From assembly GCF_030253575.1 (NCBI RefSeq), contig NC_080559.1, positions 27,678,501 through 27,742,500 on the forward strand: 64,000 nt of DNA, in the 5' to 3' direction. Numbering within the stretch: position 1 is the first letter of the stretch; every line of letters begins with the position of its first letter. Source of the DNA: Rhododendron vialii (Eukaryota > Streptophyta > Magnoliopsida > Ericales > Ericaceae). The notes beneath the pieces were generated by a model, which was not told the DNA's origin, did no database searches, and worked only from the letters and a program-made list of their open reading frames with translations. Shown here piece by piece: positions 1-64,000 of the stretch. The position numbers and the translations under genes were made by a program.

Positions 1-147
1 TGAGAGGGCCGAATGTGCATCATAATTTTCAATACTACGACCATTTGGAAATTTGACATCATAATCTACTTGAATACTAAGAACCTCATCGAACTTAGAA
101 TGGTAGTAATCATCAGTGAACTCTGTTTTAATTGCATAAAAAAACAT
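1..147 (-). CDS. possible partial reading frame at window edge, unknown
   Basis: An open frame on the minus strand starts at an ATG at 147-145 and runs off the window, giving about 49 residues. It includes the stretches TDDYHSKFDEVLSIQVDY and DVKFPNGRSIENYDAHSAL. An AG after a T-rich tract (near 134) could instead make it an internal exon starting with EFTDD. I do not recognise the family. It lies just outside the solo LTR, so it could be the end of a gene interrupted by that insertion. The support is only an open frame of plausible composition, so this is a weak call. Confidence 0.2.
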   Translation of the reverse strand, partial: MFFYAIKTEFTDDYYHSKFDEVLSIQVDYDVKFPNGRSIENYDAHSALS

Positions 148-757
148 GAAAATACATGGGATGACCAAATGATGTTTGAAACAAATTCTCAATTAACAAT
201 ACAATGGAAGCCAAAAACTGTAACGCCCCTAATTTTGGAAACATTAAAAGAACAATTTCATTGAAAATTAAATGGAGTCTAGCTCAATATTACATCATAA
301 CCCTAAACAAAAGTACTTTTATTCAAATAAGGGAGGAAACTAGGGTTCCTATCTACTACTCTGCCTCTTCCTCCATCTTGGCTAGCTCATCGGCTCCAAA
401 GGTTTCCAAGGTGTAGAGTTCACCCTCTTCGTCTATAAGATCTGACACATTATACAGGCGTCGCCGCCAATATAATATGTCAAGGCCACCAAAGGTAACA
501 CCGTGAGCTACAAAAGCTCAATAGAACAACTCATACCTACTAACCCCTTACTTACGAACAATCGATTATAAATTTAATGATTTTCCACATAGTTCATACA
601 TATTTGACAAAATGGTTAACAATAACACATCCTCATTCATTATCAAACTAACGTTGGTGTCCATTATTTTCCAAGTTTTTCCTACGCGACTCCTCGTAGA
701 CCGTGTCACCATTTTCCACATTTCATAACCATATCAACATTTCCAAAATCGTTTTTA

Positions 758-958
758 ACACGCCCAACCTCAGTTCCGCCATTCCGGTCTCCCGAGTATC
801 CTCACAATGGTTTCGCCGCACCGGGTTCCCATTGGCACACTTTGCATTGGCTCCTCTCCGCAGATAATCAAGCCACACACCCAACCTCAGTTCCAGTCTC
901 CCACGTATCCTTACAATGGTTCCGCCGCACCAGGTTCCCATTGGCACACAAAACACAC
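758..958. repeat. tandem duplication inside the LTR (U5 side)
   Basis: Two diverged copies, offset by about 117 bp, share CCCAACCTCAGTTCC, a CACAATGGTT/TACAATGGTT segment and GGTTCCCATTGGCACAC. The first starts near 758 and the second near 876. This is a local duplication in the untranslated part of the LTR and not a coding repeat. Confidence 0.7.
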
Positions 959-1891
959 ACCACACAATGGGCTACCACGTCCGGCCACATTGCGGTTTTC
1001 AAAACATTTCACCTTTCCAAAACACGCATTTTCATTAATCACACCCTAGGTGTCATGTTTCTAACTTTCTCGATTTCTGTATCTCATTTTCATGTAACGA
1101 TTCCGCGGTAGGACTTTTCTCATACGTAATCATGAATCATTCATTGTAATCTTGAAACTAAACTAGCAAGATCATCCAACTCTATATTACAAAACATGCT
1201 CAAATCACAACTTAAAGCATAACGTCACATGTACGAAAGCCTTTGGAATGAAAACCACTTATGCTTTACAACAAGACAAGTAATACAAACAATTCATAAC
1301 ACATGCTCATAACCATCTAAGGATCAAAATATGAATACTTTTATCTACGATAAAGTTTTATCTTTCGAAAACCGTTCTTTCTTCCTTTGTGGGAAATTCA
1401 AGACAACACATGTTTAGTAGAGTAAAAGTCGATTATTCCAACATGTTCATACTTCCATAAGCAAGAATAAGTTTACTAATTATCATGCATTTCAACATTT
1501 AAAGCAATAGATAACCTTATATACGGAGAATCTACTTACACTTCCAACATACGATTCTACGCTATACTTGGAGTTGGTGGACAAAGGAACTCTACCTTTC
1601 TTCTTGGCGGTAGTTGACGACTACAGAAAGTAAGTTGGTGTTTGGGCGGAGTAACTTCTTACGATTGGCTTCCGGTAGTTTCGAAAGAGAAAGGTTTCTC
1701 TCGAAACTTGATCTTGACTAAACTACTTAAACTTTTGGATTGAAAAGGTGTTTTAGGATGAGTTTCTTGAAGAACTTAGGAAGAACTTCAAGAACAAGAA
1801 AAAACTAAGCAAGAAGAAGTAAGAACACAAGTTTTCTTAGAGAGAGAAGTTGGAGGATGAAAGTGTGAGTTGAATGGTGAATGGGGGGGTG

Positions 1892-1901
1892 CTATTTATA
1901 G
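1892..1901 (-). promoter_or_regulatory. LTR TATA box
   Basis: On the minus strand this reads CTATAAATAG and is followed downstream by a CT- and A-rich leader. The context is typical of the U3/R border of Ty3 LTRs and supports the minus orientation of the solo LTR. Confidence 0.55.
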
Positions 1902-2324
1902 CAAAAACTTGAGCTCTCTCCCTCCCTCTCTTGGCCGGCCCTCTCTCTCTCTCTCCCATTCTCCCATGGATTTGTTCCATTGACTTGTCATTTCAGGCCT
2001 TTAATCAAGATCCTAGCCTTCCCTCACTTGTCAATCCAATTTTAGGCCAAATCCTAGGTTATTATGAAGGGTTTATGGCTTGTCTTGTCCTAGAAAGAGT
2101 TTACTTATAAGGAAGAACAAAATCATGGGCTAGGTTTATGACTAAAGTAGCCTAGAATGGGTTGGCATGTCATAAATAGACTTTAAGGCTATAAGATAAC
2201 TTGTGTAAGTGAACAAAAATACACCACACACTCCACCTCTCTCCCTATCTCTCGGCCTCCCACTCTTTCTCTCTCCCTCTCCCCCTCTCTCTCTCCCTCT
2301 CCCCTCTTGTACTACATATATATA

Positions 2325-2622
2325 CACTACAATTCTAATAAGGGCGTCCTCACAAATCATAACTTGCGGACGTCCTCTTCTGGCCGTTGGATGAGATCCC
2401 ACGGCCCTGATTTTAAAATGGCATCTCGCGGGTAAAATGAGGAATGGGTCGGGTAATATCCACACGCGGGTCATCCGGAAACCACACACGGGTCATAACC
2501 CCCCAAACTTCTACAGTACGCCTCATTCTACTCGTTTGAAAGAAGAGAGAAAAAAGAGAGGCGATTCAGAAACGAAGAACGAAGAACGGATCGAAGAACG
2601 AAGAACAACGGATCACTCCAGG

Positions 2623-2680
<58 letters not shown>

Positions 2681-3179
2681 CCCGTCTTCCCCCTTTCGTT
2701 CGTAACTCAACGCAAAAAAAATGACCCTCTGTATGTCTTTTTTCGCAGATCCGAACGAAGAACAAATCGAACGTGGGTACAGTAGTGAAGACGAAGACCC
2801 GACCTTCTTCGAGGTATCTCTCTCTTTCTCAATCAATTTGTTCAACCCCCAATTTTTAGGGGTTTTTTTTTTCGAAAATCTGGTTTTTTTTTTTTTTTCG
2901 AAAATCTGGTGTTTTTTTTTTCCGAAAATCTGGTGTTTTTTTTTTTTTTTTCCGTTTCTCTATGTGTGTGTGTGTGTGTTGTATTTTATTGTGTTAAATC
3001 AGTTTGAAAGAAAGAAGTGCAGGGTTCTTTATGGTAGATAGATGATCCTAAAAAGTGTTATGCTTAAGTTGACTATGAACCATTTTCTGAAACATATGAA
3101 GTTGCAGCACTGGTGCAAAAATTAACTCTATCTGAAGTTGTTGAGAACTTACAAAATCTACTAGATTTCGAAACTACTT
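2325..3179 (+). repeat. left terminal inverted repeat of the MULE
   Basis: It matches 8052-8900 in reverse complement. The main differences are microsatellite lengths: a (CT)n tract near 2625-2678 is longer here than its partner (about 8549-8572), and the T-runs at 2862-2952 differ. The TIR holds two consensus-like donor sites facing inward (CCAG then GTATCT near 2621, and CGAG then GTATCT near 2814) and an acceptor-like TTCGCAG near 2749. It therefore probably supplies a spliced 5' leader to the gene beginning at 3412. Confidence 0.9.
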
Positions 3180-3411
3180 GAAAACTACTTGAAGAGGTAC
3201 ATGCCTTAAAATTAACTGGGTTTGGATTTGTCTCTTGTTCGAGTTAGGGTTTCTTAAATCACCCAAAAAGAAAAAGTGTGCCCCATTTGATTTTACTGGA
3301 TTTTAGAGCTTGCAGATGAATCGAGGAAATTTTGTTCATTTTTGCATGCATGTTAAGTACTAAAATCTTGTTTCTTGTTTATTTGCTTATCAAGTTAATT
3401 TTTTTCTAAGA

Positions 3412-3780
3412 ATGGCAGAAAAAAGGTTCTATTATGTTGTTTTTGTTGGAAAAGTCCCGGGAATCTATGAAAGTTGGATAGCTTGTAGTGAACAAGTAAC
3501 TCGCTTCTCTGGGGCTGTGTTTAAAAAGTATCCCTCATTGGAAGAGGCAAATAATGTTTGGAGTGCATATGTTGAAGCTCATTCCAATGTGCAATTGCTG
3601 TCTCCTCAACTTGCTCAACTCCCGACCGATTATCCACCTTTGCTCGTACCTGTGCAAGCAAACATGGATCACCAAACTCCTTCCAACCAGCCCAAACATT
3701 GCATGTACATTGCAATGCTCTTTCTTGGAGCTGTAATAGGAATTTTAATTTTGTTGGTCACGATATATATTTTCTTTTAG
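3412..3780 (+). CDS. MULE-encoded RNase H1 N-terminal-domain protein with C-terminal membrane tail
   Basis: This is an intronless 122-residue protein. Residues about 4-50 (FYYVVFVGKVPGIYESW through FSGAVFKKYPSLEEANNVW) match the small RNase H1 N-terminal domain, which binds RNA/DNA hybrids in eukaryotic RNase H1 (Pfam's Cauli_VI family). No RNase H catalytic domain follows. Residues about 96-121 form a strongly hydrophobic segment ending three residues or fewer from the stop, like a tail anchor. It is the only clear gene reading inward from the left TIR, the position held by mudrB in MuDR. The start is the first ATG of the frame (AAGAATGGC). Its role is unknown; it may be an accessory transposition protein or a captured host fragment. 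Confidence 0.65.
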   Translation: MAEKRFYYVVFVGKVPGIYESWIACSEQVTRFSGAVFKKYPSLEEANNVWSAYVEAHSNVQLLSPQLAQLPTDYPPLLVPVQANMDHQTPSNQPKHCMYIAMLFLGAVIGILILLVTIYIFF

Positions 3781-4388
3781 TTGGTTTATGTAAAGCTTAA
3801 GTTGAACAAAATTTCAAGCTCGTGATGTGTACAAATTTGAAACTTGAGCAAGTGTTATTGCTTTATGAGTATGGTACACTGAATGTTTTTTGAACCACGC
3901 ATTGGCAGCACATGTGATACATTCTTGGTGCTTTGTGGTGTGTACAAATGAGCTTGTGTGACTCTAACTGCAGATTTGAAAATTTGGTGATAAGTTCGAA
4001 AATATTGTCCAGCAGTACCTTTTCTCTTTGCTACTGAGGGAGCAGAATTCATGTTCAGTTTTCGTCAAATGAGGGGCTCTGTGATCCTTTGGAGTTGGCA
4101 TATGTTGACAGGGGACAAAAACGAGAAGAAAATGGCAAAAGGAAATTGTATGGCCACACCAAGTGATATGGCCACAAGCTATTGTATTAGCCACTAAAAG
4201 TGACTCAAATATTGATTTGGTTTTCAAGGAAATTGGTATCCCAGATATTTCTTGCTCAGTGGTACTCCTTGTTTGTAAATAGGAATGGGTTGTGCAATCC
4301 TCCTTGCATAGTATCCGCAATTAGAGATAATCATATAGCAAAAACGTTTTTCATCACCACACAAATTTGAAGGAAAACGAGAAACACA

Positions 4389-4466
4389 ATGGTATAAAAA
4401 GAATCGATTCAAACAAATGGTATAAAAAGAATCGATTCAAACAAATGGTATAAAAAGAATTCATGA
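4389..4466. repeat. 28-bp tandem repeat, about 2.7 copies
   Basis: Copies beginning ATGGTATAAAAAGAATCGAT start at 4389, 4417 and 4445. The array lies inside the MULE, just downstream (minus sense) of the KOW-domain fragment. Confidence 0.85.
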
Positions 4467-4533
4467 ACAATAATATTCCACAGATATCACCAAAAAGGTA
4501 TAACAAAATAGCAACAAAGCCAAATCCCAACAC

Positions 4534-5162
4534 AATCAGACGGATCACTATAGCTTTCTTCCGTGCATCATCCATAGATACGACCTGAAAACCAGAAAAC
4601 AATCTACAACAGAGACCAGAAAATAATCTAGTAAAGAGCTCTGTCCAATGGACTTGTGCTAGATCCCCTTTATATTTCCCACTCTTCACCCGGACCCAAG
4701 TGCCCACTGAAACTGAAACTTCATTGTATTTGCTTCGCACAGAGAGGAAATGAGAAATTTCATTACTTGGGACTGGTGTCACCCGGCTCGAATATATAGA
4801 ACAGAGACCTTTGCATGCCTACATTTGAATTGACATGTTTCCACATTAGTTCACTCGCAGTAGCATCCCCAATAAGAGCAAAAATACTGGCATACCAAAA
4901 ACAAAGCTAAATATTTGCCATAACCAGAAACTAAAACGACGACAAAGAAGAAGAAAACCCCACATGCAATTAATGCAACCATACGTAACGAATCTTCCGC
5001 ATACGTAACGAAACCAGCACCTGGTCTGTAATGCTCTTCCATCATTTTTTCCAGTTCTTCCTCACTCATCTCCTCCTCTTTGGGGAAAAAGTAGAAACTG
5101 ATGGTCTTTTCCAAAATCATTTTTGCCTTCGTCAGTTGTTTTAAATTCATCTTCCAGGAAGC
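4534..5162 (-). pseudogene. captured KTF1/SPT5L-like fragment, with introns, NGN domain missing
   Basis: Three minus-strand exon-like blocks match the plant SPT5-like RdDM factor KTF1 (RDM3). Block 5162-4989 encodes FLEDEF, then FPKEEEMSEEELEKMMEE and YRPGAGFVTYAED. Block 4773-4654 encodes VPSNEISHFLSVRSK and GTWVRVKSGKYKGDLAQ (the KOW motif). Block 4584-4534 continues VVSMDDARKKAIVIRLI after a GT...TTTTCAG intron. A further acidic exon lies at 5551-5490. The NGN domain expected between the first two blocks is absent, and one extra base in the T-run at 5090-5086 breaks the frame before FPKEEE. Retained introns imply capture from genomic DNA. The AGO-binding WG/GW tail of KTF1 is not present. 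Identification rests on remembered family motifs. Confidence 0.75.
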
Positions 5163-7914
5163 CTTTATTCAATGGAGAAAAACAACAAACCAGTAAGCCA
5201 AGGTTCAGAGCATAATCACAAATAAATAAAGCAGTTCTACAACCCACGCAAAAAAAGAAAATAGCATTTCACCACAACGTTATCCAAAACCAACAAGATC
5301 AGAAGTTTCAGAATGACATCACAACAAAATCAGAAAACCCCACATGCAATGCAACCACAAAAGCCCCAACAGCAGTTCCAAACTGCTACACCAATCTATC
5401 CTGCAAGCCGAATAGGCAATATTATCAATAGAAGAAACAAAATAGATGTACCACAAAATCGTTTGAAGCATTTTATAATAAACACTTACAAGCATCGTCG
5501 TCGTCTTCGTCGTCGTCGTCTTCATCATTCAACTCAGCATTTTGCGAAGATCTAACAAAAAAAAAGAGGAATTAAAATGCAAACAATGAAATAATTAAAT
5601 TTAGATTACAAATATTGAACACATACGTGCTGAGAAGTTTTGGACAATTTCTTTTGTCGTGCGATTGCCCTGTTAACCCACAACCATGACAACGCCTAGC
5701 TTTCTTGGCAGCCTTTTTTTTCCCTCCCTTGAGTCGTTTACCACAACCCTTAGCCCTCACTTGAAGCGGTTCTTTCAAACCATGATCACAAATAATCGAC
5801 ACTTGGATAGCACTCCCTTCACCATCTTCGCTTACTTTTTTCATGTCACACAACTTCTTTTGACCCGAACTCAAAAGTTCTTCCACAAATTGTGTTCCGT
5901 CCTCAGATACTACGGCCTCATCAATTAAAGTAGAAGCAAGTTGGAAGAGTCTATTTCGCCGCTCTAACAAAGGCGTGTCACATATTTGTTTCATGCCTGA
6001 ACTCAAGTCATCTCTAACTCGCATAGCCTTCGCTGATTTTGTCCACCTCCACAAGATGTATTCATTAGGCAAATCTTCTATTTGCATTCTAGAAAAGTAA
6101 GCCAAGATGTGCCGACAAGGAATTCCGGCACACTCAAACATCTTACAACTACAACGGACATGGTTTGACGACTTATCTACCACAACTTCATGAACCCTCG
6201 AACCACTCCCCTTTATCCTATGAACGGCATACACAACCCGATGTTCGTCCTCATTTGTTGCCATCACTTTATAAGCAGTATTTTGAAAGAGCTCATCTTG
6301 AAACATGTAAAATATCTCAAATGTATACAATTCACTCATTGTCGACTCCATGGGGTACATAGATTTCAAGTTGGGCCTCTCATTGATGTCTTTATGATCC
6401 CTATCCAACTCATTATGGCGTATACGTGCAAGTGCCCTCCCAAAACGCGTCACAAAGTCCAACAATGAATTTTCTTTAGACACATACCTCTTGAAGAATG
6501 AATGAGTAATTTCGGCTCTTTGACTACTAGTCATGTGGGCAGAAAAAATGTGTCTCACGTATGCAGGAACCCATCTCTCACGAATTTCGTACAAGTTTTG
6601 TAACCAATCATTGCCGGATAAGTTAGCTTTATTTATCACCTCTACCCATCCAGCCTCGAATTGTTCAGGGGTCTCGGAATTCCATATACAATTCTTAAAC
6701 TCCTCATAATATTCTTTGTAGGACAACGCACTTAATTTTTCTGAAAACTTATTCGTAATGTGCCACATGCAATACCTATGATGCGTATTCGGAAGAGCAA
6801 TACCAATTGCTTTTGTCATTGCGGGATCCTGATCAGTTATGATCATTTTGGGAGGGCCTGCGGGCATTGCTTTCAACCATTCCTTGAAAAGCCACTCAAA
6901 AGTCTCAGCTGTTTCATCACATAAAAATGCACACCCAAAAAGAGTAGTCTGCCTATGGTGATTAACCCCTAAAATCGGTGCGAAAATCATAGAATAACGG
7001 TTAGTGTTATACGTAGTATCAAACACCACAACGTCCCCAAAATACTGGTATGACTTTCTAGCGGTTGCATCTGCCCAAAAACAATTTGTCATCCTCCCCT
7101 CATCATCTTTCTCTATTGTATAAGTAAAACCGTCATTCTTTACTTTTTCAGTCTCAAAGTACTCGTACAACATATTGGCGTCATGTCCGTCTACCGTTTT
7201 CTTCATATCCCTTTTATAATTATAAAGATCTTGTTGTGAGCATCCAACATTTTGAAGACCTCCCGATTCCAACTCAAATAGAGTCATTTGTTGACATGTT
7301 GGCACATTTGCTGCTGAAAGTTGTTCTATTAAAGCTTTTTTGGCAGCGGACACTTTGCGATGGGATCGGAGCAAATGCACCCTTCTCGGAGACGTAAGTG
7401 CGTGATTATGACTTTCGAAAAATTGGGAGACAACGTACTTTTCCCCCTTCCTCACAACAGCTAATTTTGCACGACAATTCTCTCTAGTTAGCCCCCGACG
7501 CCGTTTCTTTGGTTGAGTACTTTTTTGGACCCTCAACCCTTGTTTGAAACAACAAAACTCCTTCCTAACGATTACATGGTCTGAATTCTTTCTACTAGTA
7601 TGTGCTCGGGTACTAAATCCACCTTCTTTACCATAACGGTTGTAAAATTTCCGAACGTTCTCTAAACTGTCAAACTCTTGGTTAATTTTTGGTATGAGCT
7701 CATTCTTGACTTGGGGAGTGTAAAGTAATTGTGAAGAATTAGCAGATGACAGCACACTACAATCCAAGAGACAAAATAATAACAATTGATCAATTTCGTA
7801 TAATTTTTTAACCCTAATTTTTTAACCCAACGACAGAGGGAGAGAGACAGACCTTGGTTGGTGGACGGTCGGTGGTGGTATGACACTTTCTTCTTCTTGT
7901 CGATTGCTCTCCAT
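5062..7914 (-). CDS. FAR1/MULE-type transposase, predicted C-terminal fusion to KTF1-like exons
   Basis: The predicted exons are 7914-7853, 7756-5627, 5551-5490 and 5162-5062. All junctions are GT-AG and in phase, giving 784 residues. The protein starts MESNRQEEESV. A FAR1 DNA-binding region spans about 49-141. The MULE catalytic core has FDTTY (Asp about 267), TDQDP (Asp about 329) and YCMWH, with the expected later acidic residue probably in the AEITHSFF region. A SWIM zinc finger CSCKMFECAGIPCRH follows, then a basic linker and a zinc knuckle CHGCGLTGQSHDKRNC. The core is complete, so it could be active. After CPKLLST the frame splices to an acidic NDEDDDDEDDDD segment and FLEDEF..., both KTF1-like, ending at a frameshift-induced stop. 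Without the last splice the protein would end near 5572. Confidence 0.8.
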
Positions 7915-8051
7915 ATCTAGTCGGGGAAAAAAAATATAAATGAACCTTCTTTCTTTTCAAACTTGTTCAACACAATAAAATACAACACGCACAGGAAAAA
8001 AATAAAACAATTTCAAATCCAATAAAAAAATCTGATTTTTTCAAACATATG

Positions 8052-8900
8052 AAGTAGTTTCGAAATCTAGTAGATTTTGTAAGTTCTCAACAACTTCAGA
8101 TAGAGTTAATTTTTGCACCAGTGCTGCAACTTCATATGTTTCAGAAAATGGTTCATAGTCAACTTAAGCATAACACTTTTTAGGATCATCTATCTACCAT
8201 AAAGAACCCTGCACTTCTTTCTTTCAAACTGATTTAACACAATAAAATACAACACACACACACACACAGAGAAACGGGAAAAAAAAAAAACACCAGATTT
8301 TCGGAAAAAAAAAACACCAGATTTTCGAAAAAAAAAAAAAAAACCAGATTTTCGAAAAAAAAAACCCCTAAAAATTGGGGGTTGAACAAATTGATTGAGA
8401 AAGAGAGAGATACCTCGAAGAAGGTCGGGTCTTCGTCTTCACTACTGTACCCACGTTCGATTTGCTCTTCGTTCGGATCTGCGAAAAAAGACATACAGAG
8501 GGTCATTTTTTTTGCGTTGAGTTACGAACGAAAGGGGGAAGACGGGGGGAGAGAGAGAGAGAGAGAGAGAGAGATACCTGGAGTGATCCGTTGTTCTTCG
8601 TTCTTCGATCTCCGTTCTTCGATCCGTTCTTCGATCCGTTCTTCGTTCTTCGTTTCTGAATCGCCTCTCTTTTTTCTCTCTTCTTTCAAACGAGTAGAAT
8701 GAGGCGTACTGTAGAAGTTTGGGGGGTTATGACCCGTGTGTGGTTTCCGGATGACCCGCGTGTGGATATTACCCGACCCATTCCTCATTTTACCCGCGAG
8801 ATGCCATTTTAAAATCAGGGCCGTGGGATCTCATCCAACGGCCAGAAGAGGACGTCCGCAAGTTATGATTTGTGAGGACGCCCTTATTAGAATTGTAGTG
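8052..8900 (-). repeat. right terminal inverted repeat of the MULE
   Basis: This is the reverse complement of 2325-3179. Read inward on the minus strand it would supply the promoter and spliced leader of the transposase, whose ATG lies 138 bp inside it. The CT tract here is shorter than in the left copy. Confidence 0.9.
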
Positions 8901-9704
8901 TATATATATATATATACACACACATATATGGTTATCTATGAGAAAAAAATAAATAGTTTTAGGTCTAGGTAGTCTTAAGTCTATTTGGAAGAGAAAAAGT
9001 CATGGGGAGTTTTCAAGTGACTACTCAATGGAGGAAATTTCCTAGAAAGTGTACTTATGCAAGTATAGGCTTATATAGGCATGCTAACATAGCTTATGAA
9101 GTACATATATACATATATATGAGTATATATGTGTGTCTAGGAAAGTAACTCTAGGATAATTAGGTTTTAAGGCTATACCTTAGGTTTGCATGCATGACAT
9201 GCATAAAGATGGCCACCTTTGGAAGCAACATGATGGCTATGACTTGTCTAGTCAAAGTTATATATATATATATATATATATATTGGCAAGTCAAATGGCC
9301 AATAACCAAGGGATAATAATTTTTCTAGCATTTATTAACCAATGGTTAAAAAGGTAAATGATGGTAGATATGGGTTTGAATGACCATTCATGGGGTATAA
9401 TGATTACCCCTAAAGGTCTAAGGGTTCAATTAGGTTTGGGAGAGGTTCATAAGGTTAAAAAAGTCCAATTAGGGTTAGGGACATGTAACTAGGTGAATTG
9501 GTAGCCCGGTTCCTCCAACTAATCGGTTGGAAACTAACTTTATTAGCCATGTAGGGTGTTTAATCAAGAATTGAATTTTTAAAGGACTAAAATCTAATTA
9601 TGATGGATTATAAGAATTAAAAAGAAATATTAAAAGTAATATCGAGTAATTATAAAGAAATAATGAAATTTTTATTCATTAAAAATTAGAGTCGTTACAA
9701 AAAC

Positions 9705-12419
9705 AGTAGGTATAGATCCTTGTTTGCAGCTTATTGTGGTTGAACTATCACATTTAGACTATTCGTGCCACCCCTTTTGAGTGCCGTCCTGTCTATGTTT
9801 TCCCATTTTCATGTCACTTATTAGTGAACTTAAACTTTCAATGCCTTTTATCATATCAGGAAGAAAAAGACTGCGAGGATGCTTTTGAAGATTAAGAAAA
9901 CAAGAGGAAAGGAGTCAGAGACTCAGAAAGAGGTAAGATGAGACATATGTACTATATTAAAATATGGTGAGTTAATTTCTAATGTGCTTGAAAGTTATTT
10001 TGACCTTATGTGATAATTATAAATTATATTAGGCACCCTATCATTTATATATAGCTTTATGGGTAGTTGTTATGGCATTTGAATGAGCATTTCCTTTTGT
10101 CATCATTAAAAAAAGAAAAGAGTTGGCATGTTAGGAGAGTACTTACTCAAAAAAAAATTCAGTAGGTGACAATTGGTGGAATGGATCTTATTTATTGCAA
10201 ACTTTTTTTGCGTAAATGCAACGGCAAACTTGGAGCTAATTTTTTTTGGATATTTTATTTCCCGTGGCACGATCTTCATGGATAATTTGAATTTATGTTA
10301 GCTTTCAGATTTTTCGTTTGAGTTTAATGCAGTTGTTCTGAAGAATCTGAACGGCCTCTGTCCTTCGAGCGTTACGTGCAATATTTTACCTATGATGTGT
10401 ATAGCTTAAAATTCGAAACGCTTTTCAAGTGAATGTTCGTTTTTTTGTCGTTTACCGACCAACTAAAAAGAATATTCAGTTATTACTATGAAATATTCAT
10501 TGCTGATTCAGGACTTCTAGTATGGTTGATTGTCTTCCAGATTTGCTGACATTCTTAACAACATTAGTACATTTGGTAAGAGGTTTTATTTTGTTCCCTG
10601 TATCGTTCGTTCACTGTATATCGAACTTTCTTGGATTGTCAGCCGCTTTCCTTCTATATGGTGTATTTATTTATGTCTTGTTCTCTTTATAATTCAAAAA
10701 AAAATTTCAAAAAATTTCTCATAAATTCTCTCTACTTCCAATATTTCTCTCTATCTTTCTCCACTTATTATCCTTATTATTTTTCAAAAAAAAATTCAAA
10801 CACCAATCCAAACAAAATATTAATTTGTTGTTTATTTGATGGGAATACGGAGATTATTTAACAAGAGGAACCAAAATCAAATTACAAAAAAATCAAAGAG
10901 CACAAGTTTATACATAACATAATCTCAAATCCGGACCAACCTGTTTTCAGAGGCGTTCGATTTATGCGGATCCACGTGTACCAAGCGTTTTCATTCCTAT
11001 TTGAACACGATTACGTTTGGAGTTGTGTTTGAAAATTACTTTCAAGATTTGCTTACGAAATTAATCACCGAGAAATCATGTGGTGACCGGTGGGTGAAGT
11101 CAGGAGTGCATGAAATAACCCAATTGAAATTAGGCCTTGACGTCCGAGGAAACTCTCTTTAATTTCAAAAAGCAGAAAACAACGAAAGCAAGAAAAACAG
11201 CAAACAAAACCCACAACGGGAAAAACATATAAACACACGGTGGGTTGGGATTGGCGGACTCACGAGGGGAACCATGAGACTATGAGAGCCCACAAGTAGG
11301 TCTCTCTCTCTCGTGGGAAACGGAATCACTCCTCCAACGGGACTTTGTGGCTTCTCTCTCTCTCTCTCTAGGCTTCTCTCTCTTCCCTCCCCAGGTTAGC
11401 TTCCTCTCTCTCTCTCTGTCCATCTCCAATCTGTTTGGGAATTTGGGTTTTATGAAATTCACGCATTTTCTCACTTGTTATGTGTTTGTTGACAAAACTG
11501 TTGATCTTGGTTGCTCTTTTCAAGGTTGGGTTTCGTGTGATTTTGTTGGGTGTTTCGGACTTTGGGGTTTCTAAACTTGAGGGTGTAACTTATAAGCTCC
11601 CTTGTTACTTGGAGGTGACTTGGGTTGTACCTAGATTCTTCTGTTTTTAGCTGATTAGGGTTTAAAAGTGGATGCCTTCGATGGATCTGTTACAAAAACG
11701 ACTTTTTTTGGCTTATGTTTTGGAGTAAAGGTCTAACTTTGGGAGTTTTTCTATATTGATTTTGAACTCTCTTCTGAACTTGGTTTTGAGTTCAAATATC
11801 TATATTGTAGGAAAGTATTTTGTCAATTCAGAACCTTTCAGAGTTTCCTAAGTTTTCTTTTGTAAATTCTATAGTTATATGCTTTTGTTCTTATCCATCT
11901 CTTTCAATTTGTAGATCATGAGTTCAAGTTTGTGATTCATTTCTTTATTTATTTTTGTGTCAGATCCAAAGTGATCCAGCAGAGGGATGGAAGAGTTGCA
12001 GCCTAGAGTTTGATCTTTCCTTCTTTTGAGGTTTGTCTGGAGAAATAACTCCCCCAGATCCGCCGTATGCTTCAGGCTAAACATTATTGTCAAACTTCAT
12101 CCACCAGCCATTAGAATCTTCTGTGAGGTTTGACCTAAGCGCTGTTTTGGTATATGGGTACCAACAGAAAATGAAGAATTTTGACTTCAGAACTTAAAAT
12201 TCGTGGTCTTTATCAGAGTCTTCTTTCAGTTGTGACCTTAAGTGTCATCGTGGGCAGTGGTACCAACAGAATTTTTAGACAATTGAGTGCACTATTTGCA
12301 TTTCCTTGTCTTTTTTCATGTGGAAAGGGCCTCGCTGAGAAATAGTCTATAAACTCTAGACGGGAGAATCATCATCTGAATCTCAATTGGAATTCATTTT
12401 CTGGGTTTTAAACTTTCTT
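9705..12419. other. intergenic DNA and kinase 5' region
   Basis: No recognised gene from 9705 to about 11270. A short stretch at 9862-9932 is bounded by AG and GTAAG and might be an orphan exon, but its frame is unrecognised. From about 11290 there are CT-rich leader-like tracts, and CCCAG/GTTAGC near 11394 and TGTCAG near 11963 could bound a 5'UTR intron of the kinase that starts at 12420. A GGTACCAACAGAA motif occurs twice (12157 and 12260). Confidence 0.4.
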
Positions 12420-15394
12420 ATGGCTGTTGCCAAGAGCAACAGCAATAAAGAGTCGTCGTTTCAACTGAGCAATTGTTTCAAAGTCCCAAGCCTTCACAAA
12501 ACCATCTTGGGCACAAACCAGGCCTCAAATTTGAAAGACCAATACACCCTCGGAGAGCAGTTGGGGTGGGGACAGTTTGGCATAATCAGGGCATGCTCTG
12601 ATAGGCTGACCGGTGAGGTACTGGCGTGTAAGTCGATAGCCAAGGATAGATTGGTCACACAGGAAGATGTGAGGAGCATCAAACTTGAGTTTGAAATAAT
12701 GACTAGGTTATCGGGGCACCCAAATGTGGTAGATCTGAAAGCGGTTTACGAGGAGGAAGACTATGTTCATCTTGTGATGGAGCTTTGTGCGGGAGGAGAG
12801 CTTTTCCACCAGTTAGAGAAATATGGCAGATTCTCTGAGGACAAAGCCAGGGTTCTATTTAGGCAGCTGATGCAAGTAGTTACATATTGTCATGATAATG
12901 GCATTGTTCATAGGGATTTGAAGCCAGAGAATATCCTCTTATCTACGAAAGCCTCCTCTTCGCCAATTAAATTGGCCGATTTTGGTCTTGCAACCTACAT
13001 CAAGCCAGGTAGGGACTAACGTATGTGTTAAGCATTTTGATTTAATGTAAAATCTTCTTAGAAAACAGTTTAAATATCAAGAATATAGTTTAAATTTACT
13101 CTTAGCTACACAGTCTCAATTAAGACAATTATTGTTTTGCTGTTTGGATTTTGTTGGAACAGGCCTGAATTTGCATGGGACTGTTGGTAGTCCATTTTAT
13201 ATTGAGTGATAAAGTCACAATTAAAACTAAATTATTGTTTTGTCATTTGGATTTTGTTGGAACAGGTCAGAATTTGCATGGGACTGTTGGTAGTCCGTTT
13301 TATATAGCACCTGAGGTCTTGACAGGGGGTTATAATCAGGCGGCCGATGTGTGGAGTGCTGGGGTGATTCTTTACATTCTTCTCAGTGGGATGCCACCAT
13401 TTTGGGGAAAGACTAAATCACGGATATTTGATGCTGTTAGGGCAGCTGACCTGCGGTTTCCATCTGATCCCTGGGATTGTGTTTCTGAATCTGCTAAGGA
13501 ATTAATTAGGGGGATGCTGTGTAGAGACCCTTCTCAAAGACTCACTGCTCAGCAGGTTCTAGGTAAACTGGATGCCCACTATCTGTTTTACCCAAATGTT
13601 TTGCTACTTAATTCTTATGATAAGATTTCCTAATGGAGCTTGGGCTTGGGCTTACTGTTTAGGAGAAACATGTGGTCATATGAAAGTAGTTTTACGATTT
13701 TAGCATTCGTGTTTCCAAAATGGGTGGATAATTTAGAAGCATTAAAAGAAGATCCTACATGTAGTTAGGAAGATCTCATTTTCTCGGAAGTGGACAGAGA
13801 GTTCATTTAACTGAAGAAGCATTCAATATTTATGAAGCCATACTATATATAAGACAAGGTGTGTAGCAATATTTTGTACTACAAGGAAGACAAGGTGGGT
13901 AGTGATATTTGTACCATTAATGCACTGAAATTGTCTTGGTTGGTATCTGTTGTGAAGGCATTCACTGTTATGTGGTTCCTTTGGTAAGTTCATTAGCAAA
14001 GTCATTAGCCGGACATTCGTGAGTTGCTAAGTTTTGCCTTCTGTATTTGGATGCTTATTTTGCGTGGCAAGTGTTTTGCCTAATAAAACTTAATTACCAA
14101 AAAAGTCATTAGCCGGAGATGATTTAGTTCAAGTAATGGATCTTACTAAGTTAGATTGTGTGTTTTTACTTGTTAGTGGTCATAGGAATATCATGTTGAT
14201 TTATGACTGAAATAACATGACAACGATCCCTTTGATGAAAGCAACACGTTGGTACTGTTACAAGTGTCCGTTGATATGGATTTTCTGTAATGTTCACCAT
14301 TTATAGTGTCCTTTTTTTTCCGTGTCTTGACTTCTGCCTCTTATCTCCTGTTCTGGAATATCTTACGAGAACTTCTCTTGTTTTATATAGATCATGCCTG
14401 GATAAGCCACCCTGCACCACTTTCTAAAGGTTCATATGAATGTCAAAAGCAACATTTTGGAGTATCGGATATGGCTCCATTTTCTACCTCTTTTATGACT
14501 AGGAATCAAGACATCAGTTTCGGTGCTGGGTCACCTATTATAGATGACGCCCAGTCTCCAGTATTGACTTGCAGGTCTTCATTTTCTTCTTTCCTCGTGG
14601 AACCATCAACTCCTTGTTTTGCATCTGGTGTGTTTTCCTTCCGTAGCAGCAGTGGATCGAACACCCTGGAATTCGCCACCCCTATCTCTTCGATGCCAAG
14701 CTTTGCATTCTTCAGCCCGGGTTCGGAGTCTGTACAAGCGAATTGTCCTTTGAATTTCTCGGCCAATATTCCTAGAGTAGGTTTGGTTCAAGGTAATGTA
14801 GTTTCTTATGTGTTCCAGTATTTTTTTTTTTTGGTTGTCTTCTGTTTTTTCCTGGCAATACAGGAAACTTGTTTGGGGAACTGGTTTTGGTACAATTTAC
14901 GAAAGCAACCCAATTTTTTGGAAACACCAAAAAGATACACTGTCAATATTATTCGGTATCGAGTTTGTTTTCTGTTTTCATTTTCCGCAAAATACCCAAA
15001 GGTTGTTTGGTGAACTGTTTTGTAAAAAATATACTGTATTTGCTCAAGTTATATGAAAACAGCGGACTTTCCGAAAATGCAATGAAGATACAATCGAAAA
15101 TATTCCTTCTCTTATGCAGAGGCAAGCTCAGGGAAGCTGTTGACCTTACCAGACTCTTCTCTCTGCTTTGGACATGGAGAGAGAGAAATATGTAGTCAGA
15201 AGGCAGCGGAGGTTAAAAAGACCGAAGGAATGGTTGGGTACAGAATGTCTGGCATTCACGGCAAAAGGAACCGCACGATTGGGCTGGGTGAATTTGATCA
15301 GCTTGATCTCATGGTAACCGAATCTGTTATACGCTGGGCATCATGCACTCATCTCACCACTGCCACGTCTCTTAGGTCTTCTCTCGTCTGCTGA
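12420..15394 (+). CDS. PEPRK: PEP carboxylase kinase-related protein kinase (PEPRK type)
   Basis: Coding exons are 12420-13008, 13266-13562, 14391-14792 and 15120-15394, totalling 1563 nt or 520 residues with consistent phases. This is a CDPK/SnRK-superfamily Ser/Thr kinase without EF hands. It has a glycine loop LGEQLGWGQFG, catalytic Lys in LACKSIAKDRL, HRDLKPENIL, DFGLATYIKPG, activation segment GTVGSPFYIAPEVL and GVILYILLSGMPPFWG. A serine-rich C-terminal region follows, then a final exon ending LDLMVTESVIRWASCTH...SLVC, typical of plant PEPRK1/2. The start is the ATG beginning MAVAKSNSNKE. PEPRKs are named by similarity to PEPC kinase; their substrates are not well defined. A duplicated acceptor lies in intron 1. 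Assignment to PEPRK1 or PEPRK2 is not resolved. Confidence 0.88.
13108..13306 (+). repeat. tandem duplication of an intron end plus exon start in the kinase gene
   Basis: Two copies offset by about 103 bp each carry GGATTTTGTTGGAACAGG and then ATTTGCATGGGACTGTTGG. The second copy is the real exon 2 acceptor (AG at 13264-13265). The first copy (AG at 13162-13163) encodes GLNLHGTVGSPFYIE and then a TGA. Confidence 0.85.
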
Positions 15395-18245
15395 AACTTA
15401 GAACTCCCCGTTGGAATTGGATCATTCGGCTGGAATTGCCGAAGATTCAACTTCCGTTTGTGTATTAATATGACCACTCGGGTTTCCGTGTTTAATGTAA
15501 CCTTCTTAGGTTGAACGCTGTTGAGCTGCTGTTAGGGAGTGTTTACCTTATTTTCAATAGTTGCCTCTGAGTATTCTTGTACAAAGTTTGGTGGATTCTA
15601 GTGCCCTGTGTGTGTACCAAGTTTTGTATCGACATGTATAATAGGAAGCACCTCGTGTGTGTGTCTCTCTCTCTCTCTCTTGCATGTCAAATTGATCCTC
15701 TGAGCATGTTATGGTTGGCACAGTCGAAGTGATGATCGGAGACGTTTATATTATGTAAAGAATAATACTTTATCAGTTTAATCAGATATTCAGATATCAG
15801 CGATTGTTTTATCAATGAGTCCGATTTTTTGTTTAGATTTCATAAATGCAAATTCTGAACAAATTGATATAGACAGCTGATTGAGCTGAATTTTTAAGAA
15901 AAAGTTAAGGAATTATGCTATACAAAATGAACATCTTCGATCACTTGCAGCACATGGGGTTGGTACATTTCTTGTACCCACCCCATCGATACTTGTAGAA
16001 TTCAACCTTTTTTTCATTTTTCCAAATGGGATGGAATTGAAATGCTTGGGAGAATTTAAGTTGGTGGGGTCATAAACTGAGAACTGTAGGGGTTTTTTTT
16101 TTTTTCAGTTGATAATTGAAAGAAAACAATCGAATTAAAAAACTAACTAGAACTAAACATGCAATCACTATAGAATTTCATTGAAAACTAAAGTAGTATT
16201 TTATTATATTTTTGGGATTTTAAAGTCACTGGGCCAAATGATCACACTTTCAGCCAAGTGGCTCTGCCCGTGCGCATGAGAATGAGTAATGGAGGGACCG
16301 TGAAAAAATAGATTTCTTTTCCAACTTAGGCCAAAATCCACTACTCTGTTTAATGCCAGGACCACTTTGCTCCCTTGGGATTCTTGTGAGTCCTACTAGA
16401 AATTTCGACATGGCTGGCAACAGGGGCCACCTTTTCGTAATTGTTTCTAAAAGTGAATACAACTTTCGAACACGATCCCCGACACAATTGTTTTCAGAAC
16501 CAAGACGTATGTCATCTCATGTGTTTCAAACGATTCCGGACACAATCGCCTCTGAAGTTGCGTTTCTAATTGTTAGGGTTGGGCATTTTTTTGTTGCTCT
16601 CAATCGATAATTGTGTAACACAGAAAGAGGAATTTGTATCTTATGACGAGACGTAACGTGAATACTTGCTGATTGTCAATACCATTAGCAACCCATTGTA
16701 CAAATTGAGGCATCGTCCCCCGAGGAAATGATGAATTTGTTCTAATGAACAATGATAGCCACCCACCCTAGCGTGGGTGAAGGGACACATTCAACTCAAA
16801 AATCATTAGAAACTTTTACTTTGCAAAGACCTCCATCAAAATTAAGAACTTTGTCTTTTTTATCATTCCCAAGCCCAACTACAGATACGTAACTCATTAC
16901 CCAAAAATCCTAACTGTACCCCCTGAACATATGGATCTTAAGATCACATACTTTCTTAACAATCGTTTGATCGGATAAAAATACCCACAGGCGGGCGCAT
17001 GCTCTTAACTAATTGGTAGCCAAACAAATTGGTTGGCCTTACCAAACCATCATCTTGATTCCACTTCCCTTTTCTTTTTTCAAGCCAACCAGAAAACAGT
17101 CAACTGTAACCACAAATTATGCAACCATAAGAGGATATAGCAAATCATCTCACCTACTGCAAGCCAGAAGTCAAAAGGGCAAAATACACTTTCTGGCTGG
17201 ACAAAACACGTACCCAATGTGCTGGCCCCATAAAGGGAAACAACGCTGTGCAATAAGTAGTCATGACAAACAGGAGAGGCACAAAATGGATAAGATATAA
17301 GCTCACCCCAGGAAGTAGAACATCGCTGTACTCGGCCTAATGATGAGGTCCGGTCCTATATTCTCCACGTCAATTCTCTCTCACTAAAATCCCCCGACAA
17401 AAACCACATGCCCACATGCTTCTTCTTCTTCTCTCTATCCTTGTGGAATTTAGAAGAAAAGATGGGCCAGTAAATTTTCACGATAAACAATCATAGGCCT
17501 CAGATGACATACTCATCTCATCAGGTGATGTAATCCAACAATACCGCCTCCGTCCATAAAAGATTGTCCCTTCCGCAAACCGAGAACTTAAAATTTGTTC
17601 AGTTTTGTCTTAAGTTCAAACTTTTGTCCATAAATTGAAACAACTCATTGTTATCTAGTACCTTGCGTGGAAAAAATTCAACTTTTTTTTATGTGTGACA
17701 AAAATACAACATTTTTAAGTTTTCGTTTTGCAAACCGGACAGATTTTTTGAGACAGAAGTAGTATCTATTTATTACAAAACTCACATTTACACAATGAAA
17801 TAATACCATGCCGTATAACAAGTACAATTGATCAACGATGTGTAGTAGTACAATGGTAATTCCTGTTGATTGATAACTTTCGTTAATTTCTCCACTTTTA
17901 TCTGTAACATTTATTTACAAGTTACAACATACTGAATCTGGGTGTATGCAGTGGAGAACTATGAAAATGGTGTTGTAAATCACAGTCAATGAACAGTTAA
18001 TGCGAGCTCTACTAGTTTTAACTCATTATCTCATCTAACCTCCTTTTGTGAGCTCAGATCTGATCTGCTTTCAAGCTTGACAAAATTGCACGTCTGCAGG
18101 AGAGATTAAGCAGTGGAAAATGGGAGTGAATATTGGAGTGCAGAAATTAAAAGAAAACCAATGCGAAAAAAAACAAAATTTGGTAACTCAAGAGTGTTTC
18201 GCCTCACCATTTTTGTTTACAGCAGTGGCAGTATATACACCATTA
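15395..18245. other. intergenic DNA between convergent kinase and ABC transporter genes
   Basis: This holds the 3' flanks of both genes. A (TC)n tract lies near 15664-15680, and a Stowaway-like MITE is listed separately at 17544. I see no other coding or RNA gene. Confidence 0.5.
17544..17762. mobile_element. Stowaway/Tc1-mariner-like MITE
   Basis: It begins CCGCCTCCGTCCATAAAAG and ends AGACAGAAGTAG, an imperfect inverted repeat of the CTCCCTCCGTCC class, flanked by TA on both sides (17542-17543 and 17763-17764). The interior is noncoding, about 219 bp. Confidence 0.65.
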
Positions 18246-18791
18246 TCACTCGAATGCAAGCCTTTGAGTGCCAACCAGAGAAGCATATTGACCTTTTTGG
18301 CCCAATAACTCAAAGTGGGTTCCTAGCTCTTTGATCCTTCCATCTGAACAGAGAGCAATTTGATGAGCATTCTGGACTGTGCTCAATCTGTGGGCAATGA
18401 CTAATGTTGTTCTCCCCTTCATCAAATGGTTTAGAGCATCCTGAACCAGGCGCTCACTAACTGTGTCCAAAGCACTCGTTGCCTGCAGTAAAACTCAAAT
18501 GTGAAATGAGGCGGTCACGATGGTCCAATTGAGGCTCAGCAGCTTAAGATAATGAACACAATTTCATAGTAATAACAGGGTAATTTTAACGTCTTCGAAA
18601 CACATATTTCAACGAGAAGCAAAATAAATAAAAAAATAAAAAACAAACGAGAAGCCAAACGCAAGAGTACCTCATCAAGTATTAGGATAGGTGCATCCTT
18701 GAGCAAAGCCCTCGCAATAGCAATTCTCTGTACATTCACAAAGCTCAGTGCGGACCAAAAAACAAAACAAAAAGAGCTCAGTAATAAAGCG

Positions 18792-18853
<62 letters not shown>

Positions 18854-21800
18854 CACAAACGCATTGGTATTTTACCTGCCTCTGTCCTCCACTAAGTAAA
18901 CCTCCGCGCTCACCAACGAGTGTGTCATAACCCTATTTATTAAACAAAAAGATTCAGGCATTCAGCAAACACAAAACGTCGCAGAAGGAAAATATATCTG
19001 GATGTCTTGGAGACAGAAAACCTGTGGGAGTGAAATTATAAAATCATGAGCATTTGCGGCTTTTGCAGCCTTTATCACATTGTCTTTGGATACCAAGTCA
19101 TCTGGAAGCCCATATGCAATGTTTTCTCCAACAGACAATGAGAAGAGAACAGGTTCCTGTGAGATTAAATCATGTACACATGTATCATTGAGGCAAGTAA
19201 AAGTTAAACAAAGTAATGGTGGTTATAGATAAACCCCGCAAAATAGACCGAACTTAACACCTCAATTTCCCCCAAGTTCTTAATGAAAACCTTGGACTTA
19301 ACCAGGAGCCAAAAGACTGAACATGGTGGCAGGTTTGTATCTGTATTGGTTGGGGAGGGCAAGGAAAAATGACTACGCCAAGAAATGAGTACTGACGAAA
19401 ATATGTTCGGAGACCCAGGATGTACATCCGAAAATATGTTCTTCGAACGAAAAGTGCTTGGATCAAACAAGGAGCGCAAATAATAAGCTAAGTGATTCGA
19501 TCAAAAGGGAGAAGATTCAGAAAGATACTTGATTCACTATGGAGACAACCCGTGCCCATTCACTCTTATCAAATGTTCGCACATCCTCGCCTCCAACTGT
19601 TATTCGACCTCTGGTTGGCTGCAAATTAAGAATATGACACTTGTAGATCTTTATAAAGCCACAAAGGGTAAAATGAAACTCAATTTCATTGATGATTTTG
19701 CATATAAGAAAAAACAGACCTCATAGAAACGTGCCAATAACTGTACTATAGTACTTTTCCCTGCACCACTGGAGCCCACTAGAGCAGTTACACTCCCGCA
19801 TTTGAGCGTTAGATTAAGACCGTTAAGAATTTCAACATCAGGCCTCAAAGGATAAGAGAAGTACACATCTTCAAAAACAGAATGAAGCCCATCAGTTGCA
19901 GTGGAACAAGCATCATATGAATCGATATTGTTGGCCCTATGTTAGATAAGGGGAAGCTAGATCTTCGCAAGAGAATACAGGAAGGCAAAAAGGCAGTGTT
20001 CTAAAAGAAGGAATTAATCAGCGATTAATTGCTGGCGGGGGCCTATCCGATTAGGTCTGACTAACGACTAATTGCCGATTACTAATTAATATGCAGCGAT
20101 TAATCCGATTAATTGCTCAAAGTTGGTTGATCGCCCAATTAGCGCCTAGCAACTTTTAGAACATTGCAAAAAAGTATAGGACAATTGCATATGTCCATGC
20201 TAACTAATTTGGATTAAAAACAGATAAAGATGTATTTCTTTCCTTTTGGAAAAACAGTGTAAGCGGATTTGCCATTCCTGTGCCATACAAAACAAGTAAA
20301 CCGAATTAAGATACCTTCAAGACAAATATCACCAGACCAGGCCAGGCTTCCCAAGCTGCTAGTTGATTTCAAAGCCGACATGTAATGCATATTAAGAGAT
20401 TGATTATTCTTATTAGAACCATTAACAAAGAACAGTTCGAAATTCTTATCATGCGATCCTTGACGCTTGATGTCTTTTTCCAAGCCGTAGGCCAAGGCTT
20501 CATCAATTTCAGCCCCAGATAAAACAGAGTTAATCCTCTCTGTAGCAGCAAAAGCTCCGCGGAGATCTCCAAATGTGTTAACCAGACCTTGAACCTGAAA
20601 AGGACTGTGTCAAGAGGCATAAATAATACTAACAGCATTATAAATGTGTGGATGGGGACTTACAGCAAAGGTCAATGTGAATGTGTATCCTATAAAAGAA
20701 ACCACAGTTCCAGCAGATAGTTCACCCTGCAGCATGGATAAACCATTGGAACTTACTTATTGAACCAAAGAACTAAAATACAACATTAAGTGCAAAGCTG
20801 TGACTGTTTGTAGACCATCAATGAAGAAGCTACCAAACAAATTTGGAGATAAAAGTGAATGAGTATAACGTCTATGACGATAAGTTTGCTTTTGAGAAGG
20901 ATCTAAAGCATAGCACATAAAACTATAAATAAATAAAAAAGGACAAGGAAAATGTATTGCCAGCTTGAAGTGCTTACCGCCTTTACTTTGTTACCCCCAA
21001 GACAATACAAGGCCAATAGTGAAATATAAACTGCAATTCTAGTCAGAGATTCATTTATAGATTTGAAAACCCCAAGCTTTATGCCACTAGTCTGATAAGC
21101 AATGACCTGCCAAGCTCCACAACAATAAATGCAAAGTACAGGGTCACAACAATGATATATGTGCAAATAGATCGACATCAGACTTGTGGTACTTCCAAAA
21201 ACAACCAATATCAAACCTGGCTACTGAACATTGACATTTGCCGTTTTTCACCACCAAATGATCTTACCTGCAGCACAAAACAACTGATTTATTACCAATT
21301 TAACTTCTACACATTAGCAAAGCCTTCCATCCAGAAACAAGACACTTCAATGGAATGCAGAGAAATACTCCTAACTTCTGATTAACAAGTCACTATATAA
21401 CCTTCACAAATACAGAAGGAAACCATAAGTAGCAAAGCATTCAGAAACTTACAGTACGAATCGCAGATAAAGTTTCGTTCACACAGTCCGCTATAGATGC
21501 TTGGGCCGTACCGTGAGCTTTAAAAACAGGCACAGTTGACCGCTTGTAAACAGCTGAAAATTCAGGAAACTCAGCAGCAGAAAGAAGACATGAACCACAG
21601 TCAAAGTAAGAGAAACTGCCAAAACCTAGGATGCAAATGCATAACAGTTCTGTGTTGTTTTAGAGCAACAAGGTGATGGAACACAAACTTAATCCGGTAT
21701 TGGTACGAAAATGCCCTGAAACTTCAAGATACAGCAACACAGAACAATAAGTCTACTTTTAGACGCAAAACCATGATCCAACCACAGCCGTAACAAACCA

Positions 21801-24800
21801 ATCCAGCAAAGTATTTTGCAATTGTCTTCTCTGTTTTTTCTTAACCTTCTGTAATGAATGTTACCCGTCTTAAATACAACATAGTTTTGTTGTTCTTCGT
21901 TACTTAGAATAATTCCCCTCCCGACCTGCAAGCATCATGCATTCATGGCTTGGCCCCATCCGTCTGACACTCTATCAGTTTCAGACAGTTTACAATCCCC
22001 GACTGTAGGGAATCCACCCAAAGTTGGTGCAAAAGTGATGTCACACAGTGAAGCTCTTAACACCACCACAAGTTCGGTCATGACTCCACATTGTACAACA
22101 TCGTCTCATCCACGGGCCAGTGCCACGCAACTTTAAAATGTATTTCGGAGTTGGCAATCTTGTATATTTCCACGTCAGCTACCCCCTTTCCCCACAAGAG
22201 GGGTCTGCATAGACAAGTCCGCTAAATTAAATTCATTCAGGTCAAAAGGGCTTCTAAGTTCTTGTCCTGCCACGACTTTGTTTAGGCTTCATCAGCCTAC
22301 TGTTCTCATTTGCCACCCAATGGATAAGTCATTAAGTACCTAACATGCTTATGCGTAGTAATCTACAACCATAGATTTCCGAGAATTGTGTAACAGGAAG
22401 GAGAAAAATTAAAACATGGACTGTACTTCTATGGCACTTTTATGAACAACAGAACATATGAACTCAGTCAAAGACAACTACATAATCATAGAGAGAAGTG
22501 ATTTACCAACTGAAACAGACACCATAAGCATAAGTAGCCCAAGCAGTGGTGCAAGCTGGGGGGATAGAGTGAATAAGATACATATTGTTCCAATGACCTA
22601 CAAGAGAAGTGAAGTCACACATGCTGCAATGACCATAAACTAGAGTTCTAAGAAAATAAAAATGAGAAAGTAAAAATTTTAAAAAATCAGAAATTGGTAA
22701 CTGCTGATGTTTGTTATATGGACTCAGATAATATTATCAGGTATGGGTATGAGAACATGTAGCAAAAGTTCGGCATGGATACATGTCACATCTTGAACAC
22801 ACGAACACAAATCGTTGAGTGCACAAAATAAGGTACTTAATACATGAGATGCATGGCGAAAAAAGAAATCTCCAATCCAAATGAGAGATGGGAAATCTTT
22901 TACGATCGATGTTAGCTGCTTAGTCTTCAAACATGTAAAACATCTTGAGGATTGGAATGACAAATTTGGTTAGGCTGTTGGACTCATTTTCACATACCCT
23001 TATCATTCTCAGCAGATATGAGGAATAGAAGAGACCATATAACACTGCTCACATATACCACTTCCAATCACAAACCAAAAACAAAGTTTGGATAAATAAT
23101 AAAAAAAAACTGCAGAAAAACAGTTAAAGGTGCAAGTCATTACAGCCATTAGGAATTATGTGCACGCTTAACTGTATCCATTTTAAAGCTGACTTTCGCT
23201 TAGTGTAGAATAGCTTGCCTCAGAAAGCGCCCTGAACCCACGATCCCTTGAAATGTTTTCACTTACAATGTCCTTTAGAGAACCCAAATCAGATGTTAAC
23301 AATGCAGTGAGTTCACCAACCTATCACAAGGAAAACACAGGTTTCAGTTCCATCCTAATTACATAAGTCAGAACACATAATCTGAAATATACAATAATGG
23401 GTTAAGAAATTGCAAAAAACAAAAGAAATGCTCAAGAATCCTCTGCAAATCTCATATGGTTAAACATAAATAACCCACTATCAGAATAACAGGGGTACGT
23501 AAATGGAAAAGGAGCAATTGCATGTCCAAAATGATACTACCTCGATTTCAACTTACTAAGGAAACATCATCATTGCACTTGTCATATTCAGCAAATTACC
23601 TCTAAGGATAGAAATAGTGCACTTAATTCAAGGATGAACTCAGTTTTTAATTACCACCAAGTACAACCTCGTGATCAAATTACCCTTTTACCTTTCAAAT
23701 ACTATTAAAATTCACTAAACCCTATGAAAGTGCCTAAACCCTAGGGCACCCTACCCTACCCCTAGGGTAGGGTGTCCTAGGGTTTAGGCATTTTCACAAG
23801 GTTTAAGTTTAGGGTGCACGTTCTTATTATAGGGTAGGGTACACTAGGGTTTAGGCACTTTCATAGGGTTTTAAGGTGCACTTTCCTATTATAGGGTTTT
23901 AGTGGTTTAGGCACTTTCATAGGGTTTAGGGTTTTAGGCACTTTCATAGGGTACCCTAGGGTTTAGGTTTTGACACTTTCATAGGGTTTTAGGGTGCACT
24001 TTCTTATTATAGGGTTTTAGTAGTTTAGACACTTTTATAGGGGCAATTTTGAGAAAATATTCCAAAAATCCTTAACAGTGCATTTCCCTTTTCTGGAGTG
24101 CGTGGGAAGAGGGGGTCCAAAACAAGAGCTACACGTAAAAACCTGGATTCAAACTTTTGTCCATTGGTATTGAACAGGGACAATCTTTTTGGGACAGCAA
24201 AAAGTGTCAAAAACCAACAAATGGGGACAGATAGAGTACTTTTCAAGGCAAAATCTTACTCATCAGTAACCTCAACTTAAAGCTAAATATTATGTTCGGT
24301 TTGGGTTTTGATGGAGGTTTTTGAGAGTAATGAGTGGAGAGAGATAGATAGGAAAAATTTATTGGGGACCGTGCGCAGGAGTTTTGAAACCCAAAACGAA
24401 CAAGCGTGTGAGTTTCACATTGATATTAAGTAGCAAAAATGCAAAATCATCTAAGGACATGGATTGCTCTATCACATTGTCATTGCAGATGACACTAGCA
24501 AAAGTCCCCACACCAGGTACATCTTTCTTCTTTTTCTAATTTTGCAAAACATGCTGTATCTTGTGTGTTTTAATATCAAATAACATCTCATATGGCTTCT
24601 AAAGTGCCAGCCTTTAGGTTTAGGAAACATTGCACCGTACATAACACACTATGCAAATCTATACATAAAGATGGTTGACTTGTGCTTGCAGAAGTTACAA
24701 AAAACAGAATGGTGATGCCAAGAAGTTGAATACCAAACTTTGAGCACATGACACTTGTTGGAAAGTCCTGCTTCATAACATTAGAAAGTCTGCTTGGTAA

Positions 24801-27800
24801 TACTTCAAATAAAACTAAAGATAACAGGCAACAACATATTGAGAACCAGTAGCGCCAACTGCAGCCTATTTGCAGGATGACATAACCACACATAGGAGCA
24901 TCGGATTGTAAGCACCAAAAATGCCACACTTCCACAATAGATTCTTAGGTAATCCCAGCACCGGAGTAGTAAGTAGTAACAACAACAAAAGAATCTCATT
25001 CCATACCTTATATCGGTCAAAAAATTCCACCTGGGAAAAAAAGGAAAAGTAACACATCAAACATCATGTTGGACAGACTTAAACTTCCACAAGAAATAAC
25101 GTTCACAACTTATACAATCAAACATTATCCGAGTGAGATATATAGTAACTCCCATGGAGCAGAATGCCAGGATAGATTATCAAAATATATGGCAACCAAA
25201 TATATGAGTTCTTTCCAAAAGCTTCCCACTCGCAGACTTCAATTGAAATTTTACAGTGTTAAAATGCAACCATTGGTGCATAGCTTGTAGGGTCTTTTCT
25301 TTCACAAAATAGCAACTAGCACATCAGCCTAAATGTTTATTATTTAACCATGAGCCTACTATGTACAATGTTGATTTACACCTTGCCCTTCCCATAGTCA
25401 GAAAAAGAGATTATGATAAAATGTCCAAAGTGCAAGTGCTTGCATGCTATTGTCTACCCACTATTTTCTCCTCCATTTCATGTGAAGAATCATACACACT
25501 ACAAGTCTTCCAAGTCAAAACCCATCCGTATAGTTCCAATGCCTAAAACAGGACTACACTTCATATTCCAGAAGTCCCAAAAGCAAAACACTTTCTTCTG
25601 TTCCTCCTGGAAGAAGGTTTACAGCATTCAGATTAATGTGTTGGGAAGAATGGAAGTAATTGACCCAGGTTATCCCTTCTTTCAAAAGAGCATAAATAGA
25701 ACGACAAGGATGAAGTCAATCTCCCATCCCTGTAGCTAAACTAAAATGTAACATATCAAACTTCTACTGCAATATGATTTCCTTAATGTTCATATCTTTT
25801 TTACATGAGGAAGAACAATCAACATTAAAAAAGCAAACAAATATTACACTGTTAGCGTAAATCATCAAATCAGGTTGTCATTACTTGACTAGGTAAGTTT
25901 GAACTGAGATAAAGAACCGAAAACAACAACAAAGACGGGCTTGGGTTTGGGGGAGACTATGAAGAAATGAAGCAACTGATATACCTTTTGAATCAACACC
26001 CTTTGAAATATCTGAGCTCTTAAGTTTGACATAACCTTCTCCCAAACCGAATTCAAGTTTACCACAAAAAGAATGGTGAAAATTGGCTCTAATGCATATA
26101 GAACTGCAATCCTACCAAGCACATCCCACAGAGGCTTTGGTGTTTTGCCTATAAGTACTTCAAAAAATTTCCCTGCAACATCATTGGCAATTCGTTGTTA
26201 AGCATTTGTGGATGCCTTATTTCTCACAACGGAACCAGAGCAAGGCCAAACTCAGGCATAAAAATTACTCACCAAATAATCTCATCTATATCTCTTCAAA
26301 AGTGGTAGTGCAACCTCCAGTTATGAAACATGAATGAAACTGTGCCCTTTGCTCAGATTTTGGAAACAAAAAAGTCAAGTATATTCTAACTGGTTTGGAA
26401 TAGATTTGTTTCAAGAAAAGAAAAAAGAAATCCCATAATCCTTTATATTGTTCAGTTTGGCATCAATCAAAGAAATGCCCATTGAGATTTCTGTTTTGGT
26501 CTCGTTTTCCATTTCTATTCAGTTGAAAAAAAGAAATAACTTGATAGACTCGGGTTTCAAATCCTTTCGCTTGACACTTACTATAGAGCTTGGGAAACAA
26601 AGATATTCACCAGCTGAGCCTTAGTGCAATCATTTTGCTCAAGTAAAATGAATCTCCGGCTTCTGCAAACCACAATCACTATGTAGGGAAGAGACATTGT
26701 CATAGTACCAAAATATTTTCCCATTTCCTTTATTGCATAGTTCACGACACCAAAAGTGTCAACCTCGCCAAACATTGGGGAAACTGAGGAACTTAACAAA
26801 AACAATTTGTGATTTTTTATCTTGTAAACACAACAAATAGCTCCCACTTCTTACAATTCATAGCAACCCATTAATGCGTGAACTATTTTGCTTCTCATAA
26901 GAACTGATTATACGGTGATCATTTCGTGCTCATGGAGCACCTCCACATGGTACTCCAGCCCTCCCCCACCACAAATCGGTACGAGAGCCACACTCATAAT
27001 GATGGAGCCCACGACCACTAGAGCACCACGTGAGATCAAATAATAATTTTCCCAACTACAACTATTAAACCCCAAGGGGTTGGCCCGTAACTTAGGGGTT
27101 TGCTCTCTCCCCAAGGGTTGGCTTGTGACTTAGGGGTTTGCTTCCTCCTAAGTCTCAAGTTCAAAATCCCTTGCTAGCAACTCTTGGGGCCACCTTACCC
27201 CTCGTAAACGTGTTTCACACGGCTGTGTGAGGAACTATAGGATTATTCCAAGGTTTGCACAAGCTGGCTCGAGACACCTCGCATTACCAAAAATAGAAAT
27301 ACAAAAAAATTCCCAACCATTATCCTTTTCCTTTTGACATATAGTTCAATAACAGTTTAAAACTACTAAACAACAAAACTTGCTCGAATTTACTCCAAAT
27401 AATAAATTTTGAACAGATCACCAAAAAGAAAATTGAACTTTCTTTACCGGAATACAAAGGCATTGAGAGAGTGCAAGCTGTGCAACCAACGAGAGTGGCG
27501 ACAGAAACCGCTAGTCTCAACTTATGCTGAAGCAGAAGGCTCGACAACAGACCCCAGCTTATGACGCTCGGCGGCGATTGTGTGCTTTCGGTGTCGGAGC
27601 TCGAGACATTGAGTTTCGGACCGTTATCGGCCACGATAGGGTCGGACGGCGGGCCCGTTACGTATGCGAGACAGGTCGAGTGCGAGGATCGTCGGCGGGG
27701 AGGTCTGTACGGCGGGGAAAGGGCGGAGGAGCGGCGGCGGGAAAGGAGGAGAGAGTATGGGGTGGAGGAGGAGGAGAGAGAGAGGAGGAGGTGAGTGTGA

Positions 27801-27865
27801 GGTTTGGGGAGTGTGTATCGAGGGGGGAGGAGAGAAAGAGCGACGGAGTGAGTTGGAGAAGCCAT
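18246..27865 (-). CDS. ABCB28: plastid-type ABC half-transporter, ABCB28-like
   Basis: There are 16 coding exons: 27865-27448, 26172-25985, 25030-25007, 23320-23219, 22597-22507, 21553-21453, 21267-21217, 21106-20978, 20726-20664, 20594-20315, 19868-19720, 19618-19529, 19156-19022, 18932-18876, 18727-18671 and 18482-18246. They total 2172 nt or 723 residues, close to Arabidopsis ABCB28/NAP8. The N-terminus is rich in Ser, Pro and Arg like a plastid transit peptide. A TMD follows ([45 protein letters not shown]), then an NBD with Walker [11 protein letters not shown]-loop VNQEP, signature LLSGGQRQR, Walker B ILILDEATSALD and H-loop VIAHRLS. All ATPase motifs are intact. The substrate is unknown. 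Exon 3 is a 24-nt microexon, and intron 4 has a GC donor (GAG then GCAAGC). Several introns hold MITEs. Confidence 0.9.
18797..18858. repeat. (CT)n-(AC)n compound microsatellite in an ABCB28 intron
   Basis: About 21 CT units are followed by AC units, within the intron between exons 18932-18876 and 18727-18671. Confidence 0.9.
19994..20166. mobile_element. hAT-type MITE in an ABCB28 intron
   Basis: The ends CAGTGTTCTAAAAG and CTTTTAGAACATTG are inverted repeats. The flanks CAAAAAGG (19986-19993) and CAAAAAAG (20167-20174) look like an 8-bp target duplication with one change. The interior is rich in CGATTAAT motifs typical of this widespread plant family. Confidence 0.75.
23690..24045. repeat. 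degenerate interstitial telomere-like array in an ABCB28 intron
   Basis: There are many CCCTAAA/TTTAGGG-type words: AAACCCTAGGGCACCC, a palindrome around ACCCCTAGGGTAGGGT, then repeated CACTTTCATAGGGTTT and TTATTATAGGGTTTTAG units. It lies in the intron between exons 25030-25007 and 23320-23219. Confidence 0.7.
24293..24401. mobile_element. small TIR repeat (family also at 34006)
   Basis: It starts GTTCGGTTTGGGTTTTGA and ends CCCAAAACGAAC. The internal GAGGTTTTTGAGAGTAA and GTGGAGAGAGATAGATAG are shared with the copy at 34006-34164. It is noncoding. Confidence 0.6.
27072..27290 (+). mobile_element. SINE-like sequence with duplicated head
   Basis: Two tandem 38-39 bp heads (27072-27110 and 27111-27148; CCAAGGGGTTGGCCCGTAAC and CCAAGGGTTGGCTTGTGAC) are followed by AAGTCTCAAGTTCAAAATCC, which resembles a polymerase III B box, and TTGGGGCCACC. 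It resembles tRNA-derived plant SINEs. It lies in ABCB28 intron 1. The family and 3' end are not certain. Confidence 0.45.
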
Positions 27866-27867
27866 TG

Positions 27868-27899
27868 AATTGAGAGAGAGAGAGTGTGTGTGTGTGTGT
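27868..27899. repeat. (GA)n-(GT)n tract in the ABCB28 5' leader
   Basis: A GA run followed by a GT run lies immediately upstream of the minus-strand ATG (27865). On the mRNA strand this is an AC/TC-rich leader, common in plant 5'UTRs. Confidence 0.7.
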
Positions 27900-28347
27900 A
27901 CTGTTGTACTGTGTTGAGAAAGGAAACGGAATAAACGTTCGCGTATGGAACAGAAGAGAGGAAGAATAGTCCTGTAAACTGGAGTATTTTTTCTCTTGGT
28001 TTTAGAATTTTGTTGGATTCTTTTGAATTTTTATAAATTTGTATATGTATTTTGATTTTTGAATTAATTATCTATCTCGATAAAAAAAATATAAAAGTAA
28101 AAAATTATGAAAACAAAAAAAAAATTACTGAAAAATGAAAAAAAATTAACAAATAGTTATCTATTTTGTCTAAAGTGTCGGCTTATATTAACTTTTTTCA
28201 GAATCGGTCCATATTTTTATATGTTTTCGATTCATCGAGTCAAACGATTGATCCTAAAAATTAAGAAGAAAAGCTAAACAAATAGTTACGAATAGTAAAA
28301 AAATACCGAAATAAGTTCTGAACAAATAAGATTACAAGAACGCAGAG

Positions 28348-28642
28348 CCACTTGGCCTTTTTTATTTATTTAATTTTTTTGTATTTTTATTTTTTCATCA
28401 TTTTTTTGAAAATTATTAATTTGTCTCGACGAGAAGAATTGAAATAGTAAAAAATTGTGATCCAAACTCAATTTTTTAATGAAGACGGAAAATCTAGTTT
28501 TTTGGCTAATTTTTTTATTCATAAATTTATATTTGGATCCGATTTCTTTCTTCGATACGAACCAATAATTCACAAGAAATTGACTAGAAACTAACCAATG
28601 CATAAAAACAAAATTAAATAAAAACAAAGGAATAAGCCAAGT
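28348..28642. mobile_element. foldback MITE copy 1
   Basis: It begins CACTTGGCCTTTTTTATTT and ends GGAATAAGCCAAGT, with long imperfect inverted arms and a central CTCGACGAGAAGAA-type motif. It shares arm words (AACCAATAAT, ACTAAC, AATAAAAACAAA) with the copies at about 28826 and 38540. Confidence 0.5.
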
Positions 28643-28825
28643 AGCTAATTTAGCCAAACCACCCCAAAGTATTCCATGAGAAAATTCCCTCTTTCATTAG
28701 TATATTTGGTTTAACAGCACAATATTTTTTATATGTTCCTTCTTAACTACTCCATAATCATTTTTTTTATTTTTCTTCCTAGTTAAATATATTTGACTTA
28801 CCCCTTTCAAGGTGTTGTTTCTCTT

Positions 28826-29135
28826 AGTTTTTTTGGGCTTTTTGAGTATTTTGTTCTTATTAAAAAAAATTGTGTTCATTAGTTTTATGGTAAACTTTTG
28901 TGGATTATTAATTTGTATCAACCAAAGAAATCGGAAAAGTAAAGTTTTTTACTTATACCCAAATATTTTTGAAAATATCTAAGATAAAGCCCAAAATGAG
29001 TTAGATAAAAATAATATTTTTTATACCTTTTCGATTAGTCTCGACGAGATGAACCAATAATCTACAAAAATTTGGCACATAACTAACAAATGTGCAAAAA
29101 AAATTTGAATAAAGACAAAACTCCCAAAAAAGCTA
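28826..29135. mobile_element. foldback MITE copy 2
   Basis: The left arm CTTAGTTTTTTTGGGCTTTT pairs with the right arm CTCCCAAAAAAGCTAAG. The interior contains CTCGACGAGATGAACC. Same AT-rich noncoding family as copy 1. Confidence 0.5.
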
Positions 29136-29459
29136 AGACAAACAACATATAAATGTCTTTTTTGTGTTTTAAAATTTTTAAAAACGGTTGTCGAATTTGT
29201 TAAAATTATCATTTTTGTTGATGAGAATGAGTTGTAAATATCCGATACACCCCTTATACTTTGACCAATCTTCAACAACACCCCATCCATTTTATTTATT
29301 TTTTTAAATGCTCACACTTCTTGTACTCCAGACTACTTTAGAACGGTTAGAAATTCCGTCAGAAGTAATGAGAAAGCAGATAATAGCCTGTTGGTGGGAA
29401 CTTTCCCTCATAAAACATATTCTATAAGACCAGTTTGTGCTTACGACCTTAATGTGTGT
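29136..29459. other. AT-rich intergenic DNA, no feature seen
   Basis: AT-rich sequence between the second foldback MITE and the dispersed-repeat-like block. No open frame or structure supports a call. Confidence 0.4.
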
Positions 29460-30750
29460 TGCAATAAGAATACCCCAAGCGTAGGGCTAGGTCAGCTGAA
29501 AGCATAATACCCGGAAGTCCGGAGTCGAATCCACAGAGGCGTGTCCATAACTCGTTCGGAAGTTTGCTTGCATAGAGATTTTAGCGTTATGACCGCTAAC
29601 CAAGCTTGACGTTGAGACGGCCAACTGAGAGATTTAGTCAATGGCTACTTAACCTAACTACGATTTTTTTAACTAGAGATTAAACTAAAGGTTAGGTTTA
29701 CGGATAATCAACACCCATAACGCAAAGGTAGACTTGATTCTTCTCTTTTTGACTAGGATGTTAAACATGGTAAGGGTTTTAGGACATTTTGTCAAACTCT
29801 TGGAAGGACATAGCTCCAAGTATCATATGTGGCAAGTGTGGTCTAACCCTTGCCTACATATGATCAAAGAGGTTAACGCTTCCAAGTTTTGATTCATAAA
29901 AATACCCCAAACACATGTTTATAACCTAGAAAAGAACAAGAAATATTGAAAGAAGAGAAGAACAAGAAATATCCTTAGTTACGGGATGTTAATCGCCTCA
30001 TAACCTAACCTTACTACACCACTCACACATATTGAAAGAAGAAATGTAATGAGCAAGGGTAAAGATAAGGCAAATACTAAACATTGATCAAACTTGAAAT
30101 AAACACAAGATTCTTGAAGATGAGAGAATTTCTTACAACTTTAATGAAGGCGAAATACTTCAAAACCAAACGGATCGCACCTAAAAAAACCCTCCTCAAA
30201 ACTCAAAACATGAATGAGGAGAGAGGTGGTAGCTAAAGCTTTGATGGAGGTAGAGATAGAAATTGCAGGTATTGAATGCCCTAGAATCGGGCTCAGGCTG
30301 GTATATATACCCCTTTACAAAATAATTACAAAAAATCCATTAAAAAGTTTGCGCTGGGGCAAGGGGATTGATCCCTGAAGCTATTAGAGGAGGCTGCTGA
30401 ATTGGGGGATCGATTCCTGGAGACAGGGGGATCGATCCCTATGCTTGCTAGACTAGGTAGCCAGCTTTTGTTGCTGTTCTTGACCTTCGGGTTGTTCTGG
30501 GTCTTCCTCCACTGCTTTGGATACTTCGTTTGGGACTCGGAATGACCTATCGAGGCTTCTCATATGTTCAAGAAAATTTGGATTCCTCCGAGAATTATTG
30601 GAAGCCTTCGAAAAGCCCATTTTTGCTCCATTTACCTATCGATCAACAAAACACACATTGTGCGCAATATCAAATAAAATCGAGCGAATATATATGCAAG
30701 TGGGGCAAAACGGAGGGAGATAAGCCTAAATATTGATACTATTCGAGGCT
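29460..30750. repeat. dispersed-repeat-like noncoding block, family not assigned
   Basis: The block starts near TACCCCAAGCGTAGGGC, contains ACCCGGAAGTCCGGAGTCG, and has three related GGGATYGATYCC words between 30363 and 30445. It ends with ATTCGAGGCTTATCA. This resembles noncoding parts of plant LTR elements, but I cannot define ends or target duplications. No gene is visible. Confidence 0.35.
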
Positions 30751-32409
30751 TATCAATTTGCCCCTAAGAACCATTTACATGATATATATCATATTTCTCC
30801 CACTAGTAGGAAAAAAAACAAAGCACCATCCAACTAATTCGCAAATTGTGGCCACAATTTTGCTGTTTTCTCCATAGATTTGAGTTTTTTTTATTTTGGT
30901 GAGATTTTGTGTTCTCTCTCTCCAACTTTCAAGGGCGCATAACGGATCTCAAAACCGATAAGAGATTTTTTGATTCCCTTTGGAAATGCAGACACGAAAA
31001 TTTGATCCAAAAACCAATTTAACCCCTGAGTTTTCATTTGTCTCAACGAGATGATTGGATTGGTGCAAGACTCATTGCACAAGGAAGAAGAAGATCAGTA
31101 GGACACGTGTTGGTCCATTAGAATGAAAAAAAAAGGAAATTTGATTAAGAAAGCCAATTTATTTTGAAGTCATAAATGTAGAATTATTGCTTATTTTAAC
31201 CAATTGTAAAAATCAAATATACTGAGATTAGTAAAAAAAATTAGTTTGATGAATACATTTATAACAAAATTTATCTGCAGACGATTTGCAATCTTTCAAA
31301 CCCTATCTTTCTTTCTCTAATATTGAAGAAGAACTAGAGCTTGGTAGAGCGAGAGATGAGAAACACACGAATAACAATGCAAGAGGAATATTTGAGTCTT
31401 TTCATTACTTTTGATGGAATTCCTAACAGTTCCAAAGTAGTCTATTGTTTTGTCATCAACGGCCAAAGTTGTTTGACTTGGTTTTGAAACCTAGCAGTTA
31501 TCAAAACATTATTTTTGGGGAAAAAAACATATCAAAAGAAAAAACTTTCCAGAAGACTCAAACTCAAACACTCCACATGGACTAAAATTAACTTACCATT
31601 GAGCTAACAAAGACATTTGTGTTATAAAACAAACAAATAATATATATATATATTAATTTACAAATAATATTAAAGTGCCCCTAAAATTTAAAATTTTTTG
31701 GATGCCCGAGACTGGGCGGACCCTTGGTGTGAGTGTTTAAAAGTAAAGTGAAGGAGGTGCAGTTGAAAATCGGTTAAAGTACAAAAGGTGCATCTCAAAA
31801 TTTACCCATTGAACAACCATGACCGCAACCTAATAGGGACAGGTGGAAAACATTTAAAGCATAAATTTTTTACTTGTGAACATATTTAAATGCGCCCATC
31901 AATAATGCCCATTTTGTTTAAAGAATACTCCATGATTTATTGTGGACGGTGATATTCCGTTGAAAAGGGAAAAATCACAAAAAAAATCCCTGATGTATAC
32001 CCGGAGATAAGCCTCTGACCGGAAAAAATGCTAGCCCCATGTTCGTTAAAAAAGGACACGCCCCCATTGCCCTCCACGTGTCCGCCTACGAAACCCCACC
32101 GCGAGTGCTCTTCACGATATCACGGGATTCTGGTCTCTGCTCATCATTTTCGATAGCACCCCCCTCTACCCCTCCCTCTCTATCCTCTCTCACTCTTCGC
32201 TGTTACCGCGTCTATATCATCGATCTCCACATGTACAGATTCTCGAACTCCTCCAACTGCGATTCTCTCTCCCTATATCTCGCTTCCTGCGGTCGAATCG
32301 AAGATGATTCGCGTCGCGTCTTCGCGTAGACCTTCGAGCTGATACGGTTGAAAATCTCCGAGCCTCTCATTTTTTTGGGTCGGTCTGGCTGTTGTACTTC
32401 GTGAATCCG
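30751..32409. other. intergenic DNA and PGAP3 promoter/5'UTR, with a uORF
   Basis: Mostly AT-rich without coding features. From about 32040 the sequence becomes GC- and CT-rich, as expected for a leader. A 32-codon upstream ORF starts at 32231 (MYRFSNSSNCDS) and stops at 32329, 80 nt before the main ATG. The transcription start is not known. Confidence 0.45.
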
Positions 32410-35400
32410 ATGGCGCAATGTCGCCTGGTTCTGTTATTCGCCTCGCTTTTGTGGATCGCTGTTGTTGTCAACGCAAGCGCTGGTGACGCCGATCCGGTTT
32501 ACAAGTAAGCCTCGCGCTATTTTATTTTTTAATTATTAACTGTTTGACTCGTTCCTAGGTACTCCGTAGAACTGAACAAGTTTTTTTTTGTCAGATTAAC
32601 TTTCTAGTTGCAGTTTTTGAGTTGAATATCGACGTTAATTCAACCAAACCAAACCGAGCCTTGTGTGTCTATGAATTGGGGTCTGCTACATGAATCTTAT
32701 TTTTTCACTGAGCTCTGTCCAGGACGATCAGTTCACTGTTAATTCAACTTGTTGGGTTTTAATTGCTTGTTGAATATGAAACATGATTGAGCTGCTTATG
32801 CTGAAGACCCGTGACACTCAACTTGGATTGATGGAGTTTAATTATTTGGTTTATTTATTTATTATTATTATAGAATCCAGAGTAGATGAAAATGCTGTGG
32901 TCAGACTATTATTAGGACTAGAGTAAGGGAACAGCAGGCACTTAGCCTATGGTTGAGAAACCGAGCAAATACAAGAGGTTGACTCGTAATGGAATCATTT
33001 GAGGTGAGTTGTGGAGTTAGGTCCTTTTGGACACATTTCAGCATCATCTGCTGGTATGAATGTGTGCGATGGCCGATGGATCATCAGCAAATGATCAGTA
33101 ACATCGAAATCCAGTGTCAGTTGCTTGAGCCAAAGCTTAGAAGGTTGTGCTTAACATGGGGTTCGATTCTGATGGAAGCCACATTGTGCAAGTGATGCAG
33201 CCTTGTAATGTTTTGAATAGAGGAGTCTTACAGGGTATGATGATAATTTCGTCTGGTGTTGAAGGTTTTGTATAGTTTGATGCTCATCACCCTGATCATA
33301 TGAAAAACAAGAAGAAAAACAGTTGTAGCCTTTCTTTGATACGTTCAAGTAATTGTATTGAAGTATTAAACAGATAAGAAATCTTAAAGAGTCTGTAACT
33401 AATAAATGATGTGCCTCATTTGGATACACCAATCTAGAGATGCTGCATGGTGGCCGTAAGACCATGATGAAATGTGAACAAGTTTCGGATACGTGCCTTG
33501 AAGCACACTCCCTCTTGCCTAGGCCCTTGACTTAATTAGATGTATATTTAGCCGTCAATAGTCCTGATGGTACCTTGAGGGCACCTTTTCCAGCATTGGG
33601 CCATGAGCAGGGCCCACGCACTCTGCGCAGAATCAGCGGAGAAAATTTGGATTGGAGACTAGAATTTGGGGCTCAACGAAACAATGCTGGACCCTCCCCC
33701 ACATATTACCCTCGCCTTGGCTACCTTTTCATGTTGTGAGATCTATGATAGCTCTTATTTTTGCTGAAGTTGGTAGAAAAAATGGAAACAAGAAGTAAAC
33801 AGTTTCCATATGGCCTTAACCATGACTAAAGCATTGTCCGCAAAAGCTGGCCCGGACATCTGTTAATCAAAAAAACAAAAGCTGGTCTATGTCTCCTATT
33901 TTTTTTGCTCAGCAGGTCTATGTCTCCTATTGCCCTAAACCAATCTCAGGTCTGAAATCTCTAGAGTCTAGACAGATTCATTAACTGGATTTGTCAGTAT
34001 CAAAGGCCTTGTTTGTTTGGGGCTTTTGAGGGAGGTTTTTGAGAGTAACGAGTGGAGAGAGATACAACAACAACAAACTCACATGCATATAGTGGAGAGA
34101 GATAGATAGAGAAAATTTATTGGAAACCGTGCCAAGGGGTTTTGAGTCCCCCAAACGAACAAGGTCAAAGTTGTTCAAATCATGCCTGTTGCTCTTAGAA
34201 AATGAGGTTACATGTTTGCGTACAACAAACTCACATGCATATAAGGAAGTATGTTTCACTCCGTTGTAATATTATTCTCACATAATGCTTTCAACAAGCC
34301 TAATGAAAAAGAAATACTTCAGGAATTGTTAGCTATATTCTGCATCTTTGTAAGAACTCAAGCAAATGATATTTATAGCAAAGACTACTACGCAAACCAG
34401 CCTCGGCGATGCTTAAATGCATAATTAGCTCTGAATGGAATGTCAACTTCACTCTTTCAAGGTAAATGGAACTTCTAGAAAGCAGGGGCGGCTCCACTAG
34501 GGTTTGAGAAGGTTCAAGTGAACCCCCTGGGTTCAAAAGATGTACTAAAATTTTGTATATTTTGCGTATAATTTGATTTTTCTTTTCTATTGTCGGCACT
34601 GAATCAATCGTGCAAAGCAAGAGTAAATGAAAAGCTACTGAAATTTGTGAGTAAATAGATCATATAGCTCAACAAAATAAAATAAAATAAACTAGGCTCG
34701 ATAAGTCTTCAAGCAAAGTAAATATAGTTATCTTAAATACTGTTGTGTATTTTTTTTATACATTTTTGTCACCGCTAAGTTAAAATTCTGCAGCCGCCGC
34801 TGGAAAGCCTTAAACACGATGAAGACAAGCATGCCAATTAGTGCTAAGACATTTTACTTGTAAAGGAGGTAGTCAGGTAGTATGGAAAAAAAACAGATTT
34901 TGGAGGCCGCGATATTGGCTGTTGAAGAAACTTAAATTCGCAGACCCTTTTTGTCATTTTGGTGGTTAGGTCCATATGGTGAGTTTACTTGCAGTATAAG
35001 CCCTGAGAATTACCACGCGTCTATGTTGTCTTGATGTAAGGTAGTTTGTTGCTAGATTCAGGAGTGAGTGAGAACATTTATTTACTTCTGTGCTGGTTCA
35101 CCTGTGCATTTCCTTTTTAGGTGGCAGATTTATAACTATTTTGTGGTTTTACTCCTGGGTCATGCCTTGTGGTATAAGAAATTTTCTGTTTGCCAGAGCC
35201 TGCGTTGAGCAATGTGAGAAGACTGGTTGTGTGGGGGACAAGTGCTTCCAACATTGTAAATTTTCTTCTGATGGAGTCCCCATTGATGGTCCATGGTTTC
35301 TCCAAGAACCACTCTATCAGCGATGGAAACAATGGGACTGCCACACTGACTGTAGATACAACTGTATGTTTGATAGGGAGGAAGAAAGAGAGAAGCTCGG

Positions 35401-38104
35401 TTACAAACCCATCAAGTATCATGGGAAATGGCCGTTCCAGCGTGTTTATGGAATCCAGGTTCTAGCTTGTTTTTATTATCTAACGTCTTGAAGGTTGCCT
35501 TTGGGTTGCGTAGATGATTTGCCCATCCTGATTAATTTTATGTATGTTTTCCAGGAACCTGTTTCTGTAGCTCTCTCTGGAATTAATCTGGCTATACAGT
35601 TTCATGGTTGGGTATCATTTTTCATCCTTGTTAACTATAAATTGCCTTTGAGGCCAAATAGAAGGACATATTATGAATACACGGGCTTGTTGCATCTATA
35701 TGGCCTTTTAGCAATGAACTCCTGGTTATGGAGTGCTGTTTTCCACACTCGGTAAGCTTTTTTCCTCTTCTTTTTTTGATCCCTCATCTCAGAGTGTAGC
35801 ATATTGTTAGATGGCTAGATTTAGTTTGTTAGGCGACATTTTGGGTTGGCTTATGTGGACAATGGATGATCTAAATAGAAGTTGTGGTAGGAGGTTTTGG
35901 GTTTAAGCCTCCTTGAATGTGTTAGCCTCCCAGTAGTTTTGTAACCTGCACTTCTTTTTCTAGTGCACATTCTTTTTTGGGGTTAAATACCAAAGTCAGA
36001 CACTTGACACCTAGATAGGGGTGTAGCATAGGTGTCCAGCCCCAATAAACGCACCCACATCCATCATCTATTACCCTAGCTTACCCATACCTGGTTCTAT
36101 GTAACATAGGCAAAATCTTTCATTTCCATTCTTCACATGAAGGAAAATACTTGGGATCCCATGTGAACAAAATGGAAGCTGCTGTTGATACATGATAAAC
36201 TTGTGAATTATCATGGTCTCTGAGCCTTCATGATCTAATATGGCCTTGTTAATCTGCGTTCAGGATAGATACCATACTTTAGGTCTTGTAATCTGCATTT
36301 GTTCCGCTATTACGTTTGTCCTTGTGCACTCTGCTAGTTGTTTGCAACAGGGTTCATATGTTTGCCTCTCCCCGTGCGGGTTGCATGGGAAGGGGGTGGT
36401 TTGATAACTCAGGTACATTGTTGGGTCGGAAGCAAGCTCGTTTTTTGCCCAGATGCACCCTCAGTTAATATACGTGTTAAATCAATTCAGGGACATGCAA
36501 ATATATGTTTTACAAGTGAAATTTAATTTCTTAATTTGTCCCCAACACTTAATGATCACAATGTAGAATTAGTTTCAAAAATGGAAGTTAATAACTTCTA
36601 TTTTTTTGCTGCGTGTACCCCTTCTATTCTTTTGTTTACCGAAGGGAAGAAATTCACCTTGGATTTATAGGGGCACTTTTTCTATTTTTGTATATGAACT
36701 GCAACTACACCATGAATATTGCTTTATTTTGTGTAGCGTATGGTAGTTACCAAAACATAAAGAATGAGCAAAATCTGTTTACTGCTCTTCTCTTTTCTTA
36801 TTATGTATTCTTTCTTACTAGAGAAGTTGGGATTGTTGATGGACTTTTTACCATGTGTCGGCATGCAAAAAATTGTGCTGCAACTGCACTCTGGATATTG
36901 TTTGGTTTTGTTTCGCTTAAAAGTTATGAACGAGTCTGGTTATTGCGTGTTCTCCCATTTTTTTGCTAGCCTCCATTTTTCCTCGTGTGACATTCTGTGA
37001 AACTGAATTAAATGCAGAGATGTGGAGTTGACAGAGAAGCTAGACTATTCATCTGCTGTGGCATTACTTGGATTTTCCCTCATTGTGGCTATACTGAGAG
37101 CTTTTAATGTGAGAGATGAGGCTGCAAGGGTGATGGTTGCTGCTCCACTCATTGCGTTTGTGACGACTCATATCTTGTATCTCAACTTTTACCAACTCGA
37201 CTATGGTAAGCCTACTGCCTCCACCTCTTGAACGATTATGTTCTGCTTTATCTTAGGTTGTCTCTTGCCAACGAACGGTCTCCCAGTCGACTATATCACT
37301 CATATTGTTGTTATTCCAACTCGTTAACTTCACATGAAATACTTCCTAGACTGTTACATATCTTAGTCCTTGTTATGCACAAAAGGTCTTATAACGTACA
37401 CTAGTTTTGTGATTTATCCTCGTTGAATTTGAATTGCACACCATGTGATAATTTGAACTAGCAAAATATAGAACTTTTAACTTCAGGCTAGATATTGTGG
37501 TGGTTTATATTTGATTCGATATGTTGTCTTTTCTTCGGGATGTTAGAAATCAGATTGAAGGGTAGACACAAGGTAGTGGGATTTGATGCTTAAATGCGTA
37601 CAGCCCTTGTTATTGTCACTTCGTACTTTTGAACAGAGAAGTGCCGAGTCATCGACAATGTGATAAGCCTAATATGATACAAATGATTGAAGTCACTTGG
37701 ATAACATTTTTACCCAATGACTGCTACGTTTGTTGGTATTGGTCCATGAAACTTACACGGCGTGTAATATTAGAGGGTAAACAGTTTTGGTTTAATCACG
37801 ACTTGACAATTTTGCAGGTCTCAACATGAAAGTTTGCATAGGGATGGGTTTAGCCCAGCTTCTCATATGGGCTGTCTGGGCTGGGGTTACCCGGCATCCA
37901 TCGCGCTGGAAGTTGTGGGTGGTTGCAGCTGGAGGAGGTCTAGCGATGCTGTTGGATATATACGACTTTCCGCCATACTTGAAATTTGTTGATGCCCATG
38001 CTCTCTGGCATGCCATCACCATCCCTCTCACCTTCCTTTGGTGGAGTTTCATCAGAGATGACGCGGAGTTCAGAACCTCAACTCTCCTCAAGAAGACGAA
38101 ATAG
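32410..38104 (+). CDS. PGAP3: PGAP3/PER1-like GPI-anchor lipid-remodelling protein
   Basis: Exons are 32410-32504, 35197-35458, 35555-35751, 37018-37205 and 37818-38104, totalling 1029 nt or 342 residues, the family's usual size. An N-terminal signal peptide (MAQCRLVLLFASLLWIAVVV) precedes a Cys-rich lumenal region (ACVEQCEKTGCVGDKCFQHC, DCHTDCRYNC). HGKWPFQRVYGIQEPVSVAL leads into about seven membrane segments. Conserved Per1 blocks include YEYTGLLHLYGLLAMNSWLW, LTEKLDYSSAVALLGFSL and DIYDFPPY...DAHALWHA, with the Ser, Asp and His positions of the CREST hydrolase superfamily. The protein ends in LLKKTK, a possible ER-retrieval dilysine. In yeast and animals it removes or remodels the sn-2 acyl chain of GPI anchors in the ER/Golgi. 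Intron 1 is 2.7 kb and holds two small transposons. Confidence 0.92.
34006..34164. mobile_element. small TIR repeat in PGAP3 intron 1, with internal filler insertion
   Basis: The ends CCTTGTTTGTTTGGGG and CCCCCAAACGAACAAGG are inverted repeats. TCAAAG flanks both sides (34000-34005 and 34165-34170). It is related to 24293-24401 but carries an extra 40 bp at about 34065-34104 that repeats AGTGGAGAGAGATA and adds new sequence. Confidence 0.6.
34483..34802. mobile_element. CAGGGGCGG-type MITE (hAT-like) in PGAP3 intron 1
   Basis: It begins CAGGGGCGGCTCCACTAG and ends GCAGCCGCCGCTG, an imperfect inverted repeat. GAAAG flanks both ends. Internal GTTCAAGTGAACCCCCTGG is typical of this common plant repeat. 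The target duplication is shorter than the 8 bp expected for hAT. Confidence 0.5.
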
Positions 38105-38539
38105 CATTTCGCGTGTGGAGTATATGAAACTTTAGGACATGCTTGCCCTTTTGTTTATTCTTCTAAAGCATGTCTTCTTTTCTTTTTCTTTTTCTGTGTT
38201 TTTTTTTTCTTTTCTTTTCCACGTGTTTGCATTTCTAGGAAATGCTTTTCCTGGCTTTGTTAGTTGGTCTATTAAGCACACTTTTTTTTCCTCGCGTTTT
38301 TGCATTTCTCTGAAATGCTTTTTCAATGCGAGTTTGTTTTCAAATTTAGCCGGTCAATGTTGGATAGGAGTACATTTTTTGTTTCCTCAATATTGGTGAA
38401 ATGCGTCATGTAATGGAATTGGAAATTTGCAGTTTAATGGTTCTATCCTCCTTCGGTTGGGTTTATGCTATTCATCTGAATGTACTGAACGAATATTGGA
38501 GCTGTCGAGGGCATCTATTCAAATTTACGGACTTCGGCT

Positions 38540-38790
38540 GAGTTTCTCTAAGGGCTTTTTGGGCTTTTTTGAGTTTTTTCTCGTTTTGTCTTTATTTAAA
38601 TTTTTCTCGTTTGTTAGTTTTGCATCAATTTTTTTTGACTTCTTGATTCGAATCGAAAAAGTAAATTTTTTACTTTTCCAATCAAAAAGTCAAAAAAAAA
38701 AATGACACAAAACTAACAAGCGTCAAAAAAAAAAAAAAGAATAAAGATAAAAAGCACGAAAAGAAAAAATTCTTAGCGGAACGGGGCCTT
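38540..38790. mobile_element. foldback MITE copy 3
   Basis: The arms pair through GTTAGTTTTGCATC... and ...GACACAAAACTAAC, around a centre with GATTCGAATCGAAAAAGT. The right side ends AATTCTTAGCGGAACGGGGCC. Same family as the copies near 28348 and 28826. Part of the strong secondary structure comes from A/T runs. Confidence 0.5.
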
Positions 38791-40899
38791 CTCAATAGTT
38801 TCTACCACACAAGCCTATAAGAGGAAAATTTATTTTACGGTCGTATATACACACCAGTTCATGGGTGGTGTAATCAACAATTTCAGCTTCCATCTGGTTG
38901 CGTACCCCTTGACTCCCAAAGGAGAGGTTTGAAGTTCAAGATTATGGAGAGACGTCGAATTCTATTTAGTTGTTAATTTACTACTGTAATTTTCTTCTAA
39001 TCCCACACTGATGTATACAAGATTGGTAATAAACCATTTCATTGGCACGTAGTTATGAATTCAAAGACAAAGGGATGTAACAAGATTTCCACCCCACTCT
39101 TTACATGTCTAGCCTATCCCTAAGGGGTGCAGTTAACCGGCATACGGATGGCCAAAGAGAACTTTCACCTTCCATGTGGAAAAGGTGAGGAAGTGTCATT
39201 GGACTATAAGTTGATTGGCAATAAGATATTCACTAGTTTTTCTTTATCTAACTGTGACCTTCACAGGCCAATAAGAAGTTCATAATGTCATATTGACTAT
39301 GGATTTTTTTAATAGATCTTGTTGAATATATCCTAGTATCCTAAACATATAAATTAGTATGTTTTACAGTAAAAGTTACTGTATAAGATTTTTAAGCTTA
39401 TAACATAAGAAATAAAAAAAATGCCACATAAGTGGGACATAATTTGCACAACTAGTGGACGGTAGGATTAATTTCCGAATTTAATCAAGGTACGCATAAA
39501 CTGACCCGCATATTTAATTATCAAAGGAAAAAATCGAGCAACTAAAAAGAAATCACTAGTCTTTTTTCAATGTTGAGAGCGTTTGATAACCTTTTTGTTT
39601 TCAATTTTTTGTTTTTTTTTTTACTTCTATGAAAACTAATGAAGAAAACTTGTTTGGTAACAAGTTTCTACTTTTTTGTTTTTCATAAACTTTTTGTAAA
39701 CTATGGAAGTTACAAAAAGACGTTTTCCCCTTTTTTTATTTTTATTTTTGAGAAACACAAATATTACCAAACATGTTTCTTGCTTTTGTTTTTATGAAAA
39801 CATAAACCTGTTTCTACTTCTAATTTCTTAAAAATAAAAAACTGAAAAGGTTACAAAAGAAATCACTTATTTTCAAAGAAGGGGATCATCGTAAGAATAT
39901 GATGAAAACTACTCCACATTGAAAAGGATCCCAGGTATCAAATTCGTAAGTCTTACGCATTACCCAACCAATAATAAGGAGTGGCGGCCAAGAAAGCAAT
40001 AATATGAATATTCAATTCACGACGCTTCAAAAAGAATTACGTAATGAATTTCTAACGTGTTCCAAAAAAAAAAAAAAACACACTTCAAAAAGAGTAGCGC
40101 CCAAGGAATTTCGAGAGCAGAGTGTATGTTGTGCACAAAACACACATGCACAACAGTTTTTTTATGGAGTCCATCTTCCGATGTATTATCTGAATTCTTT
40201 TTTTGTCTCGTCTAAAAATATTCCTTCACAAATTTAAATTGATTGAAATTTTCTACTATGTTTCTAGAATGATTATCTGTCTCGAAAGAAATAGCTACAA
40301 ATGATTTTTTTTCCTCTAAAATTGTAATTATAAGGTAAATACACACCAATTCAGTAAACTATCAATTTGATTAAACTGAAATTTTACGGAGGCTACCAAA
40401 TTATCAAGATTAAAAAAGTGAACCGCTTATATAATAGCACTCCATGACAGAACTCAGGATGAGCCCAGCAATGGTGCACACATTGGTTCACAAACACTGC
40501 TCTCGTATTGCCGATGGAAAAAAGGGTTTTGAGCCTAGTCAAGCCACGATTAAAAAATATTAATTTGGGGTTGCACACAACACTAACTCGGGCGAAGGCC
40601 CGACCCGATCGAAAAAGCACCACGCTTACAGTTTTGAAAGACACAATTAGACGGGTTCGGCCCTTCGGGTCTACATGGATGAATGTTCACGTCCCGATCG
40701 GATCTCGGGTTTCCATTACTTGACCGATTTTACCCAACCCATCCGAAATAGGCTAGATTTCTAAACGTAAACCCCTCTCCTTTAGCCCTTTCCTTCCCCT
40801 AAACCTAATCTAATTTTCATACTGGTGTTACGGTATATACGCCAATTCATTTTTTTTTTCTTTTTTTTTTTCCTACCCTTGGTGTACCAGTCTCTCACC
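38791..40899. other. intergenic DNA, no gene seen
   Basis: AT-rich and noncoding. A weak foldback repeat spans about 39580-39866 (GCGTTTGATAACC... and ...GAAAAGGTTAC). I see no coding sequence with family similarity. Confidence 0.45.
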
Positions 40900-41303
40900 T
40901 AGGGATGGCAATGGGGACGGGTCGGGAATGGGGGTACTACCTCCACTCCCTACCCATTACCCCCTACCCCATCCCCGACCCGATCCCCAATGGGGATTTG
41001 TTTTTTTCCTCCATCCCCGACCCAAACGGGGAATGGGGATCCAAAATGGGGATTCGGGGATTCGGAATTCGGGCACCTGTATTTCACAATTTCAGCACCT
41101 AACAGCATATACTAGCATGTGAGAGCCGAAAGGACTTGGATTGTTTTGTATTTTTTTTCTAGGGAAAAGGGCTGATGATACAGTACTAGTAACGGTTGTC
41201 GGTTGACCAGGAAGTTAGAAGCTAATAAAGCTCCACAAACAGAATTAGAAAAATTAACAAAATAAAATAAAGTAAGGTATCAGGAACGGCCATTTTTATC
41301 ACT

Positions 41304-41337
<34 letters not shown>

Positions 41338-41941
41338 TTAGGATCCAATGAGGGATCCCGCACGGCCTTACCGTGCGGGACTCTCCTTTCCCGATCAAAT
41401 TGCGACGATCCGAGCCGCTCAAAGTGTGCAGAACGTGATTTTAAGGGTACTTGTTAGAAATCAGCAAAAAAAATGATCGGGAAGGGCTTGATCCGAGCAG
41501 TTTTTTACTGAACCGTTCAATAAAAAACTGTTCGGATCAAGCCCATCCCGATCATTTTTTTTTGCTAATTTCTCACGGGTACCCTTAAAATCACGTTCTG
41601 ATCATTTTGAGCGGCTCGGATCGTCGCAATTTGATCGGGAAAGGGGAGTCTCGCACGGTAAGACCGTGCGGGATCCCTTAGGAGATCCGGACTGTATATA
41701 TATATATTCAAGGATTCGGGGACGGGACGGGGCGGGTAATGAACGGGGAACGGGGACGGGTAGGGTTCGGGGCAGGGCGGGGCGGGGATAGACCCATCCC
41801 CATCTCCTATCCGATCCCCGAATTTTTAAAAAAAAATTCCCCATACCCTACCCAATCCCCAAACGAATCCCCGAAATTCAGGGATTTTCGGGGCGGGGAA
41901 CATGGTGGGTTCGAACGGGTTGGCCGAGATTGACATCCCTA
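40900..41941. mobile_element. hAT-type nonautonomous element with perfect 8-bp target duplication
   Basis: It starts TAGGGATGGCAATGGGGACG and ends TTGACATCCCTA; the reverse of the end is TAGGGATGTCAA. The 8-bp duplication CTCTCACC flanks it exactly (40892-40899 and 41942-41949). The subterminal regions are unusual arrays of GGGGATTCGGGG/ATCCCCGACCC words. There is no transposase. A separate foldback element sits inside. Confidence 0.85.
41341..41689. mobile_element. 349-bp near-perfect foldback element nested in the hAT element
   Basis: Two arms of about 165-170 bp pair almost completely around a short loop near 41516-41522. The outer part is GGATC...GGGATCCCGCACGG and each arm contains its own small palindrome (CCGCACGGCCTTACCGTGCGG minus one base). 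TA-dinucleotide runs flank it on both sides (41305-41319 and 41694-41706), so the insertion site was probably a TA microsatellite. Confidence 0.8.
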
Positions 41942-41949
41942 CTCTCACC

Positions 41950-42429
41950 TATCTTCTTTATTAGGCTCCGTTTCTCTCAAGTTCTCAAATAAATACTTAT
42001 TTTAGTTAGTAAAACACACCCTTAGTACAATAAGAGTTATTTCCGCCCACCAACCCGCCCAGTCCGACCACCATTTTCGATTGAAACCGATTCCCATTCG
42101 GTCGGACTCGGGTAATCAATAAGGATCTGAGAAAACCAAATGGGTCAAGCTGACCCGAACTCGACATGACCCGGACCTTGAACAGCTAATAAAGCGTGCT
42201 CAGCCCAGCCAAAGGCCCAAAAGCGGGCTTTTAAGTAGGGTTTTCGTAGCCGTTATTCCAAAACCGACGAACAGAGTTAGGACAGAGAGGTCAGATTTTT
42301 CTGTTTCTATCAACCTTTATTCTTCATCATCATCATCACAGCCGTCCAATTCGTCCTCACTCTCTTCGCCGTCTTCTCTTCGATTTCGGCTTCCGGCTTC
42401 CGAAATCGAGGTTGTCGACGGCCTCTAGG
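41950..42429 (+). promoter_or_regulatory. ValRS promoter and 5' leader
   Basis: The sequence between the hAT element and the ValRS ATG. It contains a (CAT)n tract near 42324-42338 and a pyrimidine-rich leader (TCTTCGCCGTCTTCTCTTCG). No TATA box is obvious. The reading frame of the ATG stays open upstream to at least 42301 but has no earlier ATG. Confidence 0.4.
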
Positions 42430-45400
42430 ATGGTGAGTAGTAGCAATTCCCTAACCGCCGTTGTCTTCAAACCGATTCGATTGTTTTATAATTGCGATTT
42501 ATTTATGCGTCTTTTTTTTGGTTATCAGGTGGAACCGGAGATGCAACCACAAGACCCGATGAAGAACGTAAGCAATCAGAAGGTACATTCTAGATGCAAT
42601 TGAGGATTGTTTCAGTGTGTTGTTCCAGTTCGTGTAGTTCACGCAGGTTTAGCGAGCTTTACTTTTGTGACGCCAACTGACCGTTTAGAACCGATTATTT
42701 GTAGGCGGAATCAGAGACGGTAGAAGACCCCGAGAAGAAGAAGAAAAAAGAAGAAAAGGTGTGTCGTTGATTGTCCAGTTATGCTCTACTCAATTCACAT
42801 TTTGGTCTTCGTTGCATATAGAATTTGAATCCTCTCGCGAATTATGAATAGGGCCCGTAACTTCCTGCTCGGGAGATGTTTATTTGGAATTGTTTGTTTG
42901 AAAACTTCAAGTTTTCTTTTCAAATTCGACAAGGGAAAGGAAAAAACCATTGTTCGGTTTGGAGACGTGTGGAAGCTTTGGATTCCGTGTATGACATAGT
43001 ATATAAGGAAACAAAGTCGAATTGAGCTTATAGCAAGACAAAGATGTGTAATTTGTTTGGCTTACATGTGGACCATAATCCATTTACATAACTTGTCAAA
43101 GAGATAACCGATCAAAAGCAAAGAATGAAACTTATACTCCATTTTGTTACCTGGGGAAGTTTGCTATCTATTCTAGAATGACACTAGGTTGTTGAAGCAT
43201 CTGACTATGGAGCTGACTTTGTCAAGTGAATTGTCTCTTTTTATATTAAGTTCTTCTGACTATAAAAGAGAATGCTGCTGTTTGAGTTATGGTGGTTTTG
43301 CAAGTGTAACAAGGTTGATGGCTGAAACCATGTTTCTTGTGTAACGCTGAAGATAAATATTTTCCTTGGTATGCCAATGGCTTAGTTGTTCTCTCCGGAT
43401 GAATTGTGGATCTATCTGCATTGGCTTATCTTTCCTGTTGAGTCATTTATCATGTTTGCAACTAAGATGTACCCGAGTTAGGTTGTTGATTTGGGTCATT
43501 TGGATTTGTAACTCAAGTCCATCTCTTTCTTTGCATGTGATCTAATATGTTATATGTTTCGTATATCTGGTTTAATTGTTGTAGGCAAGGGATAAAGAGT
43601 TGAAAAAACTTAAGGCTGCACAAAAAGCAGAAGAAGCAAGACTTAAGGTAAAGATAATATAAACGTTGTTTGTGCTCTTGTAGATATTGATTTTGGGGTA
43701 TTCACGATCAATATCCACATAAACTAATAAGATAAATTGTGTTTTAAGCCCGTGAAAAATATTAGGCCCTGTTTTGCTAAAGATTCTAAAAAAATAAGTA
43801 CTTATTTGCAAATTTTAAACTCAAAAATAATGTAATTTTTTTTGCACCGTTCAAAAGATCTCATCGAGATCTATCAAATAATATACATATTGCACAAAAA
43901 ATTATTTCAGTAAGTCTATTATTTTTAAGCTTGAAATTTGCAAATATGTACTTATTTTTTTGTTTATAGGAAATCTTTTCTATGGCATTGGCAAGGATTT
44001 ACTATGGCATTGACAACGATAGATCACTTGACTTGTTTGCATGAATGTATTTATTCAAGGCACAACAAGCATCTAATACTCCAAAAGTGGGTAAGCGAAA
44101 GAACTTGAAGAAGGAGGGAGGGGAAGAAAATCCTGAGGATTATGTTGACCCGGAAACTCCTTTTGGTGAGAAGAAACGTCTTTCTAAACAAATGGCTAAG
44201 CAATTCAATCCAAGTTCTGTGGAGAATTCGTGAGTTCTAAGTTTCTGTCAGTCGTTTCTTGCTTTACAAAACCTGTTTTAATTGCTTTTCCTTTATTTAT
44301 GCTCACATCGGTGCTCGTTCAGATGGTATCCGTGGTGGGAGAAATCAGGCTTCTTTGTGGCAGATTCTAGCAGCTCCAAACCGCCATGTGTGATTGTGAG
44401 TCTCTCTCTCTGATATTTGTTCCTGGAATTCCAAAGTGTTTTCTTGTTTTACTTGCTCGTTACACTAGGATGATAGGAGGTTTTGGGTAGAAATGGATAC
44501 GGTACCCGTACTCCAGTAGGATATGACTGGAGTTTGGTTTTTATGCTGTATTTACCTTCCTATTGCTAATTTGCTTAAGTAGCATATGCTAGATGTCCAG
44601 CTCCCAAAATGCAAGTGCAATTAGATTGTTGAGGGAACACTTGGAATTGTGGGCTTGATTTCTGCTGATAGGACGAATTTCTATCTTATTCAAAGAGATA
44701 AACAAGAAAAGTTTATTGTAACTTGTTTTTTCCTTTTGGGATATGTTTTATAGTACATGCTTTGGCAATTTCCTCATGGTATATTTTTGAGGTGCAATAT
44801 TTATTTCTGTAGTTGTTGCATCTTGGTGTTCAACATTTTGCATACTTCTTCCATATGCCTTATGCCTCCTTATAATTCTTCTATGGAATTTATGTAAAGG
44901 AATGGGTATGCTACATATGCATGTGCCAAGAAATATGGAATGAATGATAGTGACTTCCTGTGAAAACTCTTCATGCCTCCTTACTACAAGAAGAGTTGTG
45001 TTTCCTGGTTGAGGTTTGGTTCTTATAGTGATGTGTATTAATTTCCTGAAACATGTTCGTGACATTCTCTGTAAACTTGACTAATTCCAAGTCAAATAAT
45101 CATCTCTTGTACCTCTCTTTGTGTTACACACTATTCTCCATCATAAGTTTCTCTCGCTGGTTTTGTTGTTAGTGTCGTTTTACTTTCAACAATATACACA
45201 TCTATTTGTGTTATCATGCTTCCTCTTTTTCTTGAGTTTGTTTCTTGTCCCAATCAGCTTGCGATCAATAGTTAGATTTTCCAATCTTACATGTACTGCA
45301 CAGGCCAAGTGATGAATATACCCCAAAAATCTGCAGAGTTGAATGATTTTGTGGAAAGGAGCAACAGCTTGTCAATTACTCTGTACATGACTAGTGTCTA

Positions 45401-48400
45401 GAATGCCTTAAAAGTACAAGTTTCTTTATATGCTACGAATCATATCTTGTTTTCCTGATTGGCCTAGGTGTTGTAACTAGCATACCTATTTTCCTCTTGG
45501 ATTGGAAGGTTTTAGTTTTCCCAAGACCCCAGGAGTGCCTTGTGCAGTAATAAAGCTTTTTCTTAGTATTTTTATCTTTTGTAATTCATTATTTTTGTGC
45601 AGAGAGTGAAGGTGGTGTCTCTTTTTGTGGTTAAATCTGTATTTGTCTACAGCACCTTCCAGCTGTTATTATCGTGTTGTTTTGTCGGATGTAAAGTTTT
45701 GTGTTTACTTTCAGTAATTTTAACGAACCACAAATTTTTGTTTTATCTATGTGACCTGCAGGTTCTGCCACCTCCAAATGTGACTGGAGCCCTACACATA
45801 GGCCATGCCCTTACTTGTGCCATCCAGGTCTCAACATTACTGTGTCTTACCTCTTCTTCTCTCTTCCTTTAGTCTTTTAGATCAGTTTTAGTTGGTCTTT
45901 GCATATTTTAATATGCTTTTGATTTTCATTTGTATGCAGGATACTATTATTCGCTGGCGCAGAATGTCTGGATACAATACCTTGTGGGTGCCTGGGATGG
46001 ACCATGCGGGAATAGCGACCCAGGTTTATGATTACCTCACTTCTTCATTTTTGTTGCATCTCTGACATTTTAAGAGAGCATATTACCTTGAGGGGGAGGG
46101 GAAGCATTGTAGGGACATTACGTATGTATATGGTGCCTAATTCATTTAAAAGATTGACCATCAGGATCATGATAACCAAGAAGACGTGAACTTTCATATT
46201 GTATTTAGGGTACAGGGTTACACGGTTCACTGAGCAAGCTATAGTCATGCCTAGTGACATTAGCTTACTTGCATGGACATCATTGTTACGTACATTGTCC
46301 CCGACTCTGCACTATTCAGACTACTGAGGGTGATCTTTAAGGTTTATTATCTTATTGCTTTCTTACAGGTGGTTGTGGAGAAGAAAATCATGCGAGAAAG
46401 GAAACAAACCAGACATGATGTTGGCCGTGAAAAATTCGTATCAGAAGTAAGTTTGACTTGTCATTAGCTTGTTTCAGCAGTATAATTTTAACGTCCTTAG
46501 TTCAATAGAATTCGTGCCAATGTTCATTTTGCGGTGGTCTGCCAATTTGTGGTGAAAGGTATGGGGTTGGAAGAATGAGTATGGTGGTACCATATTGAAG
46601 CAACTAAGATGCCTGGGTGCCTCTCTTGATTGGTCCCGCGAGGTAAGAATTTCAGGTTTCCGAAACATGTTTGAATTTATTCCAGATGCAACCAATCTTA
46701 ATGCATGTACACCCTTGATGGCTGTTTTACGGGTCCTCTTGGTTCTCCCAACAGTGTTTTACAATGGATGAGAAAAGATCCAAGGCTGTTATAGAGGCTT
46801 TTGTTAGGCTTTACAATGAAGGTCTTATTTATAGGTACGTTTTGAACCAATCTTCTATGGACTCTTATTCTTGGATTTGTAAGTTTGGTTATTCCTAGAA
46901 GTAGAAAGTTGAAACGCTAATCTTGTGTATGAAATTTTTGCATACACAAGATTTTGCAAGTCTTGGCCATTAACTTTTGTCCGTATCTGAGAACCGATGA
47001 TCAATAGCATGAGGATAGTTCCAACTGCTCTGTGTTCACTTTTGGGAGTAATGAATCCAAGGTTGTTTATGGTCTGTTGTGTTGTTTAATTCATGGCAGT
47101 CTTTGTGAGGGCTTTGATTATTATATCTGCAGAAGGCAATAATTTCAATTGCAATGAAACATGTTTGAGGTTTAAGTGGAGAAATTGAAATAAGTATTGG
47201 ATCAAATCATCTGAAGTTAATCTAAGGACCACGATTGGTTTTTGATTTGGATCTATTTGGAGATTATATCCCTCTAACCTTCTATTTCAGGGATCTGCGG
47301 CTAGTGAATTGGGACTGCATCTTACGAACAGCAATATCTGATATTGAGGTAAGCCTTAGCCTGTTGACCTTTTGATGATTGTCATGGAGCAGTGTATCGT
47401 ATGTTCTGAAATAGCTGGGGATTTGTAGGTAGATTATTTGGATATCAAAGAAAGGACCCTGTTAAAGGTTCCTGGTTATGAAAAGCCAGTGGAGTTTGGT
47501 GTTTTGACATCATTTGCTTATCCTTTAGAAGGAGGACTGGGTGAGATTGTTGTGGCCACTACTAGAGTGGAAACAATGCTTGGTGATACAGCGATTGCGA
47601 TACATCCTGATGACCCAAGATACAACCATCTTCATGGAAAATTCGCCATTCATCCATTCAATGGAAGAAAGCTTCCTATAGTTTGTGATGCAATACTTGT
47701 TGATCCAAATTTTGGGACTGGTGCTGTCAAGGTACAGATTCTCCTTTAAGGAAAAAAATTCCAGCTGTGAAGTTCTTTTATTTGTCATTCTTGGATCTTA
47801 ATGTCTCTGAATCTTCCCTTCGTATTTCTTGCAGATAACACCAGCCCATGATCCTAACGATTTTGAGGTTGGGAAGCGCCATAATCTTGACTTTATTAAT
47901 ATATTTACTGACGATGGGCAAATAAATAGTAATGGTGGTCCTGAGTTCGTAGGGATGCCACGTTTCAAAGCACGTGAGGCTGTGACCGCAGCTTTACAGA
48001 CAAAGGTACTTTTGCTGCATAGATTGGATTGGTATGCTACTGGTTGTTATGAGATGAAAAAGCTTTTTCTTTCTTACCTATTAACTAGGACAATTTGTTG
48101 CCTGCTAAACTCAACAAAAAGACAATAAAGTAGAAAGGGACAAAGGGTCAACTTGTAGAAATGTTTTGGATGAGAGTTTGTTGACATCACTAATGGTGGT
48201 TTCAGGTTAACCTTTATTGTTGACAATGACATAGTGGTTTTTGCTTGTCATGGTCGTGTCCATGGGTAGTGCCCCTTGGCACCTTTTGAATCTAATTTTA
48301 GTTTGCTTAAAAAATGTTATGGAACAAATAAATTCTGCAACTTTATGGACTTTTCTTCTTCCTTTATATAGGGACTCTACAGAGGTGCCAAAAATAATGA

Positions 48401-51400
48401 GATGCGCCTTGGCATTTGTTCAAGAACCAATGACGTGGTGGAGCCCCTAATAAAGCCTCAGTGGTACGTAAGCTGCAACAGTATGGCCAAACAAGCCCTT
48501 GACGCAGTCTTTGATGAGGAAAATAAGAAAATGGAGATCATTCCGAGACAATATGCTGCTGAATGGAAAAGGTACTCTCAAATGTGATTTATGTTTAACA
48601 AGTGATTTCACGCTAAAAAGAGTTTCATGCCATTATGCGGAACCACGAATTACCAATATCATGAACCATTCTCCTCCTCCGGGTAGGAAGCTTTGCTCTG
48701 TTATCTATTCTGTCGGGACGTCTTTAAATATGGGAAGTGATTTTTAGCTGTGGTCTTATCCATCTTTTTCAAAGAAAAATCCATTTTCAAGCCTTCGTGG
48801 GATCCTTGTAATCCTGAACTGGAACTGTAACGTAGATGTGATTTCTTCATGCAATGCTATTATGAACTGAATTATACCTTCTAAACAATCACAGATGGCT
48901 TGAAAATATTCGTGATTGGTGTGTCTCAAGACAGCTATGGTGGGGGCACCGTATTCCTGCATGGTATGTGACACTGAAGGGTGATGAACTGAAAGAACTT
49001 GGTGCATACAATGACCATTGGGTGGTTGCTAGAACTGAGGAAGAGGCTCGGATAGAGGCCAGTCGAATATTTTCTTGCAAGGAATTTCAGCTTGCTCAAG
49101 ATCCTGATGTTCTGGACACCTGGTTTTCTTCTGGTCTTTTTCCATTGACTGTGTTAGGTTGGCCAGATGATACAGACGATTTGAAGGCATTTTATCCCAC
49201 ATCCGTGCTTGAAACTGGGCATGACATTCTCTTTTTCTGGGTTGCTCGTATGGTGATGTTAGGATTTAAGCTGGGAGGTGATGTACCTTTCAGGAAGGTA
49301 CGTGGATTTTGTCATTTCATGTAGCGGCTGTAGAGCCAGTTTAGATATGTCATCGGATGCTATTAGGTGTCAACCCATTGCCTGCCTTGTGCTCTTCTGA
49401 TGTTTGCTTTTGCTTGTAATTTCTTATCACTGGCTCGAATCATTCTCAATTTTCTTCCATGGTAGTGGCTAGGTGATGAATGTTAACCCCTTCTATTGTT
49501 TTGGAGAGGGTGGGCATGAATGTCTTTCATCCCAGAAGCTAGGAATAGCATCTAGTAAACGTTAATCTTGAGTTTTAGTTTTATTGAAAAAGTGGAACAG
49601 ACATTTCAAAACTAGATCTTGGAAAAGCTTCAAAAAGATAAGGAACAGTTTTCTTAACCAAGTTTCAAGACAAACATGGAGGGAAATGGTTTTCACCCCA
49701 TTCTTTATTGGCTAGAGTCTTTAGATATACACTTCACCAATTTTTATTTTCACGAAAAGATGAAGTGGATTCACAGATTCACTTTGAACTGTCTACAGGT
49801 TTATTTGCACCCCATGATTCGTGATGCACATGGACGTAAGATGTCCAAGTCTTTAGGAAATGTTATTGATCCTCTTGAAGTCATAAATGGAATAACCCTT
49901 GAAGGTCTTCAAAAGAGACTGGAAGAGGGCAATTTGGATCCAACAGAATTGGAAGTTGCAAAAGACGGACAAAGAAAGGACTTCCCTAATGGTATTCCTG
50001 AATGCGGTGCTGATGCTCTGCGTTTTGCCCTTGTCTCTTACACAGCTCAGGTGCATTGCTTTGTCAAGACCTTTTTTTTTCCCTCCAGATTTTCCTCTGC
50101 TTATTTTTGGTCAATCTAGTGACTTCTGTCTCCTTTTGTCCTAGTCTGATAAAATAAATCTGGACATCCAAAGGGTGGTCGGCTATCGACAATGGTGTAA
50201 TAAGTTGTGGAATGCGGTGCGATTTGCCATGAGTAAACTTGGAGATGATTATACCCCTCCAACAAATATAGTTCCAGATGTTATGCCGTTTAGCTGCCGC
50301 TGGATTCTCTCCGTATTGAACAAGGCCGTATCCAAAACGGTGTCATCCCTAGATTCATACGAGTTTTCTGATGCTGCAAGCGCAGTTTATTCATGGTGGC
50401 AGTTCCAGTTGTGTGATGTGTTTATTGAAGCAGTCAAGCCTTATTTCGCTAGTGACGATCCAAAATTTGCATCTGCGAGGAGTTCTGCACAAGACACCTT
50501 GTGGGTGTGTCTAGATAATGGGCTGCGATTGCTTCATCCATTTATGCCTTATGTTACTGAGGAATTGTGGCAGCGCCTTCCTTCATCTGGGGATTGTACA
50601 AGGAAAGATTCAATCATGCTATGCGAGTACCCATCAGTAGTAGAGGTGAGATTTTTTTTTTTCATATTTGTGTATTATTAGCGGTGATACACAAATTATC
50701 TTTCTATAGGTATCGGTGATCTTAGAAATGTCAGAAGTTTGTTTACGTTTTTGTTTGATAGAACATGAGGTTGAATCTTCTGCTTGATCATCTTGCGCTA
50801 TGACATTTTAAGTCATCAGTTAAATAACTTGTCAAGAATTTTGTCGATAGTGACATGGGTACAAATACTTATTCTTGATTTTCATTTTGAAGACTGTATG
50901 GGTAGCAGGAAAGCTAACTATTTGATCATGTTATGTCACATAAAATATACTTCAACATTTGCCAGTGTAGTTTTTTCCTACATTGCTTTTGTACTTTTGT
51001 GGAGTCTATCTTTTAGGTTGTTCATAGATTGGGTTGTGGGGTATCATGGCATATTGGTCATATTAAGCTGTGTTGGACCAGCCCATCTCATCATATCCTT
51101 ACCTGACCTTGAAGTTTTTTCTTTCAACCAGAATTTTTGTTGGTTACCCTGTTTAGATACCACCACTCTGCTCCCCATGTGGCATCGCCATGTTGTAGCC
51201 TCATCAATTGTGAGGTGACACATGGATGGATCACAGGCCAAGCCGGCCGAGGTAGTGCACTTGTTTTGCTACCATTGGGCCAAGTTGGAGGTTAGAGTTC
51301 CCGAACTTGGTATGCCTTTGCTCTCTTCACTTAATGCTGATCTTGGGCTATCTCATTGCTTACTACCTTCTATTCAAAGTCTGTGAAGCAGTTATTTATG

Positions 51401-54400
51401 TTGAGTCTGTTATGATTTGAGGTTGGTTGGTTGTCAGGTACTTAGACTATTCTTTATATTTAATGTTGTTATGTGCTTTCTTATGGAAGAGAACTTACTA
51501 AGCAGCTCTTGACTTCAACTTGGGGTTATCTTAAACGAGGCAAATGCTGTCAAATTTTTTGGTTCAGTGCATTTTTTTGCTGTTAATAAAAAAAAATCTT
51601 GGTTCAGCATATTTGTAGCTCTAGTTTGTTCTTAGACTGAAATTATTTGTAAACAGGACAGTTTTTGCTACGTGTTTGATTGACCTGTTATAAGGGTTTG
51701 AAAGTGTACAGTAATTGTCAGCCAACAAGTTACTTTGCATCTACCTTCTTGTTTGTACCTAGAAACAAATGACTGATTGGATGATGGTTCCGATGTTTAT
51801 TTTGGTTGTCTGCAATTTATGGTGGTAATAATCTGTCTGAGGTAACATCAATCGTTGCTCCTGCTAACTCGTTGCAATTTTATGCAGTGTTGGACAAATG
51901 ATAGGGTAGAGAGTGAGATGGATATGGTTGAGTCTGCGGTGAAATCACTAAGGTCACTCAGGTCATTGATGCCTGCAAAGGAAAGGCATGAAAGGTAGAT
52001 GTTTGAATCATACAGCTCTGTTACCTTTTGTATTGAAAACACATTGTTCTTGATGAGTTATTTTGTTGAAGCCTCTATATATAGTTTACCTTTGAAGTCT
52101 TACATAGGTATTGCTATGTCATGAATACTGCTTCCATTTGACAAGCTTTAGATAGTGTGAATAATGGAAATGGTAATTTCATGCCAGAGTATTTTGTTAG
52201 CATATGAAATTCTGGGTGACTTGAAACATGATATTTTATGTTTACTGCTATTTTGAGCAGCTTCAAAAATAGTAGTTGGAGAGCCGCAGACATGACATAA
52301 TATAAATAAATTCCTTAACCTGACCAAGGTGCTATGCTATTGGTTTTACTACAGTCTGTAAGGGTTTTTGCAGACTAGTAAGATTGCTAAAAATATCATT
52401 TAGCTCCATTCCCCTAGGTTTTTAACAGCCCCCAAATTTAAGCAAATTCATAAGATGGGTTTTTTTCTCCTTAGATTCAGTTAGAGTCGTGACTCGTGAC
52501 AGGGGGAGAATGGGTAGGATACCGATAAGCCATTTCATGAAATGTATTGCTTTAGTTATGATTTGAGTTGAAATGTTGTCAAATCTATTCTACTATGTCG
52601 TCATTATAGTGGCAAAATACAATTCTATTTTCAGGCGAGCTGCTTTTGCACTCTGCCGAACAGATGCTGATGAAGAGATTGTCATGAGCCATGAACTTGA
52701 GATTTCTACTCTTGCCACATTGTCATCCCTGAAGGTATGCATATGGATCTTTCATTTTCCGGTGCTGGATTTTGTTAAATCTATGTCCATGATTAGGAAA
52801 GGAGTCCTTTTGAGTTTGGCTCACGTAGAGCAAACCTTGCCACTGTCATTATTCATGAGTCGAACTTGAGTTAAGAATATAGGCACATTGAATGGAGGAG
52901 AGAAGCTGAATAATCTCCTTACTCAGCTGGTTGCGGGTGCTTGCATATTTCAAAAGTTGTAATGTGATAGACTACTCCATGTGGGTGATTCGCAATTCCT
53001 AAAAATTTCCCTGGATTTTTTTTAAGTTTATTTTGCAAAGTTTCTGTTTTGACCTGACCCCGGAATGTCCACATTCGAGGTTCTTCCCTCCGGTAACATC
53101 ATTATATCTAAGTTTTGAAATCTTTACTTATGCCTGCAAATAAGTCCCCAACCAATGGATGAAGGTGTCCCAAAAACTTTGCTCTTGTTAGCATTGCTTT
53201 AACATGTAATTTAATGTAGATCAAGGTTACCTTTCAGTTTGTTCTTTTTGTATTGTTAAGTTATTCTGACCCTGAAAATGGTATTTTTTTTAAGGTTCTA
53301 AGGGAGAATGATGCTGCTCCAGCTGGATGTGCCGTATCTGTGGTTAACAAAAACCTTTCTGTTTATCTCAAGCTTCGGGGAACTCTTAATGCAGAAGCGG
53401 AACGTGAGAAACTAAAGAAAAGGATGGAGGAGTTACAAAAGTAAGCGTCTTTTATTTTACTCTTGTGATGATATGGACATGCTACCTCTAAAGCCATTTG
53501 GGATTGTGTTGGAAGTTTGTGTCAATTCTTAATGCAAACGGCCATTGACTACCGTACAAAACCTGAATACGAAAGATGGAAAATGAGAGGATCTCTGTCG
53601 TGTTGACTACATGCTTCAAAGTTTTTATCAAGCAAGCCTTGGTTATTCAGACAATGGAATGTTCTTGAGGTTGAAATAGTAACAATAATTGCAGTATAAA
53701 CATTCTAAGTGCTCAGAGCCTTAGACAAACGAATCGTGGAAAATTTGGACTACTTTTATTGAACATTTATGGTCCGAGCCTTTAGAAGATAGGTCACGGT
53801 ACGTCCAAAATAGGTAAGAATGAAATCTTGCTCACAAAATAGGTCACTATTCATCCAAGCAGTAAAGGTATGTTTCCCCTGAACTGAGATTCAAACCTAA
53901 TTGAATTCTTGGTTCATGCATGACAGAAACTTCTCAAGTGATTAGGAGGTGACTTGCCATTTTTTAGATGTCTGATGAAGCTGTTTGCTGCGAGGGTTGT
54001 TCCTCATGGGTCTGTGATTTACTGTAGAGAATCTGTTTAGCCAGTGATCAAATATCAAATTGACTTGAGCCCATGGGTCTGTGATTTACTGTAGAGAATC
54101 TAAAATAGAAAGGACTTTCTCTCCATCTCTTTTGAGAAACTGGATCGTGTAAAGGTACTTGTGAGGAGGGGTTCCTCCCAAGTACGCCGGATGTTTTCTA
54201 AAATCCTTGACAATTATCGGAAAGTAGTGTACTATTTACAAAATTCATTAAGGTGTCCAGAGACTTTACCGATTGCTTTTTTATCTTTAAATCAGCTCCT
54301 CTGTATCTTCAAGAACTTCTCTCCCTCCACATGCAAAAGAGAATTATCAAGTACCATGTTCCCATGGCCACATGCAGAGAAGGGCAACCGTGATAGGGGC

Positions 54401-54767
54401 TTGTGTTCACAGATTTCCCTTCATATCAAGCTGTTTGAGTCTTCTTTGAGGGGATGGGATGACTGATTAAACCATTCAATGGAAATGACACTTTCTGAAG
54501 CTATAGATGTTACAGTGATTATCAGCTTTCCTTGCCTCTAATCGTTAACTTGAATAATGGAGTTTTGTGTATTTCTTTTGCAGACAACATGACAGCCTAA
54601 CAAAGATGATTAGTGCTTCTGGTTACCAAGAGAAGGTGCCGCCTCATATTCGTGAAGAGAATGAAGCAAAGCTTCGTACCCTAACGCAAGAGATTTTATC
54701 CTTTGAAGAAGCTAGTCAACACCTTGAACGTGAAATTGCAGCAGAAGCATCCGCAAATGATGAATAA
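42430..54767 (+). CDS. VALRS: valyl-tRNA synthetase (cytosolic/organellar type)
   Basis: There are 22 coding exons: 42430-42432, 42529-42567, 42705-42758, 43585-43647, 44060-44229, 44323-44395, 45762-45827, 45940-46023, 46369-46446, 46559-46642, 46755-46834, 47291-47348, 47429-47731, 47835-48005, 48372-48571, 48895-49297, 49799-50050, 50145-50645, 51888-51994, 52635-52734, 53295-53440 and 54584-54767. They total 3219 nt or 1072 residues. A Lys/Glu-rich N-terminal extension precedes the class I core with [15 protein letters not shown] (HIGH motif). The CP1 editing domain includes [15 protein letters not shown], followed by [10 protein letters not shown] (KMSKS), an anticodon-binding helical domain and a C-terminal coiled coil. 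It charges tRNA-Val; the Arabidopsis counterpart is TWN2. Exon 1 is only the ATG, and intron 1 is in frame. If exon 1 is skipped, an ATG at 42541 could serve. Confidence 0.93.
43765..43985. mobile_element. Tourist/PIF-like MITE, copy 1, right end decayed
   Basis: TTA then GGCCCTGTTTTGC begins the element in ValRS intron 4. It shares AAATAAGTACTTATTTGC and AGATCTCATCGAGATCT with the copies at 57047, 60060 and 62413. The right terminal repeat is poorly preserved, so the end is approximate. Confidence 0.6.
46919..46953. repeat. small perfect hairpin in ValRS intron 11
   Basis: AATCTTGTGTATG (46919-46931) pairs perfectly with CATACACAAGATT (46941-46953) across a 9-base loop. It is intronic and its function is unknown. 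Confidence 0.7.
54005..54101. repeat. 30-bp direct repeat in the last ValRS intron
   Basis: CATGGGTCTGTGATTTACTG plus ten more bases occurs identically at 54005-54034 and 54072-54101, 67 bp apart. Confidence 0.9.
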
Positions 54768-55599
54768 ACCTCAAATTTATCTTATCTATATTCTACCACA
54801 TGGGTCGAGTAGTTACACCACAATGCACTGAGAGAAAAGCTTGTGGTTAACCAGTGTATTCGTAATGATTCAAATTCCATCACAAGAAATTGTTTATGAT
54901 TTCAAATTCCATGTTGTCTTTGTCAAACATGAAATTTGCTGTCTGGTTTTTTTTTTTTTTTTTTTTTTAATACTAGTGGTGATTTTGTAATGCTCCAAAC
55001 TTCGTATGTAAATACAAAAACGTAGTCGATACAATCTCTCTGTGTTCGCTCGCGTGTGGAATTTCTGATGATGGCCAACATTCATAGTTTTGTTTGGGAA
55101 AACTCTCATGGGCTATGCTTGTCCAACTGGCCCTGTTTCTTCTTAGAGGCTATTGTTAGAATGTTGAATGCCAAAACAGATCATCCATTGATTTTGATTT
55201 ACTCCGTGCTACTTTACAATAAGTTTTTTTCTTTTCAAAAAAACTTATGGTTAAGAGCAAGTGATGCTTGATATGGTACATGCTATTGTTGTGCAAATCA
55301 TTTTTATATAATGCAAAAAACAAGCTTCACTGGAAAAGTTTGTATCTACTTCAATAGGCCTTCTATTGACAGGTTTTTTTTTTGACAAAGTTGTCCTCGT
55401 AATTTTTATAGATATCGACAACAATTACTCATTAAATTTGTCTTCCCACACAAGTTCTTTTTTAGGCTCTAATGTCCTTTTCTATTCTTTTTCTGATAGC
55501 ACCTGAAGATCCATCTGTACTTACCAAATATAGAAGTACAGTTTTCTCCTCACCAAAAAACAAAACAAAATAAATCCCAAAAATCACTTCAATGTACTT
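54768..55599. other. ValRS 3' flank and start of the CBF tandem unit 1
   Basis: There is a long T-run at about 54947-54968 near the 3' end of ValRS. From about 55115 the sequence (TGGCCCTGTTTCTTCTT, GGCTATTGTTAGAAT) matches 58284 onward, marking the start of the first copy of the duplicated CBF unit. Confidence 0.6.
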
Positions 55600-56304
55600 T
55601 CAAATTGAATAACTCCAGAGGGACACGTCAGCATCAAGTGCCATGTCATCTCCACCATAAGAGTGACGAGGAGGAGGCAACATCAACCCTTCCGCCATGT
55701 TGGCAAGATAACCGGGCATCCCAAAAACCGCCTCCTCGTCCATAAAAAACACTCCCTCCGCCGCTTCCGCCGTCTCCTCCGCCACGCCCGCCCCCCCAGA
55801 AACCGCCTCGGACTCCGAACCCCTTCGGAACTCCTCCTCGGCTGCCTCCGCTGCGGCCTTCTGAATGTCCTTCGAGTCCTTAGACGCGGGAATCGGTAAC
55901 TTCCAAGCCGAGTCCGCGAAGTTGAGGCAGGCCGACCGGCCCCTCAACGCGATGGCCGCCACGTCGTGGGCCCTCGCCGCCATCTCCGCCGTGTGGAACG
56001 TCCCCAGCCATATCCTCGACTTCTTGTTGGGCTCCCTCACCTCGCAGACCCACTTGCCCGAGTTCCGCCGCCTCACGCCGCGGTACACCGGGTGCCGAGT
56101 CTCCCGGAACTTCTTCCTCCCGGCGCGCTTCTTCGGGTGGCTGGAGGCCAGCATCACCTCCTCGTCGGAGAAGTTCGCCGGGCAGGCAGGGCTCCGGCAG
56201 CCCTCGGAGGAAGATTCCGGCGGGTCAATCGACCAGAACGATGACGACCCACATGGAAGTGGGTCAGAAAATTGACCAAACGCATCCATTTGACTGGTTT
56301 CCAC
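55600..56304 (-). CDS. CBF/DREB1: CBF/DREB1 AP2/ERF transcription factor, copy 1
   Basis: An intronless 234-residue protein. The CBF signature [16 protein letters not shown] spans residues 57-72, the AP2 domain about 74-131 ([38 protein letters not shown]), and the second signature DSAWK 131-135 (usually DSAWR). An acidic activation region with [13 protein letters not shown] follows, and the protein ends LWSYSI. CBF/DREB1 proteins bind CRT/DRE (CCGAC) elements and drive cold acclimation. The coding region is markedly GC-rich compared with its flanks, as usual for these genes. A second copy follows at 58656. A TATA run lies about 150 bp upstream. The CBF/DREB1 identity is firm, but orthology to CBF1, 2, 3 or 4 is not resolved. 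Confidence 0.95.
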
Positions 56305-56451
56305 TTTCCAAAAATAGGCCTAACTGGTAGCAGTGGCAGACCCAGAAGTGGTAGTATTGGTTTTGAAAGAAAGTGTTTGAAAAGTGGAGTCCGGAGAGTT
56401 GAACAAGAGAAACTTCAGTTTTCCTTTTGGGGCACAAGCCACAAAGTTGGT

Positions 56452-56463
56452 TTATATATATAT
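56452..56463 (-). promoter_or_regulatory. TATA box region of CBF copy 1
   Basis: On the minus strand TATATATATATAAACC lies about 150 bp upstream of the ATG at 56304, a plausible core promoter. Farther upstream are CACGTG (G-box) at about 56748 and CGCG at about 56553. Confidence 0.45.
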
Positions 56464-57046
56464 ACACACGTTTGTGAATGTGATTATTCCAGTTGTTACC
56501 TCATATGATCCAACTATATATATAGAGGCAGAAAGAAAAATATTACTCAATACGCGCACACGGCTTATTAGGATAGGATCGATAAGAAAACAGACAGGCT
56601 GTGTTAAAGATGGGGTCCAGGGGAGATGGGGAGTGGAAGTAGGAAAGTGCGAGAATTGTACAGCTGTTTCTTTCTTTTTTGGTCCAAGTGGCCTGAGATG
56701 GGAGAGTGAGGTTTTATTAACATGTACTGCCATATATGTGTGTACAACACGTGTGGGATGAGCAAGTGGGAGATTTGACTTGTGGAGACTCTGTGTTTTT
56801 TGTTTTTTTGTTTTGGAATGAGTACAAGTGTACAACCAAATCCTTTTCTCCCCGTTGATTTTGAATTGAATTGAATTATACATGGAGTTGAAGGGATTCA
56901 ATGAATGAATAGGTAGTTGTGTCAGTGTCGTGTCATGGGGTAAAAAATGCTGCTACTCGGATACTACTTGGAAGTTTACATGAGTATGTAAGCGGCTGTT
57001 GTATTAACACGAGCGAAGGTGAAAAGCAATACCAATAGCTCATTAA

Positions 57047-57284
57047 GGCTCCGTTTCGAAACTGAAAATAAGTATTTATTTTTTAAGAAGGCAATTTGAA
57101 GCTAAAAAATAATGTGTTTACGCAAATAATTTTTTTAGCAATATGGATATTGTTTGATAGATCTTATCGAGATCTTTTATACGGTGCAAAAAAATAAAAA
57201 AATAAAGTTTTATTTACCTTATTTTTAAGTTTGAAAATGTAAAATAAGTACTTATTTTTTAAGAAGGTATTCTGGAACGGGGCC
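57047..57284. mobile_element. Tourist/PIF-like MITE, copy 2
   Basis: The ends GGCTCCGTTTCGAAAC and GGAACGGGGCC are inverted repeats. TAA is duplicated at 57044-57046 and 57285-57287. The centre contains AGATCTTATCGAGATC, and AATAAGTACTTATTTTTTAA lies near the right end. It is 238 bp. Confidence 0.85.
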
Positions 57285-58655
57285 TAACTGCTCATAGCTC
57301 ATTAACGGCTCGTAGCCTGTGGATTTCTCATGGGAACGCGTGGACCACATCCTATCTCTAACGAGTAATTGTTCAACATCTATTTTTGGGTAGAATTCAT
57401 ACATTTAGTACTGAATCATACATAAATTTGTTGTGAATATTGAGGGTTTTGGAACACCAAGGGAGTGAGTGAATGTCTTCTCCAAAGCCGATCCTAAACT
57501 AAAGCGTAAGAGGATCTTGATTGCTTTAGGCTCCAAATTTAAGAATTTAAGGGATACTCTGCATTTTTTTCACCCCTTATAATAATTCAGCAAAAAGGGT
57601 CCATTTTTAATATTTGCTCTAAGGTCCTGAAAAGGCAGGACTCGCATTGACCCCTCCCGAGTGGGTCCAGACGTTTAAAAAGGCAAAAGAGTATAATATC
57701 TGTTGTATAAATATCAGTTGATATTAGTTGGGAAGGAAGACACAAAGGAAGGCTGGAGTGTCCCTTTAATGATTCCGAATAAATATCTCCATTTTCCCTG
57801 CGGAGTAACTTTCCTTTAAGAATTTCCTGGCCACACAAGAACCAGTGGAGGGTATTTACCCAACCCGTGGAGGGTATTTAGCCAAGAATTTATTGAGACC
57901 AGGGTCATTCTAGAGATGTCAGGCTCAAGTTGGGGAAAACTTGATGGGGACATTTGGCAGATGTTCTCTTGATGTTTAATTACAAATGCATAGGATTTTG
58001 AAATTTTTTTATTTTTTACTTGAAACCGCTTGAGGGGTTGAGAATTGAACAATTCAACTTGGTACATATCAAACGATGTTTTTATCTCATGCGCAAGACA
58101 AATATTCATTGCGAATATTATAGTTTCAGAAAATGGTCTTCCGAAATATCTGTAAAGTCATAGCATCGTAATTCTCACTTGGACTTTTGGGTGAAACACT
58201 CAAGTGAATCTCAATCACCTATTTTGCCTTCACCGCAGATTAATTTGTGAAAACATGCATCCGATTGAAACGACACTTTCTGATTGGTCCTGTTTCTTCT
58301 TTGGGGCTATTGTTAGAACTTAGAATGGTGAATGGCAACAAAGATAATCAATTGTTTTTGATATATTGAATAATCATATAGCAATCTAACAAGTTTCACC
58401 GGATAAGTTTGTATGTGGTACTTCAATAGGCTTTTGATTAACATTTTATTTTTTTTTTGACAAATTTGTCCCTGTAATTTTTATAGATATTGACAATTAG
58501 CTACTAGTATTAGCTAGTCCTCCCACACAAGTTCCCTTTTTACTTTTTGTTACTCCAATAATATAAAAAGTACGGTTTTCAAACATCTCTCCTAAGTCCT
58601 TATAACCGAAAAAAAAAAAATTCCAGAATCACTCAATATAATTATAATACTAGTA

Positions 58656-59336
58656 TCAAATTGAATAACTCCAAAGGGACACGTCAGCATCAAGTTCCAT
58701 GTCATCGCCACCATAAGAAGAGTGATGAGGTGGAGGCAACATCAACCCTTCCGCCATGCTGGCAAGCAATCTTGGCATCCCAAAAACCGCCTCCTCGTCC
58801 ATAAAAAACACTCCCTCGAGTCCCTCCGCCACTTCCGCTTCCCCGGAGATCGCCTCCGACACCGAGCCCCGCAGAAACTCCTCCCGGGCTGCCTCCGCCG
58901 CGGCCTTCTGAATGTCCTTCGCGTCCGACGATGCGGGAATCGGTAGCTTCCAAGCCGAGTCCGCGAAGTTGAGGCAGGCCGACCGGCCCCTCAAAGCGAT
59001 GGCTGCCACGTCGTGGGCCCTCGCCGCCATCTCCGCCGTGTGGAACGTCCCCAGCCATATCCTCGACTTCTTGTTGGGCTCCCTCACCTCGCAGACCCAC
59101 TTGCCCGAGTTCCGCCGCCTCACGCCGCGGTACACGGGGTGCCGAGTCTCCCGGAACTTCTTCCTCCCGGCCCGTTTCTTCGGGTGGCTGGAGGCCAGCA
59201 TCACCTCCTCCTCGTCAGAGAAGTTCGCCGGCCGGGCAGCGCCCCCGCCGGAGGAGGAGGATTCCGGCCGGTCATTCGACCAGAATGATGATGACCCACA
59301 TGGGAGTGGGTCAGAAAATTGAGAAAACACATCCAT
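58656..59336 (-). CDS. CBF/DREB1: CBF/DREB1 AP2/ERF transcription factor, copy 2
   Basis: An intronless 226-residue tandem paralogue of copy 1 with the same organisation: [16 protein letters not shown] at residues 52-67, AP2 domain from about 69, DSAWK near 126-130, [13 protein letters not shown], and C-terminal LWSYSI. The AP2 region is identical in protein to copy 1 over its length and nearly identical in DNA. The N-terminal and acidic regions carry substitutions and small indels (for example a Gly-rich GGGAARP segment). It is presumably cold-regulated and CRT/DRE-binding like its neighbour. A TATA run lies about 190 bp upstream. Confidence 0.95.
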
Positions 59337-59526
59337 TTGATCGGTTTAAACTTTCCACAAAATGGCCAAACTGGTAGTTAGTGGCAGACCCAGATGGATA
59401 AAGTGTTTGAAAGTAGTACTGGAGACTGGAGAGTTCAACGTCTTCAGTTCAGTTTGTGGGTTTTTATGTTTGTGATTACTAGTGTTATTATACTCCGTAG
59501 TATTTACTCCATAATATCTTTCTATT

Positions 59527-59542
59527 ATTATATATATATATA
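59527..59542 (-). promoter_or_regulatory. TATA box region of CBF copy 2
   Basis: A TATATATATATA run on the minus strand lies about 190 bp upstream of the ATG at 59336. A CACGTG G-box lies at about 59714. Confidence 0.4.
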
Positions 59543-60059
59543 TAGATGCAGAAAAAGTACAGTATGAATACGCGAACACGGCTTAGAATATTATCATAAG
59601 GAGACAGCTGGCTGTGTTTGGGACTGAAGTAGGAAAGTTTGAGAGAATTACAAAAAGCTGTTTCCTTTTTTGGATCAAGTTGAGAGAGCTGAGTAGTCAG
59701 TACTGTGTATAACACGTGTGGGAGGTGCAGTGTGGGAGATTTGACTTTTGTGGTGGCCTGGCCTGGCCTGGGGGGAATTTTGACTCACATTATTAATTTT
59801 TGAATGAGTACGACTCAAACCTTTTGATTTTGACAGATTTTGGATAGAATTGAATTACTAATACTATAGTATATTAGTGTATATATCTCTTGAATGCAAG
59901 GGATTCAATGAATATATAGGTGTAGTAGCTGTCAGGGTCAAATGTCTCTACTTAATTGGATACTTCTTGAAAGTATCCATGACTAGTGTACATTGCTGTC
60001 CAATCAGGCAAATTCTGCCGCCATTAGTTATTACTCCCTCACTTCCAATGTACACTTAA

Positions 60060-60299
60060 GGTCCCGTTTCAGAACATCTTTTTAAAAAATAAGTACTTAT
60101 TTCACGTTTTCAAACTCAAAAATAATGTAAATAAAAATTAATTTTTCCAATTTTTTTTACACCGTATTAAAGATCTTAATGAGATCTATCAAACAAGATC
60201 CATATTGATAGGAAAATAATTTGCATAAGCACATAATTTTTAAGCTTAAAATTGTCTTCTTAAAAAATAAGGAATTATTTTCCTTTCCGGAACGAGGCC
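60060..60299. mobile_element. Tourist/PIF-like MITE, copy 3
   Basis: The ends GGTCCCGTTTCAGAAC and GGAACGAGGCC, with TAA at 60057-60059 and 60300-60302. The centre contains AGATCTTAATGAGATCT. It lies at the position equivalent to copy 2 in the other CBF unit. Confidence 0.85.
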
Positions 60300-60800
60300 T
60301 AAGTTCTATTCTCTACGGATAATTAAACTTTTTAACAAGTCAAGAAATTTCTAAAATTAACTTTAAAAATTATGAAGTTAATTATATGTATTTAAATTGC
60401 TTTTATCTTTCAACGTGGATCTTGTTTGATAATTTTTTGTTAGTTTTACTATACTAAATTTTAAAAATCATTTAAAATATCGAAATATATAGTCAATCTA
60501 AAAAATGACGCGAATATGAAAATTAATTTGTTCGTTCTACTATACATATTGTATATATATGAAAGATACACACAATTCTCTTCTTCTTATTTTTTCCTTT
60601 TATTTTGTGGGTCTTTTTTATTTATTTATTGATTTTTTGAGTTCTAGGAAGAGATATGTCAACATATTCATCAAGGTCCATTCATCAAATCAAAAGCGTT
60701 GGAAATATCATTCAATGTTTTATTTCATAAGCAGCAGAAATAATAAAAATCATCTTCCAATAAAAAAATGACAATCTACCTGGAAATTAAAATTATTATA

Positions 60801-61027
60801 CTTCCTCTATCCCATTTTCTTTATCCTTTTCTAAAGTTCATGTAAGTTTTCAACCGATTATATCTTTCAATATGAATCTTCAAAAATATACAATATGAAT
60901 TTATTTGATAGTTTTCGATTAGATCTATAATATAAAATTTTAAAAATTATAAAAAAATATTATCATATAAGCGTTAAAAGAATAACACGAATGACGAAAA
61001 ATAACAAAGAAAATAAAATGGAGGGAA
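60801..61027. mobile_element. Stowaway/mariner-like MITE
   Basis: CTTCCTCTATCCCATTTTCT at the left pairs with AATAAAATGGAGGGAA at the right, flanked by TA. It is noncoding, about 227 bp, and lies within the unit-2-specific insertion. Confidence 0.65.
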
Positions 61028-61426
61028 TATAAAATATTAGAGGATTTGAAGCGGGAATAAAAGATCGGCCAACGGAAGCTGCGTAGAACCGCAGAAGTAT
61101 GGAACAGCTCAAAAGTAGCACCCCCTTGTCTTGATATGACGTGGCACAAAGCGACAACATAAACCTTTCCTTTTCGTCGCAGTTAGGCACACGGGTTGAC
61201 AGTTAATTAACGGCTCATAGCCAGTGGGTTTCCCACGGAAACGCGTGGACCACGTGCTCATCTAGTTATCTTAACCACGAAGTTCATGAACATGTTGAAT
61301 GGACGCCTTCTTCGAGTGGGCCCCACTCATTGGGAAAAAGGCCAATACTTAAAAGTGAACAAAATGCTAGGTAGATAAAAAGCCTTTTCAAGTGGGTCCC
61401 ACTTGACACTTGTTTGGTTGGAAAGG

Positions 61427-61675
61427 AAGATACAAGGGAAAGCTGGAGTGTCCATTCCAATTATTTTCCAATGCTCATTTTGTCACTTTTTTTTTTTTTA
61501 TTAATGTCACTTCTTTGTAATTGTATTTTTGAAGATACAAGGGAAAGCTGGAGTGTCTATTCCAATTATTTTCGGCTGCTAATTTTGCCATTCTTTTTTT
61601 TGTTAACGCCACTCCCCTGCAAGTGTATTTTTTGCAGGAGAGTGATGTTAACAAAAAAAAGAGTGAGAAAATCAT
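61427..61675. repeat. tandem duplication with embedded hairpin repeat
   Basis: GAAGATACAAGGGAAAGCTG plus about 25 further bases occurs at 61427 and 61531. The first copy is followed by the left half of a hairpin. The second is followed by a full one (61582-61675, ending GAGTGAGAAAATCATTT) related to the hairpin at 62046. The duplicated word also matches the unit 1 spacer at about 57735. Confidence 0.75.
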
Positions 61676-62045
61676 TTCCATTATTTTCCACCCCGTTTGT
61701 TTTGGAATTTTGAATTTGAATTTAAATTTGTAGATAATGAGTGTAGAAATGAACAGAATAATGATTCAAAATAAAGATAATTATTGAGAAGAAATAGAGA
61801 AAAAAAATAATGATTGAAGAGAAATAGAATAATAATTAAAATTCAAAACTCAAACCAACGAGGTCATAATTCTAGATATACTCCTCAATGTGAATACCCC
61901 GTGGGAGTGTGACTTTCCTTGTACCCAAACAAGAAACAAGTGGAGGTGGGAACGTGGGTTTTTTTTTCGGGTCAAGCAGAAAATCATGTATTAATTTAGA
62001 CGATCAAAGTCAACAAGCTAGATAAATGGTATTCATAAAGGATAG

Positions 62046-62155
62046 TGATTTTGCCACACCCTTTTTTGATAATGCCACACCCTGCAAGTGTATTTTTTGG
62101 TGCAAAAATACACTTGCAGGGTGTGGCATTATCAAAAAATGGTGTTGCAAAATCA
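62046..62155. mobile_element. 110-bp near-perfect hairpin MITE
   Basis: TGATTTTGCCACACC...CTGCAAGTGTATTTTT folds back on AAAAATACACTTGCAG...GTGTTGCAAAATCA with a loop of about 6 bases. Arms are about 50 bp with one or two mismatches. The size and structure suit a small MITE, not a gene. Confidence 0.75.
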
Positions 62156-62412
62156 TTTCCCTTCATAAATGTTCAAAAAGATTACAAAAGTAGACTAGAT
62201 CCTAAGATGACCAACACTCATGGTATCGGCCATGACGAATTCCCTAGATGCAAAAGAATGCAACGTGGGTTTGATTGGGAAAAAAATGGACCAGGTTCTA
62301 GCTAAGTGTTGATTTGGTCATATTCTAGAGATGTCATGCTCACGAAAGTTGGAGAAAGCTTTGATGGGAACATTTGGGAGATCTCAGTTTGAAGCTTCAC
62401 TGGAGACTTTTA

Positions 62413-62651
62413 GGTCCCTTTCCATAAACTTTTTAAAAAAATAAGTAGTTTATTTCACATTTTCAAACTTAAAAATAATATAAATGAAAAATAATTTTTT
62501 AATTTTTTTTGCACCGTATTAAAGATCTTGACGAGATCTATTAAATAAGATCCATATTGGTAGAAAAATTATTTGGGTAAATACATTATTTTTTAGCTTG
62601 AAATTGTCTTCTTAAAAAATAAATACTTATTTTACGTTTCGGAACGGGACT
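62413..62651. mobile_element. Tourist/PIF-like MITE, copy 4
   Basis: GGTCCCTTTCCATAAAC at the left and GGAACGGGACT at the right, with TTA at 62410-62412 and 62652-62654. The centre contains AGATCTTGACGAGATCT. It is absent from the equivalent position of CBF unit 1 (about 57960-58040), so it inserted after the duplication. Confidence 0.85.
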
Positions 62652-62944
62652 TTATGGGTTTTGAATGTTTTTGATGATTTGAGGGCTTGAGAATTGAACC
62701 GTTCAACATCGTCCAGGGTGGGTGATTTAAACCACATACTGTATATTTTCCCATGTGCGTGACACGTAAATCGTGTAGTGCACTTCAATCATTAATACTA
62801 TGGTATATGTTCGAAACACACCCAGGTGAATCTCAACTATTGCATTTTGAATTCGAGGTAGTTCCACTTATGAAATTGTCAAACTATAGGTTTTTTCCAC
62901 ATCAATTACAGAGGAAAAACATATATTTCAAATTTCAAGAGTAA

Positions 62945-63008
62945 GATAATTTTTTCACTGTCTGTTAATTATTATAGATAATTTTTTCACTGTCTGTTAA
63001 TTATTATA
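62945..63008. repeat. perfect 32-bp tandem duplication
   Basis: A 32-bp unit starting GATAATTTTTTCACTGTCTG occurs at 62945-62976 and 62977-63008 without any difference, so it is probably recent. Confidence 0.95.
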
Positions 63009-63080
63009 TTTCATTCTCTAGTTAATAATTTCCTTGATAGTGGAGCTCAATCAAAATAAACACACCAATGTAAACACTAA

Positions 63081-64000
63081 GGCCATCCACAGTAAAATGG
63101 ATAACCAAAAGTTGACACATCAGCTTTTGATTATCCATTTAAGAGGTTGCTAAGTTTAACAATGTTGAGGTCCACAATGGTCACTTCTAGTCATAACTAA
63201 AATAAGGGATACACTACAATTTCACTCTCTCTCCCCTTGTGTTTTCCACCATTGATTATTTCCTTCCATTACACTTTTTTTGTGGCAAAAATATATCGAT
63301 TTTCTCCTTTAATTTTGGGAAAAAAATTGGTGACTTCCTTCCCTAATATTATGAATTTGAAAAAAAAATCATGTACTCAAAAAAAAAGAAGAGCAGATGT
63401 GTTCTTGAATTATTAAAAAAATGTAAGGTTCTTTATGTACTCAACCACAGGGAGAGAAACGAAAAAAGAATAAAATAAAAACAGAAAAAAAAGTGAAATA
63501 CCTTAATGCGGCAACAAATGTTTTCCACCATTGATCACTTCCCTCCATTACGGGTTTTTTTTGGCAAAAATATATCGATTTTCTCCCTTAATTTTGGAGA
63601 AAAAATTGGTGACTTCCTTCCCTCATATTATGAATTTGGAAAAAAAATCATTTACTAAAAAAAAAAAAAAACAGATGTGTTCTTGAATTTGTAAAAGAAT
63701 GCAAGGTTCTTCATGTACTCAACCACAAGGAGAGGAACGAAAAAGAATAAAATAAAAACGGAAAAAAAAGTGAAATACCTTAATCCGGTGACAATGAGTT
63801 GAATTGTAAATGATTGAAAGATATGAGCTTCACTTTTGGAGGGAAAGAAAAAAAAAGAGTTTGTGGCAGAAGAAAATGAGATATAGAGCAGGCGAAGAAA
63901 ATGAGAAAAAAATACCATTTGAAACATGCGTGTACATAAATTTTAGAACCAGTTAACTTATGTGGTGTGAGATCCACAAATTTTGATTATTGAAAAAGGT
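63081..64000. repeat. repeat region running off the window, containing a roughly 275-bp direct duplication
   Basis: It begins GGCCATCCACAGTAAAATGG, an end typical of hAT-like plant MITEs; the other end is not in the window. Inside, a roughly 275-bp segment (TTTTCCACCATTGAT ... GTGAAATACCTTAAT) occurs twice in tandem, at about 63241-63505 and 63520-63784, with some base and A-run differences. There is no coding sequence. Confidence 0.55.

Follow-up and report, generated by a model that had tools for sequence, protein, structure and literature searches.

The window analysed here, a stretch of 64,000 nucleotides from Rhododendron vialii, contains a Mutator-like element (MULE) whose transposase gene is followed by a broken genomic fragment of the silencing gene KTF1/SPT5L. 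We favor a reading in which a putatively autonomous MULE has acquired host DNA by ordinary transduplication, with the KTF1 piece as passive, decaying and apparently untranslated cargo behind the transposase gene, and assign this reading a probability of roughly 0.86. A preliminary description had proposed that the transposase is spliced in frame into KTF1 exons. The features that bear on this question are listed below.

2325-8900: young MULE with terminal inverted repeats of ~0.86 kb
2325..3179, + strand: left terminal inverted repeat, starting CACTACAATTC and adjoining a (TA)n microsatellite
3412..3780, + strand: accessory gene, 122 aa, with an RNase H1 N-terminal (hybrid-binding) domain (PF01693, E=5.5e-17) and a C-terminal hydrophobic segment
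3946..4295: captured piece 1, from just downstream of the putative last exon of a PP2C gene (C11:19105119-19105728; 87-88%, two blocks)
4317..4546: captured piece 2, from an intron of a Nodulin-like/NFD4 gene (C10:617287-617661; 82-89%)
4545..5371, - strand: captured piece 3, KTF1/SPT5L genomic fragment (91-95% to host KTF1, C3:14.757 Mb)
4654..4818, - strand: KTF1 exon ACKGL...GTWVRVKSGKYKGDLAQ, part of KOW1
4992..5162, - strand: KTF1 exon FLEDEF...FPKEEE...YAED, frameshifted by one base (CCCC for CCC)
5401..5489, - strand: predicted native last intron of the transposase gene, with acceptor TTGCAG before 5400; the splice joins T|GA, a stop
5490..5551, - strand: native terminal acidic exon of the transposase gene, conserved in relatives that lack KTF1
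5627..7756, - strand: transposase exon 2, with FAR1, MULE and SWIM domains, a zinc knuckle recognized by eye, and no stop
7853..7914, - strand: transposase exon 1, MESNRQ...
8052..8900, - strand: right terminal inverted repeat, from repeat-versus-repeat alignment and comparison of copies

A MULE with two convergent genes

At least four copies of the element hold the KTF1 capture:

E1: the window copy
E2: C2:14.09 Mb, 97%
E3: C12:4.50 Mb, containing a tandemly repeated 656-bp unit
E4: C2:39.72 Mb, with most of the transposase deleted (window 5441-7758 missing) and the accessory gene broken

The outer end of the left repeat was fixed by comparison between copies, and the alignment of the two terminal repeats shows 831 identical positions out of 834, 3 mismatches and 5 gap openings. 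The 8-bp sequence TATATATA is a by-eye fit to a target site duplication of 8-11 bp, in a flank that is itself a (TA)n repeat. Microsatellites lie on both sides of E1-E4 and of the related locus L019, and on a single side of L020; at the other three of the nine loci inspected (L014, L016 and L017) the element ends were not located with the pattern used. The copies thus show the flanking microsatellites by which microsatellite-targeting, MuTAnT-like MULEs are recognized. The transposase carries MULE (PF10551, 2.8e-30), FAR1 (PF03101, 7.3e-18) and SWIM (PF04434, 1.9e-6) domains, which, together with terminal inverted repeats, are the features of FAR1/Jittery-type MULEs. Exons 1 and 2 comprise 730 codons without a stop, and exon 2 is open across 709 codons in all three copies that possess it. 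From these features, the element is a putatively autonomous and apparently recently active MULE of the FAR1/Jittery type, and it would move by means of its own transposase.

The accessory gene and the transposase gene are convergent, each running inward from a terminal repeat, and transcription of both may start in the repeats; the left repeat contains what may be a spliced 5′ leader of the plus-strand gene, its splice sites scored with a splice-site matrix. In MuDR, a convergent layout is promoted from the repeats. Relatives of the accessory gene are present at 11 of 14 fetched loci, with dN/dS values of 0.45-0.72 among seven open copies, one identical pair being undefined. Among the matches listed in open-licence literature, there was no relevant paper on RNase H1-type domains in MULEs. 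No Pfam hit, by the names among the profile hits, was to VANC, the VANDAL-type anti-silencing protein; Rfam gave 0 matches across the whole window at gathering thresholds, and comparisons with plasmid/phage and viral/bacterial contigs yielded nothing useful.

Probable host sources and decay of the captured pieces

In E1, the slot between the 3′ ends of the two genes is a mosaic of PP2C-downstream sequence, a Nodulin-like intron and KTF1. The exon neighboring the source of piece 1 matches PF00481 (E=1e-13), and the source of piece 2 is flanked by two ORFs with successive parts of PF06813; the direction of copying was probably from these host loci into the element. For the slot of L014, a relative of the element, the matching loci are different ones: two on C2 (42.08 and 41.92 Mb) match at 81%, and one at C5:10.66 Mb, the start of a 527-aa ORF, matches at 90%; a ~60-base stretch there is a common repeat. 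Since the slots of E1 and L014 match various loci, KTF1 is, in these two cases, one cargo of several, mostly noncoding.

The proposal that the element took up genomic KTF1 DNA proved correct. Host KTF1 is found on the contig that also contains the window (C3, near 14.757 Mb) and comprises exons FLEDEF...KCM, VGRER...VNE (Spt5-NGN, PF03439, 5.2e-14), ACKGL...LAQ and VVSIDD..., with a C-terminal ORF containing 48 GW/WG pairs further downstream. It matches window 4992-5371 at 95.3%, 4615-4957 at 91.0% and 4545-4586 at 95.2%, and these matches cover host introns, so the capture was of genomic DNA. The piece runs through an intron, an exon, the deleted NGN region, an intron, the KOW1 exon, a shortened intron and the start of the next exon. 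The identification of the coding blocks as KTF1/SPT5L is also borne out by PDB chains: the best match of both the FPKEEE...YAED block (E=3.8e-9) and the KOW exon (1.3e-9) is Arabidopsis RDM3/KTF1 (8hyj_W), and the KOW exon joined to the next exon matches RDM3/KTF1 at 1.5e-16 versus 3.2e-8 for the best SPT5.

What was captured falls well short of a functional KTF1. The NGN region is wholly deleted in E1-E3 and partly in E4, homology stops at window 4545, without the GW/WG-rich AGO4-binding C-terminus, and KOW4/5 are missing. The GW/WG tail of KTF1 recruits AGO4, and on Pol V only KOW5 is seen (PMC10229537); the captured part therefore lacks every Pol V or AGO4 contact part reported in the available text of that source. 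At the NGN deletion, a short junction filler at ~4957-4985 may have been copied from the upstream KTF1 intron: there is a 41-base match at 80% (E=0.001), but 25 of 1000 shuffles scored as high as the longer alignment. Two hydrophobic stretches were considered as captured membrane anchors and rejected: the one after YAED is KTF1 intron sequence, and the one after the KOW piece lies inside the piece that matches the Nodulin-like intron. Among 754 window ORFs of 40-160 aa, a hydropathy of 2.9 is reached by 5 and of 2.4 by 27, and both stretches belong to these high-scoring ORFs.

All four copies have in common the ends of the capture, a 6-bp duplication, the shortened intron and 19 substitutions relative to the host, 7 exonic (4 nonsynonymous) and 12 intronic, some of which may be host-side changes. 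The NGN region is less reduced in E4 than in the other three copies, indicating that a longer piece was first captured and later trimmed in different ways. By these shared features, the four copies represent one capture that has been damaged differently.

We compared exons and introns of the KTF1 piece, omitting the NGN junction, the shortened intron and the first 30 host positions. Divergence between copies is greater in exons than in introns for five of the six pairs (for example, 10/368 versus 8/348 and 10/333 versus 3/348), the exception being E1-E2 (2/368 versus 3/348). Nonsynonymous changes account for 2/2 (E1-E2), 5/10 (E1-E3), 9/12 (E1-E4), 5/10 (E2-E3), 9/12 (E2-E4) and 6/10 (E3-E4) of the exonic differences, against an unconstrained expectation of 0.758. 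Relative to the host, exons and introns differ at 13/368 and 16/348 positions in E1 and in E2, 13/368 and 18/348 in E3, and 14/333 and 15/348 in E4, with nonsynonymous shares of 8/13, 8/13, 5/13 and 9/14 in E1-E4, respectively. Constraint in the host lineage, which is to be presumed for this gene, would explain the slightly lower exon than intron difference in this last comparison and would also depress the nonsynonymous shares. These small counts, which leave room for weak selection, give no clear sign of coding constraint on the KTF1 piece within the element, and the piece probably has no function there.

The native acidic exon, splice junctions and rival readings

Several elements of the proposed fusion are present in the sequence: the transposase exon has its end at 5627, directly followed by GTATGT, the acidic exon at 5551-5490 is followed in turn by GTAAGT, and the phases agree at the 5627/5551 and 5490/5162 junctions. 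The acidic exon, however, is not among the KTF1-derived exons. A search of the host genome (532.6 Mb, 13 contigs) with window 4400-5700 gave at least 47 matches, and at least 33 loci without KTF1 were matched from the transposase end across the acidic exon, one of them ending 5 bases short; these counts are lower bounds, 40 of 94 candidates having been scored. The acidic exon and its donor are found in the same frame in 10 of 11 fetched relatives that lack KTF1, the remaining one (L024) being a misfit to the pattern. When the region is aligned to host KTF1, a match extends over 4545-5371 and none is found over 5490-5551, so that KTF1 homology starts ~120 bp past the acidic exon. The first-exon ORF of host KTF1 does contain an acidic stretch, and its sequence is unlike that of the element's acidic exon. 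An origin in KTF1 is contradicted by the presence of the exon in these relatives and by the lack of a host KTF1 match; judged by its conservation, it is the transposase's own last exon.

Behind the acidic exon, a TTGCAG acceptor that makes the T|GA stop is found at 8 of 14 tabulated loci (E2, E3 and six of the 11 relatives without KTF1). The window copy has the same stop-making acceptor at 5400, with the same outcome, outside the pattern used for that table, and of the ten relatives in which the acidic exon is present, four (L019, L020, L022 and L023) showed no TTGCAG-type acceptor behind it. On the splice-site matrix, the acceptor at 5400 scores 8.67 and the one at 5162 scores 2.37; together with conservation, this suggests that 5400 is preferred. 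As the KTF1 piece lies beyond the terminal acidic exon and a stop made by splicing, it would not be translated with the transposase, and would at most be transcribed as part of the transposase 3′ UTR.

Forcing the splice from 5490 to 5162 does not rescue the fusion. The preliminary description had the joined and downstream exons carry the blocks FPKEEEM..., YRPGAGFVTYAED and GTWVRVK...; the spliced frame instead runs for 33 codons and then meets a stop, reading FLEDEFKTTDEGKNDFGKDHQFLLFPQRGGDE versus ...HQFPLFPKEEEM... in host KTF1. The stop results from a one-base shift, CCCC in the window copy and E2 for CCC in the host, E3 and E4. We tried 17 acceptors from 5430 to 5041, of which 10 precede FPKEEEM, and none places this block in frame. 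The KOW block shares the spliced frame, yet three stops precede it. Of 22 donors (5160 to 4831) spliced to 4818, none brings it into frame before a stop, nor does either of two exon skips (of one or two exons).

A transposase with a spliced-on tail of KTF1 exons, serving to target chromatin or as a decoy, is, in our judgment, highly improbable. The agreement of phases does give an open tail, and E3 and E4 keep the KTF1 frame across the FLEDEF exon; because they lack the extra C, a 5162-type splice in these copies would continue through FPKEEE (FPKEKE in E4). Against this, the exon that was to bridge the two proteins is native, the KTF1-derived tail of the window copy amounts to 33 residues, the final ones out of the KTF1 frame, a strong native acceptor precedes the weak site at 5162, and no donor or skip tried reaches the KOW block. 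Such a tail would also lack the GW/WG repeats, reported to recruit AGO4, and KOW5, reported to contact Pol V (PMC10229537, in its available text); as neither was captured, interference with KTF1 at the protein level is unlikely. The genome search revealed the same capture in at least four copies. The fusion itself is unsupported: in the window copy, no acceptor, donor or skip tried puts a KTF1 block beyond the frameshift in frame with the transposase. Of vanishingly small probability is a joint capture of the acidic exon and the other blocks as functionless KTF1 pieces. It could draw on the in-phase join of the acidic and FLEDEF exons and on an X-bridged alignment to KTF1 residues 59-128, which is mainly due to the FPKEEE block, but it conflicts with the distribution of the acidic exon among relatives without KTF1, with the start of host homology at 5371 and with the different acidic stretch of the host gene.

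Interference might instead occur at the RNA level, with convergent read-through producing double-stranded KTF1 RNA whose siRNAs lower host KTF1 and so weaken RNA-directed DNA methylation (RdDM) on the element. The location of the KTF1 piece between the 3′ ends of convergent genes is suited to this, the window copy shares 99 exact 24-mers and 122 exact 21-mers with four host KTF1 exons, and at least four copies carry the piece. We nevertheless consider it unlikely: the other cargo in the E1 slot is intron and downstream sequence with no evident silencing role, the KTF1 piece is variously damaged among copies, and lower KTF1 would presumably affect RdDM generally and not just at this element. 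A broader and quite speculative version, which we regard as very unlikely, is that double-stranded RNA from slot read-through turns each captured host piece into a silencing trigger on its source gene, the KTF1 cargo, taken from an effector of the very pathway by which the element is silenced, being a self-made brake on RdDM that aided spread to at least four copies. Most likely, the element has copied host DNA into its noncoding middle by transduplication of the kind described for MULEs (PMC2528002, PMC13317346, in the portions available). A repair step was probably involved, and the space between the 3′ ends has taken up unrelated sequences: the PP2C-downstream, Nodulin-like and KTF1 pieces.

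Relation to known elements

In transduplication by Pack-MULEs and other MULEs, host pieces with introns and exons are captured as DNA, several donors may contribute to one element, and the products are mostly pseudogene-like, according to the available parts of the sources (PMC13317346, PMC2528002, PMC4858842). The style of capture is the same here, but Pack-MULEs lack a transposase gene, whereas the window copy has one with intact exons; E4, with most of the transposase deleted, is closer to the Pack-MULE description. Among the matches listed in open-licence literature, no paper was found that treats KTF1/SPT5L together with Pack-MULE or Pack-TYPE capture. A KI-MULE with a captured ULP protease likewise bears a transposase (mudrA) and captured host coding sequence, although in the text available it has a 200-aa protease domain and no terminal inverted repeats (PMC2528002), in contrast to the broken fragments and repeats seen here. 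As in Tgm-Express1, captured fragments retain introns and splice sites; that element is a CACTA element with demonstrated transcripts (PMC1947982, as far as its available text goes), while ours is known from sequence alone.

The order of domains, with FAR1 at the N-terminus and SWIM/CCHC at the C-terminus, is that of the Jittery group (PMC6446971). In the available part of that source the group is listed with one ORF and with repeats of 39-292 bp or none, whereas the present element has two genes and repeats of ~0.86 kb; the likeness is one of domain order. Insertion of copies in (TA)n or other microsatellites recalls AutoMuTAnT and AgS-MULE, and AutoMuTAnT has a Jittery-like transposase (PMC4486113, PMC5907723); the accessible text of these sources gives AutoMuTAnT a single ORF and makes no mention of captured cargo, unlike the two genes and cargo described here. 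MuDR, with mudrA and mudrB, also has two genes per element (PMC6446971, available text). The second gene of our element differs in having an RNase H1 N-terminal domain, and the resemblance to MuDR is one of layout.

What had appeared to be a transposase fused in frame to an RdDM factor is best described as a native acidic exon beside cargo that is probably untranslated. What remains is a clean example of a MULE family that carries its own transposase, has two genes per element and takes up host DNA in a variable slot. Among the cargoes, one is 91-95% identical to a silencing gene, and whether siRNAs from such a cargo may feed back on its source gene becomes a testable question.

An accessory gene of the MULE family

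The MULE carries, convergent with its transposase gene, an accessory gene:

Window 3412-3780, + strand: RNase H1 N-terminal domain followed by a hydrophobic tail

This gene is recurrent in the family, being found at 11 of the 14 loci fetched from the host genome and at 8 of the 11 that lack KTF1 sequence. Its frame is open over the full length in the window and at six of the 11 loci having the gene; one of these six, the KTF1-less relative L014, lacks the ATG. Pairwise comparison of the open copies gave dN/dS values of 0.45-0.72. Among the papers listed in our search of open-licence literature, none described an RNase H1-domain accessory gene in MULEs.

Captured sequences and their probable sources

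Between the 3′ ends of the two convergent genes lies the slot that holds the captured pieces. In the KTF1-derived piece, the filler at the NGN deletion (window 4957-4985) is similar to an upstream KTF1 intron stretch at 5321-5357 (41-base match, 80%, E=0.001; 25 of 1000 shuffles reached the score of the longer alignment), and may have been copied from that intron in the course of repair. E3, another copy with the KTF1 capture, contains a tandem repeat whose 656-bp unit covers the end of the transposase together with some of the KTF1 sequence (C12:4505037-4508287; L011 about 4675-8388). Captured piece 2, which matches a Nodulin-like/NFD4 intron, contains three tandem 28-bp units (window 4388-4471). 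The start of a 527-aa ORF (L030 4078-5658, +) matches the slot of L014 and is a likely donor of coding sequence to it.

The putative host KTF1 C-terminal ORF (L026 2007-5000, -) has 12 CCHC zinc-knuckle matches (PF00098, 6.4e-96) and 48 GW/WG pairs, to our knowledge an unusual combination in such an ORF; either this zinc-knuckle ORF is part of KTF1 or it is an adjoining gene in the same frame. Elsewhere in the window, two closely similar minus-strand ORFs (55600-56319, with an AP2 domain at 1.9e-15, and 58656-59345) appear CBF/DREB-like by eye.

Terminal repeats and insertion sites

Family copies are located within (TA)n or (CA)n microsatellites (window 2311-2330 and 8895-8925; L010, L011, L012, L013, L019 and L020), a location resembling that of MuTAnT and AgS-MULE elements. 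Splice-site-like pairs occur inside the terminal repeats (window 2600-2830 and 8400-8620; scores are for the left repeat alone), so that a common spliced 5′ leader is conceivable for the two convergent genes.
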